Origin: Bacteroidales bacterium
GTDB lineage: Bacteria; Bacteroidota; Bacteroidia; Bacteroidales; Bacteroidaceae
DNA length: 64,000 nucleotides
Direction: 5' to 3'
NCBI GenBank assembly: GCA_012729225.1
Contig: JAAYDO010000209.1
Coordinates: 1 to 64,000, forward strand
In this document: one piece after another, positions 1 to 64,000 of the stretch
Numbering within the stretch: the first letter of the stretch is position 1
Layout: each line of letters starts with the position of its first letter
Position numbers and translations under genes: made by a program
The notes under the pieces: model-generated
Seen by the model: the letters and a program-made list of their open reading frames with translations, nothing else
What the model was told of the DNA's origin: nothing
The model's database searches: none

Positions 1-521
1 GCAATGCTTATGCCCGTCGCTTGCTGCAAGAAGTCCATCGCTACTGGCAGAAAGAGCAATATGCCTGCCGACCATAATAATCCCTTGTTGGATAACTGAT
101 GAAACAACGGAAGAATCATGCCCAGAGTGGCATAGAGACAGAGGATGTCTCCACTCCAGATGAACATCAAATGGCAGAATGCCATCAAGAGCAGTATCGT
201 CATTCTACGATAAAAAAGAAGTATTCCGCCTGTTCCCCGCTGCAAAGCATGTTCGAGAATAATGGAGAAGCCACAACCGAAAAGAAGACTGAAAAGTGTG
301 TAGCCTTTTCCGTCTATAAGGAAATACTGCATGTATCGGACAACGTTGTCGGTTGATGCTGTTGGCATCATCTGACGCTCCTCGCCACTGAGGAAACTCC
401 ACAGGCCAAACTCTGGAAAGTTGGCAAGTATGATGGCGAGAAGAGCCATGCCACGAAGTGCATCAAGGATGATGTATCGCTGTTTTTCTGTGGTTGGACC
501 AATGTTTGTTTGTCTTGTCAT
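1..521 (-). CDS. YeiB/DUF418-like membrane protein, C-terminus beyond window
   Basis: The frame is open on the minus strand from an ATG at 521 to the left edge, so only about 173 N-terminal residues are present and the ORF track missed it for lack of a stop. The protein starts MTRQTNIGPTTEKQRYIILD and continues DALRGMALLAIILANFPEFG, which resembles the opening of YeiB/DUF418 and related acyltransferase-like membrane proteins. Further hydrophobic segments follow (YTLFSLLFGCGFSIIL, ILLLMAFCHLMFIW, LLWSAGILLFLPVAMDF), consistent with a multi-pass inner-membrane protein. The biochemical role of the family is not well established. The two ORF-track entries over this stretch (99..356 + and 205..402 -) are in other frames and look like shadows. 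Confidence 0.7.
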   Translation of the reverse strand, partial: MTRQTNIGPTTEKQRYIILDALRGMALLAIILANFPEFGLWSFLSGEERQMMPTASTDNVVRYMQYFLIDGKGYTLFSLLFGCGFSIILEHALQRGTGGILLFYRRMTILLLMAFCHLMFIWSGDILCLYATLGMILPLFHQLSNKGLLWSAGILLFLPVAMDFLQQATGISI

Positions 522-862
522 GTTTGTGTTGTTAAAGCGTCTATGATGTCGTAACTGCTCGGGAGGAGAATGGCTTACAAATGCCCGCATGCTCATGAAG
601 AAGAGCAAATTCAGTTCTATACATGGTTGATCCTCATTTTTGGACGTTGCCCTCGCATGGACATAAAATGAAGGAAGGAACGATATTGTTCCTCCCTTCA
701 TTGTTTCTACCTGTATGAAACGCTGTAGAGGGCTATATCAAATACAAAAAGATGAAGAACGCCTTCACTCACATGAAGTCGGCCGACAAGTCTTTTTGAC
801 ACGAAGTCTGTCCCTACTGAGCACCTTCTGCAGCGCTATTGTTTTCCATCCCTTAAGATGGA
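522..862. other. Intergenic spacer, hairpin only
   Basis: This 341-bp spacer separates two minus-strand genes. Apart from the inverted repeat at 667-702 I see no gene; the 60-codon plus ORF at 715 has no family features and overlaps the end of the response regulator. Confidence 0.5.
667..702 (-). terminator. Hairpin downstream of the receiver gene
   Basis: A 15-bp inverted repeat (AATGAAGGAAGGAAC / GTTCCTCCCTTCATT, one mismatch) encloses a 6-nt loop. On the minus strand it is followed by a weak T run (TTTATGT). It lies 160 bp beyond the stop of the response regulator and before the DUF418-like gene, so it could terminate the signalling pair. Confidence 0.5.
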
Positions 863-1288
863 TTAGCCTTTGTTTTGCTGAGCAGCCTGGAGATTGATCT
901 GTGTGCTGACGCTACTGAGAAGTTTCTCCATGATAATGGGCTTATTGATGAAGTCGTTAGCACCAAGCTGGAAGCCTTTGGAGATGTCCTGCTCAGAGTT
1001 GAGCGCAGAGAGGATGATGATGGGAAGGTCTTTGGTTTTCTCATCGGCACGGACTCTTCTGATTACTTCAAATCCATCAATACCTGGCATCATGAGGTCA
1101 AGAAGGACAAGGTTGGGTTTCTTCTGGGCAATGGCATCAAGAGCCTGCTGGCCACCTGTGGCGGTACGGATCTCGAATGTGTACTGCGAAAGCATCTTCT
1201 TGATGAGAAGGATGTTCAATGGGACATCATCGACAACGAGGACGGACAAACTATCAACGTCAATTCCTGGTGTGATGTAATTATTCAT
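863..1288 (-). CDS. Stand-alone response regulator receiver protein
   Basis: This 141-residue protein is a single CheY-type receiver domain with no output domain. The acidic pair is D20-D21 (VLVVDD), the phospho-acceptor is D64 in VLLDLMMPGIDGFEV, the switch hydroxyl is S94 (IIILSA) and the conserved lysine is K116 (NKP). It probably acts in the cytoplasm as a phosphorylated single-domain partner of a histidine kinase or another protein. The gene lies 72 bp downstream of the cysteine-rich gene on the same strand with no terminator seen between, so the two may form a signalling operon. No histidine kinase is encoded in the window. Domain assignment is secure; the partner is inferred. Confidence 0.9.
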   Translation of the reverse strand: MNNYITPGIDVDSLSVLVVDDVPLNILLIKKMLSQYTFEIRTATGGQQALDAIAQKKPNLVLLDLMMPGIDGFEVIRRVRADEKTKDLPIIILSALNSEQDISKGFQLGANDFINKPIIMEKLLSSVSTQINLQAAQQNKG

Positions 1289-1360
1289 ATTATATTCTGA
1301 TTTTGATTATTATTGATTTCTTTTTTTATTCTGTTTCTTTGCTTGTTGCAACAGACCGCA

Positions 1361-2824
1361 CTATGCCTCGTCTGCGCCGGGAGTAGCATTGGCATGCTCG
1401 AAGGTGGCAGAGTCGTCTGGTGTAGGTGAGATATAGTCCATCTCCTTGATGAAATCATCAATGGTGGACTGATTGCCCTGCAGTTTCATGTAACTGTAGC
1501 AGATGGTTTCTCCTGGGCGGAGGAGGGCTGCTGCCGCGCGGAGTGTTTCTGACATCATCAACTGGAAGTTAATGATTTCTTCTTCGGTGTTCTGACCTCT
1601 GATGTCACGAATGACTGAGCCAACATAAGTAATGTTGTTGGCAGCAGAAACCTTATTGTTGGGGAAGTAGCGGCACACAAGTTCTATCTCTTCTGGACGG
1701 ATAGGCATGGTCTCACCCTTGCTGTTGAGTATCCATATTTTACCTACAAGGACATCACCCTCTATATTGCCTGCAAACTTCTGTTCTGCCAAGAGGCGCA
1801 CACGACTGACAAGTCGGTTGTAGTCAATGTAGTTGTCGTAGAACTCGGTGTAGATAGTGAATCCTATGTTTGGCGAGATGATGGACTGTTTTCCCTCTGC
1901 TGTCACTTCATAGACATTGAAGTCTTGTGGAGCGAGTTCTTCCACCTCGTGCTTCTGCTTGCAGCAGGTGCAAAGAGCTTGTGTCTTAGGCTCGATGAAC
2001 GTGTTGCCACAAGTGTTGCAGGTGTGGATGAGGGCGGGACGATCGTAGTCCATGCCGATATGGCGGAGTATCTTGTGGCACTTGGGACACCGAAGCTGAC
2101 CGCCAAAGTTATAGGTGTGTTCTGGTGTCACATTGGCGCAACGGAAGTGGTGGATCACCTCTTCTGTGCGGACGGACGACATACCACACTTTGGACATGT
2201 CTGAATGTAGAGCAGATGCGAGTGGAGGCAAGTGGGACAAAGATAGACCTTATTGACAAACTTCGTGGCACGGAACATGCCTTTTTCTGTCATGGACTGG
2301 AAGAACACAAAGTAGTCGGAGAGTTCGTACTGCCCAAGACGATAGAAGAGGTCAAAGATTGGGATGACATAACCTGTTGAAGCGGTGACATCGAGTTGTG
2401 GCTCAAGCACAGTTTTCTTTCTGGAAATGAGATAACGGGTCAGTCGGATGAAGAACTGGTTGGAAGACATGACAGGGTCTTCCGTTGCAGACAGACCAAT
2501 CAGTGTATTATAATTAATGATGTTCTCAATGGTGGTGAGCACGTCGATATTGTTCATGTCATCAGCGTAGCCATCAATGATTTCATCATATCCCCCCATC
2601 TTTCCTTTGAGTGTGGCAGACACGAAGAGTGGCTTGTAGCAACATTTGCTGGAGGTGACGGGGTTAATATGATTGAGAATGGTCTTTGTTTCTTCAACAG
2701 AACCGTTGGCAATGAGCACGACATCAAAAAGGAACTCGGGAAAGTCAGGGCTTTCATCGAGGGCGAAAGGGCTGTCGAGCAACAATACTCGTCTGCCTCC
2801 GTCATTGTTTTGGATTGTAATCAT
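1361..2824 (-). CDS. Cysteine-rich zinc-ribbon signalling protein, TackOD1-like
   Basis: The ORF runs from a GTG at 2902, but the ATG at 2824 (MITIQNNDGG) is preferred because the promoter at 2914-2921 would place the GTG almost at the transcription start; this gives 487 residues. The middle holds several paired cysteines (CPTCLHSH, CPKCGMSS, CPKCHKIL, CNTCGNTF, CTCCKQKH), consistent with structural zinc sites. The N-terminal third resembles a degenerate receiver-like alpha/beta domain, and the C-terminal third (IGFTIYTEFYDNY onward) is an alpha/beta domain I could not place firmly. The cysteine layout recalls the TackOD1 output domain described next to GGDEF-type proteins, but this is from memory. 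Its neighbour is a stand-alone receiver, so a signalling role is likely. Function unknown. Confidence 0.6.
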   Translation of the reverse strand: MITIQNNDGGRRVLLLDSPFALDESPDFPEFLFDVVLIANGSVEETKTILNHINPVTSSKCCYKPLFVSATLKGKMGGYDEIIDGYADDMNNIDVLTTIENIINYNTLIGLSATEDPVMSSNQFFIRLTRYLISRKKTVLEPQLDVTASTGYVIPIFDLFYRLGQYELSDYFVFFQSMTEKGMFRATKFVNKVYLCPTCLHSHLLYIQTCPKCGMSSVRTEEVIHHFRCANVTPEHTYNFGGQLRCPKCHKILRHIGMDYDRPALIHTCNTCGNTFIEPKTQALCTCCKQKHEVEELAPQDFNVYEVTAEGKQSIISPNIGFTIYTEFYDNYIDYNRLVSRVRLLAEQKFAGNIEGDVLVGKIWILNSKGETMPIRPEEIELVCRYFPNNKVSAANNITYVGSVIRDIRGQNTEEEIINFQLMMSETLRAAAALLRPGETICYSYMKLQGNQSTIDDFIKEMDYISPTPDDSATFEHANATPGADEA

Positions 2825-2913
2825 ACACCTACAAACGGTTTTACGGTTATTCAAATTCAGGTGAATCCATAAGGTTTTTACTCTTACAAATATACACCTC
2901 ACGTGTTTCTTTG

Positions 2914-2921
2914 CAAATTTA
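2914..2921 (-). promoter_or_regulatory. -7 element TAAATTTG
   Basis: On the minus strand TAAATTTG matches the Bacteroidetes -7 consensus TAnnTTTG about 90 bp before the ATG at 2824. A clear -33 TTTG is not seen, only a T-rich stretch. It supports the shorter start for the cysteine-rich protein. Confidence 0.5.
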
Positions 2922-3183
2922 GGATATTTTTTTTGAAAAAAACATGATAAACACTTTTTTTTTGAAAAAACATGATTATAATACCTTTTTCCTCATTTTT
3001 TTTGGTCAAAACGTAGAGTCTTTGGCTAAAAAAGCGCAATCGGGCAAACGGGCATGTGAAATATCTCTCCACTCTCCGACTTTCAGCATGTGGCTTCTTT
3101 GGGGCTATTGTATCATAACATTCCAAAGAAGCGCACACATTGGCGAAGGGATGGCTGGGGAACATGCGACATTCAGGAAGTAT

Positions 3184-3242
3184 CCTCTCCCCATACTTCT
3201 GCGAGCCTTCGAGATGCCTTCGAGATGAGTCTTAGATAATTC
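3184..3242 (+). repeat. Dispersed 11-bp-unit repeat, copy A
   Basis: The core reads CCCCATACTTCTGCGAGC followed by units of CCTTCGAGATG and a tail with GATAATTCC. The same architecture occurs in four other intergenic places in the window (27622, 31795, 40458, 61207). This copy lies between two minus-strand genes. Confidence 0.75.
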
Positions 3243-3448
3243 CATCACCTTTTTCTTTCTTTTCTCAGGGGATTCATGAAGAGGAGCGAGGGCAAGGAAG
3301 AGACTTTTCTCCTATCAGAAATGTTCATTTCGTGAATTTTCGGAAATGCGAAAAAGAGGAAAACACCACCATCACAAAATGAATTCTTTCTTAGGTCTTC
3401 CTAAAACAACGTGAGTTCAACAAATCTTATCTTCTGAATTAGCTGAAC

Positions 3449-4030
3449 TCATTTTAAGTAACCCGCTTTTTCCAATTCTTGTGAAGCCAAATGACACTCA
3501 TTCCACCATGCTTCTCCAAAACGACGAATGAGAGGCTCTTTGAGAAACTGATAGACGGGGAGTTGCAGTTTCTTGCCCAGTTCACGTGCTGGCTTACAAA
3601 TATCCCATTTGTGGACATTGACGGCTGTGACTCCTCCCACTGTGGACAGGCGCACAGGATAGAGCGCACACGAAATGGGTTTCTGCCAATGAAAGCTTCC
3701 ATTGCGATAGGCAGAATCAATGGCGCAGAAAGCACATGCCCCCTCGTGCTTGACAAACACACAATCTTTTTGATTGACAATTTGGGTGACAAGTTCGCCA
3801 TCACGGTCGGGATAGACCACGCCTTCACGCTCAATCTGCTTGACTGCCTGAGGGGTGAGATCATCGTGTATTGCCTCATAAGCCTGTTCAAGCAGGGCTA
3901 CTTCATCGGTGGTGACTGGCGCGCCAGCATCTCCTTCTATGCAACAGGCACCGTGACACTGATTGAGGTCGCAACAGAAAAAGACCTTGAAGAGGTCGAG
4001 CGACACGAGTGTGCCAAGTATTTCTATCAT
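3449..4030 (-). CDS. DUF3109 family cysteine-rich protein
   Basis: This 193-residue protein matches the DUF3109 family, common in Bacteroidetes and related to YkgJ-type cysteine-cluster proteins. The cysteines fall in a recognisable pattern: CCDLNQCHGACC near the N-terminus, KDCVF and CAFCAID in the middle, then ISCALYPVR and WDICKPA. They are probably metal or Fe-S ligands; the biochemical activity is not established. The gene overlaps the end of ribF by 4 bp and is the last gene of the long rimP-to-ribF run, so it is probably cotranscribed with the flavin and Fe-S genes. No signal peptide is visible, which suggests a cytoplasmic protein. Confidence 0.85.
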   Translation of the reverse strand: MIEILGTLVSLDLFKVFFCCDLNQCHGACCIEGDAGAPVTTDEVALLEQAYEAIHDDLTPQAVKQIEREGVVYPDRDGELVTQIVNQKDCVFVKHEGACAFCAIDSAYRNGSFHWQKPISCALYPVRLSTVGGVTAVNVHKWDICKPARELGKKLQLPVYQFLKEPLIRRFGEAWWNECHLASQELEKAGYLK

Positions 4031-5028
4031 GTTAATTCTTCACTCTTTAGTTGATTGATGATTTCCCTGCAAGTGCGCTCATCTTCCTGCAATTGATGTC
4101 GAAGCATTTGGAGGGATGAGAACTCTTGCTCCTTGCGAAGATGGGCAAGAAACTCCACCTGCATGGATTGACGGTAGAGATCTCCCTCAAAATCAAATAG
4201 ATGCACCTCCACACTTCGCTTATGCCCATTATGCAAGGTGGGGCGTGTGCCTATGTTGAGCATGCCATAACCTTGGGAGGACTTGACGAGATACACTCCG
4301 TTTTCGGGTACTAACTTGCAGGCATCCACTTGCAGATTGGCTGTAGGATAACCTATTTTTCTTCCATTCTGAAACCCTTCAACAACTGTTCCCTGCATAA
4401 AATAGTGATAGCCCAACTGACTGTTAGCCGTCAGAACATCACCTGACAATAAGGCCTGACGAATAGTTGTAGAAGAGATGTGTTTTTTGACGTAGGGAGA
4501 TAAAATGTCTTTTTTATTGGAGGAGAATGAGGTTTTTCCCTCAGCAACAGGCGAAGGAAGGACAGGAACAGGGAGAACAGGAGCCTGGATCACCTCTATT
4601 CCTAATTCAGAACCATACTGCTGATAGTCGCTGAAAGACTTGCAATCATGACCAAAATGGTTGTCGTAGCCTATCATGAGCACTTTGACCTGCAACTGAT
4701 TCTTGAGAACAATACGCATAAAATCGTAGGCACTCATTTCTGCCAGTTCTCTGGAAAACTCCAAGAGGGCTATCTTCTCCACCTGGGCTTGCTGCAAGAG
4801 TTGAATCTTCTCATCTGCGAGTGTAAGCAATTGAGGTTGGAAGTCCTTACGGATGACCTGAAGGGGATGATTGGGAAAAGTGACAACCACAGCGTCAAGA
4901 TCTCGCTCACGAGCCAGACGAATCATCTGACTGACCACAAAGAGGTGACCCCGATGCACACCATCAAAAGTGCCAATCGTGGCCACACAAGGTCTGACTT
5001 CTGTATCTGTTCCTATCACCTTCAACAT
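4027..5028 (-). CDS. ribF: Bifunctional riboflavin kinase/FAD synthetase
   Basis: RibF phosphorylates riboflavin to FMN and adenylates FMN to FAD. The N-terminal FAD synthetase domain shows the nucleotidyltransferase motif IGTFDGVHRGH near residue 20. The C-terminal riboflavin kinase domain has RKIGYPTANL and PENGVYLV. The ORF track begins at a GTG (5043); the ATG at 5028 (MLKVIGTDTEVRP) is preferred because the purine-rich AGAAAAGGT sits just before it, giving 333 residues, normal for the family. It follows sufD by about 40 bp and overlaps the DUF3109 gene by 4 bp, so it is in the same operon. Confidence 0.95.
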   Translation of the reverse strand: MLKVIGTDTEVRPCVATIGTFDGVHRGHLFVVSQMIRLARERDLDAVVVTFPNHPLQVIRKDFQPQLLTLADEKIQLLQQAQVEKIALLEFSRELAEMSAYDFMRIVLKNQLQVKVLMIGYDNHFGHDCKSFSDYQQYGSELGIEVIQAPVLPVPVLPSPVAEGKTSFSSNKKDILSPYVKKHISSTTIRQALLSGDVLTANSQLGYHYFMQGTVVEGFQNGRKIGYPTANLQVDACKLVPENGVYLVKSSQGYGMLNIGTRPTLHNGHKRSVEVHLFDFEGDLYRQSMQVEFLAHLRKEQEFSSLQMLRHQLQEDERTCREIINQLKSEELT

Positions 5029-5067
5029 ACCTTTTCTCCACACCTATTGAGAAACTGTCCACTGGCT

Positions 5068-6288
5068 TTATTTTTTGCAAAGCTGACAATCCTCACATTT
5101 CTCAAAATCGCCACGGAAACGCTTCTCTACCTTGACATAGAGTTTCTGACGAAGTGCCTCATTCTTGACCTGATCAACGACTTCTCCCATAAAGGCATTC
5201 TTGAGCAATGCCCGTGCCTCATCTTCAGGAATGCCACGCTGGCGCATGTAGAAAAGCGCAGCCTCGTCCATCACACCTACGGTAGAACCGTGCGCACACT
5301 TCACATCATCGGCATAGATTTCCAACATGGGCTGGGTGTACATACGTGCATCGGACGAAGCACAAAGATTGGCATTGGTCTCGTGGGAAGAAGTCTTCTG
5401 CGCATCCTTGTCCACCAAGATCTTACCTGCAAAAGCACCTACAGACTTATCATCCACTACATATTTGTAGCATTCACGAGAGACACACTGAGGCACTTGA
5501 TGATGAATGAGGGTATTGTTGTCTATATGCCTGCTGCCCGAACCTATGGCGCAACCATTGAGGGTGACCTCGCCATGCTCTCCCTGAAGATACACATCGC
5601 AGAGATTGCGGGTAAGTCCGTTGAAGAGAGTGAAGACATTGTGCTTGACAGAACAGTCACGACCCTCACGGATGTACACATTGGAGAAACGCGCGCAAAG
5701 AGGCGTGGTCTCTTCAATCTCATAGAGGTCAAGGGTTGCATTGTCGTGACAGTACACCTCTACCACCTGAGTTGTGAGGTATTGTTGCTTATCTGTCGCC
5801 TTATCGTTCATGACAATGGTGGCTTTTGCGCCTTGCTCCATCACAATCAGCACACGCCGATTCATCATGGTGGCTGCAGTTCCACGCAAATAGTTGTCCA
5901 CCACGACTGGATCCTCCACCACCGTGTTTTTAGGCACATACACCAATAAGGTCTCATGCACCAGAGCAGTGTTGAGAGCAGTGATGGCATCTGTGACGTC
6001 TGCCACACGATGATAGTAAGGAGTCACGTCAATAGGCGCATCCTTTATATTAAATATGTATGAGGAAGGCTTGACAGTGAGAGGTGAGAGCGAGATACCG
6101 TAGTTGGGCGCAAAAGCTGCATCCACATCGGTATATTTATACCGTTCCACTTTCTTGGAGGGGAAGCCCAAGCACTGAAAAGTGCTGAATGCCTCGTTTC
6201 TCACAGCATTCATCACCGGACAACTTTTTGCCTTGATGATGGATGCTGCTTCCTGGTAGAGTTCTATGTATTGCTGTTCGCTCTTCAT
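5068..6288 (-). CDS. sufD: Fe-S cluster assembly protein SufD
   Basis: SufD is the non-catalytic partner of SufB in the SufBC2D scaffold that builds Fe-S clusters in the cytoplasm. The 406-residue product has the beta-helix core and the conserved DDVKCAHGSTVG segment, which includes the histidine known to matter in SufD of Escherichia coli. The extreme C-terminus ends CEDCQLCKK, an extra cysteine cluster whose role is unknown. The start overlaps the sufC stop by 4 bp, indicating translational coupling. The 433-codon plus-strand ORF opposite this gene and ribF is a shadow. Confidence 0.95.
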   Translation of the reverse strand: MKSEQQYIELYQEAASIIKAKSCPVMNAVRNEAFSTFQCLGFPSKKVERYKYTDVDAAFAPNYGISLSPLTVKPSSYIFNIKDAPIDVTPYYHRVADVTDAITALNTALVHETLLVYVPKNTVVEDPVVVDNYLRGTAATMMNRRVLIVMEQGAKATIVMNDKATDKQQYLTTQVVEVYCHDNATLDLYEIEETTPLCARFSNVYIREGRDCSVKHNVFTLFNGLTRNLCDVYLQGEHGEVTLNGCAIGSGSRHIDNNTLIHHQVPQCVSRECYKYVVDDKSVGAFAGKILVDKDAQKTSSHETNANLCASSDARMYTQPMLEIYADDVKCAHGSTVGVMDEAALFYMRQRGIPEDEARALLKNAFMGEVVDQVKNEALRQKLYVKVEKRFRGDFEKCEDCQLCKK

Positions 6289-7034
6289 ACCAATTCTTCC
6301 TTTATCCAGTCAAATCCTGTTTCTTCAATCTGACGAGCCAAATCGGCTGTGCCTTCCTTCACGATACGCCCGTCGATGAGCACATGCACAAAATCTGGTC
6401 GAATATAATCGAGAAGTCGCTGATAGTGAGTGATGACAATGGCTGACGTTTCGGCCGTACGCAACTTATTAAATCCATCTGCCACAATGCGGAGAGCATC
6501 GACATCCAGACCTGAGTCTGTCTCATCCAGGATACAGAAGGTGGGGTCAAGCATAGCCATTTGGAAGATTTCATTTCGCTTGCGTTCTCCACCCGAGAAA
6601 CCTTCATTGACAGAACGGTTCATCAACTTCTGGTCAATCTCCACCAGTTTGCGCTTCTCTCTCATCAGTTTGAGGAAGTCGGTGGATTTGAGTGGTTCTT
6701 TACCCAAAGCCTGACGACGGGCATTGACAGCCGCACGCATGAAATTGGTCATGCTCACGCCTGGAATCTCAACAGGGGCTTGAAAAGACAAGAACACACC
6801 CGCTTGGGCACGCTCCTCTGGGCTCATCTGCAAGAGGTCTTGTCCATTAAAAAGGATTGAGCCCTCTGTTACTTCGTAGTTTGGATTGCCCACAATGACA
6901 TTGGAAAGAGTGGACTTACCCGCACCATTTGTACCCATTACGGCATGAATCTCACCATCGTTGATAGTAAGGTTAATGCCTTTCAATATTTCCTTGTCGC
7001 CAACCTTGGCGTGTAGATTCTTTATCTGTAACAT
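6285..7034 (-). CDS. sufC: Fe-S cluster assembly ATPase SufC
   Basis: SufC is the ABC-type ATPase that drives conformational change in the SufBCD scaffold. The 249-residue protein has Walker A GTNGAGKST near residue 35, the signature FSGGERKRNE, Walker B with CILDETDSGLD and the switch histidine in IVITHYQR. It has no membrane segments. It sits between sufB (57 bp gap) and sufD (4 bp overlap). This sufBCD set lacks sufS and sufE within the window, so the cysteine desulfurase must be encoded elsewhere. Confidence 0.97.
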   Translation of the reverse strand: MLQIKNLHAKVGDKEILKGINLTINDGEIHAVMGTNGAGKSTLSNVIVGNPNYEVTEGSILFNGQDLLQMSPEERAQAGVFLSFQAPVEIPGVSMTNFMRAAVNARRQALGKEPLKSTDFLKLMREKRKLVEIDQKLMNRSVNEGFSGGERKRNEIFQMAMLDPTFCILDETDSGLDVDALRIVADGFNKLRTAETSAIVITHYQRLLDYIRPDFVHVLIDGRIVKEGTADLARQIEETGFDWIKEELV

Positions 7035-7091
7035 ACCTGTTTATAATCCCTTCAAATGTGAATACATATTTTCTTGATTGCCCGCTCCTGC

Positions 7092-8597
7092 CTATCCTAC
7101 TGAACCCTCAAGCGACACGTTGAGGAGTTTCTGAGCCTCAACAGCAAACTCCATAGGCAACTTGTTGATGACATCTTTGGCATAGCCATTGACAATCAGA
7201 CCAACAGCCTCCTCTGTAGAGATGCCTCGCTGATTGCAATAGAAGAGTTGGTCTTCGTTAATCTTAGAGGTTGTGGCCTCGTGCTCCACTGTAGCAGTAT
7301 TATTGTGGATATCCATATATGGGAATGTGTGCGCACCACAATTACTGCCCAAGAGGAGAGAGTCGCACGATGAATAGTTGCGTGCGCCATCTGCCTGTTT
7401 ACCCACTCGCACAAGACCTCGGTAGGAGTTTTCAGAATAACCAGCAGAGATACCTTTAGAGATGATGGTTGAACGAGTGTTCTTACCCAGATGAATCATC
7501 TTAGTGCCTGTATCAGCCTCTTGATGATTGTTGGTGACTGCCACGGAGTAGAACTCTGCCTGACTGTTGTCACCCCTCAGCACACATGATGGATACTTCC
7601 ATGTGATGGCAGAGCCTGTCTCCACTTGAGTCCAAGAGAGTTTGCTGTTCACGCCACGGAGATCTCCACGCTTGGTGACGAGGTTGAGCACACCACCCTT
7701 ACCTTCCGCATCACCAGGATACCAGTTCTGCACAGTGGAGTATTTCACCTCAGCATGATCATTAATCACAATCTCCACAATAGCCGCATGCAACTGGTTC
7801 TCATCACGCATAGGAGCAGTACATCCCTCAAGATAAGAGACATAAGACCCTTCATCACACACAATGAGAGTACGTTCAAACTGACCAGTATTGCGAGCGT
7901 TGATACGGAAGTAAGTGGAGAGTTCCATTGGACAACGCGTGTTCTTTGGGATATAGACAAAAGAACCATCTGAGAACACAGCACTATTGAGTGCAGCAAA
8001 ATAATTGTCACGCGGAGGAACTACTGTGCCAAGATATTGCCTGACGAGATCAGGATATTGCTTAACCGCCTCGCTGATAGAGCAGAAGATAATACCTTTC
8101 TCCGAGAGTTTCTCTTTGAAGGTGGTCTTGACAGATACAGAATCCATGACTGCATCAACTGCCGTACCCGAAAGAGCAAGACGCTCCTCAAGAGGAATAC
8201 CCAGTTTGTCAAAGGTCTTCATCAGTTCAGGATCTATCTCATCTACCGTCTCTGGTCCTTTCTTACTCTTGGCTGTAGGGTCTGCATAGTAGGAGATAGC
8301 CTGATAGTCTATCTCGGGAAGATGCACATGTCCCCATTCCGGTTGCTGTTGAGTGAGCCAATAACGATAAGCATCCAAGCGGAACTGCAAAAGCCACTCG
8401 GGCTCACCTTTCTTTTGAGAAATCAGACGCACGACATCCTCGTTTAGTCCCTTGTCAATAATCTCCGTATGCACATCAGTGGTGAAGCCAAATTCATACA
8501 TCTTCTCCGCCACACTGCGCACAAACTCATTCTTCTCTTGAGGTCGTTCGTTATTACGTTCTTTATTATTGTTTTGTTGCTCGTTGTTATTCTTCAT
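7092..8597 (-). CDS. sufB: Fe-S cluster assembly protein SufB
   Basis: SufB is the scaffold subunit on which Fe-S clusters form. The 501-residue product carries the conserved beta-helix core and the C-terminal [11 protein letters not shown] segment, whose cysteine corresponds to the essential SufB cysteine in other bacteria, followed by the [21 protein letters not shown] region typical of SufB. The first 20 residues are Asn/Glu rich and look like a species-specific extension. Its start overlaps the end of the cvpA-like gene by 11 bp. Confidence 0.97.
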
Positions 8598-9180
8598 CCG
8601 TCTCTTCCTCCTTATTCTTAAATGGGTTGAGTTTATCAGCAGTCTTATTCACCACAGGCTTAAGTCCAAACTTGGGCTCGTAGCCATTCACCACTTCAGT
8701 ACTGTCTGTGACAATCAGAATATCAGGAATGACAATCTGAGTGGAATGCTTCATCTGATAGAAGAGTTTGGAACGCTCGCTCAACTTCTGTGGCTTAAAC
8801 CCAGCATTACTGATCATAAAGTCAAAGAGATTGAGCGCCACACTGAGAATGAGTGCATAACTGAATACACCCACAAGAGATCCTATCAATCTATTGAGGA
8901 AATTGAGTTTGAGTTTCTTAAAAAATTCTGTCAAGAAAGCAGCCACCCATCCCAGAGCGATCGGCACTACAATGACAACAAGCACAAAAGCAATGAGACG
9001 TCCAAACCCCATGCTCGCCCCTGTCTTATCTGCCAAGAAATCACCAAACTGATGATAGAGTGTGGCAGCAAGGAGCAAACCAACAGCCACGCCCAAAAAG
9101 TTAGCCACCTGCTTGAAAGCCCCTTGTTTGAAACCAACAACAGCCCCTAATCCCAGTACAATATAAATAAGAATATCCAT
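8587..9180 (-). CDS. CvpA family membrane protein
   Basis: This 197-residue protein has the CvpA fold: about four hydrophobic segments ([79 protein letters not shown]) followed by a cytoplasmic tail ending in acidic residues. CvpA was first linked to colicin V production and is now tied to envelope and stress tolerance; the exact function is unclear. The gene lies between infB and sufB and overlaps sufB by 11 bp, so it is cotranscribed with the suf genes. Confidence 0.85.
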
Positions 9181-9262
9181 GTATAATAAAGCATTGTGGG
9201 AGAAAGCCCCTGCAGCCCACTTTAATCAAATTTCCATCAGAAAGAAATCTCTCTAAATTGAA

Positions 9263-9305
9263 AAGAGTCCCCACTCCTAAAAAAGGAGCAAGGAGTCTTT
9301 CTCTT
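9263..9305 (-). terminator. Imperfect hairpin between infB and the cvpA-like gene
   Basis: AAGAGTCCCCACTCCT and AGGAGCAAGGAGTCTT form an interrupted stem in the 143-bp gap after infB, with T-rich flanks on both sides. It could be a weak attenuator or an RNA-processing site separating infB from the downstream genes. The pairing is imperfect, so this is tentative. Confidence 0.3.
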
Positions 9306-9323
9306 TTTATCTTACAGAACCTA

Positions 9324-12260
9324 TTACAGTTTGGTCTTCACCTCTATCTCTGTATAGGTCTCAAGCACATCACCCTCGTGAATATCATTGAAATTAACGA
9401 TAGAGATACCGCACTCAAAGTCACGACCCACCTCTTTCACGTCATCCTTATAACGCTTGAGGGCAAGGATCTCACCTGTGTGGACAACAATGCCATCGCG
9501 AACGACACGCACCTTGTCTGAACGGTGCACCTTTCCTTCGGTAACCCAGCAACCAGCCACAGTACCGACCTTGGTAATCCTGTAAACCTGGCGCACATCC
9601 ACCTGCGCTGTGATTTCCTCCTTGAGTGTTGGAGCCAACATGCCCTCCATCGCATCTTTCACCTCCTCTATAGCATCATAGATGATAGAGTAGAGACGAA
9701 TATCCACGCCATACTGCTCTGCCAAACGACGTGCAGCAGCTGAAGGTCTAACTTGGAAACCAATGATAATGACATTCTCTGAAGCATGAGCCAACTCAAC
9801 ATCGTTCTCGCTAATCTGACCCACAGCCTTGTGAATCACATTCACCTGAATCTTCTCTGTAGAAAGCTTGATGAGAGAGTCGGAGAGTGCCTCGATAGAA
9901 CCATCCACATCGCCCTTCACCACAAGATTGAGTTCCTTGAAGTCGCCAAGAGCAATACGACGACCCAACTCGTCAAGAGTCAGACGAGTCTGAGTGCGCA
10001 AGCCTTGTTCACGCTTCAACTGTTCACGCTTATTACAGATTTCACGAGCCTCCTGATCAGAATCCATCACGTGGAAGGTGTCACCTGCAGTAGGAGCACC
10101 ATTAAGACCGAGGATAACTGCTGGTTCAGCAGGGAGTGCCTGCTCTATGCGCTGGCCACGCTCGTTGAACATAGCCTTGATACGACCGTAATTTGTACCA
10201 GCCAACACTATATCACCCTGACGGAGTGTACCGTTCTGCACAAGTACTGTAGCAACATAGCCACGACCCTTGTCAAGTGTAGATTCAATGATAGAACCAG
10301 TAGCCTTTCGGTTAGGGTTAGCCTTGAGATCAAGCATTTCTGCCTCAAGGAGCACCTTATCCATCAACTCTTCCACACCCAGACCCTTCTTTGCACTAAT
10401 GTCTTGGCTCTGATACTTACCGCCCCACTCTTCAACAAGAAGGTTCATAGACGCCAGTTGTTCCTTAATCTTATCTGGATTAGCAGCAGGCTTATCCACC
10501 TTATTGATAGCAAAGATCATTGGCACTCCCGCTGCCTGAGCGTGAGCAATAGCCTCCTTCGTCTGAGGCATCACATCGTCATCGGCAGCAATGATAATGA
10601 TTGCAATGTCCGTCACCTGAGCACCACGTGCACGCATGGCGGTAAAGGCCTCATGACCAGGAGTATCCAAGAAGGTAATCTTACGACCATCCTTGAGTTT
10701 CACCTTATAGGCACCAATGTGCTGAGTGATACCACCCGCCTCACCAGCAATCACGTTTGTTTTGCGGATATAGTCAAGCAGCGATGTCTTACCGTGGTCC
10801 ACGTGACCCATGACCGTGATAATAGGCGCACGTCTCTCCAGTTCTTCCTCCTTATCTTCCACCTCTTCAATAGCGTTAGACACTTCTTCCGACACATATT
10901 GAGTGGAATATCCAAACTCTTCTGCTACGATATTGATAGTCTCTGCATCCAAACGCTGGTTGATGCTCACCATCATACCAATAGACATACAGGTTCCAAT
11001 GACCTTGGTCACAGGCACATCCATCATCGTGGCAAGTTCGTTGGCAGTTACGAACTCCGTGATCTTCAGCACCTTGCTCTCTGCATTCTCTTCTCTCTCT
11101 TCCTCAGCCATACGGTCGTGAATAGCCTGGCGTTTGTCCTTACGATACTTCACGCCTCTCTTCTCCGACTTGGCAGTGAGACGTGCAAGCGTCTCTTTCA
11201 CCTGCTTTGCTACTTCTTCTTCACTCAAATCCTGTGGCTTTGGAGGAAGCTTCTTCTTATTCTTCTTTTTGCCCTGACCCTGCTGATTCTGCTGGTTTTG
11301 CTGATTCTTATGCTGGCCTTGGACATTATTACCCTGACCTGGCTTTCCACCCTGCTTCTTGCCCTGACCCTGCTGACCGTTGCTGTTCTTAGCCGCCTCA
11401 TTGATATCAACTTTGTTGCCACTGATACGGTTACGCTTTTTCTTCTGACCATTAGCATCCGTACCGCCTTGGGCATTCTGACGCTCTTTCTTGCGCTCAG
11501 CCTTGCTCTTGCGGTCTGGGCGAGTCTTGCTGTTAAGGCTGGAGAGATCTATGAATCCCACCTGCTTAAACTGCACGCCTGACTCCGCAGGTGCAGAAAG
11601 ACGATACACACCATTCTCATCCTTCTCCAGTCTGTCAGCAGAAGACTGCTTGTTTTTCTTTGCAGCAGACTCCTTGTCTGATGATTCTGATGCAGGCACC
11701 GCTGTCTGAGTTGTCTTCTCGTCCGACTTCTCAGATACTTTCTCCACAGGCTTTTCTTCCTGTTTCTCTGCCACCTTCTTCTCCACAAGCTTCTCTGCAA
11801 GCTTCTCGCTTGCCTTCTCCGACTTAGGAGTTTCCACCTTAACAGGCTTCTTCTCTTCGGCTGGAGCTACTTTCTCCTTAGGCTGAGCAGGAGTTTCTTC
11901 CTTAGGCTCAGACTTAGGCTCATCCTTTTGGAGAGTGTTGATTTTTCCAACAATCTTAAGTTTAGGCTTTCTCGCCTCCTTTTCCCGTTCCAGACGTTCC
12001 TTCTCTTCGCGGGCAGCTTGCTGTCTCTCCTTCTTTTCCTGAAGTTCCTTTTCCTTCTGGTTCTGTATCTTCTGCTTTGTCTCGGCGTTTTGTTTCATGT
12101 CTTCGCCAAACTCCTTCTTCAGCAGAGCATACTGTTCATCGGAGAGTTTCGCATTGGGCGTGGCATCTTGCAATGCCTGTCCCTTTTTCTGCAGGAATTC
12201 AGCCACGGTGTTGATTCCCACATTCAGTTCTTTAAGTGCTTTATTTAGTCTTACTGCCAT
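9324..12260 (-). CDS. infB: Translation initiation factor IF-2
   Basis: IF-2 is the GTPase that places initiator tRNA on the 30S subunit and promotes subunit joining. The 978-residue protein begins with the IF2_N domain ([23 protein letters not shown]), has a long low-complexity linker rich in Lys, Glu and Gln (about residues 60-400), then the GTPase core with [15 protein letters not shown] near residue 480, DTPGHEAF and [10 protein letters not shown], and ends with the beta-barrel and initiator-tRNA-binding domains. The linker explains the several shadow ORFs, including a 598-codon plus-strand one. It lies 62 bp downstream of nusA in the conserved rimP-nusA-infB order. Confidence 0.98.
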
Positions 12261-12322
12261 ATATTTTTTAATAATGAATCATTTTATTTAAGGACGTTCT
12301 ATGAATCTGAAAGAACCCTTCT

Positions 12323-13591
12323 TTAGTCTTCAAATTCTTCCTTGAGAATATTGAGAACCTCATCGACAGTGTCTTCCTCAAGATCCGCCTTCTCCACCAG
12401 CATAGCACGTGGAGCATCAAGCACGCTCTTGGCTGTCTCCAATCCGAGTCCCTTGATTGCATCAATAATCCATGGATCAATTTCATCCTTGAACTCGTCC
12501 AAGTAAATGTCTTCCTCATCTGGATTCTGACCATCCAACTCACGGAACACGTCTATCGTGTAGCCCGTCAGCATACTTGCCAACTTGATGTTGTCACCAT
12601 TCTTACCAATGGCGAGGCTCACCTGATCTGGTTGCATATATACCTCCGCCTTCTTCTTCTCTTCATCAAGAGTGATAGAAGAGATTGTAGCAGGACTGAG
12701 CGAACGCTGGATGAAGAGGCGAATGTTTGATGTGTAGTTAATCACGTCAATATTCTCATTGTGGAGTTCACGCACAATACCATGAATACGGCTACCCTTC
12801 ACACCCACACAGGCTCCCACAGGGTCAATGCGCTCATTGTAACTCTCCACCGCAATCTTGGCTCTCTCACCTGGCACACGAGCAATCTTCTGCACAGTGA
12901 TGAGACCATCATTGATTTCAGGCACTTCCTGCTCAAGCAGACGACGCAAGAACTCTGGAGAAGTGCGAGAGAGAATAATCTTAGGATTGTTGTTGAGGTT
13001 GTCCACACGAAGCACAACAGCACGCACAGTCTCACCCTTACGGAAGAAATCACCAGGAATCTGCTCATTCTTTGGCAAGAGCAACTCATTGCCTTCATCA
13101 TCAAGGAGCAACATCTCACGTTTCCAAATCTGGTAAACCTCACCGCTTACAATCTGTCCAACCTTGTCAGCATATTTGTTGTAGAGGTTATCGTGCTCAA
13201 GATCCAATATCTTGCTCGCCATGGTCTGACGGAGAGTCAAGATGGCACGACGACCAAACTTGGCAAACTCAATCTTCTCACTCACTTCCTCGCCCAACTC
13301 ATAATCCTCATCAATCTTCTGAGCCTCAGAAAGGCTGATCTCGGCATTTTCGTTCTGCACATTTCCATCTTCCACCACAACACGATTGCGATAAATCTCA
13401 AAGTCACCCTTATCAGGGTTCACAATCACGTCGAAGTTCTCGTCAGAACCATAGGTCTTCTGCAACACACTGCGGAAACTGTCCTCTATCACACTCACGA
13501 GCGTTGTTCTGTCGATGTTTTTAGTATCTTTGAAGTCCTTAAAGGTGTCTATCAAATTGACACGTTCTGCATTTTTCTTTACTGTAGCCAT
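12323..13591 (-). CDS. nusA: Transcription termination/antitermination protein NusA
   Basis: NusA binds RNA polymerase and modulates pausing, termination and antitermination. The 422-residue product has the N-terminal RNAP-binding domain, an S1 domain (VGQIVSGEVYQIWKREMLLL) and two KH domains (GERAKIAVESYNERIDPVGA and VSLAIGKNGDNIKLASMLTG). It lacks the long acidic C-terminal repeats of the enterobacterial protein, as is usual in this phylum, and ends with a short acidic tail. It is 25 bp downstream of rimP. Confidence 0.97.
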   Translation of the reverse strand: MATVKKNAERVNLIDTFKDFKDTKNIDRTTLVSVIEDSFRSVLQKTYGSDENFDVIVNPDKGDFEIYRNRVVVEDGNVQNENAEISLSEAQKIDEDYELGEEVSEKIEFAKFGRRAILTLRQTMASKILDLEHDNLYNKYADKVGQIVSGEVYQIWKREMLLLDDEGNELLLPKNEQIPGDFFRKGETVRAVVLRVDNLNNNPKIILSRTSPEFLRRLLEQEVPEINDGLITVQKIARVPGERAKIAVESYNERIDPVGACVGVKGSRIHGIVRELHNENIDVINYTSNIRLFIQRSLSPATISSITLDEEKKKAEVYMQPDQVSLAIGKNGDNIKLASMLTGYTIDVFRELDGQNPDEEDIYLDEFKDEIDPWIIDAIKGLGLETAKSVLDAPRAMLVEKADLEEDTVDEVLNILKEEFED

Positions 13592-13616
13592 TGTTTATGT
13601 TTTTTATTGTATTCTC

Positions 13617-14084
13617 TTACTTAAAGTCGATGATATTCTTCACCCACTTCACATCAGCATAGCCGAAAGCCTTATCAACCTCCACCATCTGGGGACGCTT
13701 CTTGCCTTCCACCTTCTGCTTCTCTGTCACAGTCACCACAAAACCATTCTCATCCGCACTCTTCATACAGCCCTCCATCTTCTTGCCATCAGCAGTGAGC
13801 AGTTCCACATCATAGCCCACAGAATTGACATATTGCTGAAAAACCTTGAAAGGCTGACCGATACCCGCTGACCCCACCTCAAGTTCAAAGTCTTCCACAT
13901 CACGATCGAAATGCTCTTCAATGAAACGGCTCAGTTCGCAGCAGTCTTCAATCCAAACCCCTTCCTTGTGGTCAATCTCCACAGTGACGCGGTTTTCCTC
14001 ATCCACCGATGCATCCACCAAGAAATACTCCTTATCCGCCAGCCATTCCAGAGCCAGTTCCTTCACCTTGTTTTTGTCAATCAT
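13617..14084 (-). CDS. rimP: Ribosome maturation factor RimP
   Basis: RimP helps assemble the 30S subunit. The 155-residue product shows the family pattern: an N-terminal alpha/beta domain (FLVDASVDEENRVTVEID), the central CCELSRFIEEHFDRDVEDFELEVGSAGI segment (a variant of the usual VSSPG motif) and a small C-terminal Sm-like domain. It is the first gene of the rimP-nusA-infB run, directly behind a strong promoter at 14161-14192. Confidence 0.93.
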   Translation of the reverse strand: MIDKNKVKELALEWLADKEYFLVDASVDEENRVTVEIDHKEGVWIEDCCELSRFIEEHFDRDVEDFELEVGSAGIGQPFKVFQQYVNSVGYDVELLTADGKKMEGCMKSADENGFVVTVTEKQKVEGKKRPQMVEVDKAFGYADVKWVKNIIDFK

Positions 14085-14160
14085 TTTTGTGCTTTTTTGC
14101 TATGATACATTTACAATAGAAAAAGGGAACCATTCAGTCCCCTCCCATTCATTTGCGCTA

Positions 14161-14192
14161 CAAAGGTAGGCAAAAAAGCAGACATCACCAAA
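14161..14192 (-). promoter_or_regulatory. Promoter of the rimP-nusA-infB-suf-ribF run
   Basis: On the minus strand TTTG (14189-14192) and TACCTTTG (14161-14168) are separated by 20 bp, an exact fit to the Bacteroidetes sigma-ABfr consensus TTTG-N19-21-TAnnTTTG. The start of rimP is about 80 bp downstream. Confidence 0.8.
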
Positions 14193-14670
14193 TTTCTCAC
14201 CAAAAAACTGCACAGAAAGGGAGCAGTTCAACAGAAAAGGAGGTTATATAGATAAAAACACATAAAACCAGAAAGGATTTGACAACCACATATAACACAA
14301 TCATTCACACAAAAACATGCGCACCATGACGAACAAGAGCAAAACATTGAGAACGTGATCGTAAGGGTGTGGAAGTGAGGGTACAAGAAAAGAAGTCCTA
14401 CAATCGTAAGGAACAAATTTCTATCACATAAACGGGAACCACCTCAACAACTCTCTTTTTACATCGCGAGGAAAGAATTTGGCACTCACGAGGACTATTT
14501 CGTGAGGCAGCCACATTCAGTTCCCAACTCTTTAATCTCCAAGCCTAAATATGCACATGGACAACTCACAACCTTTCAGTCCTTCACCGTTGCTTTTCAC
14601 AATTCACCCTTCTCACATTGGTCTATTTTTGAATCTTTTTATTCTTACAAAAACGATATGTCTTTTTTTC
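14193..14670. other. Intergenic spacer between divergent genes
   Basis: This stretch between the rimP and methyltransferase promoters is AT-rich. I see a small hairpin near 14484-14505 (CTCACGA / TCGTGAG) but no riboswitch-like fold and no gene. The short ORFs here (14228..14416 -, 14502..14714 +) have no family features. Confidence 0.4.
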
Positions 14671-14701
14671 TTGCACATTATATATATAAGTCATACCTTT
14701 G
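14671..14701 (+). promoter_or_regulatory. Promoter of the C20-methyltransferase gene
   Basis: TACCTTTG at 14694-14701 is a full -7 match, with TTG at 14671-14673 about 20 bp upstream as a partial -33. It implies a leader of about 55 nt to the ATG at 14762 and argues against the longer ORF starting at 14699. Confidence 0.65.
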
Positions 14702-14761
14702 TCATCAAATATAAAAGAACATTTATACAAAGACACATTTATTATACCAAAGATAAAAGGC

Positions 14762-15460
14762 ATGTATCCCATCTCATTCGTATCATTAGGTCCAGGCGAC
14801 CCCGAATTGCTAACCATCAAAGCCTTGAGTCGTCTGCAAGAGGCTGATGCCATCTTTCTACCCTTCACCCAAAGCAAGGAGGGCGAGGAGAAATCACGCT
14901 CTCTTGACATTGTGAAGGCTCATGACCTCAAAGCACACACCCACCTCTATCGTCTTCCCATGTCTCGACAAAGAGAAGAGACCTTCAGGGTGTACGACCA
15001 GATAGGTGCTGAGGCCATCCAACTGCAAAGCGAGGGACAGCGAGTGGTGATTGGAGTGGAAGGCGACATTGCCGTATATGGCTCTATCCACTATGTGCTG
15101 GAGCAACTGGAGTCACAAGGCATCGCCACCGAGCAAGTGCCAGGCATCAGTTCCATTTCGGCAGCAGCCAGCCTCGCCAAACTGTCCCTCATCAGTCAGC
15201 AAGAGCGTCTTGTGGTCATTCCTGGACAATGTGACGAGACCGAAATGCTACGACTGCTGAACCTCAATCATGTGTTGGTCATCATGAAACTCTCTGCTTG
15301 CAGAGACATTCTCACCACCTTTCTTCAGACTCATCCACATTTCCGATATGACTATTTTGAGAACGTGGGCACACCTGCGCAAGTCCATCTATCCGACCCC
15401 ACCACCATCCTTCAGCGAGGACTCCCCTACTTCTCCCTCATCATCATCCACTGCAAGTAG
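14762..15460 (+). CDS. Precorrin-2 C20-methyltransferase (CobI/CbiL-like)
   Basis: This SAM-dependent tetrapyrrole methyltransferase would add the C20 methyl group to precorrin-2 or its cobalt form in corrin-ring synthesis. The 232-residue product (start MYPISFVSLGPGDPELLT) has the glycine-rich N-terminal SAM loop LGPGDPELLTIKA, the EGDIAVYGSIHYVLEQL segment and the VPGISSISAAASLAKLS motif of the family. The track's start at 14699 falls inside the -7 element, so the ATG at 14762 is used. No other cobalamin gene is nearby, so it is an isolated pathway gene here. Between the CobI and CbiL subtypes I cannot decide. Confidence 0.85.
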   Translation: MYPISFVSLGPGDPELLTIKALSRLQEADAIFLPFTQSKEGEEKSRSLDIVKAHDLKAHTHLYRLPMSRQREETFRVYDQIGAEAIQLQSEGQRVVIGVEGDIAVYGSIHYVLEQLESQGIATEQVPGISSISAAASLAKLSLISQQERLVVIPGQCDETEMLRLLNLNHVLVIMKLSACRDILTTFLQTHPHFRYDYFENVGTPAQVHLSDPTTILQRGLPYFSLIIIHCK

Positions 15461-15555
15461 CCTCATCCCAATCTCCCTAAGAAAACAAAGAGCAAGAGTC
15501 ATCCAGTCTGGTTGCCTCTTGCTTCCTATATAGACGCCCCTTCTCCCTGGGTCTT

Positions 15556-15696
15556 TCAGTTTTTCTTCTCCAACTCTTTTTCCTTATACACCTTCTCACC
15601 ATTATCCCAACTCTTCAGGTGATACCAGTTGTGAGACAGGCAGTGATTACCGATGGACGTAAAGTACAGCACAGTCCTATCAGAATCTTTTATAAC
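15556..15696 (-). pseudogene. In-frame continuation past the stop of the secreted ECF-operon protein
   Basis: Reading on from the TAA of the upstream gene in the same frame gives 46 further codons before a TGA at 15556-15558. The product contains DRTVLYFTSIGNHCLSHNWY and ends in a lysine- and glutamate-rich stretch, with reasonable amino-acid variety and no other stop. It looks like a former or read-through C-terminal tail, separated from the main frame by one TAA. A nonsense mutation, a sequencing error or chance are all possible. Confidence 0.4.
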
Positions 15697-16791
15697 TTAG
15701 AAGAAGAACGAACCCTTTAATCCCATTAACTTTTTGAAATCTTTCTCCAACTCCACCTCATTGTTTTTCATACTCTTAATGACATGCCAGTAAGCAGGGT
15801 AGTTGATCCAACCACTATTAGAATAGAGTTCGAGGATGTGAAGTCCTGCCTTGTCGCAGTTAATTCCCACCACATAACTCGGCGCCAGATGTCCCTTATC
15901 CCCTGAGACAGGCACTTGGGCTTTGATGGTAGCAAGATTGATAAAAGAATAACCCTCTTTCTGCTCATGCTGTGTCTGAATATCCTTCATCGGGTTTACA
16001 TTCATATCAACCTCATAGTTCTCACCTGTTCTCTTTTTGGCAATGGCTGTCATCAGTTCTGCCAATTCCTTATAGTAATCATAGACCAATTGGGCATCAT
16101 CAAGTGGAATATAGTAGTGTGTTCCTTCTGATTTGCATGCATGCCAATTCCATTCACTATAGACATAAGAGAGGGGAGTCTTGGATTTGCCGTAGTCAAA
16201 ATCTTCACTATATTCATATTGAACAGGATAAGACTTTGGATGATGCTTCTTCTTGCTTTCCATGAAATCAGTCAGTGCTTGGTGAAGCACCTCTGTATTG
16301 CCCATCTTGACAGAATCAGTCCTTTGAAGAGACGGATTAAAATAATAGGACAGCATCAAGACCCCAAATCCTCTTCCACATTGATAGTCGAAAGTGAGCA
16401 TCTCTTTTGAATTCCAGACATTGGCATGTCCTGGACTATACACATTTCGGGATTCTTCTGTGGCAGGACCTAAAGATACCGAATAACTGATGGTATCATG
16501 CCTTTCATCATGCACCTCATACCTGTAACTCTTTGTAGCAGAAGGAACAAGTTCATCAAAAAGCGCACGAATCTTTCTTGTACCGTCTTGCGCTTCTTCA
16601 AATCTGTAGCCTTTATAACTGAAAGGGACGGAATAGGAAAGAACTTCTTCATCCATCATCCTCCTATATGTCACCTTACTGGTTTCTTTTGCCAAATCAT
16701 TGAACCAGTTGATAATCTTAGTTTGATTTTCTTGTGCCGATGCCTGAAGCGTAAAGGCAAGAGCAATGAGGAATGTTATGTATTTTTTCAT
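15697..16791 (-). CDS. Secreted protein of unknown function in an ECF sigma operon
   Basis: The ATG at 16791 (MKKYITFLIALAFTLQASAQ) is preferred over the one at 16800 because GGAG sits just upstream; this gives 364 residues. The N-terminus is a typical signal peptide with probable cleavage after ASA. The mature part is rich in Tyr, Asp and Lys with no family I recognise. It follows the sigma and anti-sigma genes by about 30 bp, so it is probably controlled by that sigma factor. Its frame continues for 46 codons after the TAA stop, so this may be a truncated version of a longer protein. Confidence 0.6.
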   Translation of the reverse strand: MKKYITFLIALAFTLQASAQENQTKIINWFNDLAKETSKVTYRRMMDEEVLSYSVPFSYKGYRFEEAQDGTRKIRALFDELVPSATKSYRYEVHDERHDTISYSVSLGPATEESRNVYSPGHANVWNSKEMLTFDYQCGRGFGVLMLSYYFNPSLQRTDSVKMGNTEVLHQALTDFMESKKKHHPKSYPVQYEYSEDFDYGKSKTPLSYVYSEWNWHACKSEGTHYYIPLDDAQLVYDYYKELAELMTAIAKKRTGENYEVDMNVNPMKDIQTQHEQKEGYSFINLATIKAQVPVSGDKGHLAPSYVVGINCDKAGLHILELYSNSGWINYPAYWHVIKSMKNNEVELEKDFKKLMGLKGSFFF

Positions 16792-16821
16792 TATCTCCAT
16801 ATTGCAAGGCGAACCTCTTTG

Positions 16822-17451
16822 TTAATAAATATCTTGAACAGCAGCAATCTCTTGATGGACTGCATTTCGAAAATCCTCTCCATTTCTTCTGATTTCCTCT
16901 TGAAACTTGTCAGGGTCAAACTCTCGCATCAGTTGCTGAAGTCTTCTTTCTGCCATGAGTTGTTGCATGTGGTCCTCAGTCATGAGAGGCATCATCGTCA
17001 TGGAAGTATCGGATTCTTCATTCCCTTCCATCTCTTGTGATGACTGTATGGTTTTCACCTCTATCTGAGCCATATCATGCTTGGCATTCTTGTAAATCAT
17101 GCGCTCTATTTCCTGCACCACATTGCAAGCGGTGTCAGAATCAGCTTGGACTATCATCTCCTTCTGTCCAGAGGATTGATGCTGAGCGATGCTTTGTGGC
17201 TGATGTTCCATTGTTTCACCCTCCATTTTCTTGGGCGGAGTGAAGATGATGAAGAGCACACCAGCCACACACGCAGCCACCAACCATGACCAGATAAGAT
17301 AATTGCGGTGAGGTTTTTCCTCACGAACCCGAAGCATGAGTCGAGTATTCAAGTCGGCAGACATCTGAGGGCGAGCCTCCTCTTCTTGTCGGCATGCCTC
17401 TCGCAGATTGACATCTTGCAAACGCTTGTTGTTGATTTCGTTTTCTGTCAT
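16822..17451 (-). CDS. Membrane anti-sigma factor
   Basis: This 209-residue protein has a cytoplasmic N-terminus of about 50 residues, one transmembrane segment (YLIWSWLVAACVAGVLFIIF, about 51-70) and a periplasmic part rich in Met, Gln and Glu. That topology, and a 4-bp start overlap with the ECF sigma gene, make an anti-sigma factor the likely call. The periplasmic part has no recognised domain and ends in a helical region (MQQLMAERRLQQLMREF). What signal it senses cannot be told. Confidence 0.7.
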   Translation of the reverse strand: MTENEINNKRLQDVNLREACRQEEEARPQMSADLNTRLMLRVREEKPHRNYLIWSWLVAACVAGVLFIIFTPPKKMEGETMEHQPQSIAQHQSSGQKEMIVQADSDTACNVVQEIERMIYKNAKHDMAQIEVKTIQSSQEMEGNEESDTSMTMMPLMTEDHMQQLMAERRLQQLMREFDPDKFQEEIRRNGEDFRNAVHQEIAAVQDIY

Positions 17452-18011
17452 GACTGTAGGTTTTTGATGATTCTGTATAGTTTCTTTCTTGTTCTACTCA
17501 GCCGCGATGCCACCGTGGTGGGGATGGACTGGGTGATGTAGGCTATTTCCTTGAGACTTTTCTCGTCAAAATAGAACATGGTAACAAGGGCTTTCTCGTC
17601 GGGAGGCAACTGTCGTAGTGCCGATTGGATGAGTTGCACCGTCTCCTGATTGGGTTGTCCGAAGGCCTTGTCCACTTCCTCTTCCGAAATGCAGGCAAGT
17701 TCCTCCTCATGCTCATCAAAGCAGAGGATGGGTTGTCGCCTTTTTCGCAAGAAATCTATTGCCTCATTGTAGGCTATACGACTCAGCCACGTGGAGAGTG
17801 CGGCACGCTCGGGTTCGTAGTCCCTTATGCTTCGGAAGACCTTGACAAACACATCCTGATAGACCTCCTCGGCATCTTCGAGCCGTGGAATCATTCTCTG
17901 CAACAAAGCAAAGATCTGACCTCCACACTGCTCAAGAAGCTGTTGTTGGCTTAGCGACTCTTGTCTCTTGAGCCCTTCTATCAATTCCTTTTCGATTTCT
18001 TTTGTTGTCAT
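17448..18011 (-). CDS. ECF-type RNA polymerase sigma factor
   Basis: This 187-residue protein has sigma-70 region 2 (EDAEEVYQDVFVKVFRSIRD and LSTWLSRIAYNEAIDFLRKR) and region 4 (LRQLPPDEKALVTMFYFDEK and LKEIAYITQSIPTTVASRLS). Regions 1 and 3 are absent, which defines the ECF group. Its stop overlaps the anti-sigma start by 4 bp. It probably directs transcription of its own operon, including the secreted protein downstream. Confidence 0.93.
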   Translation of the reverse strand: MTTKEIEKELIEGLKRQESLSQQQLLEQCGGQIFALLQRMIPRLEDAEEVYQDVFVKVFRSIRDYEPERAALSTWLSRIAYNEAIDFLRKRRQPILCFDEHEEELACISEEEVDKAFGQPNQETVQLIQSALRQLPPDEKALVTMFYFDEKSLKEIAYITQSIPTTVASRLSRTRKKLYRIIKNLQS

Positions 18012-18330
18012 TCTTTAGGTCTTCTACTTTTATATACGATGAAAGTAGCGAAAACATTGCAAGTTTAGCAAAAAATTTACAAACACAGAAATGATTACAT
18101 GAAAAAAACTGTGTAAAACGTTCTCAGCCCTACACTGTTTCATCCATCCCCACATATTATATGCGGTCAAATGTTTTCTGCATCGACCTCCCGTTTTATT
18201 CTACCCAAAACAATCCTCAATGATGCAAGTGAGGCATCAAGAAGAGGGAATAAACGTGAGTACGATGACATCATTAGACATCAACCTCGTTATTAGAGAG
18301 GGTAAATAAAAGCATGCTTTTGAGAGGATG

Positions 18331-18500
18331 AAACAGCAGGATTCTCTTGACATAGAACTTCACAAATGGTTGAAGCATTCTTCATGGGAAAACGAACAAT
18401 TGTTCAATGGCAAACGAACAATGCTTCAATGGCCAATGAACAATGGTGCGATGACCAATGAACAATGGTGCGATGACCAACGAACAATGGTGCGTTTTCG
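18331..18500 (+). repeat. Composite repeat with 22-bp tandem units, copy 1
   Basis: It begins AAACAGCAGGATT, continues to TTGAAGCATTCTTCATG, then carries about five tandem units of about 22 bp based on CAATGAACAATGGTGCGATGAC, and ends GGTGCGTTTTCGCCCTTACA. One early unit contains the palindrome GAACAATTGTTC. A second copy with the same order of parts is at 30036-30185. Confidence 0.8.
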
Positions 18501-18739
18501 CCCTTACAAACATGAAACACCAGATTGTCTATAAACCGCTATGTATAAAGAAGATATAAAGATTCTCGAAAGTCGGTAGTATATCGCTCATCTTCTTGCA
18601 GAAGCCATCCAACGACAAAGCCTGCCAGAATCGCCTTGCCCCTCTTTCATTGAAGGCTCATTCACTTTTATTTTTCCGTACATTTACCTTCCCACACCAT
18701 CAATCAACGGCTAAAAGAGGAAGGAACGGAAATAAACAA

Positions 18740-18773
18740 AGAGAAGCAAGGACAGTGCTGCCCTTGCTTCTCT
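18740..18773 (-). terminator. Rho-independent terminator of the Ig-like lipoprotein gene
   Basis: A perfect 12-bp stem (AGAGAAGCAAGG / CCTTGCTTCTCT) with a 10-nt loop lies 17 bp beyond the stop at 18790. On the minus strand it is followed by TTTGTTTATTT. Confidence 0.75.
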
Positions 18774-18789
18774 GTATTTCAGACATTGA

Positions 18790-20901
18790 TTATTGGCCCT
18801 TCCTCTTCAATCGGTCAGCATTCTTGTTTCTGACAGACTTGGCTCTGTCGGGTTTCTGCTTCGTTATCTTGAGCGGTTTCTGCTTTGGCAGAGCGAGAGA
18901 AACAGGATTCCAGTCCTGAGTGATTTCCCAACGAGCCTTCAGCGTCAAAGCATCAGGATAGTAATAGACAGGCTCTGGTTGCAGTTGCAGGTCGTAGTCG
19001 CCTGTATCCCAAACACCATTGCCATTGAGGTCTCGGAAGAGACGGAGGAAATAAGTGCCTGGAGAGATGAAATAGAAATCCGCTTTGCCACCTTGAGCCT
19101 TGATGGTCTTGACGGGTTTGTCGCTTGCATTGAGAAGTTGCACTATAGCGTCATCCCAGTTTCCTGTAGGCTCACCTGTTTCGGAGAGAGGCTGACCACC
19201 GAGGCGCACAAAAAGTGTGGAATAGGAATCAAGCCTTTTCATGCGGATTTGACGCTTCATAGACTCATTGCGCTTGCCATAGATATTGACAAAGGCAGCG
19301 GTGTCAATCTCCACCTGATAGGATGAGTCTGCCTCCCACTCTGCATAGAGACGGTAGGTCTTGACACGGCCTGGCACCTGACGGAAGATGAAGTTGGCTG
19401 GTGTGAAGATGGAATCTCTTCGTGTGCCAAAGCGTATCTTGGAGAGATCGACAGTTTCAAGCGGTTCTTCAAACGTGAAATCCACATTCTGGTCAGGGTT
19501 CATGGCTTGGATGTTGTTGCTCAAACGAATGTCAAGGAACTCTTCTGGCATAGGAGGAATCACGATGTCCTCATCCTCTTCCTTGCTTCTTCGACGCCTT
19601 CTCCTGTCTTCTGAAGAGGAACTCTCCTCTTTTTCTTCTTTGATGGCAGGATTGTTACGAGCCTCCTCCTTCGCCTTTGCCTCAGCAGCACGGCGTTCTG
19701 TTCTCACCCTTTGTCGGTATTCCTTCACCCACTCCTCATAGCGTCCTTTCGCCTCACGTGCCATGCGTTCCTTGCTCATCTTTGACACCAGTCGAAGGGT
19801 ATCAGTTGTGATTGACAAACGACCAGCCGTGTCTGTCTCGAAGAAATCCAACTGAATCTGGAGTGTGTCAAGATTGTAGATGAGAGAATCCTTAATCCAA
19901 TAATCAAGTGTGTCCTTACGCTCATTGACATCTACCACAAAGGCATCTTGGCTATTGAAGTTGAGACCTGTGAGACGAGGAAGCGTGTCACTTGGGGCTG
20001 TGAAGACCAATGTGAACTTATGCAATACAGGACGCTCGCTCTTCAGCAAGTGGCGGTCCTGCAAGGATGACTCAAATGCAGTAAGCACCACATCGTCGGG
20101 GAAGTAGTGGATATAAGGTATGTATCTGATGGAGTCGTAGTGGATGCTATCGTGCCAAATGGTATCTGTACGCACATCTGGCGCACTGGAAGTGGTGAGG
20201 ATACGCTTGGAGAAAGCCACCTTCTCTGCCTTCTGATCATAGATGAAGTTTCGGTTGAGGTCTTGAAGTGCAAAGGCACGATACTCACCGTAGGCGAGTC
20301 CCTTGATGACAAAATGCCCACGACTGTCTGTGCGAGAGATGCGCTCGAAAGGTTTCTGATAGAAGATGGAATCGCTTGTGATATTCTCTACTTTGTAGAG
20401 ACCTACCAGTATGCCCTTGATGGGTTCAAGGTCGCTGGCATTGAGCACATGGCCTGACACCTGAAAGGTATCTACACTTTCGCCTGTTGAAAAGGTGAAC
20501 GCATAGTCACCATAGGGATTGCCCTCGTTGTTGTCCACAATGGCATCTGCAAAGTCAATGGTATAAGTTGTGTTGGCCTTGAGGGAGTCGAGCAGTTTGA
20601 CAGTAATACGTCGTCCATTGGCATCTATCTCTGGCTGTTCTATCTGAGGAGGAGAAATGACGACCTTCTCGTTTGCATTCTCAATGGTGACCATCTCATC
20701 AAACTCAATAGTGATGGTCTTGACATTCTTCTCGTTGGCAGAACCAAACTTAGGAGAGGTGTGAACCACACGAGGAGGAGTATCATCGTAAGGACCTCCA
20801 TCTGGACTGCCAATTCGTGCACAAGCATAGCATAGCAACAGGAATGCTGCTATAAGCACGAGAGTGAAGAGACGGAAATGAGATGAATGGAATCTGTTCA
20901 T
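18790..20901 (-). CDS. Ig-like domain surface lipoprotein
   Basis: The product has a hydrophobic N-terminus ending in a lipobox-like LLCYAC, so it is probably a lipoprotein. An N-terminal SbsA-type Ig-like domain follows (PPRVVHTSPKFGSANEKNVK onward, with TTYTIDFADAIVDNNEGNP), then beta-rich domains, including a carboxypeptidase-regulatory-like one (ISDT-rich, IKGILVGLYKV), and a basic central linker with a run of arginines near residue 440. The C-terminus is basic. The ORF start is a TTG at 20916; ATG at 20913 or 20901 are alternatives and I used 20901. The GH3 stop lies about 40 bp upstream, so the two may be cotranscribed. Confidence 0.75.
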   Translation of the reverse strand: MNRFHSSHFRLFTLVLIAAFLLLCYACARIGSPDGGPYDDTPPRVVHTSPKFGSANEKNVKTITIEFDEMVTIENANEKVVISPPQIEQPEIDANGRRITVKLLDSLKANTTYTIDFADAIVDNNEGNPYGDYAFTFSTGESVDTFQVSGHVLNASDLEPIKGILVGLYKVENITSDSIFYQKPFERISRTDSRGHFVIKGLAYGEYRAFALQDLNRNFIYDQKAEKVAFSKRILTTSSAPDVRTDTIWHDSIHYDSIRYIPYIHYFPDDVVLTAFESSLQDRHLLKSERPVLHKFTLVFTAPSDTLPRLTGLNFNSQDAFVVDVNERKDTLDYWIKDSLIYNLDTLQIQLDFFETDTAGRLSITTDTLRLVSKMSKERMAREAKGRYEEWVKEYRQRVRTERRAAEAKAKEEARNNPAIKEEKEESSSSEDRRRRRRSKEEDEDIVIPPMPEEFLDIRLSNNIQAMNPDQNVDFTFEEPLETVDLSKIRFGTRRDSIFTPANFIFRQVPGRVKTYRLYAEWEADSSYQVEIDTAAFVNIYGKRNESMKRQIRMKRLDSYSTLFVRLGGQPLSETGEPTGNWDDAIVQLLNASDKPVKTIKAQGGKADFYFISPGTYFLRLFRDLNGNGVWDTGDYDLQLQPEPVYYYPDALTLKARWEITQDWNPVSLALPKQKPLKITKQKPDRAKSVRNKNADRLKRKGQ

Positions 20902-20939
20902 TAAATCTGGCATCAAACAATTCGCAAGTAATCAGGGAA

Positions 20940-22469
20940 TCACTGCTTGTTCATTTCGAGGAGTTCCTCGATATACTGACGTGAGTTGCTGAGGCGTGGA
21001 ATCTTGTGCTGACCGCCCAACTTACCTTTACCTTTGAGCCACTCATCGAAAAGCCCTGGCTTAGCCACAACAATCTCAAGGGGCTGAAGCGTGATGTTCT
21101 TATGACGCTTGGCCTCATAGTCTGAGTTGATAGCCTGAAGTGAGCGGTCGAGGATAAGTGCAAACTCATTGACATCTGCAGGCATCTTGGCAAAGTCTAT
21201 CATCCACTGGTGACGGCACTTGGCATTGCTGTCCATGAAAATAGGGGCAGCGGTATAATCCTTGACCTGAGCACCTGTGGCCACACATGCCTGAAGAAGG
21301 CCCTTCTCCGCATTGTCCACTATGAGTTCCTCTCCAAAAGCATTGATGAAATGCTTGGTACGACCTGTGATGCAGAACTTATAAGGGTCTTTCTGAGAGA
21401 ACTTGACCGTGTCGCCAATCAGATAGCGCCACAGACCGCAGGAGGTGCTGATGATCATGGCATAGTTGATGCCTGGCTCCACATCCCAAAGTGGCACGAC
21501 CTTGCTCTCGTCTATCGGATAGCCATTGCTATCAAGGTTGTCCATAGGGCAGAACTCATAGAACACTCCATAATCTATCATCAGAAGCATATTAGGATCG
21601 CTGAGGTCATTCTGCAAACCGAAGAAACCTTCACTTGCATTGTATGTTTCCATATAATGCATGTTGGGCAGACCTATGATGTTTTTGTATTGCTCACGGT
21701 AAGGGGTGAAAGCCACCCCACCGTGGAAGAACACCTCAAGGTTTGGCCACACCTCGTCAAGGCGATCCACGCCCTTGAGTTCCATCACTCGGTTGAGCAC
21801 ACTGAGCATCCATGAAGGCACACCACTGATATTGGTGATGTTCATGTCCATTGCCGCACGTGCAATCTTATCTCGTTTTTCCTCAAAGTCGCTCAAGAGG
21901 GCTATATTCTTTTGAGGCACACGAATGAACTTTGCCGCAGAAGGGATATTCTCTATCAGAATGGCTGAGAGGTCGCCCACAAGACTCTTGGGTGTGTTGA
22001 GATTGGGAGAGTGACTACCACCAAGGATGAGACCTTTGCCAGAGAAGAACTTGCTCTTAGGATTGATGTGGAGATAGCTCACTACACAGTCTGTACCACC
22101 CTTATAGTGGATATTCTTGAGACCCTCACCACTCACTGGAATAAACTTACTCTTGTCGTTGGTCGTGCCAGAAGACTTGGCATACCACCTCACCACACCT
22201 GGCCAGAGGACATTGGCATTACCCTCACGCATCCTACGTATGTAACTCTTCAGTTCCTCGTAGGTATTGACGTGCACATTCTTGCGAAACTGTTCATAAG
22301 AATCAATCTCGTCATAGTGATGGTCTGCGCCCCACTCCGTCTTGTTGCCTTGACGAATGAGGTGACGGAATATTTTGAGTTGTAAATCCTTTGCTCTGGT
22401 GGAATATTTCTCCAACTGCTTCTGTCTGCGAGAGAAATAAATCTTATTAAGAATTCTCGTAGTATTCAT
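20940..22469 (-). CDS. GH3-family acyl-adenylating protein
   Basis: This 509-residue protein belongs to the GH3 family, named after plant auxin-conjugating enzymes and common in Bacteroidetes, where the substrate is unknown. The ATP/AMP motif is WYAKSSGTTNDKSKFIPVS near residue 95, followed by GGSHSPN, and SCGLWRYLIGDTVKF and GRTKHFINAFGEELI in the C-terminal half. The ORF track starts 47 codons upstream, but the ATG at 22469 (MNTTRILNKIYFSRRQ) lies just behind a -7 element and fits the family. Confidence 0.88.
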   Translation of the reverse strand: MNTTRILNKIYFSRRQKQLEKYSTRAKDLQLKIFRHLIRQGNKTEWGADHHYDEIDSYEQFRKNVHVNTYEELKSYIRRMREGNANVLWPGVVRWYAKSSGTTNDKSKFIPVSGEGLKNIHYKGGTDCVVSYLHINPKSKFFSGKGLILGGSHSPNLNTPKSLVGDLSAILIENIPSAAKFIRVPQKNIALLSDFEEKRDKIARAAMDMNITNISGVPSWMLSVLNRVMELKGVDRLDEVWPNLEVFFHGGVAFTPYREQYKNIIGLPNMHYMETYNASEGFFGLQNDLSDPNMLLMIDYGVFYEFCPMDNLDSNGYPIDESKVVPLWDVEPGINYAMIISTSCGLWRYLIGDTVKFSQKDPYKFCITGRTKHFINAFGEELIVDNAEKGLLQACVATGAQVKDYTAAPIFMDSNAKCRHQWMIDFAKMPADVNEFALILDRSLQAINSDYEAKRHKNITLQPLEIVVAKPGLFDEWLKGKGKLGGQHKIPRLSNSRQYIEELLEMNKQ

Positions 22470-22488
22470 TGCAATAATATTTATGTTG

Positions 22489-22496
22489 CAAAGATA
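22489..22496 (-). promoter_or_regulatory. -7 element TATCTTTG before the GH3 gene
   Basis: TATCTTTG on the minus strand fits TAnnTTTG 20 bp before the ATG at 22469. No good -33 TTTG is seen. It supports the shorter GH3 start. Confidence 0.5.
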
Positions 22497-22587
22497 CGAA
22501 AAAAAGTTAGGAGTGAGAAGCAAGGCATAGAGTTTTGTTATTGTTTCAAGAAAAAGACGGTTAAAACAAAACAAAAAACATGCCACT

Positions 22588-23511
22588 CTATACCTTTTCC
22601 TCCTTTGCATTTTTGATTCCCATCAATAGTTCCTTGTCACGCTTGATGCGCTTGAGAGCCTGTCTGGCAGCATTTTGATCGCTTTCTTTCTTGCTGTAGC
22701 CATCGCCTGTTCCACAAGAGATGCCCTCTACAAACGCAATGGAGTGGAATACTGGTGTATTGTTGTTTCCTTCCTCACGGGACTCTTTCCGCTTGAAATC
22801 GAATGAATATTGGTTCTTCTGACACCACTCTATCAAGCCACTCTTGAAGTTGATGTCTTGTTTTGCCATGCTCTCTATATCAACATGTTTTTGGAACACT
22901 TGTTCCTCAAGAAAACGATAGCAATAAGCATAGCCACGATCAAGATAGATGGCACCAACGAACGCCTCGAAGGCATTTCCACCCATAAAACTATTATGAC
23001 CAGTGGTGATTGCACCTGCATGGCGAATGAGTTTGTCAAGTCCCAACTCGTGGGAGATTTTGTTGAGCGAACTACGGCACACAATCTTACTGCGCAGCGT
23101 GGTGAGAAAGCCTTCTTGCTTGTCACTATAGTGCTTATAAAGTATATCCGCAACAATCGCTCCCAGCATGGCATCGCCCAAGAACTCCAGCCGCTCATTG
23201 TTCACATGATGACCGGCTGAAGACCTTGAGATTTGACTGGAAGAGACACTTGCTCCATCTGCTCTGTTGGATACCGAAGTGCTATTGGTATTGAACTTCG
23301 CCATCCCCACAGCCATTCGACGTCTTTTCTCGCCTTTTGTCTCCTTGCGTCCCACCTGTTTGCGATAAGCCACAGACTTGTGAACCAATGCCAACTGATA
23401 GAGACTTGTGTCGTGAGGATAAAAACCGAGGATAGACTTTAATCGTAAATAAGGCTTCTTCTCAGAAACGAAAAGAAGCCTTATTTTATCTAAGAAATCT
23501 GAAATAATCAC
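22588..23511 (-). CDS. rnc: Ribonuclease III with a large insertion
   Basis: RNase III cuts double-stranded RNA in rRNA and mRNA processing. The 307-residue product has the catalytic signature NNERLEFLGDA at about 104-114, the second conserved segment NAFEAFVGAIYLDRGY and a C-terminal double-stranded-RNA-binding domain with GTGDGYSKKESDQNAARQAL. Between the first helix (ALVHKSVAYRK, about 41-51) and the signature lies an insertion of about 50 residues, basic then serine-rich, where bacterial enzymes usually have only a few residues. The start is a GTG only 3 bp after the fabF stop, so expression is coupled to fabF. Confidence 0.93.
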   Translation of the reverse strand: MIISDFLDKIRLLFVSEKKPYLRLKSILGFYPHDTSLYQLALVHKSVAYRKQVGRKETKGEKRRRMAVGMAKFNTNSTSVSNRADGASVSSSQISRSSAGHHVNNERLEFLGDAMLGAIVADILYKHYSDKQEGFLTTLRSKIVCRSSLNKISHELGLDKLIRHAGAITTGHNSFMGGNAFEAFVGAIYLDRGYAYCYRFLEEQVFQKHVDIESMAKQDINFKSGLIEWCQKNQYSFDFKRKESREEGNNNTPVFHSIAFVEGISCGTGDGYSKKESDQNAARQALKRIKRDKELLMGIKNAKEEKV

Positions 23512-23514
23512 TGA

Positions 23515-24777
23515 TTACTGATATTTCTTGAAAATTACACTTGCGTTGTGACCACCAAAGCCGAAAGTGTTGCTAAGAGCGACATTCACGGTGCGCTGCT
23601 GAGCCTTGTTGAAAGTGAAATTGAGGTTGTAGTCAATTTCAGGATCTTGGTCATCATCAGCGTGATTGATGGTAGGAGGAACTATATCGTTCTTCACTGC
23701 AAGAACACTAATCATTGCTTCTACTGCTCCTGCCGCACCAAGAAGGTGACCTGTCATGGATTTTGTAGAACTGATGTTGAGTTTATAGGCTGCATCGCCA
23801 AACACCTCTTTGATGGCCTTTGCCTCAGAGATGTCACCCACATGAGTGGATGTGCCGTGCACATTGATGTAGTCCACATCCTCTGGCTTGATACCAGCAT
23901 CCTTGAGGGCGCGCTGCATCACAAGTTTTGCACCGAAACCTTCTGGATGAGTAGCTGTGATGTGATAAGCGTCGGCAGACATGCCTGCACCGATCATCTC
24001 AGCATAAATCTTGGCACCACGCGCTTTAGCATGCTCCAGTTCCTCAAGAATCAGAATACCTGCACCTTCACCCATGACAAAACCGTCACGGCTTGCACTG
24101 AATGGGCGGCTTGCCTTCTCTGGCTCGTCATTGCGAGTAGAGAGTGCCTTCATGGCATTGAAGCCACCTACGCCAGATGCCCATATTGCAGCCTCAGCAC
24201 CACCTGTAACAATGGCATTAGCTTTGCCGAGACGAATGAGGTTGAATGCATCTGCGATTGCATTTGAAGATGAAGCACAAGCGGAAGTTGTTGTGTAGTT
24301 TGGTCCGCGGAATCCATACTGAATGGAGATATGACCAGCGGCAATATCTGCAATCATCTTAGGGATGAAGAATGGATTGAACTTTGGGCCGAGCTGTGGA
24401 CCACCAAGAGCGTAGTTGCCAGCTTCTTCCTCGAAAGTCTTAATACCTCCGATACCTACACCGAGCACAACTCCAATTTCGTCCTTGTCCACTGTCTCAA
24501 GGTCCATTCCAGAATCCTTCAGGGCCATATTGGCAGCAACGACTGCATACTGGGTGTAGAGGTCCATCTTGCGAACTTCCTTGCGATCAATGAAATCAGC
24601 ATAACTGAAGCCCTTCACCTCGCATGCGAACTGAGTCTTGAACTGTGAAGCGTCGAAATGAGTAATAGGACCAGCGCCACTCTTACCAGCCTTGAGGTTT
24701 TCCCAAGACTCCTCAGCAGTGTTGCCGAGTGGAGTCAAAGCGCCAATACCTGTTACAACAACTCTCTTTAATTCCAT
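23515..24777 (-). CDS. fabF: 3-oxoacyl-ACP synthase II
   Basis: FabF condenses acyl-ACP with malonyl-ACP in fatty acid elongation. The 420-residue protein carries the catalytic cysteine in TTSACASSSNAIADAF, the first histidine in INVHGTSTHVGD and the second in STKSMTGHLLGAAG, completing the Cys-His-His triad. It ends with NTFGFGGHNASVIF, also typical. It follows acpP by 2 bp and precedes rnc by 3 bp. Confidence 0.98.
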   Translation of the reverse strand: MELKRVVVTGIGALTPLGNTAEESWENLKAGKSGAGPITHFDASQFKTQFACEVKGFSYADFIDRKEVRKMDLYTQYAVVAANMALKDSGMDLETVDKDEIGVVLGVGIGGIKTFEEEAGNYALGGPQLGPKFNPFFIPKMIADIAAGHISIQYGFRGPNYTTTSACASSSNAIADAFNLIRLGKANAIVTGGAEAAIWASGVGGFNAMKALSTRNDEPEKASRPFSASRDGFVMGEGAGILILEELEHAKARGAKIYAEMIGAGMSADAYHITATHPEGFGAKLVMQRALKDAGIKPEDVDYINVHGTSTHVGDISEAKAIKEVFGDAAYKLNISSTKSMTGHLLGAAGAVEAMISVLAVKNDIVPPTINHADDDQDPEIDYNLNFTFNKAQQRTVNVALSNTFGFGGHNASVIFKKYQ

Positions 24778-24779
24778 AA

Positions 24780-25016
24780 TTACTTAGCGTTCTGCTCGAT
24801 GTAAGCGATAGCATCACCTACTGTAGTGATCTTTTCAGCCTGATCGTCTGGAATGTTGATGCCGAATGCCTTCTCAAATTCCATGATAAGTTCTACAGTG
24901 TCCAAAGAGTCAGCACCGAGGTCGTTAGTGAAACTTGCTTCTGGCTTTACTTCAGCTTCATCAACGTTGAGCTTCTCAACGATGATTGATTTTACTCTTG
25001 ATTCAATTTCAGACAT
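24780..25016 (-). CDS. acpP: Acyl carrier protein
   Basis: This 78-residue acidic protein carries the fatty acyl chain on a phosphopantetheine arm. The attachment serine is S37 in [12 protein letters not shown]. It is the first gene of acpP-fabF-rnc, with a -7 element about 70 bp upstream of its start. Confidence 0.98.
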
Positions 25017-25081
25017 AATCTTGAATTTTAAATTGTTAATTGATATTTATCTTTTTTGTCACTTATATACGTTTCGCTGTG

Positions 25082-25089
25082 CAAAGGTA
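25082..25089 (-). promoter_or_regulatory. -7 element TACCTTTG before acpP
   Basis: TACCTTTG on the minus strand fits the Bacteroidetes -7 consensus about 65 bp before the acpP start. The upstream -33 is not clear. Confidence 0.6.
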
Positions 25090-25212
25090 GGAATATTTTT
25101 TTTGATATAAACAAGAATATCCCCACAAAAAGCATTTTTACTGCACAATTTATGGCATATTGAGCATAAAATGTGCTAAAAGTCTATGTTTTGTACAACA
25201 GTTTTGACAATG

Positions 25213-27018
25213 CTACTCATCACGATTAGCACGTTTACGCTCCAAGTGGTCGAGAATAATTTTGCGAATACGCATGCTTTTTGGAGTCACCTCCACATAC
25301 TCATCACCCTTGATGTACTCAAGCGCCTCCTCAAGAGAGAGGATGACCGGAGGGATGATGCGAGCCTTTTCATCTGTACCACTGGCACGAACGTTGGTCA
25401 GCTGTTTGGCCTTGGTCACATTGATTACCAGGTCTATCTCATGCACATGCTCGCCTACCACCTGACCTGCATAGACCGTATCCTGTGGATTGATGAAGAA
25501 CTTGCCCCTGTCCTGCAAGTGGTCGATAGCATAAGCAAATGCCGTGCCAGACTCCATTGCAATGAGTGAACCATTGGTGCGACGAGTAATCTCACCCTTA
25601 AAAGGCTGATAACTTTTGAAGCGATGAGCCATGATAGCCTCACCCTGACTGGCTGTGAGCACATTGGTGCGCAGACCGATGATACCACGAGAAGGAATCT
25701 CAAACTCGATATTCACACGTTCACCCTGAGACTCCATGCTCACCATCTCGCCCTTACGACGAGTGACCATATCAATCATCTTGCTGGAAAACTCCTCTGG
25801 CACATTGATGGTCAATTCCTCAACAGGTTCCCACTTCTGGCCTTCAACCTCCTTATAGATTACTTGTGGCTGTCCCACCTGAAGTTCGTATCCCTCACGA
25901 CGCATCGTCTCAATGAGCACCGAGAGGTGTAGCACACCACGTCCGCTCACAATCCATTGGTCGGTAGTGCCTTCCTTCAGCTGGATTCTCAAAGCCAAGT
26001 TTTTCTCCAATTCCTTATAGAGGCGGTCGCCGATATGTCGGCTGGTGCAGAACTTGCCTTCCTTGCCAAAGAAAGGAGAGTTATTGATGGTGAAGAGCAT
26101 GGACATAGTAGGCTCGTCGATAGAGATGGTTGGCAATGCCTCTGGCTCTTCAAAGTCACAGATGGTGTCACCTATCTCAAAGTTTGACAAACCAATCACC
26201 GCACAGATGTCACCTGAATTGACTTCCTCTGTGGCACGGTGTCCCATACCTTCAAATGTATGCAGTTCCTTAATCTTCGTCTTTTCCTTGCTTCCATCAC
26301 GGTGCACAATGGTGATGTTCTGACCTGCCTTGAGCGTGCCACGATGCACACGACCCACAGCGATTCTACCTGTATAAGTAGAATAGTCAAGAGAAGTGAT
26401 CAACATCTGTGGAGTGCCCTCCAATCTCTCAGGAGTAGGAATCTTGTCCAGAATCACATCAAGCAGATAAGTGATGTTGTCTGTTGGCACATGATAGTCT
26501 GGTCCCATCCAGCCTTGCTTGGCAGAGCCATACACAACAGGAAAATCCAACTGGTCCTCAGTGGCATTGAGTGCAAACATGAGGTCAAACACCATTTCAT
26601 ACACCTCTTCAGGACGGCAGTTAGGTTTGTCCACCTTGTTCACCACCACCACAGGCTTCAGTCCTATCTCCAATGCTTTCTGCAACACAAAGCGAGTCTG
26701 AGGCATTGGCCCTTCAAAGGCATCCACCAAGAGGATGCATCCATCTGCCATATTGAGCACGCGCTCCACCTCTCCACCAAAGTCAGAGTGCCCAGGAGTG
26801 TCAATGACATTGATTTTTGTACCCTTGTAATTGATAGAAACGTTTTTCGAAAGAATAGTTATCCCGCGTTCTCTTTCAAGTTCATTGTTATCCAGAATTA
26901 AGTCGCCTGTCTGCTGATTCTCACGAAAGAGGTTTCCGGCAAGCAACATTTTGTCGACCAACGTGGTCTTGCCATGGTCAACATGTGCAATAATTGCAAT
27001 GTTTCTAATGTCTTGCAT
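25213..27018 (-). CDS. typA: Ribosome-associated GTPase TypA/BipA
   Basis: TypA is a translational GTPase of the EF-G/LepA class that binds ribosomes under stress and aids 50S assembly. The 601-residue product has [19 protein letters not shown] near residue 13, [12 protein letters not shown] as switch [19 protein letters not shown] and [10 protein letters not shown], then EF-G-like domains and the BipA-specific C-terminus ([20 protein letters not shown]). It is divergent from rpsO. Confidence 0.97.
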
Positions 27019-27041
27019 ATATGTTATTTCGAAATCGGTTG

Positions 27042-27049
27042 CAAAGTTA
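27042..27049 (-). promoter_or_regulatory. -7 element TAACTTTG before typA
   Basis: TAACTTTG on the minus strand matches TAnnTTTG 24 bp before the typA ATG. With the next bases it forms a 19-bp sequence, 27031-27049, identical to that in the divergent rpsO promoter. Confidence 0.6.
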
Positions 27050-27187
27050 CGGAAAAATAATGGATAATCTTCATGAACCGCCTACATTTAACCCCCAAAG
27101 AAGTCAAAATAGATGTTTCTTGAACCTTTTTTAAGCGAAGAAACAAAAAAACAGCAGTCAGATGACTGATTATCAAGATGAAATGTT

Positions 27188-27195
27188 TAACTTTG
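27188..27195 (+). promoter_or_regulatory. -7 element TAACTTTG before rpsO
   Basis: TAACTTTG at 27188-27195 fits the -7 consensus and gives an approximately 80-nt leader. The 19 bp 27188-27206 repeat the typA promoter sequence in inverted orientation. The leader could fold and may carry S15 autoregulation, but I see no conserved structure that proves it. Confidence 0.55.
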
Positions 27196-27280
27196 CAACC
27201 GATTTCCTGCGAGCAGGCCATTCTGCTGAAAGAATCCCTGCGCGTTGGACAACACATTATTAATATATAATACATTATTT

Positions 27281-27550
27281 ATGTACTTAGATTCAGCAAA
27301 GAAGGCAGAGATCTTCGCCGAGTATGGCGCTTCTGCCACTGACACAGGTTCTTGCGAGAGCCAAGTTGCACTTCTCACCTACCGCATTCAGCACCTCACT
27401 GAGCACGTGAAGGCTAATCACAAGGATTATGCCACCAACCGTTCACTCGTGAAGCTCGTAGGTCAGCGTCGTCGTTACCTTTCTTACCTCAAGAAGAAGG
27501 ACATCGAGCGCTATCGTGCACTCATCAAGAAGCTTGGTCTCCGTAAGTAA
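27281..27550 (+). CDS. rpsO: 30S ribosomal protein S15
   Basis: S15 is a primary 16S rRNA-binding protein. The 89-residue product has the family signature LTEHVKANHKDYATNRSLVK and VGQRRRYLSYLKKKDIERYR. The ORF track starts 12 codons upstream, but the ATG at 27281 (MYLDSAKKAEIFAEYG) is the conserved start. A strong terminator follows 20 bp after the stop. Confidence 0.97.
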   Translation: MYLDSAKKAEIFAEYGASATDTGSCESQVALLTYRIQHLTEHVKANHKDYATNRSLVKLVGQRRRYLSYLKKKDIERYRALIKKLGLRK

Positions 27551-27570
27551 TCTTCCGGACCAGAACAAGC

Positions 27571-27606
27571 AAGGACGCATACCACAAGGCATGCGTCCTT
27601 TTTTGT
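27571..27606 (+). terminator. Rho-independent terminator of rpsO
   Basis: AAGGACGCAT and ATGCGTCCTT form a perfect 10-bp stem with a 10-nt loop, followed by TTTTTTG. Confidence 0.9.
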
Positions 27607-27621
27607 TTCCATGCCCTATCA

Positions 27622-27675
27622 CCCCCATGCTTCTGCGAGCCTTCGGTATGACTTCGACACGCCTTCGGGATAAGA
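27622..27675 (+). repeat. Dispersed 11-bp-unit repeat, copy B
   Basis: CCCCCATGCTTCTGCGAGC is followed by the degenerate units CCTTCGGTATG, ACTTCGACACG and CCTTCGGGATAAG. This copy sits between the rpsO terminator and the end of the convergent acyltransferase gene. Confidence 0.75.
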
Positions 27676-27704
27676 CATGCACTGTTGCCCACAGCACACA
27701 CCCT

Positions 27705-28625
27705 TCATTTGATTCCTTCTGCTTGTCGTCTCAACCATTCCTCCTTGGTGCGACTCCATCGCTTATGAGTCCAGAGCCACATCTCAGGATGAGACTGGAT
27801 GTCTTCTTCGAGGAGACGGAAGAACTCATTGGTCAGTGTGTTCTCCGGAAGGTCATTGGCACTGTCTGCCATGTGGATGAGTTCTATTTCGTAATAGCCT
27901 CTCTTGGGACGAGTCATACGACCATAAGTGAAGAAGGCATCCACCTTTCTTCCGATGTGCTCAGCACCAATGAACACAGCAGTGTCGTGATTGAGGAAAG
28001 GGACAAAATGATGAATGCTGTTCCACTTGGGCTGCTGGTCGCTGATGAAACCTATCATGTAGTTCGTTCCATCACCTCGCATCTGCAAAATACGGCGGAA
28101 AGTCTCCTTCATCTCAATGCTCACACCTCCATACTGATCTCTCAAATCAAGCAGAAGTTGATTCATGAAACGATTGTACACATGGTGGTATATCTGCCCC
28201 GAACGGGCTTCGGGCTGAAGCCAATGGTTAAGACATGCCAACCATTCCCAGTTTCCGAAATGAGCGAGATAGAAGAAGTTGAACTGTTTGCCTGTCTCCT
28301 CAAATTTCTTCTTCACCTCGTCAATGCCCTTATACTTCATTCTGCGCATGATCTCTTCCCTATCCATCACGAGCATCTTGATGACCTCCACCCAGTTGTC
28401 GCAGAACTGATGATAGAACTTTATCTCTATCTCCTTGAGTTCGGCATCTGATTTGTCGGGGAAGGCAGTGCGCAAGTTGTCGCGAACCACCTTGGTGCGA
28501 TAGATTCTTCTCACAAAGAAACAGAGAAAATCAGAAAGGGCATAAAGCACTGGAAACGGCAATATGCCGATGGTCCAAAGCCAGCCTTTCAGCAGTTTGT
28601 ATCTAAATTTGAATGTTTCTGTCAT
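27705..28625 (-). CDS. Lipid A acyltransferase (LpxL/HtrB-like)
   Basis: This 306-residue membrane-bound acyltransferase of the LpxL/LpxM family would add an acyl chain to lipid A at the inner membrane. The catalytic motif is AHFGNWEW (HxxxxE), with FPDKSDAELKEIEIKFY and GFISDQQPKWNS also typical. The N-terminus has one hydrophobic segment (WLWTIGILPFPVLYALSDFL). The ORF track starts at 28688; the ATG at 28625 (MTETFKFRYKLLKG) is a better start. It lies about 170 bp downstream of the family 9 glycosyltransferase, and both act in lipopolysaccharide synthesis. Confidence 0.9.
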   Translation of the reverse strand: MTETFKFRYKLLKGWLWTIGILPFPVLYALSDFLCFFVRRIYRTKVVRDNLRTAFPDKSDAELKEIEIKFYHQFCDNWVEVIKMLVMDREEIMRRMKYKGIDEVKKKFEETGKQFNFFYLAHFGNWEWLACLNHWLQPEARSGQIYHHVYNRFMNQLLLDLRDQYGGVSIEMKETFRRILQMRGDGTNYMIGFISDQQPKWNSIHHFVPFLNHDTAVFIGAEHIGRKVDAFFTYGRMTRPKRGYYEIELIHMADSANDLPENTLTNEFFRLLEEDIQSHPEMWLWTHKRWSRTKEEWLRRQAEGIK

Positions 28626-28792
28626 ATTTGAAATCGAACAAGAATAACGAAGAGAGTAAAGCAAAGCACGAACTGCAGAATCCAACACACCATTGGTCCA
28701 TGAGAAGCAAGCCTATGAGCCTCTTACCGCATAGGACACACTGGATTACCACCATTCACTTCATTTGATTTCGCACACTTCACCCTCATAAT

Positions 28793-29875
28793 TCACATCT
28801 TTTGATTAATCATTTCACACGCCTTCTCCACCACCTTATCAGGCGCAATGTTCATGCACCTCAAATCTCCAAACCTACAGGGCTTCTTGCCGTAGATGGA
28901 ACAGGGGCGACAGTTCAATTCCTCCAGTTGCATCTCAGAGTCTGGCGATTGCCCGTAGCCTGAGAAGCCCGCCTTGGGATGGGTAGCCCCCCAGATGGAG
29001 AGAACAGGAGTGCCAAAGATAGAGGCGATGTGCATATTGGCAGAATCCATGGAAATCATCAGGTTCAGCTTTGACATGAGCAACATCTCATTTCTCAGCC
29101 CTTCCATCTTGCCACAGATATTGATGACTTTTCCACCACCCTTCCTCTCCTGATACTCTTCTTCCCAAGCCTCCAACACCTTTGCCTCCTTTCTTCCAGC
29201 ACCGAACAGAAAGACCTTGCAACCTTGGTCTGCCAACAGGCTGACCACCTGCTGCATGCGGTCTAAAGGGTAAATCTTCTGCAAGTGGGCTGCAAATGGA
29301 GCAACCCCAACCCATTGGTCTGCCAAAGATTTCTCGCCCGCCAGATTGTTTAAGACGGCACAACGCTCATGAAGGAGGTTCAACTGCATCTTCTGAGAAA
29401 GATCAACAGAAAGTCCCAGAGAGCGAAACACCTCTGCATAGCGTTCAGTCATATGCTTGAGTGGCTCATGATCCACGCCATGACCAATCAGTTGCTTTTT
29501 CTCCATCCTGCCCTTATTCACCTTCGCCACTTTCACACCCAACATGGCAAAGCAGGTGCGAAGGTATTTAGACCTCAGCACATTGTGCAAGTCTGCTACA
29601 GCATCAAAATTGCCCTTCTTCAGATTGCCAAACATCTTGGTCAGTCCTACTATGCCATCATGCTCTGCAAAATCCACCCCCTTCACCTGCACATTGGCTG
29701 GCAACCACTCAAACATGGGAACAAAACGGGTGCGGGTCAGCATCGTGATACGCAAATCAGGATGCTGTGTTGCCAATGCGTACAACACAGGAACCGTCAT
29801 AGCGGCATCGCCCATTGCGCCAAACCTCATGACCAGCAGTCGTTTGATGGGAAGTCCTTTTGATGAACTAAACAT
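28793..29875 (-). CDS. Glycosyltransferase family 9 (heptosyltransferase-like)
   Basis: This 360-residue protein matches ADP-heptose:LPS heptosyltransferases and related GT9 enzymes. It begins with RLLVMRFGAMGDAAMTVPVL, the typical FGxxGD start; it also has VGVAPFAAHLQKIYPLDRM, FLFGAGRKEAK and ISMDSANMHIASIFGTPVLS as nucleotide-sugar-binding elements, and a C-terminal cysteine cluster (CRPCSIYGKKPCRFGDLRCM) seen in many Bacteroidetes members. The exact sugar is unknown. A -7 element lies 24 bp upstream. Confidence 0.88.
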   Translation of the reverse strand: MFSSSKGLPIKRLLVMRFGAMGDAAMTVPVLYALATQHPDLRITMLTRTRFVPMFEWLPANVQVKGVDFAEHDGIVGLTKMFGNLKKGNFDAVADLHNVLRSKYLRTCFAMLGVKVAKVNKGRMEKKQLIGHGVDHEPLKHMTERYAEVFRSLGLSVDLSQKMQLNLLHERCAVLNNLAGEKSLADQWVGVAPFAAHLQKIYPLDRMQQVVSLLADQGCKVFLFGAGRKEAKVLEAWEEEYQERKGGGKVINICGKMEGLRNEMLLMSKLNLMISMDSANMHIASIFGTPVLSIWGATHPKAGFSGYGQSPDSEMQLEELNCRPCSIYGKKPCRFGDLRCMNIAPDKVVEKACEMINQKM

Positions 29876-29898
29876 AGGCTATTATTTCTATTTGGTGA

Positions 29899-29906
29899 CA
29901 AAGGTA
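29899..29906 (-). promoter_or_regulatory. -7 element TACCTTTG before the GT9 gene
   Basis: TACCTTTG on the minus strand fits TAnnTTTG 24 bp before the glycosyltransferase start. Confidence 0.6.
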
Positions 29907-30501
29907 CGAAAAAAACATGAGGGAAGAAAATCTGAAAAAGATTTATATTCTTTTTTAACGTGAGACAGACAAATTCACCGTCCCCTCAAATCCGCCATTA
30001 GGGAGAGTGGACAAAAGGATGGGGGCGACAGGGCTAAACAGTAGGATTGCCCCTCAATGTGACATGTCGCATGATTGAAGCACGCTTCATGCTCCAACGA
30101 ACAATGGTGCGATGGCCAACGAACAATGCTTCAAGTGCCAACGAACAATGGTGCGATGACCCATGAACAATGGTGCGTTTTTGTCCTGACAGGCTTCACT
30201 TTCTCAAGCACCCATATCCATAAGGTGTTCAGGGACATTGCACAGCGAAATAAACACTCAACAGGCTGGTTCTTCAGTTGCAAGCAGTATCTGATATGCA
30301 ATAAAAAGGAAGAGCTCCTGGACTTCATGCTAACATCTGGAGACGTAGATGAACCCCACTGATAACAAATGGCTTATCTTTGGAAAATCATATCAGAAAA
30401 AGAACCCAACCAATAACACAACTCACATGAAGAGTTTTTTAGGAGAATTTGTATATGTTTGCCACCACTTTCTTAGTTTTTTTAAAATAAACAATGATTT
30501 T
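29907..30501. other. Intergenic spacer with composite 22-bp repeat
   Basis: This part of the spacer carries the second composite repeat (30036-30185) and then AT-rich sequence. ORFs 30075..30362 + and 30131..30328 - run through the repeat and I do not regard them as genes. Confidence 0.5.
30036..30185 (+). repeat. Composite repeat with 22-bp tandem units, copy 2
   Basis: The order matches copy 1: AAACAGTAGGATT, then TTGAAGCACGCTTCATG, then about four units of the CAACGAACAATGGTGCGATGAC type, then GGTGCGTTTTTGTCCTGACA. Units differ by a few bases, and one reads GAACAATGCTTCAAGTGCC. Confidence 0.8.
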
Positions 30502-30534
30502 TTTGTGCTATTAAAAAACAAAAGACTACTTTTG
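30502..30534 (+). promoter_or_regulatory. Promoter of the small secreted-protein genes
   Basis: TTTG (30502-30505) and TACTTTTG (30527-30534) are 21 bp apart, a good fit to the Bacteroidetes consensus. The leader to the ATG at 30658 would be about 120 nt. Confidence 0.7.
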
Positions 30535-30657
30535 TGCTGAAGTTCAGATCTCTTTTATACAAAAAATCGAAAATCAATTTCCGCATCGGAGTTGTGACGT
30601 AGAATAAATAGACTCCAACAAAAGGGCTAATAGCAAATCGTCATCAATATTATAATT

Positions 30658-31123
30658 ATGAAGAAATCAAACTTTGCGCTGATCTCATGTAGCCTGATTG
30701 CGGTTCAGCCAGCAACGGCGTGTGAAGAAGGCATCCTCATAAAACGCATATCAGTGGATTTTGAAAATCAATCAGAAGACACAATTTATGTGTTAGACTC
30801 AGGTTATCCCCTTCCTCCTGCAGAAATCATTGGCTTATATCAGTATGGGCGTGGTAAATTCATACCACCTCATGAACATTTCCCACGTCCATATTGTAGA
30901 TGGAGTATATGAAATGGAGTACATTTTTGTCGTCAATAAAAAATTCTTGAATAAGTGTTCAATAGAAGAAATAGTTAGCAAGAACTATGTTGAGCATTAT
31001 CAATATACTATTCAAGAGTTAGAAAAGAAAAATTACCAAATAATCTACACTGGTCCTACCTCAACAAATGCGAGTAATCCAGAAGATGAGTATTTGAATA
31101 TAAATAAAGAAACGAACCAATAA
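30658..31123 (+). pseudogene. Frameshifted small secreted protein
   Basis: Two overlapping plus-strand ORFs appear to be one gene broken by a frameshift. The first (30658..30912) gives MKKSNFALISCSLIAVQPAT, a signal-like start, and continues ISVDFENQSEDTIYVLDSGY to PPHEHFPRPYCRWSI. The second, in the next frame, continues YEMEYIFVVNKKFLNKCSIE to the stop at 31123. The switch falls near 30900-30912. The N-terminal part resembles the next gene (YSFVNNSSDTLF against VDFENQSEDTIY). A single-base insertion or a 2-base deletion would explain it; a sequencing error is also possible. Function unknown. Confidence 0.6.
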
Positions 31124-31130
31124 ATTACAT

Positions 31131-31583
31131 ATGAACAAGTTAAAAGCAATTGCATTTTTATTACCCCTCTCTCTAATGGTGACAGTCTCATCGTGCCTTC
31201 ATTTCGGAGATGAAGAATTTAATAATGTGGAGTATTCTTTTGTCAATAATTCTTCTGATACTTTATTTCTCAAATGGTATATTCACCATATTGCTAAAGA
31301 TAATCAGAAGGTTAAATGTATATTATCAAGGAATGATACTATATTTCCATCGCAAACACTTGAAGGAAATTTTTTGTATCTAGGAACTGCTGATACTTGG
31401 GAAAATTTCTTTAAGATGGAGAATATAGACACTATCTATGTTGGGGTTTATCCTTCGTTTGTTGATGTGAAAGAGAGACAGATTTACGATTTGTCAAATG
31501 ATCCGTACTTATCTCGAATATATAAGTTACCTCATGAGAATGTTAATTTATCTCAGAAAATGATTACTATTGAATATCCGTAA
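31131..31583 (+). CDS. Small lipoprotein of unknown function
   Basis: This 150-residue product has a signal sequence ending in a lipobox-like VTVSSC, so the mature protein is probably a lipoprotein of about 130 residues. The rest is beta-rich (VEYSFVNNSSDTLFLKWYI, FLYLGTADTWENFF, DTIYVGVYPSFVDVK). It lies 7 bp after the frameshifted gene and shares its base composition, so both are probably one unit. Codon use is clearly more AT-rich than in flanking genes. No family recognised. Confidence 0.7.
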   Translation: MNKLKAIAFLLPLSLMVTVSSCLHFGDEEFNNVEYSFVNNSSDTLFLKWYIHHIAKDNQKVKCILSRNDTIFPSQTLEGNFLYLGTADTWENFFKMENIDTIYVGVYPSFVDVKERQIYDLSNDPYLSRIYKLPHENVNLSQKMITIEYP

Positions 31584-31611
31584 ACATTCTAGAAACTATA
31601 CGTTGTAGGCT

Positions 31612-31664
31612 ATGAGGTTTAGTTGTGCCTTTGCACTCGCAAAAGTTTAACGACTAAATCTCAT
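31612..31664 (+). other. Stable plus-strand RNA hairpin
   Basis: ATGAGGTTTAGTTGT and ACGACTAAATCTCAT pair along 15 bp, with two G-U wobbles possible only in the plus-strand transcript. The loop contains a small second pairing (CTTTGC / GCAAAAG). It lies about 30 bp after the lipoprotein stop. It could be an RNA element, a mobile-element end, or partly a promoter, since TGCCTTTGCACTCGC resembles a -7 region. Confidence 0.4.
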
Positions 31665-31794
31665 GCTTGTTTTGACAAAAGAAGGACTTGAAGAGTTGCT
31701 GTTGAACCTGCAACAAAGTGGAATCTGAAGAACTATCTGAAGCATATACCCAAGAGTATGATAGACAAAGGATGTCACTCATGTACTGTCTTAA

Positions 31795-31860
31795 TTATCC
31801 AAGAATCCTACCGAAGCCTTATCGAAGGCACACCGAAGGATTGCAGAAGCATGGGGAGGG
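31795..31860 (-). repeat. Dispersed 11-bp-unit repeat, copy C
   Basis: Read on the minus strand it is CCCTCCCCATGCTTCTGC followed by degenerate CCTTCGGTGTG, CCTTCGATAAG and GCTTCGGTAGG units and a GGATAATTAAG tail. Confidence 0.75.
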
Positions 31861-31886
31861 TTTATTGACAGCGACGTTAAATAAAA

Positions 31887-31920
31887 ACATCGGGCAATGA
31901 GATGCCTCATTGCCCGATGT
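31887..31920. terminator. Bidirectional terminator
   Basis: A perfect 15-bp stem (ACATCGGGCAATGAG / CTCATTGCCCGATGT) with a 4-nt loop lies between the lipoprotein (plus) and the convergent beta-helix protein (minus). The minus side is followed by TTTTTATTT and the plus side by CATTTTCTTTT. Confidence 0.88.
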
Positions 31921-31956
31921 CATTTTCTTTTCAACAGTTATTTTCTTTCAGCAGTA

Positions 31957-33156
31957 TCAGTTATCCACCTCACCACTCACTGTCCCGCCATTGTTCTTAT
32001 ACATGCCACCCACCTTGATGGCTTTAGACTTAGCACCGGTGTTATAGACTGCAATGGTTCCTGCATTGACCGTCATATTGCCATCCACCTTGATGCCCAT
32101 GCATCTGTGAGGGTCGGTAGTGTCTTCTGCAACCGTACATCTGCTTCCTCTGGCATAGATGGTGATGTTGGTTGTGCCGTTTTCCTCGCCTACAGTCATA
32201 TCCCCATCTGTCTGCATGCCCCTTGAACCATTGCTGTTGGCATGGATAAGGAAAGTGCCACCACTGATTTCGATATTTCCTTCAGCCTTGATGCCCTTAG
32301 CATCTTGAGCGTTGTCCAGTGTGATGTTCAACGAGCCTCCCTTTATGATCACGCCACCAGTGTTGTCTTCATCCACAATGATTTGGTTGCTGTTGTCTCG
32401 CTTGTATTCCACCTGAATGCCATCGCTCACTGTAGTGCTGGTGACATTCACCTCGCCACCATTCATCTGGAAGTGCTGACCAACATGAATGGCGTCATTG
32501 GCTGCCTTGAGGATATTGATGGTCTTGACTGTCTTCTTGATTTGCAGATACTCCTTTGCGGCAATGGCATGGTTGGCATTGCCTGTCACATTGAGTGTGC
32601 CTGCACCTGAAATCTCAAGGTGTCCCTTTGTGTAGAAACATGCCTTCTGAGAGCCTGAGACCGCATCAGCAAAAGAGTTGGTTGTGCCGTCTTTCATCAC
32701 AATCGCTATACGTTTGCCACACTGAATGTCGATAGCAGCACCCTTGGTAGAGGTGAGGCTCACACCGTTCAGTTGCACTGTCAGCTTGTATTCTCCATGA
32801 ATGGTGAGAGAACCGGCAGAACTGCTGCCACTCACCTGATAAGTCACTTCATCCGTGGTGGTTGTGCTGGTCAGCACCACATCTGGGCTGTTGCCACTGG
32901 CACATGTCACCACATCCTGCAATTGGCTTGGTATCGTGACAGTTGCTGTTGTCCCGTCAAACACCACCTGCACATCATTTCCCATCTGGGGCTTGGCGAA
33001 GGTGATGGAGTCTATGCCTTCTGTCAGACTGATTTCAAGTCCTTCGGAGATGTCTTGAGTTGTATATGTTCCGCCCTTGCAAATATAGACCTTCTGGGCA
33101 GAGGCAGAGGCAATAGAGATGATTGCCAACACTGCTATCGATAGAATCTTTCTCAT
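31957..33156 (-). CDS. Secreted carbohydrate-binding beta-helix protein, Cthe_2159-like
   Basis: The 399-residue protein has a signal peptide (MRKILSIAVLAIISIASASA). It then shows repeated short beta-strand units (GTLNVTGNANHAIAAKEYLQ, GGSLNITLDNAQDAKGIKAE, GGTFLIHANSNGSRGMQTDG), the hallmark of the Cthe_2159-type carbohydrate-binding family, a right-handed beta-helix described as binding pectin-like polymers. The N-terminus before the helix (KVYICKGGTYTTQDISEGLE) resembles a small Ig-like or linker region. It is the last gene of the VTC operon, 6 bp after the small secreted protein. What it binds here is unknown. Confidence 0.8.
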   Translation of the reverse strand: MRKILSIAVLAIISIASASAQKVYICKGGTYTTQDISEGLEISLTEGIDSITFAKPQMGNDVQVVFDGTTATVTIPSQLQDVVTCASGNSPDVVLTSTTTTDEVTYQVSGSSSAGSLTIHGEYKLTVQLNGVSLTSTKGAAIDIQCGKRIAIVMKDGTTNSFADAVSGSQKACFYTKGHLEISGAGTLNVTGNANHAIAAKEYLQIKKTVKTINILKAANDAIHVGQHFQMNGGEVNVTSTTVSDGIQVEYKRDNSNQIIVDEDNTGGVIIKGGSLNITLDNAQDAKGIKAEGNIEISGGTFLIHANSNGSRGMQTDGDMTVGEENGTTNITIYARGSRCTVAEDTTDPHRCMGIKVDGNMTVNAGTIAVYNTGAKSKAIKVGGMYKNNGGTVSGEVDN

Positions 33157-33162
33157 ATCACC

Positions 33163-33558
33163 TTATTTTTTTAGAAGTTTCTTTCCATTGACAATGTAAA
33201 AGCCTTTAGGCAGTTCAGACACTTTTGCGTTTATCCTTCTACCCATGAAGTCATAAATCTCCCCATCCTCTTTTCCTGGCTTCACACTGCCAGACTTCAC
33301 ATCGTCAATGGCAACAAGACCATTGTCGGTGAAGAAGAAGAGACGCTTGACCAATGAGGTCTGAATCTCCTTGGTGGTATTGTCCTTGTAGATGACCTTG
33401 ATGACACCATCCTCAAAGACAACTTTCTGAATATTTTCAACAGCCTCAATCTTTGTGTCCTGATTGTCGGTAGCAGACAGATAATAGAGGTTGAAGTCTT
33501 CGGCAAAAGCCGAGATGCCGAGCACAAATGCCACGAACAGATAGAGAATCCTTTTCAT
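33163..33558 (-). CDS. Small secreted protein with a sorting-like C-terminus
   Basis: The ATG at 33558 (MKRILYLFVAFVLGISAFA) gives a signal peptide and a 131-residue protein. The middle (TKIEAVENIQKVVFEDGVIK) repeats short beta units, and the C-terminus (GEIYDFMGRRINAKVSELPK followed by GFYIVNGKKLLKK) resembles the T9SS-type or related C-terminal domain found on secreted Bacteroidetes proteins. It lies one base after the DUF2490 gene and 6 bp before the beta-helix gene. Function unknown. Confidence 0.65.
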   Translation of the reverse strand: MKRILYLFVAFVLGISAFAEDFNLYYLSATDNQDTKIEAVENIQKVVFEDGVIKVIYKDNTTKEIQTSLVKRLFFFTDNGLVAIDDVKSGSVKPGKEDGEIYDFMGRRINAKVSELPKGFYIVNGKKLLKK

Positions 33559-33559
33559 A

Positions 33560-34420
33560 TTAGAACTTGTATTTGTAACCAACACCTATGAGATGTCCGT
33601 TGGGTTCGTCATCATCGTTTTCTGTCTGATAGCGATAGAAGACATCAATTTTATTTTGTTTGTCCAACTTAATGTCTGTACCACCTGTAAACTTCCACTT
33701 GCTGGCATTGTAGTTGAGACCACAGCCATAATCGACCGAAGCATAAGGGTCGAGCGGACAATTCTTCAGGTCGTGTTGAACGGTCAGTTTGGAACGTAGC
33801 ACCACTCGGTCTTTAGGCTGATAGTCTTTTCTTTCGCTTGATTTCACATAAAGGATGTCGCTCTCGTTGAAGCGATATTTGTCTGTAGTGGTGGATGCCT
33901 TGCAGAAGTGGGAGTATTGAAAGGTTTCCTTCAGCGAGAATTCCCAACGCTTGTTGGGTGTATAGGTAGCGGCAAATCCTGCACTGGTGCGATGACGATT
34001 GCGCCAGTATTGATGTTTGAGGTTATACCCTTCATAGTCCAACTGGGTGTATAAGCCCTTCACAGGATCGTTGTAGGTGTTCACATTGTATTTAGGATTG
34101 CATTCCGCCAAATTATTCACCCACATATATTCCCAACCTATAAAACCTTTGACGTCAAAAGAGGTGGTATTGTAGAGTTTCATGTCAAATGATGCACCCA
34201 CATCCCAGCGATCAATCTTGCGAGTGTTGTCTTGTGTGCGTGCATTTCCCTCCAGCGAGAACTTCATGCCCTTCTTGATTTTCTTTTCTACTCCAAGGGA
34301 GAAATCCATACCAAAGTCATCCTTCTGAGCCTGCGCTACAGCACACGAAGAACCTAATGCCAGAAGCAGCATCAGCCTGCGTCCGACTGTATTCCAACAA
34401 ACAAATCCTTGTTTAATCAT
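33560..34420 (-). CDS. DUF2490 family outer-membrane-type protein
   Basis: The ATG at 34420 (MIKQGFVCWNTVGRRLMLLL) gives a 286-residue product with a signal-like hydrophobic stretch ending CAVAQAQ, then antiparallel beta-strand-rich sequence with aromatic ends (FDVKGFIGWEYMWVNN, RWEFSLKETFQYSHF) and a C-terminal GHLIGVGYKYKF ending in Phe. This pattern fits a beta-barrel of the DUF2490 family. The ORF-track start at 34459 overlaps DUF4956 by 47 bp; the shorter start still overlaps by 8 bp, which suggests tight coupling. It may form an outer-membrane channel for the operon. Confidence 0.75.
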   Translation of the reverse strand: MIKQGFVCWNTVGRRLMLLLALGSSCAVAQAQKDDFGMDFSLGVEKKIKKGMKFSLEGNARTQDNTRKIDRWDVGASFDMKLYNTTSFDVKGFIGWEYMWVNNLAECNPKYNVNTYNDPVKGLYTQLDYEGYNLKHQYWRNRHRTSAGFAATYTPNKRWEFSLKETFQYSHFCKASTTTDKYRFNESDILYVKSSERKDYQPKDRVVLRSKLTVQHDLKNCPLDPYASVDYGCGLNYNASKWKFTGGTDIKLDKQNKIDVFYRYQTENDDDEPNGHLIGVGYKYKF

Positions 34421-35111
34421 ATTCCTTAGGGAGTTTCTGCACAGACTCGTCCTGCTCATCTGTGTTATAATAAATCTTGATCAGTGCCATGTCCTTGAGA
34501 AAGTCAATAGAGCCAACTGACACCTTGGTAATATCCAGTCCTGTGCGATTCTTCAAGTCTTCTATCAGTTCCTTGCGCATAGAAGGCTTGATCAGGTCTA
34601 TCTTGTCATACTTCACATATTTGGAAGAAAGGCTCTGACCCATCTTATTAACCTCGGCAATCCACACACCCAGTACAAACACGAGGTCTGTCAATATAAG
34701 TTCACCCATGCTGGTCATCAGTGGACCTGCAAACTCAGGATGCTTAGGACTAATGTCGGCAGCCCATGCCAAACCGTTGATAGCTGCCAAAGAAATAATC
34801 AAGAAGAGATAGGTCATCTCTCGGATAGGCACAGATTCCGTACGATAACGCATGATACAGAAAATGGCGAAGAGACCCATCGCTATGCCAGTCTTGATCT
34901 TGGCGTCACCCATCAGGTGAATCAACATAAAGATGCAGAAACCCACAAGGATGTAGGTCATGAAGAAGTCACGACGACGTGCCTTAGGAAAGTAGAATGC
35001 ACGTGCGATGATGATCGTGAAGATTGTGTTAATAACGAGGCGCAGCAAGAGGTCGAGAATACGGCAGGTATCGCTCGACAGCACTGCAAAAAAGTCGTTC
35101 ATTGCTTCCAT
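34413..35111 (-). CDS. DUF4956 membrane protein
   Basis: This 232-residue protein has about five hydrophobic segments (LRLVINTIFTIIIARAFYF, FMTYILVGFCIFMLIHLMG, TGIAMGLFAIFCIM, MTYLFLIISLAAINGLAWA, LILTDLVFVLGVWIAEV) and a cytoplasmic C-terminal domain of about 70 residues. It matches DUF4956, which is repeatedly found next to VTC polymerase genes and is thought to be their membrane partner. It lies 27 bp after the VTC gene. Biochemical function is unknown. Confidence 0.85.
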   Translation of the reverse strand: MEAMNDFFAVLSSDTCRILDLLLRLVINTIFTIIIARAFYFPKARRRDFFMTYILVGFCIFMLIHLMGDAKIKTGIAMGLFAIFCIMRYRTESVPIREMTYLFLIISLAAINGLAWAADISPKHPEFAGPLMTSMGELILTDLVFVLGVWIAEVNKMGQSLSSKYVKYDKIDLIKPSMRKELIEDLKNRTGLDITKVSVGSIDFLKDMALIKIYYNTDEQDESVQKLPKEYD

Positions 35112-35138
35112 ATAGTTTTGTTAGTGTTTTTGTTTTCG

Positions 35139-35933
35139 TCAGTTTAATTCGCGGTCAATGAAACTTCGTCCATTGATTTTCTCCAGACCACGAAGTTTAG
35201 CCTTGAAATTGTTTTGCTTCAAAGAGGCATCAGTCAATGCCATTCCTATGCAACACTTGGAGAACCCTGTAGGATGCACATGTATGTCTCGCAGAAGGTT
35301 GCACACAGGCGAGAATACATTTCCATCTCGCTTCAGTTCGATAATCACCAGTTGGTCTGTACCATGGTCTTGCAGTGTCTCGAAGTTGTGGAATCCTATG
35401 TTGAAATCAATGGTCAGACGTTCTGTCTTCTCCTTGTTCACCAGTGTCACTCGGTCAAACTGGTTTCTCACCACTGCGTTCAAACGATTCAGATTCAAGC
35501 CCGTCTTTCGCCTCACCAACTCATAAGCACCTTCCGTTGCACGAAACTCCTCCTGCGAAGGCACTTCAATGCGCTTCTTCTTGGTACGGGCATGATTGTT
35601 CTTGTTTTTCACTTCCAGAAAAGTCAAATCGCTTGCCACATACGTCCTCACTCTCACCTTCATGCGCCTTGCCCTCTTGTTGTGGTGCATCATATACATG
35701 TAATGATCGTCGGTGTCGTAATAAGTGGTCATATAGGGGATGATTCGTCTGTCCAGCGTTTCCTGCACATAGTACATATCCTGCGCAAGCTTCAGCAACT
35801 GCACAAGCTGGACTTTCGACGCCACATATTTGGTGTCGAGTCTATTCATCAGGCGAATGCCTGACATTTCTTCCAATGTGATAGGAGCCATCGAGTATAG
35901 AAGTTCCTTGATGGTACAGTCCACATTACCCAT
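35139..35933 (-). CDS. VTC-domain polyphosphate polymerase-like protein
   Basis: This 264-residue protein has the VTC fold, known in yeast Vtc4 as the polyphosphate polymerase that makes chains from ATP inside a basic tunnel. Tunnel residues visible here include NRLDTKYV near the N-terminus, RRMKVRVRTY, TFLEVKNKNNHARTKKKRIE, RLTIDFNIG and LVIIELKRDG. There are no transmembrane segments, so it is probably cytoplasmic and anchored through DUF4956. It is the first gene of the five-gene operon, with a -7 element about 90 bp upstream. The polymer and donor used here are inferred, not proved. Confidence 0.85.
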   Translation of the reverse strand: MGNVDCTIKELLYSMAPITLEEMSGIRLMNRLDTKYVASKVQLVQLLKLAQDMYYVQETLDRRIIPYMTTYYDTDDHYMYMMHHNKRARRMKVRVRTYVASDLTFLEVKNKNNHARTKKKRIEVPSQEEFRATEGAYELVRRKTGLNLNRLNAVVRNQFDRVTLVNKEKTERLTIDFNIGFHNFETLQDHGTDQLVIIELKRDGNVFSPVCNLLRDIHVHPTGFSKCCIGMALTDASLKQNNFKAKLRGLEKINGRSFIDRELN

Positions 35934-36025
35934 TTCCTGGTTTGCTTCTTTATTTCGGTTTGTAAAAGTTTCTTTTAGTTCTATTTAGTTCTGGTCTTGA
36001 TTGTCAAAGGCACAAATCACCACTA

Positions 36026-36033
36026 CAAAGTTA
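36026..36033 (-). promoter_or_regulatory. -7 element TAACTTTG before the VTC operon
   Basis: TAACTTTG on the minus strand fits the -7 consensus about 90 bp before the VTC start. A TTTG lies upstream at a somewhat long spacing of about 26 bp, so the -33 is uncertain. Confidence 0.5.
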
Positions 36034-36150
36034 AGACTTTTTTTTCTTCTTTATTGTATCAAAGGCATATTTTTCTGTTTTTTTATATTTTTACGCTTTA
36101 TCGCAAGACATATTCTACCAAATGCACGCTTCATTCAACGCCATAAAAGC

Positions 36151-36186
36151 AGAGTGCCATCAGGAACGACTCCCTAATGGCACTCT
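36151..36186 (-). terminator. Second hairpin downstream of carB
   Basis: AGAGTGCCAT and ATGGCACTCT form a perfect 10-bp stem. It is the second of two hairpins after carB, followed on the minus strand by GCTTTTATGG. Confidence 0.55.
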
Positions 36187-36198
36187 AACATGCTGACA

Positions 36199-36233
36199 AA
36201 TAGAATCTCGACCTTGACGACCGAGATTCTATT
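36199..36233 (-). terminator. First hairpin downstream of carB
   Basis: AATAGAATCTCG and CGAGATTCTATT form a perfect 12-bp stem with an 11-nt loop, 18 bp past the carB stop. No long T tract follows, so it may act together with the next hairpin. Confidence 0.6.
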
Positions 36234-36250
36234 TCTATACAGACTGGCGA

Positions 36251-39200
36251 TTAGCCTTCAAACTCTTGCCAGCTCTTGATCTGCAAATCCTTCAAGCCCT
36301 TCTCGCAGAATGCCTCGATGAAAGCAGAAGCAAGTCGAGCGTTGGTCATCAGAGGAATATTGTGGTCAATAGCACCACGACGAATACGGTAGCCATTAGT
36401 CAGCTCACGGTTCGTGTGGTTTTTAGGAATATTGACGATGAGGTCGAACTTGTGGTCGGCTATCATCTTCATCACATTTGGCTTGTCGCTTCCCTCTTCG
36501 TCTGGCCATGCCACAGCATCAGCCTTGACATTGTTGTCGTTGAGGAACTTGGCTGTTCCCTCGCTTGCATAGATGGTGTAGCCGTTTTTGACAAGTGCAC
36601 GAGCCGCATCAAGCATAGCCACCTTCTCTTTTGTGCCACCAGAAGAAATCATGATGGCCTTGTCCTTAGATGGGATATTGTAGCCTGTAGCGATGAGAGA
36701 ACTGAGGAGTGCCTCCTCGTAAGTGTCGCCCATACAACCCACTTCTCCTGTAGAGCTCATGTCCACACCGAGCACTGGGTCGGCATTCTGCAAACGTGCG
36801 AATGAGAACTGGCTTGCCTTCACACCCATGCGGTCAATATCAAACTCGCTCTTGTCTGGCTTTGTGTATGGAGCATCGAGCATGATGCGAGTGGCTGTAT
36901 CAATGAAGTTACACTTGAGCACCTTGCTGACAAATGGGAAGGAGCGAGAAGCACGGAGGTTACACTCGATAACCTTCACATCACGACCCTTAGCCAAATA
37001 CTGAATATTGAATGGACCTGAAATGTTCAGTTCCTTAGCAATAGCACGGCTGATTTTCTTGATTTGGCGAATAGTGGCAAAACTGATAGACTGGGCTGGG
37101 AAGACCATCGTTGCGTCGCCAGAGTGAACGCCAGCGTACTCAACATGCTCTGAAATAGCATACTCCACCACTTCGCCATTCTGAGCCACTGCATCAAACT
37201 CCACCTCGTTAGTTTCCTGCATGAACTGAGAAATCACCACAGGATATTCCTTGCTGACCTCGCTCGCCATCTGGAGGAAACGCTTGAGTTCGTCATTGTC
37301 GTAGCAGACATTCATGGCTGCACCCGAGAGCACATAAGATGGGCGCACGAGCACTGGGAAGCCTACACGCTCCACAAAAGCGTTCACATCTTCCATGCTG
37401 GTCAATGCGCTCCACTGTGGCTGATCAACACCCAGTTGGTCAAGCATGGCAGAGAATTTATTACGGTTCTCCGCACGGTCAATGTTCACAGGAGAAGTAC
37501 CCAAGATAGGCACACTCTGACGATAGAGTTTCATCGCCAAGTTGTTAGGAATCTGCCCACCCACAGACACAATCACGCCACGAGGATTCTCAAGGTCAAT
37601 CACATCAAGCACACGTTCAAACGAAAGTTCGTCGAAATAAAGACGGTCGCAGATGTCATAGTCTGTTGATACGGTCTCAGGGTTATAGTTGATCATGATG
37701 CTCTTGTAGCCAAGTTTGCGAGCAGTGTTGATGGCATTCACCGAACACCAGTCAAACTCCACGGAAGAACCAATGCGGTAAGCACCAGAACCGAGCACGA
37801 TGATAGACTTCTCATGATTATAGTAGTTCACGTCATATCCTTCCACAGCATAGGTCATGTAAAGATAGTTTGTGAGGTCGGGATGCTCGCTTGCTACAGT
37901 AGGAATACGCTTCACTGCTGGGAGAATGCCCAACTTCTTGCGTTGAGCACGAACAGCCAAGTTCTTCTTCTCCATGTTGCCCTCACCATCCTTCAACACA
38001 AAGCGAGCAATCTGGAAGTCAGAGAAACCATACACCTTAGCCTGGCGAAGCACATCTGCTGGAACATCCTCAACCGCATTGTATGTCTCCAGTTTGCGCT
38101 TGTAGTCAACAATATTCTTCAGCCTCTCGATAAACCAAGGGTCAATCTTTGTCAATTCATAGATTCGCTCGATGGTGTAGCCCTCTTCCAAAGCCTGAGC
38201 GATGGCAAAGATACGCAGGTCGGTTGGGTTTTCCAGTTCATCGTCGAGGTTGTCAAACTTCGTGTGGTCATTGCCCACAAATCCGTGCATGCCCTGACCT
38301 ATCATGCGGAGACCCTTCTGAATCAGTTCCTCAAACGAACGACCGATGGACATGATCTCGCCCACCGACTTCATGCTGGAGCCAATCTTGCGGCTCACAC
38401 CCACAAACTTGGTCAAGTCCCAGCGTGGTATCTTACAGATGAGGTAGTCGAGAGAAGGAGCCACATAGGCAGAGTTGGTTGTGCCCATCTCGCCAATCTG
38501 ATCGAGAGTGTAGCCAAGAGCGATCTTTGCCGCCACAAATGCGAGCGGATAGCCTGTCGCCTTTGAAGCCAAGGCAGACGAACGGCTCAAACGAGCATTG
38601 ATCTCGATGATTCGGTAGTCGTTTGTCTCAGCATTAAACGCATACTGGATGTTGCACTCACCCACGATGTTGAGGTGACGCACACACTTGACAGCGATTT
38701 CCTGGAGCATCTTCACCTGCTCCTCAGAGAGAGAGCATGTAGGAGCCACCACGATAGATTCACCCGTGTGAATGCCAAGTGGGTCAAAGTTCTCCATAGA
38801 TGCCACAGTGAAGCAGTGGTCGTTCGCATCGCGGATCACCTCAAATTCAATTTCCTTCCATCCCTTCAGACTCTCCTCCACCAATACCTGTGGAGCAAAA
38901 GTGAAGGCTGATTCTGCCGTCTTGACAAAAGTCTCCTCGTCAGGACAAACGCCCGACCCAAGACCGCCAAGTGCATAGGCAGAACGGATCATGATGGGAT
39001 AGCCAATTTGACGAGCCGTAGCAATAGCGTCCTCCATTGTCTCGCATGCATGAGAAACAGGCACCTTGAGATCAATCTTGTTGAGTTCCTTCACAAAGAG
39101 GTCACGGTCCTCAGTGTTCATGATTGCCTCAACACTTGTACCGAGCACCTCCACGCCATACTCTTTCAGAATACCCTTCTGGAAAAGCTCAGTACCACAG

Positions 39201-39484
39201 TTCAATGCGGTCTGACCACCGAAAGCCAAGAGAATGCCGTCAGGGCGTTCCTTCTTGATAATTTCGGTAACAAAAAAGGTATTGACTGGCAAGAAGTAAA
39301 CCTTGTCCGCAATACCTTCACTCGTCTGAATAGTAGCAACGTTCGGATTAACCAGCACCGACCGGATGCCTTCCTCACGAAGTGCCTTGAGCGCCTGACT
39401 ACCAGAGTAGTCGAACTCACCCGCTTGTCCAATTTTCAGTGCTCCTGAACCCAGTACAAGCACCTTCTTAACCTGCTTCTTCAT
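36251..39484 (-). CDS. carB: Carbamoyl phosphate synthase large subunit
   Basis: CarB makes carbamoyl phosphate from bicarbonate, ammonia and two ATP for pyrimidine and arginine synthesis. The 1077-residue product has the full length of the family, with two ATP-grasp halves (VLGSGALKIGQAGEFDYSG at the start, VLGSGAYRIGSSVEFDWCSV around residue 570) and a C-terminal MGS-like allosteric domain (ISSGGTKEKVAMLDAARALV). The small subunit carA is not in the window. A -7 element lies about 45 bp upstream. The gene is next to pyrH, pyrE and argH within 8 kb, grouping pyrimidine and arginine genes. Confidence 0.98.
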   Translation of the reverse strand: MKKQVKKVLVLGSGALKIGQAGEFDYSGSQALKALREEGIRSVLVNPNVATIQTSEGIADKVYFLPVNTFFVTEIIKKERPDGILLAFGGQTALNCGTELFQKGILKEYGVEVLGTSVEAIMNTEDRDLFVKELNKIDLKVPVSHACETMEDAIATARQIGYPIMIRSAYALGGLGSGVCPDEETFVKTAESAFTFAPQVLVEESLKGWKEIEFEVIRDANDHCFTVASMENFDPLGIHTGESIVVAPTCSLSEEQVKMLQEIAVKCVRHLNIVGECNIQYAFNAETNDYRIIEINARLSRSSALASKATGYPLAFVAAKIALGYTLDQIGEMGTTNSAYVAPSLDYLICKIPRWDLTKFVGVSRKIGSSMKSVGEIMSIGRSFEELIQKGLRMIGQGMHGFVGNDHTKFDNLDDELENPTDLRIFAIAQALEEGYTIERIYELTKIDPWFIERLKNIVDYKRKLETYNAVEDVPADVLRQAKVYGFSDFQIARFVLKDGEGNMEKKNLAVRAQRKKLGILPAVKRIPTVASEHPDLTNYLYMTYAVEGYDVNYYNHEKSIIVLGSGAYRIGSSVEFDWCSVNAINTARKLGYKSIMINYNPETVSTDYDICDRLYFDELSFERVLDVIDLENPRGVIVSVGGQIPNNLAMKLYRQSVPILGTSPVNIDRAENRNKFSAMLDQLGVDQPQWSALTSMEDVNAFVERVGFPVLVRPSYVLSGAAMNVCYDNDELKRFLQMASEVSKEYPVVISQFMQETNEVEFDAVAQNGEVVEYAISEHVEYAGVHSGDATMVFPAQSISFATIRQIKKISRAIAKELNISGPFNIQYLAKGRDVKVIECNLRASRSFPFVSKVLKCNFIDTATRIMLDAPYTKPDKSEFDIDRMGVKASQFSFARLQNADPVLGVDMSSTGEVGCMGDTYEEALLSSLIATGYNIPSKDKAIMISSGGTKEKVAMLDAARALVKNGYTIYASEGTAKFLNDNNVKADAVAWPDEEGSDKPNVMKMIADHKFDLIVNIPKNHTNRELTNGYRIRRGAIDHNIPLMTNARLASAFIEAFCEKGLKDLQIKSWQEFEG

Positions 39485-39527
39485 TTATACTAAACCTAAA
39501 ATTGTTGGAAAATTTCAATTTCGGCTG

Positions 39528-39535
39528 CAAAGGTA
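39528..39535 (-). promoter_or_regulatory. -7 element TACCTTTG before carB
   Basis: TACCTTTG on the minus strand fits TAnnTTTG 44 bp before the carB start. Confidence 0.6.
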
Positions 39536-39609
39536 AGAAAAAGTAGTGATATTTATAGCAACATTCACTAAATAATGACAAGATGTTATGAAAAATTGAT
39601 ATAATGTGA

Positions 39610-39617
39610 TAAATTTG
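39610..39617 (+). promoter_or_regulatory. -7 element TAAATTTG before the Sel1 gene
   Basis: TAAATTTG at 39610-39617 fits the -7 consensus 49 bp before the ATG at 39666, divergent from carB. Confidence 0.5.
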
Positions 39618-39665
39618 CAACCGAAAACAAAAAAATAACAACTCATTTGAAACAAAAACCACTCT

Positions 39666-40241
39666 ATGAGACCAATACTTCTATTTTTATTTATGATGAC
39701 AGCCTTGGTGGTAAGAGCACAAAGCGCCAACACCGACGCTCTCTATGAAGAGGGCAAGAAACTCTACGACGAGAAGAAATACTCCCTTGCCATCAAAAAA
39801 CTGTTGCCTGCCGCACAAAAAGGGCACAAGAAAGCACAGTACCGCATGGGTCGCTGCTACGACACGGGGCATGGTGTGGCAGAAAACAACACGATCGCTT
39901 TCAGCTGGTACATGAAGGCGGCGGCTCAGAACCATGCCAAATCGCAGTATCAGGTGGGCAGATGCTACAAAAAAGGCAAAGGAGTGAAGAAGGACAGGGT
40001 GAAAGCCTTCAAGTACTTCACCCTATCAGCCAACAAGGGCTATGCAAAGGCAAAATTTGCCTTGGGCGAATGTTATTTCGAAGGAAAGGGAACGACCAAG
40101 AACCTTTCCAAAGCAAAATCTCTCTTTCTGCAAGCCATCAATGACAAGAAAGACGGTGCAGAAGTCTTGCAGGACTTGCGGGACGATGCCGCCAAGGGCG
40201 AAGAAGATGCCATTGCCATCAGGAAGTTTCTGGGAAAGTAG
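39666..40241 (+). CDS. Secreted Sel1-repeat protein
   Basis: The 191-residue product has a signal peptide (MRPILLFLFMMTALVVRAQS) and then about four Sel1-like repeats: AAQKGHKKAQYRMGRCYDTG, AAQNHAKSQYQVGRCYKKGK, SANKGYAKAKFALGECYFEG and a degenerate last one. Sel1 repeats form alpha-solenoids for protein-protein contacts. It is probably periplasmic. No partner is evident from the context; the gene stands alone between divergent carB and convergent pyrH. Confidence 0.85.
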   Translation: MRPILLFLFMMTALVVRAQSANTDALYEEGKKLYDEKKYSLAIKKLLPAAQKGHKKAQYRMGRCYDTGHGVAENNTIAFSWYMKAAAQNHAKSQYQVGRCYKKGKGVKKDRVKAFKYFTLSANKGYAKAKFALGECYFEGKGTTKNLSKAKSLFLQAINDKKDGAEVLQDLRDDAAKGEEDAIAIRKFLGK

Positions 40242-40457
40242 TTTCAGTCTCTCTTCGCGCACGAATCTTTATTTAAAGAAAAGGCCAAACGGAAAGAGCA
40301 CATCCTGCGATGAGGGTTCACCCTAAAAATGTGTGTGTCTTTTCACCTTTTTCATAAAACACACAATTCACGAAACTCGCATCCTAGACATTTCCGATGC
40401 GGGAAATGACTGTATATCACTCTCCCCTCCCTTCATGATGCCAACGGAAAAGATGAT

Positions 40458-40520
40458 GGAATTATTCCGAAGGCATATCGAAGCCCTATCGAAGGCTCGC
40501 AGAAGCATGGGGAGGGGGGG
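40458..40520 (-). repeat. Dispersed 11-bp-unit repeat, copy D
   Basis: On the minus strand it reads CCTCCCCATGCTTCTGCGAG, then CCTTCGATAGG, GCTTCGATATG and CCTTCGG units, then AATAATTCCATCATCTTTTC. The tail matches that of copy A (GATAATTCCATCACCTTTTTC), so the conserved element extends beyond the 11-bp units. Confidence 0.8.
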
Positions 40521-40562
40521 GGGAGTTAAAGACTGAATGGAGTTTTTCCTACATAAAAATAC

Positions 40563-40592
40563 GTGAGTCATGCCTGATGGAGGCTGACTCAC
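40563..40592 (-). terminator. Hairpin downstream of pyrH
   Basis: GTGAGTCA and TGACTCAC form an outer 8-bp stem, with an inner GCCT / AGGC. On the minus strand it is followed by GTATTTTTATG. It lies about 120 bp beyond the pyrH stop. Confidence 0.5.
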
Positions 40593-40709
40593 ATATTACA
40601 TCTGCAGGAGCAGCTTGTATATATACGGGTTTATGGGAATAGGCACACGGCTTTCATGATAGAAAGTGGCTGGCATGAAACAAGCACCCGCACCCCCGTA
40701 CAAAGTAGA

Positions 40710-41420
40710 TTAGTTGTGCACCAAAGTGCCTATCTCTTCGCCCTCCATCACCTTTTTCAAGTTGCCCAACACATCCATGTTGAACACATAGATGGGCAGG
40801 TCGTTCTGCATGCACATGGCTGTAGCGGTGATGTCCATCACTTTCAGACCCTGGGCAATCACATCCGCATAAGTGATGTCGTGATACTTCTTCGCTGAAG
40901 GGTCTTTCTCCGGGTCGGCCGTATAGACACCATCCACACGTGTTCCCTTCAACATCACATCTGCCTCTATCTCAATGCCTCTCAAGGACGAGCCTGTGTC
41001 GGTGGTAAAGTAAGGAGAGCCCGTTCCTGCACTCATGATGACCACCTCACCTGCCTGCATGGCATCTATCGCCTTCCACTTGCTGTAGAACTCACCTATA
41101 GGCTCCATGCGGATGGCAGTGAGCACACGGTTCTTCTGACCAACAGCGTCCAAAGCACTGGAGAGTGCCAGCGAGTTGATGACTGTGGCACACATGCCCA
41201 TCTGGTCACCCTTCACACGGTCGAATCCTTTACCAGCCCCACTCAATCCACGGAAAATGTTGCCACCACCAATCACAATGCCAATCTGCACACCCATGTC
41301 GGCTATCTCTTTGATTTGCTGAGCATACTGACTCAGACGCTCCACATTGATTCCCTGCTTCTGTTCTCCTGCCAAACTCTCGCCCGAGAGCTTGAGGAGG
41401 ATACGGTTGAATTTTGCCAT
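40710..41420 (-). CDS. pyrH: UMP kinase
   Basis: PyrH phosphorylates UMP to UDP. The 236-residue protein of the amino-acid-kinase fold has ILLKLSGESLAGEQ at the start, GIVIGGGNIFRG, TAIRMEPIGEFYSKWKAIDA and YTADPEKDPSAKKYHDITY. It is divergent from pyrE, with the two start codons about 90 bp apart. Confidence 0.97.
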   Translation of the reverse strand: MAKFNRILLKLSGESLAGEQKQGINVERLSQYAQQIKEIADMGVQIGIVIGGGNIFRGLSGAGKGFDRVKGDQMGMCATVINSLALSSALDAVGQKNRVLTAIRMEPIGEFYSKWKAIDAMQAGEVVIMSAGTGSPYFTTDTGSSLRGIEIEADVMLKGTRVDGVYTADPEKDPSAKKYHDITYADVIAQGLKVMDITATAMCMQNDLPIYVFNMDVLGNLKKVMEGEEIGTLVHN

Positions 41421-41448
41421 GAAACTGCTAATTTTAAGTTGTTGTGTG

Positions 41449-41456
41449 CAAAGGTA
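41449..41456 (-). promoter_or_regulatory. -7 element TACCTTTG before pyrH
   Basis: TACCTTTG on the minus strand fits the consensus about 29 bp before the pyrH start. It is one arm of the palindrome shared with the pyrE promoter. Confidence 0.6.
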
Positions 41457-41470
41457 CGAAAATTTATTTG

Positions 41471-41478
41471 TACCTTTG
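41471..41478 (+). promoter_or_regulatory. -7 element TACCTTTG before pyrE
   Basis: TACCTTTG at 41471-41478 fits the consensus 32 bp before the pyrE ATG at 41510. The two -7 elements are the arms of an 11-bp inverted repeat (TGCAAAGGTAC / GTACCTTTGCA) 12 bp apart. Confidence 0.6.
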
Positions 41479-41509
41479 CAACAAAGTAATTAAAAAAACA
41501 ACTTTTCCT

Positions 41510-42142
41510 ATGAAGACTTTAGAGAAGATTTTTGCAGCAAAACTGCTGAACATCAAGGCTATCAAATTGCAGCCAGAGAATCCTTTCACATGGGCCAGCG
41601 GATGGAAATCGCCATTCTACTGCGACAACCGCAAAACCTTGAGTTATCCAGACCTTCGCAACTTTGTGAAACTGGAGATATGCCGTGTTATAGAGGAGAA
41701 CTTCGAGGGTGTAGATGCCATAGCAGGCGTGGCCACAGGGGCGATTCCACAGGGAGCACTGGTGGCTGATGCGCTCTACAAGCCTTTCGTGTATGTGCGC
41801 AGCAAACCAAAGGACCACGGACTGGAAAATCTCATCGAGGGCGAACTGAAGCCAGGCATGAAGGTGGTGGTGGTGGAAGACCTCATCTCTACAGGTGGTT
41901 CTTCGCTCAAGGCTGTCGAGGCTATCCGCAACAACGGCTGTGAGGTGATAGGCATGGTTGCCAGCTTCACATACGGCTTTGATGTGGCGAAGAAGGCTTT
42001 TGAAGAAGCCAAGGTGAAGCTCATCACACTCACCAACTACGAGGCTGTGCTCGACGTGGCACTCAAGACTGGCTACATCACTGAGGCTCAGATTCCTATG
42101 CTTCACGAGTGGAGAAGCAATCCGAGCCAGTGGCAGGGTTAA
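41510..42142 (+). CDS. pyrE: Orotate phosphoribosyltransferase
   Basis: PyrE makes OMP from orotate and PRPP in pyrimidine synthesis. The 210-residue protein has FTWASGWKSPFYCDNRK near the N-terminus and the PRPP-binding motif VVVVEDLISTGGSSLKAVEA. The ORF track starts at 41444; the ATG at 41510 (MKTLEKIFAAKLLNI) is used because the promoter leaves a short leader. It begins a plus-strand run with the SRPBCC, argH, aldo/keto reductase and lipoprotein genes. Confidence 0.97.
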   Translation: MKTLEKIFAAKLLNIKAIKLQPENPFTWASGWKSPFYCDNRKTLSYPDLRNFVKLEICRVIEENFEGVDAIAGVATGAIPQGALVADALYKPFVYVRSKPKDHGLENLIEGELKPGMKVVVVEDLISTGGSSLKAVEAIRNNGCEVIGMVASFTYGFDVAKKAFEEAKVKLITLTNYEAVLDVALKTGYITEAQIPMLHEWRSNPSQWQG

Positions 42143-42227
42143 TGCATTCACACTAAAAGGTGGTTCTATCAGGCAGTCATCAACACTCGAAAGCCTGCAC
42201 GCCAGAACTACCCCACACTTTTCTTTT

Positions 42228-42689
42228 ATGGCAAAATACGAAAGTCAAATCAAACAAGTTCCTTACAGTCAGGCAGTCATCTACAGCAAAATCTCCGACC
42301 TGACCAATCTGGAAAGCATCAAGAGCCGTCTTGACGACCCACAGGTGCAACCAGAAATTCCTGCCGACAAGATGGAGCAGATTCGCAACTCCATCAGCCA
42401 GATGGAGTTCACAACTGACACCATCAGCGGACCTGTCGGACCTATTGGAAGTATAGCGGTGAAAATTGTAGAGCGCACACCAGAGAAGTGTGTGAAGTTC
42501 GCCTCCACCAATTCGCCTGTCAGTTTCAAACTCTGGATTCAGGTGCTCCCAACAAGCGAAGAAGAAAGCAAAATAAAGGTGACTCTCGACGCAGACCTCA
42601 ACTTTTTCATGAAACAGATGCTTGACAAGCACCTCAAGGTCGGAGTGGACAAGTTGGCCGACACACTGGCTCGCATACCATACGAATAA
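42228..42689 (+). CDS. SRPBCC family protein
   Basis: This 153-residue protein fits the SRPBCC (START/Bet v1-like) fold, with small beta-sheet motifs (GPVGPIGSIAVKIVERTPEK, FKLWIQVLPTSEEESKIKVT) and a C-terminal helix. No catalytic or ligand residue can be assigned, so it may bind a hydrophobic ligand or be a chaperone-like protein. It lies 85 bp after pyrE and 15 bp before argH, apparently in the same operon. Confidence 0.7.
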   Translation: MAKYESQIKQVPYSQAVIYSKISDLTNLESIKSRLDDPQVQPEIPADKMEQIRNSISQMEFTTDTISGPVGPIGSIAVKIVERTPEKCVKFASTNSPVSFKLWIQVLPTSEEESKIKVTLDADLNFFMKQMLDKHLKVGVDKLADTLARIPYE

Positions 42690-42704
42690 GAAACCGTTTC
42701 TCTT

Positions 42705-44042
42705 ATGGATAAACTTTGGACGAAAAACGTCTCAATGACGAAAGAGATAGAGAAATTCACCGTGGGACGTGACCGCGAGATGGATCTCTATCTCGCTAAA
42801 TATGATGTGCTTGGCTCAATGGCCCACATCACCATGCTCAACTCCATAGACCTCATCACGGACGACGAACTCAAGGTTCTCCTCAAGGAACTGAAAGTCA
42901 TCTACAAGCAGGCGGAGAAGGGCGAGTTTGTGATAGAGGAAGGAGTGGAAGACGTACACTCTCAGGTGGAGATGATACTCACCAGCAAACTGGGCGACAT
43001 TGGCAAGAAGATTCATTCAGGCCGCAGCCGCAACGACCAGGTTCTCGTGGACCTCAAACTGTTCATCCGTGACCAAATCAAGGAACTAGCAGGATTGGTC
43101 AAGAACCTCTTCGACGAACTCATCACCCAATCTGAGCGTTACAAGCATGTGCTCATGCCTGGCTACACTCACCTTCAAGTGGCTATGCCCAGTTCTTTTG
43201 GCCTATGGTTTGGTGCATACGCAGAGGGACTTGTGGATGACATGCAATATCTGCAAGCGGCATGGAGAATTACCAACCGCAATCCGCTGGGCTCGGCTGC
43301 AGGCTACGGAAGCAGTTTCCCCCTCAATCGCCAGATGACTACAGACCTCCTTGGCTTTGACTCGATGGACTACAACGTGATTTATGCACAGATGGGACGT
43401 GGCAAGACCGAGCGCAATGTGGCCTTCTCCATGGCGAGCATTGCTGGCACATTGGCAAAGTTAGCCTTTGATGCCTGCATGTTCAATTCCCAGAACTTCG
43501 GTTTTGTGAAACTTCCAGCCGACTGCACCACAGGTTCAAGCATCATGCCTCACAAGAAGAACCCTGATGTGTTTGAACTCACCCGTGCCAAGTGCAACAA
43601 ACTCCAGTCGCTGCCTGTCACAGTCACCATGATCATGAACAACCTTCCTGTTGGCTACTTCCGCGACCTCCAAATCATCAAGGAAGCCTTCCTGCCAGCC
43701 TTTGACGAGTTGAAGGATTGCCTCCAAATGGTAGCCTATATCATCAACAAGATGGAAGTGAAGGAGCACATTCTTGACAATCCCATCTACGACCCCATGT
43801 TTTCTGTGGAGGAGGTGAACCGTCTGGCTCGTGAAGGCATGCCATTCCGAGATGCCTACAAGCAAGTGGGTCTCGACATCGAGGCAGGCAAATTCAAGCC
43901 CAACAAAGACATCCACCACACCCACGAAGGCTCTATCGGCAACCTCTGCAACGACAAGATACAGGCACTGATGGAGGAAGCCGTGAGTGGATTCAAATTT
44001 GAGAAAATGGAAACAGCGGTAGCAAAACTGCTGACTGAATGA
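42705..44042 (+). CDS. argH: Argininosuccinate lyase
   Basis: ArgH splits argininosuccinate into arginine and fumarate. The 445-residue protein has the family features: HSGRSRNDQVLVDLKLFIRD near residue 105, TDLLGFDSMDYNVI and the signature GSSIMPHKKNPDVFELTR. The N-terminus is short (MDKLWTKNVSMTKEIEKFTV). Fumarase is encoded 3 kb downstream, which would use its fumarate, but that is only proximity. Genes for argininosuccinate synthase are not present. Confidence 0.97.
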   Translation: MDKLWTKNVSMTKEIEKFTVGRDREMDLYLAKYDVLGSMAHITMLNSIDLITDDELKVLLKELKVIYKQAEKGEFVIEEGVEDVHSQVEMILTSKLGDIGKKIHSGRSRNDQVLVDLKLFIRDQIKELAGLVKNLFDELITQSERYKHVLMPGYTHLQVAMPSSFGLWFGAYAEGLVDDMQYLQAAWRITNRNPLGSAAGYGSSFPLNRQMTTDLLGFDSMDYNVIYAQMGRGKTERNVAFSMASIAGTLAKLAFDACMFNSQNFGFVKLPADCTTGSSIMPHKKNPDVFELTRAKCNKLQSLPVTVTMIMNNLPVGYFRDLQIIKEAFLPAFDELKDCLQMVAYIINKMEVKEHILDNPIYDPMFSVEEVNRLAREGMPFRDAYKQVGLDIEAGKFKPNKDIHHTHEGSIGNLCNDKIQALMEEAVSGFKFEKMETAVAKLLTE

Positions 44043-44043
44043 C

Positions 44044-45015
44044 ATGATATACAGATATTGCGGAAAAAGCGGAATACAGCTGCCCGTGTTGTCGCTTGGT
44101 CTATGGCACAACTTCGGCAGTGTGGATGACATTTCTGTGGCAACCCAGATGGTCATCAAAGCTTTTGATAGCGGTATCTGCCACTTCGACCTCGCCAACA
44201 ACTACGGTCCGGAGCCAGGGTCGGCGGAGAAAAACTTCGGATGCATACTGAAAAAGCACCTTGCCTGCCATCGTGATGAAATCTTCATCTCCTCAAAGGC
44301 TGGTCATGACATGTGGCAAGGTGTCTATGGCACAGGCAGCAGCCGAAAAAACCTTATCGCCAGTTGCAATCAAAGCCTGAAACGCACAGGGCTGGAATAT
44401 TTCGACATCTTCTACAGCCACCGCTATGACGGTGTGACACCCATTGAAGAGACCATGCAGGCACTCATTGATATCGTGCGCCAAGGCAAGGCTCTCTATG
44501 TGGGCATATCCAAACACCCACCCCATCTGCAACAGCAATGCTACGACATCCTCAAGGAGGCGCATGTGCCTTGCCTCTTGTCGCAATACCGTTGTTCCAT
44601 GCTCGATCCAAAAGCCAAGCAGAATAATTTCGACCTCGCCGCACAAAACGGCAGTGGTGTCATCTGTTTCTCACCATTGGCTCAAGGTCTGCTCACAGGC
44701 AAATACAACCAAGGCATTCCTGCCGAAAGTCGTGCCGCCTGCAGTACAGGTTTTCTCCAGGAAAGTCAAGTGACACCCGATCGCATAGAAGCAGTGAAGA
44801 AACTAACGCTCATCGCCAGAGAGAGAGGGCAAAGCATGGCTCAAATGGCTCTGGCATGGGTTTTGGCAGATGAAAGAGTGACCAGTTGCATCATTGGCAC
44901 CTCATCAGCAGCCCAATTGGAGAGCAACCTCCAGACCCTCGACAACCTCACCTTCAACGAAGAAGAACTCCAACACATTGACACCATCATCAACCATCCC
45001 GAATTATGGTTCTAA
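44044..45015 (+). CDS. Aldo/keto reductase, YghZ-like
   Basis: This 323-residue (alpha/beta)8 NADPH-dependent oxidoreductase resembles YghZ/Gpr-type aldo/keto reductases. Catalytic residues are visible: Asp and Tyr in FDLANNYGPEPGSAEKNFG, Lys in FISSKAGHDMW, His in FYSHRYDGVTPIEETM. The end has the cofactor-binding WVLADERVTSCIIGTSSAAQ. Its substrate may be a toxic aldehyde such as methylglyoxal, as for YghZ, but that is inferred. It starts 1 bp after the argH stop. Confidence 0.85.
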   Translation: MIYRYCGKSGIQLPVLSLGLWHNFGSVDDISVATQMVIKAFDSGICHFDLANNYGPEPGSAEKNFGCILKKHLACHRDEIFISSKAGHDMWQGVYGTGSSRKNLIASCNQSLKRTGLEYFDIFYSHRYDGVTPIEETMQALIDIVRQGKALYVGISKHPPHLQQQCYDILKEAHVPCLLSQYRCSMLDPKAKQNNFDLAAQNGSGVICFSPLAQGLLTGKYNQGIPAESRAACSTGFLQESQVTPDRIEAVKKLTLIARERGQSMAQMALAWVLADERVTSCIIGTSSAAQLESNLQTLDNLTFNEEELQHIDTIINHPELWF

Positions 45016-45554
45016 AACTCAAGAGACTCACTCCCCTGCTCCTCACCATCCTGCTCCTCTGTGGTTGCAGCGATGATGCCACCTACATGTTCTCCAACCG
45101 AAAATACGTCTTTTGTCGCTTTGATGCCCTGCAATATGCTGAACTCTTCACCGTGATGGGCAACCCTGGTCAATATGCCAGCATCCGAAAAAAGGTGACG
45201 AATGGCGTGACAAAAATCACCATCACCAGCCCATCCAGTTCCACCGACTACAATTTCGATGCGCTCAGCGAAAAATTCGGCTTCGGTCTGGGAGGTCTCA
45301 TCGTGGGCACCAACCACTACGGAGAGGCTCTTTGCTACGACCTCGCCTGTCCCATCTGCAACAGAGCCGCCCGACGCCTCGACATCTCATCCAATGACGG
45401 CTATGCAAAATGCGCCAATTGCGGGGTGACATTCAACATGAACAACTACGGAGTCATCCACGAGATTCCCGAAGGAGCAAACCTCCCTGTCCGCCGTGGC
45501 CTCTACCGCTATCGCATTGAATACAACGGGCAAATCGTCAATCCTCACAACTGA
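45006..45554 (+). CDS. Rieske-like lipoprotein with four cysteines
   Basis: This 182-residue protein has a signal sequence with lipobox LLCGCS, so it is a likely lipoprotein. The C-terminal half has a Rieske-like layout, GEALCYDLACPICNRAARRL then GYAKCANCGVTFNMNNYGV and PVRRGLYRYRIEYNGQIVNP, but the His ligands of true Rieske domains (CxH...CxxH) are replaced by cysteines (CPIC...CANC). So it may bind zinc or an all-cysteine Fe-S cluster. It overlaps the aldo/keto reductase stop by 10 bp. Confidence 0.65.
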   Translation: MVLKLKRLTPLLLTILLLCGCSDDATYMFSNRKYVFCRFDALQYAELFTVMGNPGQYASIRKKVTNGVTKITITSPSSSTDYNFDALSEKFGFGLGGLIVGTNHYGEALCYDLACPICNRAARRLDISSNDGYAKCANCGVTFNMNNYGVIHEIPEGANLPVRRGLYRYRIEYNGQIVNPHN

Positions 45555-45679
45555 TTTCTGAGGAGAACAGAGAGATAAAAAAGAGGAGGAGAAAGGGAAG
45601 AAGGCTTGAAAAATGAGAAAATACAAACATATCGTAAAAGTAAAAAAGGAGACAATCAGAAAAGGAGAAAAAGAAAATC

Positions 45680-47128
45680 ATGCAACCAACCGAACTGAAA
45701 GACAAGACCGCCAAAGGCTTCATGTGGGGTGCGCTCAACAGTGGCTCCATGCAGGTGCTCAATGCCGTGTTTGGCATTGTCCTGGCACGCAAACTGGACC
45801 AGGCAGACTACGGTCTCATCGGCATGCTCACCATCTTTACGCTCATTGCCAACTCCCTGCAAGACAGCGGATTTGTCACAGCCCTCACCAACAAGCATGA
45901 TGCCACCCACCGAGACTACAACTCCGTCTTCTGGTTCAACATCGCAGTAAGTTTGGGTATCTACATCCTCTTCTTCTTTTGTGCACCCTTTATTGCAGAC
46001 TTCTTCAACGAGCCTATTCTTACGGATTTGTCACGATATTACTTCATCAGTTTCTTCATCGCCTCATTTAGCATTGTGCCACGTGCCATCTTGTTTCGCA
46101 AAATCATGCAAAAGCAACTGGCCATAATGGCAATCATTTCCCTACTCACCTCTGGAACTGTGGGCATTGTGATGGTGTATAATGATATGGCATATTGGGG
46201 ACTCGCAACCCAAACGATCATTTTTAACCTGATGGTCAGTATCATCAGTTGGATCTTTTCACATTGGAGACCCTCCACTCAAATCAGTTTCCGCCCCATC
46301 CGAGAGATGTTTGGGTTTTCCAGTAAAATGCTCATCACCAGCATCTTCAATCAAATCAACAACAATATATTCTCACTAGTCTTAGGAAAAATCTACACCA
46401 AGATAGAAGTAGGAACTTATACCCAAGCCAACAAATGGAACACAATGGGTTCATCCACCATTACGGGAATGGTGCAAGGAGTGGCACAACCAACATTTGT
46501 AGAGATGGGAGATGATACAGAGCGACTTCAACGAGCCTTCTCCAAAATGCTACGTTTCACATGCTTCATATCCTTTCCAGTGATGTTTGGCCTTTCACTT
46601 GTAGCTCCCGAGTTTATCGTGATTCTTATTAAAGAAAAATGGCTTTCGTCAGCACAACTCATGCAGTACCTTTGCATAGGTGGCGCCTTTCTACCTATAG
46701 CCACACTCTATTTCAATCTTATTATTTCGCGAGGGAAGTCGGACATTTACATGTGGAACATCATTGCTCAGGGTTGTGTCATTCTATGCTCTATACTCAT
46801 CGTTCACGCAGCAGGAGGCACCATCACCCACATGGTCATTACTTACGTTGGTATTGTCATCCTTTGGATAGGAATATGGCACATATTTCTCTATCAAGAG
46901 ATTCGCTATTCTTTCCTATCCGCTCTTAAGGACATGCTACCATTCATGCTCATTGCAGCCACCACTATGACCATTACATATTTTGCGACACGAAGGATTG
47001 AAAATCTCATGCTATTACTCATTTCCCGCATCATCATTGCAGCCCTTATCTACACAGGCACGCTTTGGCTATTTGGAGCCAAAATTCTTAAAGAATGTAT
47101 AGGCTATCTTCTTAAGAAAAAGTTATAA
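45680..47128 (+). CDS. Polysaccharide flippase, Wzx/MATE-like
   Basis: This 482-residue integral membrane protein has about 14 hydrophobic segments and fits the oligosaccharide flippase (MATE superfamily) group that moves lipid-linked sugars across the inner membrane. The N-terminus has DKTAKGFMWGALNSGSMQVL and LDQADYGLIGMLTIFTL, typical of Wzx proteins. GGAG at 45664 lies 12 bp before the ATG. No glycosyltransferase cluster surrounds it, which is unusual for a capsule or O-antigen flippase, so its polymer is unknown. Confidence 0.85.
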   Translation: MQPTELKDKTAKGFMWGALNSGSMQVLNAVFGIVLARKLDQADYGLIGMLTIFTLIANSLQDSGFVTALTNKHDATHRDYNSVFWFNIAVSLGIYILFFFCAPFIADFFNEPILTDLSRYYFISFFIASFSIVPRAILFRKIMQKQLAIMAIISLLTSGTVGIVMVYNDMAYWGLATQTIIFNLMVSIISWIFSHWRPSTQISFRPIREMFGFSSKMLITSIFNQINNNIFSLVLGKIYTKIEVGTYTQANKWNTMGSSTITGMVQGVAQPTFVEMGDDTERLQRAFSKMLRFTCFISFPVMFGLSLVAPEFIVILIKEKWLSSAQLMQYLCIGGAFLPIATLYFNLIISRGKSDIYMWNIIAQGCVILCSILIVHAAGGTITHMVITYVGIVILWIGIWHIFLYQEIRYSFLSALKDMLPFMLIAATTMTITYFATRRIENLMLLLISRIIIAALIYTGTLWLFGAKILKECIGYLLKKKL

Positions 47129-47150
47129 AAACAAAAAAAATCCCTTTCGT

Positions 47151-47181
47151 TTTGTATTCTCTTCGATTTGACGTAACTTTG
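47151..47181 (+). promoter_or_regulatory. Promoter of the fumarase gene
   Basis: TTTG (47151-47154) and TAACTTTG (47174-47181) with a 19-bp spacer match the Bacteroidetes consensus exactly. The leader to the ATG at 47211 is about 25 nt. Confidence 0.85.
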
Positions 47182-47210
47182 CAACATATAATATAAAATC
47201 TAACATAATT

Positions 47211-48866
47211 ATGGCTCAAACAACCGAATTCAAGTATGCTCCCATGTTTCAGATGGGCAAGGATAACACAGAATATCGCCTCCTCACCAAGGAAGGTGTC
47301 ACTGTAAGCAATTTTGAAGGCAAGGAAATCGTAAAGGTTTCTCCAGAAGCGCTTACTTTGTTGGCACAGCAGGCATTCCACGATGTAGAGTTTATGCTTC
47401 GTCGTGAGCACAACCTTCAGGTGGCAAAAATCCTGCGTGACCCCGAAGCCACAGAAAACGACAAATATGTCGCCCTCCAGTTCCTGCGCAATGCGGAGAG
47501 TGCGGCCAAAGGCATCCTCCCCTTCTGCCAGGACACAGGAACAGCTATCATCCACGGAGAAAAAGGGCAACAGGTGTGGACAGGCTTTGAAGACGAAGAA
47601 GCTCTCTCACGCGGCGTGTTCAACACCTACACTCAAGACAACCTCCGCTACTCCCAAAACGCACCTCTCAACATGTACGATGAGGTCAATACTAAGTGTA
47701 ACCTCCCTGCTCAGATCGACATCGAAGCCACCGAAGGAGCAGAATACCGCTTCGTGATGGTAGCCAAGGGTGGAGGCTCAGCCAACAAGACCTACTTCTA
47801 CCCCATGACCAAGGCCACCATCCAGAACGAGAGTACCCTTCTCCCCTTCCTCGTGGAAGAGATGAAACACCTCGGCACAGCCGCATGCCCTCCCTACCAC
47901 ATCGCATTCGTAATTGGCGGCACATCGGCAGAGAAGAACCTCCTCACTGTAAAGCTCGCCTCCATTAAATATTACGACTCCCTCCCCACCAGCGGCGATG
48001 AGACAGGCCGCGCCTTCCGCGACACCGACCTCGAGGAGAAACTCCTCAAGGAAGCCTACAAAATAGGTCTCGGCGCACAGTTTGGCGGCAAGTACCTCGC
48101 CCACGACATCCGCGTAATCCGTCTGCCACGACATGGCGCCAGCTGCCCCATCGGCATGGGTGTGAGTTGCTCTGCCGACCGCAACATCAAGGCAAAAATC
48201 AACAAAGACGGCATCTGGCTCGAAGTGATGGATAGCAACCCATCAGAACTCATCCCAGAAGAATACCGCCGTCCAGGCGAAGGCGGAAAGGGCATCGAGA
48301 TAGACCTCAACCAGGGCATCGACGCAGTTCGAGCAGAACTCTCCAAATACCCCGTGTCCACCCGTGTCAATCTCAAGGGCACCATCATCGTGGCACGCGA
48401 CATCGCCCACGCCAAACTCAAGACCCGCCTCGACGCAGGCGAGCAACTGCCCCAATACTTCAAGAACTTTCCCGTCCTCTACGCAGGTCCAGCCAAAACC
48501 CCAGAAGGTTACCCCTGCGGCTCCATGGGTCCCACCACAGCCAACCGCATGGACCCTTATGTGGACGAGTTCCAGTCACACGGCGCATCCCTCGTGATGA
48601 TTGCTAAGGGTAACCGCACCCAGCAAGTCACCGACGCCTGCAAGAAGCACGGCGGCTTCTACCTCGGCACCATCGGCGGCGTAGCTGCCGTGCTCTCACA
48701 GTCCAGCATCAAGAGCATCGAGTGCGTGGAATACCCCGAACTCGGCATGGAAGCCATCTGGAAGATTGACGTGGAAGATTTCCCCGCCTTCATCCTCGTG
48801 GACGACAAGGGCAACGACTTCTTCAAGCAACTCAAGCCCTGCACAGGCTGCACCATCCTGAAGTAA
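47211..48866 (+). CDS. Class I fumarate hydratase
   Basis: This 4Fe-4S enzyme interconverts fumarate and malate. The 551-residue product covers both parts of class I fumarases in one chain, with an iron-binding cysteine in [17 protein letters not shown], another in [14 protein letters not shown], the [20 protein letters not shown] segment and [19 protein letters not shown] near the C-terminus. It has its own strong promoter. Codon usage is C-rich. Confidence 0.95.
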
Positions 48867-48894
48867 CAACGCAAAAAATGCCGTCCCACACACC

Positions 48895-49191
48895 ATGCGC
48901 TGGTTTGAACCCAACCTACAGAAGATCCTCACAGAAGCAGGCATACAAGGACTCAGAATCAACGACATTGTCCGCAACATCTGCAACCTTGAGCCAGCAC
49001 TCTTTGGCGACCTCCACCCCTACGACGAGGCATGGAAGGAAATTTACCAGTTCCTCGGCAGGGAAAGCAAGAAAGAGCACTCGTGCTACCAGCGCGTCAT
49101 CGACAAGCAGACCCAAGCCCCCCGCCGAGGCTACTTCCGCCTCGACCCCCACAGGTTGCCTGACGAATCGCAAATGAAAATAGAATTTTAA
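48895..49191 (+). CDS. Conserved-looking 98-residue protein of unknown function
   Basis: The gene sits 28 bp after the fumarase and 26 bp before frr, in the same operon-like run. The 98-residue product ([20 protein letters not shown], then [20 protein letters not shown]) has no signal peptide or membrane segment and no family I recognise. An overlapping ORF in another frame (48878..49177) is Ser/Thr-rich and looks like the shadow. Confidence 0.55.
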
Positions 49192-49217
49192 CCACACTAA
49201 TAAAAAACCACAACAAC

Positions 49218-49778
49218 ATGGAAGACGTAAAGAAATATCTGGAAGACGCTGAAGAGAAAATGGAATATGCAGCCATGCACCTCGAAGAAGCCCTCAGCCG
49301 CATCCGCGCAGGTCGTGCTAACGTACACATCCTCGACGACATCCGCGTAGACTCCTACGGTAGCATGGTGCCACTCAGCAACGTGGCCTCGCTCAACACC
49401 CCTGACGCACGCTCCATCACCATCAAGCCCTGGGAAAAATCCATGCTGCACGTTATCGAAAAAGCCATCATCGACTCCTCAGTAGGCATCATGCCTGAAA
49501 ACAACGGCGAACTCATCCGCCTCGGCATTCCAGTCCTCACCGAAGAGCGCCGCCGAGACCTAACCAAGCAGTGCGCTAAAGAAGCGGAGACAGCCAAAGT
49601 CAGCGTGCGTAACGCCCGCCGCGACACTATCGACAAAGTAAAGAAGTCCACCAAGACCGGCACACCAGAAGACGTGGCAAAAGACATGGAGGAAAACACC
49701 CAGAAACTCCACGACAAATTCATCAAGAAGATAGAAGCCATGCTGGAGGAGAAGAACAAGGAAATCATGACCGTCTGA
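49218..49778 (+). CDS. frr: Ribosome recycling factor
   Basis: RRF splits post-termination ribosomes together with EF-G. The 186-residue product has the family hallmarks: [20 protein letters not shown] near the start, [16 protein letters not shown], and [20 protein letters not shown] with VRNARRD. It follows the orphan gene and precedes rsgA by 47 bp, a ribosome-biogenesis grouping. Confidence 0.98.
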
Positions 49779-49825
49779 CTCCCTCACACATATCTACCCA
49801 TACACAAGAAAGGAGAAACAGAACG

Positions 49826-50779
49826 ATGCATGGAATCGTCATCCGCAACACAGGCTACAGCTACACCGTAAAGACAGATGCAGGAGAAGTCTTTGACTGC
49901 AAAGTCAAAGGCAACTTCCGCATCCGTGGCATCCGCACTACCAACCCCGTAGCTATAGGCGACAAAGTCACCTTTACCCCCCAAGAAGTGGACTCCAGCA
50001 TTGAGCAGTCACACCAGGGACTCATCACCGCCCTCGACGAGCGCACCAACTACATCATCCGCAAGTCCACCAACCTCTCCAAACAGTCGCACATCATCGC
50101 CGCCAACATCGACATGTGCTTCCTCATCGTCACCATCCAACAGCCCGAGACCCCCCTCCAGTTCATCGACCGCTTCCTCGCCAGCGCCGAAGCCTACAAT
50201 GTGCCTGTCACCCTCCTCTTCAACAAGACCGACCTAATCACTCACGAATGGCAGGACTATCTCGAAAGCGTCACCCACCTCTACGAGACCATTGGCTACC
50301 CCTGCCACCACCTCTCCGCCAAGACAGGCGAAGGTGTGGAAGAACTCCGCAACCTCCTCGCAGGGCGAGTCACCCTCCTCTCAGGCAACAGCGGAGTGGG
50401 CAAGTCCACCCTCATCAACACCCTCTACCCTCACCTCCACCTCGCTACCAGCACCATCAGCGACGCCTACAACACAGGCAAGCACACCACCACCTTCTCC
50501 GAAATGTTCGAAGTGGAAGGTGGCGGCTACATCATCGACACCCCAGGCATCAAAGGCTTCGGCACATTCAACATGAAGAAAGAAGAAGTGAGCCACTACT
50601 TCCGCGAAATATTTCTCCACTCCACCTCCTGCCGATTCAACAACTGCACCCACACCCACGAGCCAAAATGCGCCGTCCGTCAAGCAGTCGAGCGTCACGA
50701 CATAGCTGAAAGCCGCTACAACTCTTACCTCTCCATGCTCAACGACGAAAACGAAAACAAATACCGGGAAGCCTTCTGA
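49826..50779 (+). CDS. rsgA: Ribosome small subunit-dependent GTPase A
   Basis: RsgA is the circularly permuted GTPase that checks late 30S assembly. The 317-residue product has an N-terminal OB fold (HGIVIRNTGYSYTVKTDAGE), then the permuted motifs NKTDL, GNSGVGKSTLINTLYP and DTPGIKGFGTFNMK, and a C-terminal zinc site with CRFNNCTHTHEPKCAV. AGGAG at 49811 precedes the ATG. Codons are strongly C-ending. Confidence 0.97.
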   Translation: MHGIVIRNTGYSYTVKTDAGEVFDCKVKGNFRIRGIRTTNPVAIGDKVTFTPQEVDSSIEQSHQGLITALDERTNYIIRKSTNLSKQSHIIAANIDMCFLIVTIQQPETPLQFIDRFLASAEAYNVPVTLLFNKTDLITHEWQDYLESVTHLYETIGYPCHHLSAKTGEGVEELRNLLAGRVTLLSGNSGVGKSTLINTLYPHLHLATSTISDAYNTGKHTTTFSEMFEVEGGGYIIDTPGIKGFGTFNMKKEEVSHYFREIFLHSTSCRFNNCTHTHEPKCAVRQAVERHDIAESRYNSYLSMLNDENENKYREAF

Positions 50780-50804
50780 CTTTTCCCTCATTCAACCACT
50801 CCCC

Positions 50805-51653
50805 ATGCGCCATTTCAAGCAACAACACCTCATCCTCCTCATCCTCCTCATCCTCCTCACCCTTCTCGCCCCTTCCGACATGCAGGCCCAAACCTACGAG
50901 TCCTATATCGAGCAAGGACTCCATGCCGCCAGCCAGCAGCAATACAACGAAGCCATCTCACACTTCCGACAGGCCCTGCGCCTCTCCCCCGACAACATCC
51001 GAAATGCCCTCACCTACGCCAACATCGCCCGTATCCAAGACACCATGGGCGAACCCCTCAAAGCCGTGGATACCTACGACATCGCCCTCGGCATCGCCCC
51101 CGAAAACATCCCTATTCTCCAGTCGCAAGCCGACCTCCTCCTCCGTCTGGGCAACTATCCCAAAGCTCTCCGCCTCTACACTCGCATTCTCGACATTCTC
51201 CCTACCTCCACCACCGCCCTGCTCGCCCGCGCTCACATCCACCAGCAGCAGCGCAACTACCTTCAGGCCCAGAAAGACTACGAGACCCTACTCACCCTCC
51301 AGCCTGACCACTACGCCGCCCTGCTCGGCACCGCCATCCTATTCCAAAACGCAGGCAAACCCCAAGAAGCCATCGTCCGCCTCACCCGCCTCATCGAGCA
51401 ACACCCCCACCAGGCAGAACTCTACTCTATTCGCGCAGAGATAGAAGCAGAAGTCAACCAGCCCGAACTCGCACTGCTCGACCTCGATCAGGCCCTCCAA
51501 CTCTCCCCCGACAACACCAACCTCATCCTCACCCGAGCCTACCTCCACCTCCACCTGCGCCACAAGTCACAAGCCCGCCGCGACTTCCTCCGTGCCATCC
51601 AACTCGGAGTGCCCAGAGGAGGACTCAAAGAGGAACTCAAAAAGTGCAAATGA
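50805..51653 (+). CDS. Secreted TPR-repeat protein
   Basis: The 282-residue product has a hydrophobic N-terminus (LILLILLILLTLLAPSDMQA) acting as a signal peptide and then about six to seven TPR units (GLHAASQQQYNEAISHFRQA, AVDTYDIALGIAPENIPILQ, ALLDLDQALQLSPDNTNLIL). It is probably periplasmic and scaffolds other proteins. It lies 25 bp after rsgA. Its partner is not evident. It is among the most C-rich coding strands here. Confidence 0.85.
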   Translation: MRHFKQQHLILLILLILLTLLAPSDMQAQTYESYIEQGLHAASQQQYNEAISHFRQALRLSPDNIRNALTYANIARIQDTMGEPLKAVDTYDIALGIAPENIPILQSQADLLLRLGNYPKALRLYTRILDILPTSTTALLARAHIHQQQRNYLQAQKDYETLLTLQPDHYAALLGTAILFQNAGKPQEAIVRLTRLIEQHPHQAELYSIRAEIEAEVNQPELALLDLDQALQLSPDNTNLILTRAYLHLHLRHKSQARRDFLRAIQLGVPRGGLKEELKKCK

Positions 51654-51857
51654 ACGTACAAAAGAGTGAAAAGAGTAGAAGAAGTATTATCGTCCGCTTC
51701 CTTTAAAAATGAATATCAAAAAAGGTCGCTGGGTCTCCAAGAAAAATCCATTTCACTACCATTCGGTTAGGTTGGCTACAAGTTTTTCTTTTCATTGACA
51801 AAAGAAACTTAGATTTTTCGTTTTTCACTTTTCACTTTCAAATGTAACGCAACAAAA

Positions 51858-51892
51858 AAGGCTTCTCGGTTCAGGATGAATCGAGAAGCCTT
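51858..51892. terminator. Terminator between the TPR gene and the CE1-GH5 gene
   Basis: A perfect 11-bp stem (AAGGCTTCTCG / CGAGAAGCCTT) with a 13-nt loop lies 28 bp past the stop of the minus-strand fusion gene. The minus strand continues TTTTTTGTTG, so it is a good terminator for that gene, and it could also end the plus-strand operon. Confidence 0.85.
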
Positions 51893-51919
51893 CTTCTATG
51901 TTGAGCGTTGGGGCTGAGG

Positions 51920-54703
51920 TTATCTCATGATGGTCTTGACGGTTGTGCCATCACTTCTGCGGATAATGTGTAGTCCGCGTGTGTCGGGGCTGATGCGCTG
52001 ACCTGCCGCATTAAAATGCTCTGCTGCCACAGGGGAGATAGTGATATTCTCCACGCCTGTAGAAAGGTCTTCTTCGTCGAGTGCCGAACGCTCTTTGGCG
52101 TTGAATTTCACATCGGAGAAGAAGAAGAAGTATTTGCTGTCGGTGCCGCGCTTGTCGCTGTAGAGCGGAGCGTCAAGGTTGTTAGAGTCGGATCCAACGA
52201 GCAGGCCGTTGGCCTTGCACTTGAGTTGGAAGTTGCCGTACTGGTTGCCTTCAATCGTATATTTGGCATTGTCGGTCGTGGGGTCAAGACGGAAGAAGGT
52301 GTTCCAGGGTCCTTCGAGCGTCATAAACTTCTCGGTGCCGTTATCTTCCCTATAGACGATGTTGAAGTAGCCACCTCCGCAGTCTCTAATTGTAACGGGT
52401 CGGCAGAACCACGGGTTGGTGATGGCTGCAGTCTCGTTGGGACCTTTGCCCACAATGAGCTTGCTTGCCGCATGGACGAGGTAGCATTCCTTGTCGGGTG
52501 CAAGACCTGTGCCACCTGATGATGAGCCACCTGAGTTGAAGCCGTAAGGCATTGGGACTTTGTCGCCGCAGGCATATTCGTAGTACCACTGGAAGCATGA
52601 GCCACTGCATGCCTGGTAGGCGTCGGCATAGCCCGCTCTGCGCATCTTGTCGAGGAATGCAGGCTGGACGGTACCGTTGGCAAGGTATTTCTCTATGTCC
52701 ACATAGAGGTCTGAGCCTTGGAGAGTCCAACTTACGTTGCCGAGCTGGTCAGCCACGTACTTGAACTGGTCGCCAAAGCGACTCTTCTCGGAGGTGCTAC
52801 CTGTGCCCCAAGTGCCCATGTTGCTGGTCACCCAGTTGCCATGCTCGTCGTAGTGCCCTGAGTTGCCGTCTTTCGGACTCCAATCGACCTCAGTGATGAT
52901 GACGGGGCAGTAATCGACCACGGGCACTTGCGCCTTGAACTGTGCGAGCACCTGCTGTGGAGTGCGTGTGGCGTTGGCGTCGTTGCTGGCGGTGCTGTAC
53001 CATCCAGGGTAGAAGTGGACGGCGTAGCCTATGTTGTAGGAGCCGTCGGGGAGATTGTCAGTGGGGTGACTCCACATGTAGCTGGTGTAGTTTGCCTGCC
53101 ATCCCGTGCCTGGCAACCAGAGAATACCCTTGTAGCCGTTGGTGCGGATCTTATTGATGATAGGCTGGAAGAAATCGCGGAGGACTGAGGATGTGGAATT
53201 GTCGAACCAGGCAAAGTTGGTCGTACCACGAGGATAGACTGCCACTGGCTCGTTGCCCAGTTCAAGGGATATTTGCCCTGGGTACTTCTTGGCGATGGGG
53301 TGGTTTGACACAATGTCCCATACCTTGTAGAGGTAGTCGTTGTAATAGTCGCCCACAACAACTGTGGCAGGGAACACGCCTGGAGGACGAATCACTACAT
53401 AGAGCCCGTGAGCAATGGCATCTTCGGCGATGGGCATGTAGAGGGCATCGAGGTATTTCCTGAGTTTTGTCTCCGAGAAGTGGTAGATGCTTGCCTCGCC
53501 GCCCACTTCGTTGCCGTGGGGGTCATATACTTTGCCATTCCATTCCGAGAAACCGTTTGCCCTGATATTGTTGTCATTCAGCCAGCATGGGTCGAGGTGA
53601 AGACGGAACACGTTGGCGTATGTGCCCTTTGCGGGATTAGCGATGGCCTCGAAGATCTTGGTGAAGTAGGCGCGGCACTTGTAGATGTTGGCATCGTCGT
53701 TGTAGTCTGCCCAAGGGATACCGCCACTCCAGCGACCGCTGTTGAACCACGCGCTGGGAGTGTCCATCACACCATGAAGGGTAACGGCACGTCCGTTGGG
53801 ATCGACAAGGTTCTTTCCGTCCACCTTGAGGTCGGGGGTTGTGCCAAAGTAAGACTTCACACCCGCAGGGAGGTTGGAGTGTGCCTGCTGCGCACCTGCT
53901 GGCTGGGCAGAGGACTGGCCGTTGAGCGTGAAACGCTTGCAGAAATCCCATATTTCCTTTCGGTTGCGCACGGTTGGCCAGTGACCACCCTCCTGGTAGT
54001 AAAAGAGCGCCACGGTCTTTCCTGTGTTTTCGTCGGTCCACACCTCTTTTGTGCCTGTGGCACTCTGGTTGGAGTAGTTCTCTATCTTCTGGTACTTCGT
54101 ATAGCCGTTGCTCATGGCAAGGCCAGTCACGTAGTTGATGAAGTTGTACTGAGCGATAGGGAACACACCATCGGAGAGGGAGTGGCAGTGAATCAGGTTG
54201 ATTTGTCCCTTCAGGTTTTTCCACTGCTGCTCTGTGGACATGTAGCCACTGGTAGGAGCAAAAGCGGCAATCTTGTCCTCCAGCAGGGCGAGCGAATGGT
54301 AGAGAAGCATTGAGCCCATAGAGAAACCAGACCAATAGACCCTATTGGTGTCAATCTGATAGAGCTGGCTCATCTTGTCAATGGAGCTTCTCACGAAGTT
54401 AGCATCTCCCGTTCCGCCTATATCCCATGCGGCGCCATTTGACCGGAGATAGGCAACGATGAATCTTTCAGAATCCACGATGTCTCTGAACAAGTCACCC
54501 TCCGACTGATACTCGGGATTCTGGTTCATGCCATGTGTGACCACCATGAGTGGTAGGTTTGCCGACATGTTGTCGGGCTTGTAAACAAGCACACTGCGGT
54601 TTTGACCGTTCACATTCACTGTGATGTTTTCTGACTTGTAAGCACTAATGGGAATGCTTACCAACATTACTGCAAGAGACAGTAATAACTTTAAATACTT
54701 CAT
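51920..54703 (-). CDS. Secreted CE1 esterase-GH5 fusion with a C-terminal binding domain
   Basis: The 927-residue product has a signal peptide (MKYLKLLLSLAVMLVSIPIS). Residues 25-260 form an alpha/beta-hydrolase of the CE1/feruloyl-esterase type: nucleophile S128 in GFSMGS, likely D178, H241 in EGGHWPT. After a Gln/Ala-rich linker, residues about 285-720 form a GH5-type (alpha/beta)8 domain with acid/base E485 in LELGNEPVAV and nucleophile E605 in VIITEVDWSP. A ricin-like or other beta-rich module follows (about 735-880, CYLVHAASKLIVGKG), and the C-terminus (GVENITISPVAAEHFNAAGQ) resembles a secretion-sorting domain. It would attack an esterified plant polysaccharide such as xylan or mannan. 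Confidence 0.85.
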   Translation of the reverse strand: MKYLKLLLSLAVMLVSIPISAYKSENITVNVNGQNRSVLVYKPDNMSANLPLMVVTHGMNQNPEYQSEGDLFRDIVDSERFIVAYLRSNGAAWDIGGTGDANFVRSSIDKMSQLYQIDTNRVYWSGFSMGSMLLYHSLALLEDKIAAFAPTSGYMSTEQQWKNLKGQINLIHCHSLSDGVFPIAQYNFINYVTGLAMSNGYTKYQKIENYSNQSATGTKEVWTDENTGKTVALFYYQEGGHWPTVRNRKEIWDFCKRFTLNGQSSAQPAGAQQAHSNLPAGVKSYFGTTPDLKVDGKNLVDPNGRAVTLHGVMDTPSAWFNSGRWSGGIPWADYNDDANIYKCRAYFTKIFEAIANPAKGTYANVFRLHLDPCWLNDNNIRANGFSEWNGKVYDPHGNEVGGEASIYHFSETKLRKYLDALYMPIAEDAIAHGLYVVIRPPGVFPATVVVGDYYNDYLYKVWDIVSNHPIAKKYPGQISLELGNEPVAVYPRGTTNFAWFDNSTSSVLRDFFQPIINKIRTNGYKGILWLPGTGWQANYTSYMWSHPTDNLPDGSYNIGYAVHFYPGWYSTASNDANATRTPQQVLAQFKAQVPVVDYCPVIITEVDWSPKDGNSGHYDEHGNWVTSNMGTWGTGSTSEKSRFGDQFKYVADQLGNVSWTLQGSDLYVDIEKYLANGTVQPAFLDKMRRAGYADAYQACSGSCFQWYYEYACGDKVPMPYGFNSGGSSSGGTGLAPDKECYLVHAASKLIVGKGPNETAAITNPWFCRPVTIRDCGGGYFNIVYREDNGTEKFMTLEGPWNTFFRLDPTTDNAKYTIEGNQYGNFQLKCKANGLLVGSDSNNLDAPLYSDKRGTDSKYFFFFSDVKFNAKERSALDEEDLSTGVENITISPVAAEHFNAAGQRISPDTRGLHIIRRSDGTTVKTIMR

Positions 54704-54740
54704 TTTTTAATAAAGTGTTAGATTAGGTAAATAAAAAAAC

Positions 54741-54845
54741 TTGCAACACTATTAATCAGTAAGTGTCATTCTCCTCCTTGTCCACCAAAGAAGTGGTCAG
54801 GGGGAGGCGGTCTTGCCAAGATTTCCACCCAACATAGTGTTGCAA
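54741..54845. repeat. 12-bp inverted repeat in the CE1-GH5 upstream region
   Basis: TTGCAACACTAT (54741-54752) and ATAGTGTTGCAA (54834-54845) are perfect complements 81 bp apart, with a smaller CCAC / GTGG pairing between. It lies 38 bp upstream of the fusion gene start and may fold in its leader. Confidence 0.55.
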
Positions 54846-55326
54846 AAGAAATTGGGCGAATCTGAAAAGACGCGCCAAAGATAATAATAAAAAATGATAA
54901 AACGAATTTAGGGGGACTATTTTTTTATAATTATAGTATTTCTCCTTGCTTTTACCACTAAAAATACTTTATTTTCTTGTTTTTTGTCCTAATAAATTAA
55001 ATTATTAGAGAAAAATGATGATCAAAAACTTTCCAAGAGAATTATTTTGAATTATTTTATTTATATTTACCTAAAAATTATCGCATATATCCCTATCAAG
55101 GAAAAAGATTGTCAAAATAGCATAAGGTTGCCTGGTATCCTCTATATCAAATCTATCAAGTGCTTTCGACTTGTTATCGAAGAGACAATATGTAGCAAGA
55201 GCCGCCACCATGTTCATGATAAAGTTGCTGACCGACCTATGCCTTGAATGCACTATCTGTAAGAATGCAAGTTTGGCGAATCCGGGTTGATTGCAGGACT
55301 TGAAAAAAACAGGTATCTTCTGTAAT

Positions 55327-55410
55327 CAGCAACCATATGGTAGACGAGCAGAAACCATATGGTAAACGAGCAGAAACTATATGGTATTTACTCACAAACC
55401 ATATAGTCCG
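55327..55410. repeat. 22-bp tandem array with CCATATGG cores
   Basis: Four units of about 22 bp share the form GCAGAAACCATATGGTAAACGA; the third and fourth vary to CTATATGG and CCATATAG. Each holds a palindromic core. The array is separate from the GGTGCG family but has the same period. Confidence 0.75.
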
Positions 55411-55524
55411 AAAAAACGATGCGCTTTTCAGGGAAAAGGAAGAATTCGTCATGAGCACAATAAGTATGTCACAACTATGGCAGGTTTTCCTGCAATAAAA
55501 AAATGAAAAATAATCGATTTTTCA

Positions 55525-55555
55525 TTTGCCATTTCGATTTTTTGATGTACCTTTG
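55525..55555 (+). promoter_or_regulatory. Promoter of tRNA-Asn
   Basis: TTTG (55525-55528) and TACCTTTG (55548-55555) are 19 bp apart, an exact match to the Bacteroidetes consensus. The tRNA begins 19 bp later. Confidence 0.85.
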
Positions 55556-55574
55556 CAGTGTCTTAGAAAAAGAG

Positions 55575-55648
55575 GCTTCAGTAGCTCAGTTGGTTAGAGC
55601 ACATGACTGTTAATCATGGGGTCGTTGGTTCAAGCCCATCCTGAAGCG
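55575..55648 (+). tRNA. tRNA-Asn (GTT)
   Basis: The 74-nt cloverleaf has acceptor stem GCTTCAG / CTGAAGC, a D-arm with GCTC / GAGC, anticodon stem CATGA / TCATG around CTGTTAA (anticodon GTT, Asn) and T-loop TTCAAGC. The T-stem GTTGG / CCATC has one T-T mismatch. No CCA is encoded after the discriminator G. A promoter lies directly upstream and a terminator directly downstream. Confidence 0.93.
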
Positions 55649-55650
55649 CA

Positions 55651-55683
55651 AAAGGGAATCACTATAACATGATTCCCTTTTTT
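55651..55683 (+). terminator. Rho-independent terminator of tRNA-Asn
   Basis: AAAGGGAATCA and TGATTCCCTTT form a perfect 11-bp stem with an 8-nt loop, followed by TTT. Confidence 0.88.
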
Positions 55684-55886
55684 CATGGCGAGGGGGATAC
55701 AGCACTCCTTCTTCACATTTTGTAAAAATTTGAGTTTTGCGAATCGTTGTTTTTGTGATTTTTTTATAAATTTCCCCTCCCACCACCTCTATTTCTGCGC
55801 ACTTACAAGGGGACTCTACCCCACTTATTATTGCCGTCCCTATCATATCTCTCAGGGGCAATAGGTTCTTTTTACCCATCACCGTT

Positions 55887-57374
55887 TCAACTCTTAGTCC
55901 AGAAGTCGCGAGTGAAGAGGATGATGATGGGGAAAATTTCGAGACGACCAATGAGCATGAGGAAGGAGCAGACCCATTTGGCAAGGGGAGTGAGTATGGC
56001 CCAGGAGTGGACTGGACCGTAGTAGCCCATGCCTGGTCCCACATTGCTGAGGCTGGACATGGCAATGCCAAAGGCTTCGTAGTAATCGAAATCGGGATGG
56101 ACATCGTTGGGATTTACACCTGTCAGCGCCAACACGAAGGCTCCGAAAAAGAGGGAACAGACAAAAAGAGCCACGAAACCCAGAAGGGTCTTGACCACTC
56201 CAAGCGAAATGATGCTATCGTTCATGCGCACGGGAATGACGGCACGAGGATGAAGAATGTGAGTGAACTCATTGAGGAGCACACGAAGAATGATGCTGAT
56301 ACGCATGCACTTGAATCCTCCGCTAGTGCTGCCCGAACATGCTCCTACAAACATCACGAAGAGGAGGGCAGGCATAAGCTGCACAGGCCAAACGGTGTAA
56401 TCGACCGTGGCAAGCCCTGTTGTGGTCTCAAGAGAGATGACGGTGAACAGACTGTGACGAATGGCTTCCTCCAGATCGTAAGCAGAGGAAGAATGGGTCA
56501 CGAGTGTGATGGTGCAGATGAGTGAAATACCCAAAGAGATGACGAGGTAGGTGCGGAGCTCGGCATTATGGAAGAACTTTTTGAACTTTCCTTTGAGAAT
56601 AGTATAATATATTAATGTGTAGTTGACACCCGACATGAACATGAAGAGAATGAGCACGTACTCGATGGCAGGAGATTTGAAATAGTCGTCGAGCAAGGCA
56701 GAGTGAGTGCCGTAGCCGCCTGTGGCTGTGGTGACGAAGGAGTAATTGACCGCATCGAAGAAACTCATTCCACAAATCCAGAGAGAGAGGATGCAGAGAA
56801 CGGTGAGCATGAGGTAGATTCCTCCTATCCATTTGGCTGCCACAGAAATGCGGGGATGGACCTTGTCGTGGAGCGGTCCTGTGGATTCGGCAGCAAAGAG
56901 TTTGACCTCGCCCACTCCGAAGGCGGGAAGGATGGCGATGGTGAAGAAAACGATACCAATACCGCCTATCCACTGAGTGAGGCTGCGCCAGAAGAGCAAG
57001 CCACGGGGCATAGAGTCGAGGTCGTCAATGATGGTGGCCCCCGTGCTGGTGAATCCCGACATTGTTTCGAAGAATGCGCTCGCCACATCAGGCACTTGGG
57101 GGCTGGACAAGAAGGGCAACAGCCCAATGAGAGTGAAGAGCACCCACACGACGGAAACCACGATATAACCATCTTTTCGACCCATCTTCTTACCTGCGTT
57201 GCGACCAAGGAGGATGCCTGTGATGCCTAATGCAAGAGCTATGGCTATGGGAGGGACAAAAGCCTCCACGCCTTCACCGTAGATCCATGAGACAATCTGA
57301 CATGCCGTCATGAGGCCTGCCTCGATGAGGACGAGGAAGCCAAGGATACGAAATATAAGTTTCCAATTGACCAT
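55887..57374 (-). CDS. trkH: TrkH family potassium uptake protein
   Basis: TrkH is the K+ channel-like membrane subunit of the Trk/Ktr uptake system. The 495-residue protein has about ten to twelve membrane segments and four selectivity-filter-like loops: TSTGATI near residue 110, TTATGGYGT, TTTGLATVD and SNVGPGMGY. It lies about 135 bp downstream of trkA, so both subunits are together. No terminator is evident after it. Confidence 0.95.
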   Translation of the reverse strand: MVNWKLIFRILGFLVLIEAGLMTACQIVSWIYGEGVEAFVPPIAIALALGITGILLGRNAGKKMGRKDGYIVVSVVWVLFTLIGLLPFLSSPQVPDVASAFFETMSGFTSTGATIIDDLDSMPRGLLFWRSLTQWIGGIGIVFFTIAILPAFGVGEVKLFAAESTGPLHDKVHPRISVAAKWIGGIYLMLTVLCILSLWICGMSFFDAVNYSFVTTATGGYGTHSALLDDYFKSPAIEYVLILFMFMSGVNYTLIYYTILKGKFKKFFHNAELRTYLVISLGISLICTITLVTHSSSAYDLEEAIRHSLFTVISLETTTGLATVDYTVWPVQLMPALLFVMFVGACSGSTSGGFKCMRISIILRVLLNEFTHILHPRAVIPVRMNDSIISLGVVKTLLGFVALFVCSLFFGAFVLALTGVNPNDVHPDFDYYEAFGIAMSSLSNVGPGMGYYGPVHSWAILTPLAKWVCSFLMLIGRLEIFPIIILFTRDFWTKS

Positions 57375-57509
57375 TTTCTATCTTGAACTCGGGCTTTCCA
57401 AACAAAATCAAGGGGCGGTATGAAGCCACGGTGTAGGGTTGTTTGGATGGGGTTATTTTACTTGAGTGTTTTTTTGTGTGGGGTTGTACTTGTTTCTATC
57501 GGATTGGTT

Positions 57510-58892
57510 TTATTGAAACAATCTGTCGAGTTTGCGGAGCATGTTGCTGGTGCAGAACACAACAATGCGGTCGCCCTCACGAAGTTGGGTCATGCCTTTC
57601 ACGAGCATGGATTTGCCATCGCGCGACATGCCACCGATATTGACCCCTTCTGGGAATTTGATGTCCTTAATGAGTTTTCGGGTTACTTTTGCACCAGCCT
57701 TAACCACAATTTCTGCCACATCGGCATTGGCAATGGTAAGCATCTTCACATTATCTACATCGCCCTCGAGGAGCATGCGGTAGATGTGGCTGGCAGCAAT
57801 CATTTTCTTGTTGATGACAGTGCCAATGTCGAGGTCGTCTGCCATGTCGAAATAGTCAAGGTTCTCCACCTGGGCGATGGTCTTCTTGATGCCTCGACGT
57901 CGGGCCGCCACACAAGCCAAGATGTTCTGCTGGTCGTTGTTGGTCAGGGCGATGAGCGCCTCCATGCTGCCATACCCTTCATCGTTGAGCAAATCGACAT
58001 CATAGCCCTCTCCTTCAAGAAGCATTGTTTTAGGTGCCACCAAGGACTGGAGCTGTTCGAGGCGTTGCAGGTCTGACTCTATAATCTTGACACTATCATG
58101 AATCTGTGCCAACTTCCAGCTTGCTCGAACTGAGAGTTTGCCACCACCTATCATCACACTATTCTTCACAGAGGGGTATTCATCCTTTCCTGTGAGGTGG
58201 CGGATCTCCTCTATATTCTCTTTGGTTGTCATGAAAAACACCAAATCGTGAGGCAAAATCTTCTCATCACCACGAGGACTGATGGTGTCCCCATCACGCT
58301 TGATGGCTACCACATGGAAGTTGTGCCCATGCTCAAGACCTATCTCCTTGAGGGTGTGACCCACCAGAAGGTTGTTTTGATTGCATATTCCACGTTCGTA
58401 GATAGGATGAGTGTCATGCATTTTCACACTGAGCAGAAGAAGTTCGCCATTGTTGAACTCCCACATCTGGCGCACCCAACTGTATCGTGCACTGGCTGCA
58501 ATGTCATCAGCCGCCAGGAGTTCGGGATAGATGAGCGACTCAATGCCCATTTTCTTGAAAAGTTCGGCATTCTCTGGCTTCATGTATTCGTAGTTGTCCA
58601 CTCTCGCCACAGTCTTGCGAGCACCCAACTGTTTTGCCAACATGGCACAAGCAATATTCTCACTCTCGTTGGGAGTAACTGCGATGAAGAGGTCGCACTT
58701 GCCTACCTCTGCATCCTTCAGTCCCTTGATTGAAGTGGGTTGGCGGAGCAGTGTCATGATGTCCAGTTCACTGGTCACCCTGATCAGGTTCTTCTCCTGC
58801 CCATCAATCAAGATAACATCCTGATTGTCGTTGGAGAGCAAACGAGCCAAATATGTGCCTACTGCGCCAGCACCGGCAATGACTATTTTCAT
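57510..58892 (-). CDS. trkA: Trk system regulatory subunit TrkA
   Basis: TrkA binds nucleotides in the cytoplasm and gates TrkH. The 460-residue product has two halves, each a Rossmann RCK_N plus RCK_C domain: [20 protein letters not shown] at the start and a second Rossmann domain around residue 230 ([20 protein letters not shown]). The length fits the two-domain TrkA of enteric bacteria. It overlaps dxs by 4 bp. Confidence 0.95.
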
Positions 58893-60805
58893 GACAAAAC
58901 CTTTGCTATGCTTTCAGCATCCATCCCGCAGAGTTTGCGGAGTTCTGCCACCGTGCCATGAGGAACAAAACGGTCGCAGGGGATGCCTATGCGTTTAACA
59001 TCTACTTCATATCCATTGTCGGAAAAGAACTCGAGCACAGCACTGCCCAGACCTCCAGAGATGACTCCGTCTTCCACCGTGACCACTCTCTTGAAGTTGC
59101 GCCCCACCTCATGAAGGAGGTCGGTGTCGAGCGGCTTGAGGAAGCGCATGTCATAGTGAGCTATGCTGAGTGGCGACCCGGGATGCTCATTGAGCGAAGC
59201 CAGTTCAGCTATGGCGATGGCCTTCTGTGCCTCCACGCCGATAGGGCCCAATGTGAGCACGGCTGTATCTTTACCTTCCTTGAGTTTGCGCCCTTTCCCG
59301 ACCGGTATCTCTTCCAATGGGCACTGCCACTCAATTGTGTTTCCACGACCACGAGGGTAGCGGATGACAAACACGCCCTTGCCTGGCAGTTGGGCTGTGT
59401 ACATCAATCTGCGCAACTCTGGCTCATTCATAGGAGAAGAGATGGTCACATCAGGGATAGGGCGGAGAAAAGCAAGGTCGAAAGCGCCATGATGAGTTGG
59501 ACCGTCTTCGCCCACAAGACCTGCACGATCCAGACAGAGCACCATGTTGAGACGCATGGTGGCTGCATCGTGGATGATATTGTCGTAGGCACGCTGCATG
59601 AATGATGAATAGATATTGCAGAAGGGAATCATGCCATCTTTGGCCATGCCACCCGAGAAGGTGACCGCATGCCCCTCGGCTATGCCCACATCAAACACAC
59701 GGTTGGGCATGGCATTCATCATGATATTCATAGAGCAACCTGTAGGCATGGCTGGAGTGACTCCTACAATCTTGGGGTTCTGCTGCGCCAACTCAAGAAG
59801 TGTCTTTCCAAACACATCTTGGAACTTAGGTGGATGGGGCTTTTCATCATGGCTGACGATACGTTCACCCGTGTCGGGATCAAACTTGCCTGGAGCATGC
59901 CAAATGGTGGCATCTTCCTCTGCAGGCGCATAACCATACCCCTTGGTGGTATGGATATGCAACAGTTTAGGCCCTTTCATTTCTTTGACCACCTGAAGGA
60001 TACGCACCAATTCAACCACATCATTTCCTCCTGCAGGACCAAAATAGCGAATATCCATGCCCTCGAAGATATTCTTCTGGCGAGTGAGAACCGACTTCAC
60101 GCTGTTGTTGAAGCGAATGATGCCCTTACGGCGCTTCTCGTTGAGCACACCCCAGTCAAAGAGTTTCTTTGAGAGTTTATATCGGATGTTGTTATAGGTC
60201 GTGTTCGTAGTGAGGTTGAGCAGATATTGCCTCATGCCTCCCACACTGCAATCAATGGACATATTGTTGTCGTTCAAGACAATCAGCATATCGTTGGGTG
60301 TGCTTGCGGTATTGTTGATACCCTCAAAGGCCAATCCCCCGCTCATCGCTCCATCACCAATCACTGCCACCACCTTCCTATTCTCCTTCTTCAGTTTTGC
60401 CGTCACAGCCATGCCGAGAGCAGCAGAAATGGAGTTGCTGGCATGCCCGCAACAGAAGGTGTCGTATTCGCTCTCGAAAGGATGGGGAAAAGGTTTCAAC
60501 CCATTCAACTTGCGGTTGGTGCAGAATTGGTCACGCCTACCAGTGAGAATCTTATGTCCATATGCCTGATGACCCACATCCCACACAATGCGGTCGTAAG
60601 GTGTATTAAAAACGTAGTGCAAGGCAACAGTGAGCTCCACTACCCCAAGGCTTGACGCCAAGTGACCAGGATTATTTGCCAGTTCCTCAATAATATCGCG
60701 TCTGAGTTCATCACACACTTGTGGCAATTCCTCCACCTTCAATTTGCGTAGGTCAGCAGGATCATCTATTTTCGTTAAATATTTATATTCGCTACTGTCT
60801 CCCAT
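58889..60805 (-). CDS. dxs: 1-deoxy-D-xylulose-5-phosphate synthase
   Basis: DXS makes DXP from pyruvate and glyceraldehyde 3-phosphate using thiamine diphosphate, the first step of the MEP pathway. The 638-residue product has [20 protein letters not shown], the ThDP motif [20 protein letters not shown] with its Mg-binding [13 protein letters not shown], the [20 protein letters not shown] segment and [15 protein letters not shown] near the C-terminus. A consensus promoter lies just upstream. Coupling to trkA (4-bp overlap) is common in Bacteroidetes. Confidence 0.97.
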
Positions 60806-60826
60806 ATTTTAATTATAAAAACATTG

Positions 60827-60858
60827 CAAAGGTACGATTATGCAAGTGAAAAAACAAA
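60827..60858 (-). promoter_or_regulatory. Promoter of the dxs-trkA-trkH operon
   Basis: TTTG (60855-60858) and TACCTTTG (60827-60834) on the minus strand are 20 bp apart, a full match to the Bacteroidetes consensus, 22 bp before the dxs start. Confidence 0.8.
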
Positions 60859-61597
60859 TTTATTTGAGTTTTTCCGAACGTGAGCACCCTTGGGGAAAGT
60901 TCAGCGGTATGATTAAGCGAGCGAGAAGTCCTATTCAACGTGAGTTCGACGAATCCAGAAGAAGAACAGGTGATTTCGATTGACATGGCAAAGGCAAGGA
61001 GTATTTTTGTCCTCATCATCAAAAAGAAAGATAACTTGGCGGTCGCTTTCTTCCACCAGAATGTCTCAATTGTCTCAGTCTCGCCCCTTCTGATACGCAT
61101 GTTTCTCAAATACCCAATTCAGATTTTCACTTTTTCGCCTCTTGTGCCACAGTGCGCATCTGGGGATTTTGATTGAGACAAGTGAGACAATACGCCACTT
61201 TCGATACACCCTCCCCATGCTTCCACAAGCCTTCGAGATGCCTTCGAGATGCCTTCGAGATGATTTCGAGATAATTAATGTGAGCTGGGCAGATTCAATC
61301 TGTCACTTCCACATCCTTCACATCCTTATGAGCATGACAACACAAACGAGCATGCGAGAAATGACGAAAAGACCTTTGCCTTCCCACGTTTTTCCACAAA
61401 AGGAAGACCAACCATACATATACAAACGACACACTTAAGATTTTCAGGGACTAAAAACTCATTGCGTCAGCCAATCATCATCTTTTATTTCTGCAAGAAA
61501 AGGACAATTCTACTACTGTTTTATCCTATACGTTTTTATTTTTATTCAATAACGGATATTTTAGTTAATTTCTGTTGGTGGATACAACAAAACAACA
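60859..61597. other. Intergenic spacer with repeat
   Basis: This spacer between divergent dxs and the barrel gene holds one ACGTGAGTTC motif (60936-60955) and the dispersed repeat copy E (61207-61278). No gene is seen; the ORFs 60940, 61142 and 61462 on the plus strand look like chance. Confidence 0.5.
61207..61278 (+). repeat. Dispersed 11-bp-unit repeat, copy E
   Basis: ACCCTCCCCATGCTTCCACA is followed by three exact CCTTCGAGATG units, then ATTTCGAGATAATTAATG. It is the most regular copy and shows the period clearly. Confidence 0.82.
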
Positions 61598-61605
61598 TAT
61601 CTTTG
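61598..61605 (+). promoter_or_regulatory. -7 element TATCTTTG before the barrel gene
   Basis: TATCTTTG fits the -7 consensus; TTG at 61575-61577 is a partial -33 about 20 bp upstream. The leader is about 85 nt to the ATG at 61695. Confidence 0.6.
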
Positions 61606-61694
61606 CAACATCACTCAACAAGAGGGGATTCCGAAAACCTCTGAGCGACATTATTAAAAGAGTAGGAAAAAACTAATTGTAAAATGAGAAAATT

Positions 61695-62246
61695 ATGAAA
61701 AAATTGATTCTTGCTGCTCTCGTAGCGATTGTTTCTGTTTCAGCTAACGCTCAGTACTGGGTTGGTGGTGAAGTAGGCTTCAGCGCTGGTAAGACCACAG
61801 TCAATGGTAACAAGATTAACAGCGATGCCACATTTAAGTTCCTTCCACAGGTTGGTTATCAGCTCAACGACAAGTTCGATGTTGCTTTGACTATCGGTAT
61901 GGCACACTACAATGATGATGGCATATCAGACACTAACATGAACTCATTTATCTTGAACCCATACCTCCGTTACAAGTTCGCAAGCGCTGGTAACTTCACT
62001 TTCTTTGTGGACGGCGGTTTCACATACCAGTACACTCACACCAGTGGCGTGAAAGACAACCTCAACCAGTGGGAAATCGGCATCAAGCCAGGCTTCTCTT
62101 ACGCTCTCAACGACAAGGTTAGCCTTGTTGCTCACGTAGGTGACCTCTCTTACCAGTTTGGCAAGCAGGGTGACGTTAAGACCAACCGTTTCAACATGGG
62201 TGTAGATGGTACTAATCTCTCTATCGGTGCTTACGTAAACTTCTAA
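61695..62246 (+). CDS. Small outer-membrane beta-barrel protein
   Basis: The 183-residue protein has a signal peptide (MKKLILAALVAIVSVSANAQ) and then alternating strands with aromatic ends (YWVGGEVGFSAGKTTVNGNK, FKFLPQVGYQLNDKFDVAL, FFVDGGFTYQYTHTSGVKDN) and a C-terminal TNLSIGAYVNF. The pattern fits an eight-stranded outer-membrane barrel of the OmpW/opacity type. It has its own promoter and a strong terminator, so it is probably abundant and expressed alone. Function not clear. Confidence 0.82.
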   Translation: MKKLILAALVAIVSVSANAQYWVGGEVGFSAGKTTVNGNKINSDATFKFLPQVGYQLNDKFDVALTIGMAHYNDDGISDTNMNSFILNPYLRYKFASAGNFTFFVDGGFTYQYTHTSGVKDNLNQWEIGIKPGFSYALNDKVSLVAHVGDLSYQFGKQGDVKTNRFNMGVDGTNLSIGAYVNF

Positions 62247-62273
62247 TAGAAGACATAAAAAAAATAAACACAT

Positions 62274-62316
62274 GAAAGGGGTGGCAATCTGTTTGCCACC
62301 CCTTTCCTTTTTGTCT
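62274..62316 (+). terminator. Rho-independent terminator of the barrel gene
   Basis: GAAAGGGGTGGCAA and TTGCCACCCCTTTC form a perfect 14-bp stem with a 5-nt loop, followed by CTTTTTGTCTTTTT. It lies between convergent genes and may serve both. Confidence 0.92.
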
Positions 62317-62352
62317 TTTTACAACGAAAGAAGCGTATTGTTCCCTACATCT

Positions 62353-64000
62353 TTAATAGTATATTTCCAATTTGCCCACATGAGGAGCAAGTTTTTCAAG
62401 ATTGGGCAACTGCATGTAGTCGCCATAGATGTGGCGAAGATGTGCATCCGCATTGCCTGGGACAGGAAACCCATGTCCCTCAAACGAATGGGTGGAAAGA
62501 GGGAAAATCTCATCCCTGAAACGTGGATTATGATAAGGAATGCCCATTCCACTGGTGATTACACCACAAGGGATGAACCTGCAAACGAATCGCAGGAAAG
62601 GGAAGACCAACTTACGGTTGAAGTTGAAGATGCAACGCACCTGAGGCATGCTTTTCGCATCGTCAGTGCTGGTTCGCCACACCTTATACATGTGACCCAC
62701 GGTCTTCTCTGTCAGCCGATGCAATGCTATAGGATGTCGCTCCATTGGGAAAATGTCTATGTAAACTCCCTTCTCTTTCCAAAGACGATCATAACCCGTG
62801 TTCTCCTCCATACGAGAACGGCGATCACGAATCTTTGCATAGAAAAAGAAATAATCCGGGTCGGTCTCATGATTCTGCAATGCCAGCCAATCAGGCAATT
62901 CTCTCGGCAACACCTTCATCAGGTGAAGATAATCTTCACGCATCATCTCTATATCAAGGTCATCATCCCAAGGAATAAAGCCATCATGGCGCAAAGCACC
63001 AATAAGCGTTCCACTACTGAGCCAATAAGGTATCTGGTGCTTCTGGCAGATGCGATCCACCTCCAGAAGAATATCCAACATGCGAAGTTGCATCCGACGA
63101 AGCGGAGAACCATCAGGATTGAAACGCTTGCGGAGCGACTGGTGCAGGAGACAACGGTTGCCCCACTCCATCACCTTTTTCATCACAGGAGTATCCACTC
63201 CCTGCTTCTGCGCTAATCGACACACAAGTTCCAATCCATAAGGGAAATCCTCTGTGAAATATCTGCTGCCAAAATCTGGAACAAAGCCGCCTTCCACCTC
63301 TTTCATAGGAGATGCGATGCCTTGAAATGCTTTGATAGATTGCAACTTCTGCGTGAGTGAGGCCACGTCATGACTTTCATAATAATCAAGAATGGCGGGG
63401 ATGCTGCCAGAAGTGACCGGAAGAGTGGAAAGAAGATTCTGAAACTCCTTGTCCATAGCAATAAGATTCTCAGAAGCCTCATCTGTCCATTGCTCATAGA
63501 AAAGGCTCTGTTCAGGATAGATCTGTCCAGGCTTCCAATCTTTCCACAAACTATACAAACGGGCAGGATGCAAGAGCGGATTGCTATTGGTGAGGCTCGC
63601 TTCATAGTAACTGCCAAGCAGATGAACAGGTGCATGAAAAAGCATCTCTATTGTTTGCCGAAGCGTTTCCTTGTCTTCAATCTGTTCCACAGCAATATTT
63701 AGCGAAGATTTATAGCCCAAAAGAGAAGCCGAACGACCGTATTCTGTCACTCGGGATATAAAAGGAACACGCTGAAAGCCAAAGAGAGGAGTTTCACTCG
63801 AAAGCACCTCGAAAGCTTCTTGAAAGAAACCCGTACTGCACACAATGCTTCCTACTGCCACATGAGGCTTCAGGAACGGCTTGACATGCTCCAATTCCTC
63901 TCTAATGGAAAATCCAGGAAGACACAAGAGAACGATGTCTGCATCTGCCACAACATCTTCAGGCTGAGCAGAGATGCGAGCAATGTTGCCTTGAAGTACC
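62353..64000 (-). CDS. Opine dehydrogenase-like/LicD fusion protein, N-terminus beyond window
   Basis: The ORF track starts at a GTG (63951), but the frame is open to the right edge with sensible sequence (QGNIARISAQPEDVVADADI), so the true start lies outside. At least 548 residues are present. The first part (ADIVLLCLPGFSIREELEHV) resembles the C-terminal end of an NAD-binding domain and the middle part a NAD/NADP octopine/nopaline-dehydrogenase domain. The last 230 or so residues form a LicD domain with the core SSGTLIGALRHDGFIPWDDD, the family that transfers phosphocholine or similar groups onto surface sugars. LicD proteins are usually separate. Confidence 0.8.
   Translation of the reverse strand, partial: VLQGNIARISAQPEDVVADADIVLLCLPGFSIREELEHVKPFLKPHVAVGSIVCSTGFFQEAFEVLSSETPLFGFQRVPFISRVTEYGRSASLLGYKSSLNIAVEQIEDKETLRQTIEMLFHAPVHLLGSYYEASLTNSNPLLHPARLYSLWKDWKPGQIYPEQSLFYEQWTDEASENLIAMDKEFQNLLSTLPVTSGSIPAILDYYESHDVASLTQKLQSIKAFQGIASPMKEVEGGFVPDFGSRYFTEDFPYGLELVCRLAQKQGVDTPVMKKVMEWGNRCLLHQSLRKRFNPDGSPLRRMQLRMLDILLEVDRICQKHQIPYWLSSGTLIGALRHDGFIPWDDDLDIEMMREDYLHLMKVLPRELPDWLALQNHETDPDYFFFYAKIRDRRSRMEENTGYDRLWKEKGVYIDIFPMERHPIALHRLTEKTVGHMYKVWRTSTDDAKSMPQVRCIFNFNRKLVFPFLRFVCRFIPCGVITSGMGIPYHNPRFRDEIFPLSTHSFEGHGFPVPGNADAHLRHIYGDYMQLPNLEKLAPHVGKLEIYY

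Follow-up and report, generated by a model that had tools for sequence, protein, structure and literature searches.

A conserved VTC-DUF4956-DUF2490 operon of gut Bacteroidales as a possible trans-envelope module for synthesis and export of a phosphate polymer

Introduction

In the usual account, bacterial polyphosphate is a product of PPK enzymes that stays in the cytosol. In yeast, the polymer is made by the VTC complex, in which the Vtc4 polymerase is paired with a membrane channel formed by Vtc1 and Vtc3 (PMC9911596). Proteins with a VTC domain are also encoded by bacteria, and in the Gram-positive Pel accessory set CotH-PPP-DUF4956-DUF4832 the VTC-type polymerase (PPP) adjoins a DUF4956 gene (PMC7112168). 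Similarly, each VTC-domain gene of the Clostridium perfringens NELoc-2 locus, which also encodes CotH, adjoins a gene for a membrane protein of DUF4956-like size (PMC2879425, PMC11677781). The literature that we searched contains no account of a bacterial VTC protein making polyphosphate, nor does it describe coupling of VTC-DUF4956 to DUF2490, HlyD or TolC. For the occurrence of VTC outside the Bacteroidota we relied on the literature and three control genomes.

Here we analyze an operon in a 64,000-nucleotide stretch of DNA (the window) from a gut Bacteroidales bacterium. It shares with the yeast complex the tunnel domain, the mapped active-site residues and the pairing of a polymerase with a membrane partner, but it lacks SPX and Vtc1-type membrane domains, has a separate five-helix partner of another family, and belongs to a bacterial envelope rather than a vacuole, with an outer-membrane barrel added. 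The pairing of VTC and DUF4956, which the initial annotation of the window took to be known already, is indeed in print for the Pel set; where that set has CotH, DUF4832 and Pel synthesis, the window has DUF2490, a small putative type IX cargo (its sorting domain being seen in orthologues) and a Cthe_2159 protein, and no polysaccharide synthase. NELoc-2 differs in belonging to a Gram-positive organism with no outer membrane and in having CotH, a glycosyltransferase and a deacetylase as neighbors.

Results

Organization of the locus

Five open reading frames on the minus strand of the window form one operon. In the order of transcription, these encode a VTC-domain protein (35139..35933, 264 aa), a DUF4956 protein (34413..35111, 232 aa), a DUF2490 protein with a signal peptide (33560..34420, 286 aa), a small secreted protein (33163..33558, 131 aa) and a Cthe_2159-family beta-helix protein with a signal peptide (31957..33156, 399 aa). 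The VTC and DUF4956 genes are separated by 27 bp, the ATG of the DUF2490 gene (at 34420) gives it an 8-bp overlap with the DUF4956 stop, and the two remaining spacings are 1 bp and 6 bp. The coordinates in the initial annotation and its description of five minus-strand genes with gaps below 30 bp or overlaps are therefore accurate, and Pfam matches bear out the four families that it named (PF09359, PF16316, PF10677 and PF14262). The operon is flanked by two strong terminator-like hairpins, also on the minus strand: one of 17 pairs lies 3' of carB and parts that gene from the operon (36150..36187), and the other, which has 16 pairs and then a T-rich tail, lies at the operon's end (31886..31921). 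A pattern match to the Bacteroidetes-type -7 box, TAACTTTG (36026..36033, minus strand), precedes the start codon of the VTC gene by ~90 bp and is likely the operon promoter.

Conservation of gene content and order

Among 76 VTC loci in the window's taxonomic family, where VTC is present in 21 genera, VTC is followed by DUF4956 in all but one (75/76), DUF4956 is followed by DUF2490 in 73, and a Cthe_2159 gene lies downstream in 61, giving the conserved order VTC-DUF4956-DUF2490-(small secreted)-Cthe_2159. The order is identical in named genomes such as those of Bacteroides cellulosilyticus and B. salyersiae. This conservation, a direct observation of both the gene set and its order, is far beyond chance. 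The gene-neighborhood comparison that the initial annotation had proposed thus finds VTC, DUF4956 and DUF2490 recurring as a fixed operon, so that the five genes do co-occur elsewhere. No downstream gene is common to the loci; the neighbors there are unrelated (pyrH, for example). In B. cellulosilyticus (locus L163), what looked like a fusion of VTC and DUF4956 was dropped, as its open frame runs through a stretch of N. A LytS kinase and a LytTR regulator are added in only some Bacteroides-like loci. B. thetaiotaomicron carries the DUF4956-DUF2490 pair as BT3498-99; its change under iron starvation (-7.6-fold, p 0.175) was left out of our evidence (PMC10434189).

A predicted polymerase of the triphosphate tunnel type

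The VTC protein matches PF09359 with 89.5 bits against a cut-off of 23 (E 3e-25), and the VTC profile retrieves Vtc4 structures (E 5e-12). By Pfam it consists of a VTC domain only, with neither an SPX nor a membrane domain. Vtc4 residues K200, R264, R266, E279, K281 and K294 correspond, in order, to K35, R94, R96, E107, K109 and K119 of the window protein, and R361, R373, E426, K428 and K458 to R161, R172, E199, K201 and K226. Each of these 11 active-site residues is shared by 30 or more of the 32 relatives compared, a conservation that we observe directly and that includes the positions altered in the R264A/R266A/E426N catalytic mutant of Vtc4 (PMC9911596). Tunnel enzymes of the hydrolase type have Glu at positions that are basic in Vtc4 (PMC4641920). 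The acidic-patch position that can be mapped, which lies two residues past the metal Glu in agreement with PMC4641920, is a lysine in the window protein (K201, Vtc4 K428), and we rejected a hydrolase-type identity on this ground; R31, K35 and K119, which we infer to map to the patch, are likewise basic. We consider it likely that the VTC protein is a polyphosphate polymerase.

A predicted outer-membrane barrel with a basic lumen

The DUF2490 protein (PF10677, E 8e-15) is modeled as a confident barrel (pLDDT 92) whose fold matches are outer-membrane barrels, among them the acidic-sugar porin NanC. NanC and KdgM, porins for acidic oligosaccharides, have a basic lumen. DUF2490 resembles them as an outer-membrane barrel, although there is no clear sequence relationship, the barrel is larger and the genomic context is different. 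The charged lumen positions conserved in >60% of copies comprise 14 basic and 2 acidic residues; the predicted fold and this charge are what the data support directly. DUF2490 copies linked to the operon are basic at positions 71, 81, 91, 142 and 164, where the usual residues of unlinked copies are Q, N, N, E and Q/N, respectively. The basic residues at these five positions are R71, K81, K91, R142 and K164. The unlinked copies have five conserved lumen arginines in common with the linked ones, and their net charge per lumen residue is much the same, so the difference between the two groups, which is confounded with lineage, is one of where the basic residues sit. We slightly favor the view that DUF2490 forms an outer-membrane exit pore with a basic lumen.

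DUF4956 as a candidate inner-membrane exporter component

The DUF4956 protein (PF16316, E 3e-48) is modeled (pLDDT 80) with five membrane helices and a C-terminal ferredoxin/ACT-like cytosolic domain, and it has a conserved loop, RYRTE..PIREMTY. Structure comparison gave no PDB match at E<=0.001, a result that we count against an export module, and placement in a known transporter fold is unsupported, since DUF4956 was also the only family to come up consistently in a Pfam scan of 52 relatives. The helix count and ACT-like domain might suggest a likeness to MgtC, for which Pfam gave no match.

In a sample of 297 genomes from the phylum, all genomes with VTC also have DUF4956, normally as the next gene. 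Of 38 VTC-DUF4956 loci in this sample, 20 have an HlyD-like adaptor, 13 have DUF2490 nearby and none has both; DUF2490 is thus exchanged for HlyD-type adaptors in other lineages. DUF4956 genes of the phylum that lack VTC are found in HlyD-DUF4956-TolC-type operons. In having an HlyD-like adaptor and a TolC-type protein, such DUF4956 loci resemble HlyD/MFP-TolC tripartite exporters, whereas the window operon has neither an HlyD-type adaptor nor a TolC-type protein and carries the DUF2490 barrel in place of both. The company of HlyD adaptors and TolC-type proteins makes DUF4956 look like the inner-membrane part of an exporter, and we think that it is likely the export partner, the proposed channel, of the VTC protein. 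Two further results count against an export module: 5 of the 38 loci have neither an HlyD-type adaptor nor DUF2490, and an adaptor profile found no HlyD-type adaptor in the loci of the window's family.

Some of the same loci point to another use of VTC-DUF4956, as a trans-membrane polyphosphate or phosphoryl donor with which secreted proteins or glycans would be phosphorylated, a need that CotH-type kinases would have outside the ATP-containing cytosol, with DUF2490 and the secreted proteins as targets or accessories. CotH adjoins VTC-DUF4956 in three Bacteroidota loci, L116 (E 6e-55), L143 (E 2e-52, with a type IX tail) and L132 (E 8e-9), and it is present in the Gram-positive Pel operons (PMC7112168). 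We regard this explanation as unlikely: CotH is absent from the window operon by Pfam and was not seen beside it, Cthe_2159 and the small protein take its place in the loci of the family, and the barrel and adaptor partners favor a conduit over a donor alone.

The secreted proteins and a possible glycan

The initial annotation had given the small secreted protein a sorting-like C-terminus. In line with this, three of four orthologues tested exceed the cut-off for the C-terminal type IX sorting domain PF18962, and GldM is present in the window's genome; the window copy itself matches no Pfam family. The Cthe_2159 protein matches PF14262 (E 2e-41) and PDB entries 4peu/4phb (E 3e-10).

Cthe_2159 binds polygalacturonate and cellulose (PMC6712302), which, together with the likeness of the barrel to NanC and the presence of VTC-DUF4956 alongside Pel polysaccharide operons (PMC7112168), would fit a reading in which DUF2490 and Cthe_2159 transport and bind an acidic glycan from another source, the part of VTC-DUF4956 being no more than to regulate or energize its export. 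Glycosyltransferase, SusC/D and lyase genes are absent from the operon and none was seen to recur beside it, and HlyD-DUF4956-TolC-type sets also exist without such genes adjacent to them; a role in handling an acidic polysaccharide accordingly seems improbable to us. That the two secreted proteins bind the operon's own polymer is a tentative suggestion.

Polyphosphate enzymes across genomes

Genomes of the window's genus contain no PPK1 (0/9), no PPK2 (0/31) and no Ppx-GppA above cut-off (0/31), and VTC is present in 28/31 of them, including 10/10 genomes with a completeness of 90% or more. Within the family, 10 genomes have both VTC and PPK1, 80 only VTC, 38 only PPK1 and 23 neither, an anticorrelation with a Fisher p of 6e-11 by genome and 0.02 by genus. 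VTC as a general replacement for PPK1 was rejected, because PPK1 is nearly universal in the phylum sample (267/297 genomes). Although the anticorrelation looks as if VTC had replaced PPK1, intracellular polyphosphate for storage or stress, with the envelope genes as co-transcribed passengers, is the least probable reading, since the window's genus also lacks the usual cytosolic turnover enzymes PPK2 and Ppx-GppA, PPK1 is retained in the majority of VTC genomes from the rest of the phylum, and DUF4956-DUF2490 adjacency is conserved too strongly for passengers.

Discussion

We propose that the operon is a trans-envelope module for the synthesis and export of polyphosphate or a closely similar phosphate polymer, a reading to which we assign a probability of roughly 0.5. 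The fixed operon, the polymerase-type residues, the basic-lumen barrel and the HlyD-type and TolC-type partners found elsewhere support and strengthen the trans-envelope interpretation offered in the initial annotation; its variant in which a signal is made inside received no specific support. What the polymer is, which way it is transported, how the components are coupled and what the two secreted proteins do are the parts that we infer. The cytosolic VTC protein would polymerize phosphate from ATP within its tunnel and hand the chain to DUF4956, acting as an inner-membrane translocase. The chain, an anionic polymer that is probably polyphosphate, would then pass the outer membrane by way of the DUF2490 barrel and its basic lumen. 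Outside or in the periplasm, the Cthe_2159 beta-helix and the small protein, a putative type IX cargo, might bind the polymer or an acidic glycan that it meets.

More broadly, and with a little less confidence, bacterial secretion of phosphate polymers may be modular, with VTC and a DUF4956 translocase joined to conduits of DUF2490 or of HlyD with or without TolC and to effectors such as Cthe_2159 or CotH, and it may be the only recognizable polyphosphate-making system in this gut genus. Cultured carriers of the operon, B. cellulosilyticus and B. salyersiae, are available for testing. If the proposal is true, DUF4956 and a subfamily of DUF2490 would gain a function, and a metal-binding polymer able to act on host cells would be displayed on, or released from, common gut Bacteroidales.

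A conserved operon joins VTC and DUF4956 to an outer-membrane barrel

The five minus-strand genes proposed in the initial annotation were all found where it had placed them. They encode a VTC protein related to the yeast polyphosphate polymerase Vtc4 (35139-35933), the inner-membrane protein DUF4956 (34413-35111), the barrel protein DUF2490, for which the ATG at 34420 is the better start and overlaps the DUF4956 stop, a secreted protein of 131 aa (33163-33558) and a Cthe_2159-family protein (31957-33156). Pfam confirmed all except the window's 131-aa protein, which had no match, and an NCBIfam search of the operon proteins gave nothing useful beyond this. Terminator-like hairpins bound the operon on both sides, and a Bacteroidetes -7 box at 36033-36026 belongs to the unit. 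Small plus-strand ORFs lie downstream (30658-31583), two with signal-like N-termini and none with a Pfam match.

The annotation had taken these genes to form a module, and a neighbourhood check found them together elsewhere, in loci of the taxonomic family and in named genomes. VTC occurs in 90 of 151 family genomes (21 of 30 genera), always as a single copy. Across 75 fetched family loci plus the window, DUF4956 directly follows VTC in 75 and DUF2490 directly follows DUF4956 in 73, with a Cthe_2159 gene downstream in 61; distances between the genes are mainly small or negative, and those flanking the operon are unrelated. A scan of named genomes recovered this arrangement in records from Bacteroidaceae, Prevotellaceae, Muribaculaceae and Paludibacteraceae, Bacteroides cellulosilyticus and B. 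salyersiae among them; in the last two families the secreted genes are often missing. Such conserved order and adjacency exclude chance and indicate selection on the unit.

Four neighbourhoods (L203, L212, L223, L226) are rearranged, placing Cthe_2159 and a gene of ~140 aa ahead of VTC-DUF4956-DUF2490, on its upstream side. In four Bacteroides-like loci (L063, L065, L076, L185) a LytS-type histidine kinase and a LytTR response regulator follow the operon, and are possibly its regulator.

VTC is predicted to be of polymerase type

A profile built from 32 relatives matched yeast Vtc4 structures at E 5e-12. Vtc4 residues K200, R264, R266, E279, K281 and K294 correspond to K35, R94, R96, E107, K109 and K119 of the window protein, and R361, R373, E426, K428 and K458 to R161, R172, E199, K201 and K226; each of the 11 is retained in at least 30 of the 32 relatives. 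The catalytic mutant of the yeast complex is R264A/R266A/E426N (PMC9911596). Four positions that are glutamate in tunnel enzymes of hydrolase type are basic in Vtc4, where they steer the chain away (PMC4641920); at the sole one of these mappable from the text, two residues past the metal glutamate, the window protein has Lys. These residues together predict a polymerase-type enzyme.

PPK1 was absent from the window's genome and eight congeners, and neither PPK2 nor Ppx-GppA (above cut-off) was found among 31 genus genomes, of which 28 carry VTC, including all ten with at least 90% completeness. PPK1 is nearly universal across the phylum; within the family it and VTC avoid each other, a signal inflated by shared ancestry. 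Because VTC is kept where the usual cytosolic enzymes of synthesis and breakdown are missing, its product would fit export better than a store.

DUF4956 lies beside genes of probable envelope export components

DUF4956 is present in all 48 VTC genomes of a 297-genome phylum sample. Its model (pLDDT 80) shows five membrane helices followed by a ferredoxin/ACT-like domain at the C-terminus, and has no fold match in the PDB; loop charges suggest that this domain and a conserved RYRTE..PIREMTY loop face the cytosol.

Among 38 phylum VTC-DUF4956 loci, 20, outside DUF2490 lineages, are flanked by an HlyD-type adaptor gene (two called by Pfam HlyD_3, the rest by profile and profile-profile comparison), and DUF2490 adjoins or lies near the pair in 13. 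In L119, L121 and L123 DUF2490 is an upstream gene whose sequence is of the unlinked type (described below), and in L115 it is upstream with one gene intervening. None of the 38 has both and five have neither. VTC is missing from 18 DUF4956 loci; in 13 of them DUF4956 is immediately followed by a gene of adaptor size and then by one of ~410 aa. Pfam searches of these covered three adaptors (L252 and L257, HlyD-like; L259, biotin-lipoyl) and two ~410-aa genes (L252, a weak match to outer-membrane efflux protein, OEP, at E 0.002; L259, no match). Twelve, from one family (L249-L258, L265, L266), share a DUF6580-like gene, DUF4956, adaptor, ~410-aa and ~240-aa genes; in L252, the one run through Pfam, these gave DUF6580, HlyD-like, weak OEP and short-chain dehydrogenase. 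In a fourteenth locus (L264:2935-6200), DUF4956 has on one side an adaptor gene of the VTC-linked type (E 1e-85) and on the other an OEP/TolC gene (E 1e-34). Of all the evidence, these HlyD/TolC-type neighbours point most strongly to DUF4956 being part of envelope export machinery. At L146:5576-7375 a Cthe_2159-family gene lies upstream of adaptor-VTC-DUF4956, so the link to Cthe_2159 also occurs without DUF2490.

The predicted DUF2490 lumen is basic

Porin matches to DUF2490 were weak by sequence alone. Its high-confidence model has a signal peptide and a barrel of 14-15 strands, and among solved structures its fold is closest to outer-membrane barrels, including NanC. With lumen positions assigned from strand alternation, 14 conserved ones are Arg/Lys and two acidic. 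Five arginines are common to copies linked to VTC-DUF4956 and unlinked copies; positions 71, 81, 91, 142 and 164 are basic in linked copies, whereas the unlinked type usually has Q, N, N, E and Q/N there, and R168 of the unlinked type is Q168 in the linked. This suggests, rather than proves, a lumen specialised for the operon, since distant linked copies hold only part of the pattern, the unlinked controls belong largely to other lineages, and the overall net charge of the lumen differs little. The window's genome also encodes a paralogue near the linked family (L247, G000:C36:5100-6300; E 1e-43) with a different lumen pattern.

A candidate route for polyphosphate export

The place of the two secreted proteins is the weakest step of the mechanism. 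Three of four orthologues of the 131-aa protein run through Pfam match the type IX sorting domain PF18962 above the cut-off, and the genome encodes GldM. For the Cthe_2159 protein a signal peptide but no sorting tail could be recognised, and it matches the solved Cthe_2159 structure; its family reportedly binds cellulose and polygalacturonate (PMC6712302). CotH kinase genes lie beside VTC-DUF4956 in other Bacteroidota (L116:4108-5448, L143:8543-11554, L132:7599-10298), one having a lamin-tail domain and a type IX sorting tail.

In 5.4 million open-literature papers we found none naming both the VTC domain and DUF4956, and just three naming DUF4956. According to one of these, CotH-PPP-DUF4956-DUF4832 adjoin Gram-positive Pel operons (PMC7112168); C. 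perfringens NELoc-2 contains VTC and CotH genes (PMC2879425, PMC11677781), and B. thetaiotaomicron BT3498-99 is a DUF4956-DUF2490 pair (PMC10434189). No description of DUF2490, HlyD or TolC coupling was found in this library, which takes in few subscription journals and preprints. The operon is apparently an undescribed, conserved trans-envelope version of the VTC-DUF4956 pair. Polyphosphate export is its best-supported explanation, the complete series of steps being about as likely as not: VTC-DUF4956, together with DUF2490 in the outer membrane, would export polyphosphate across the envelope.
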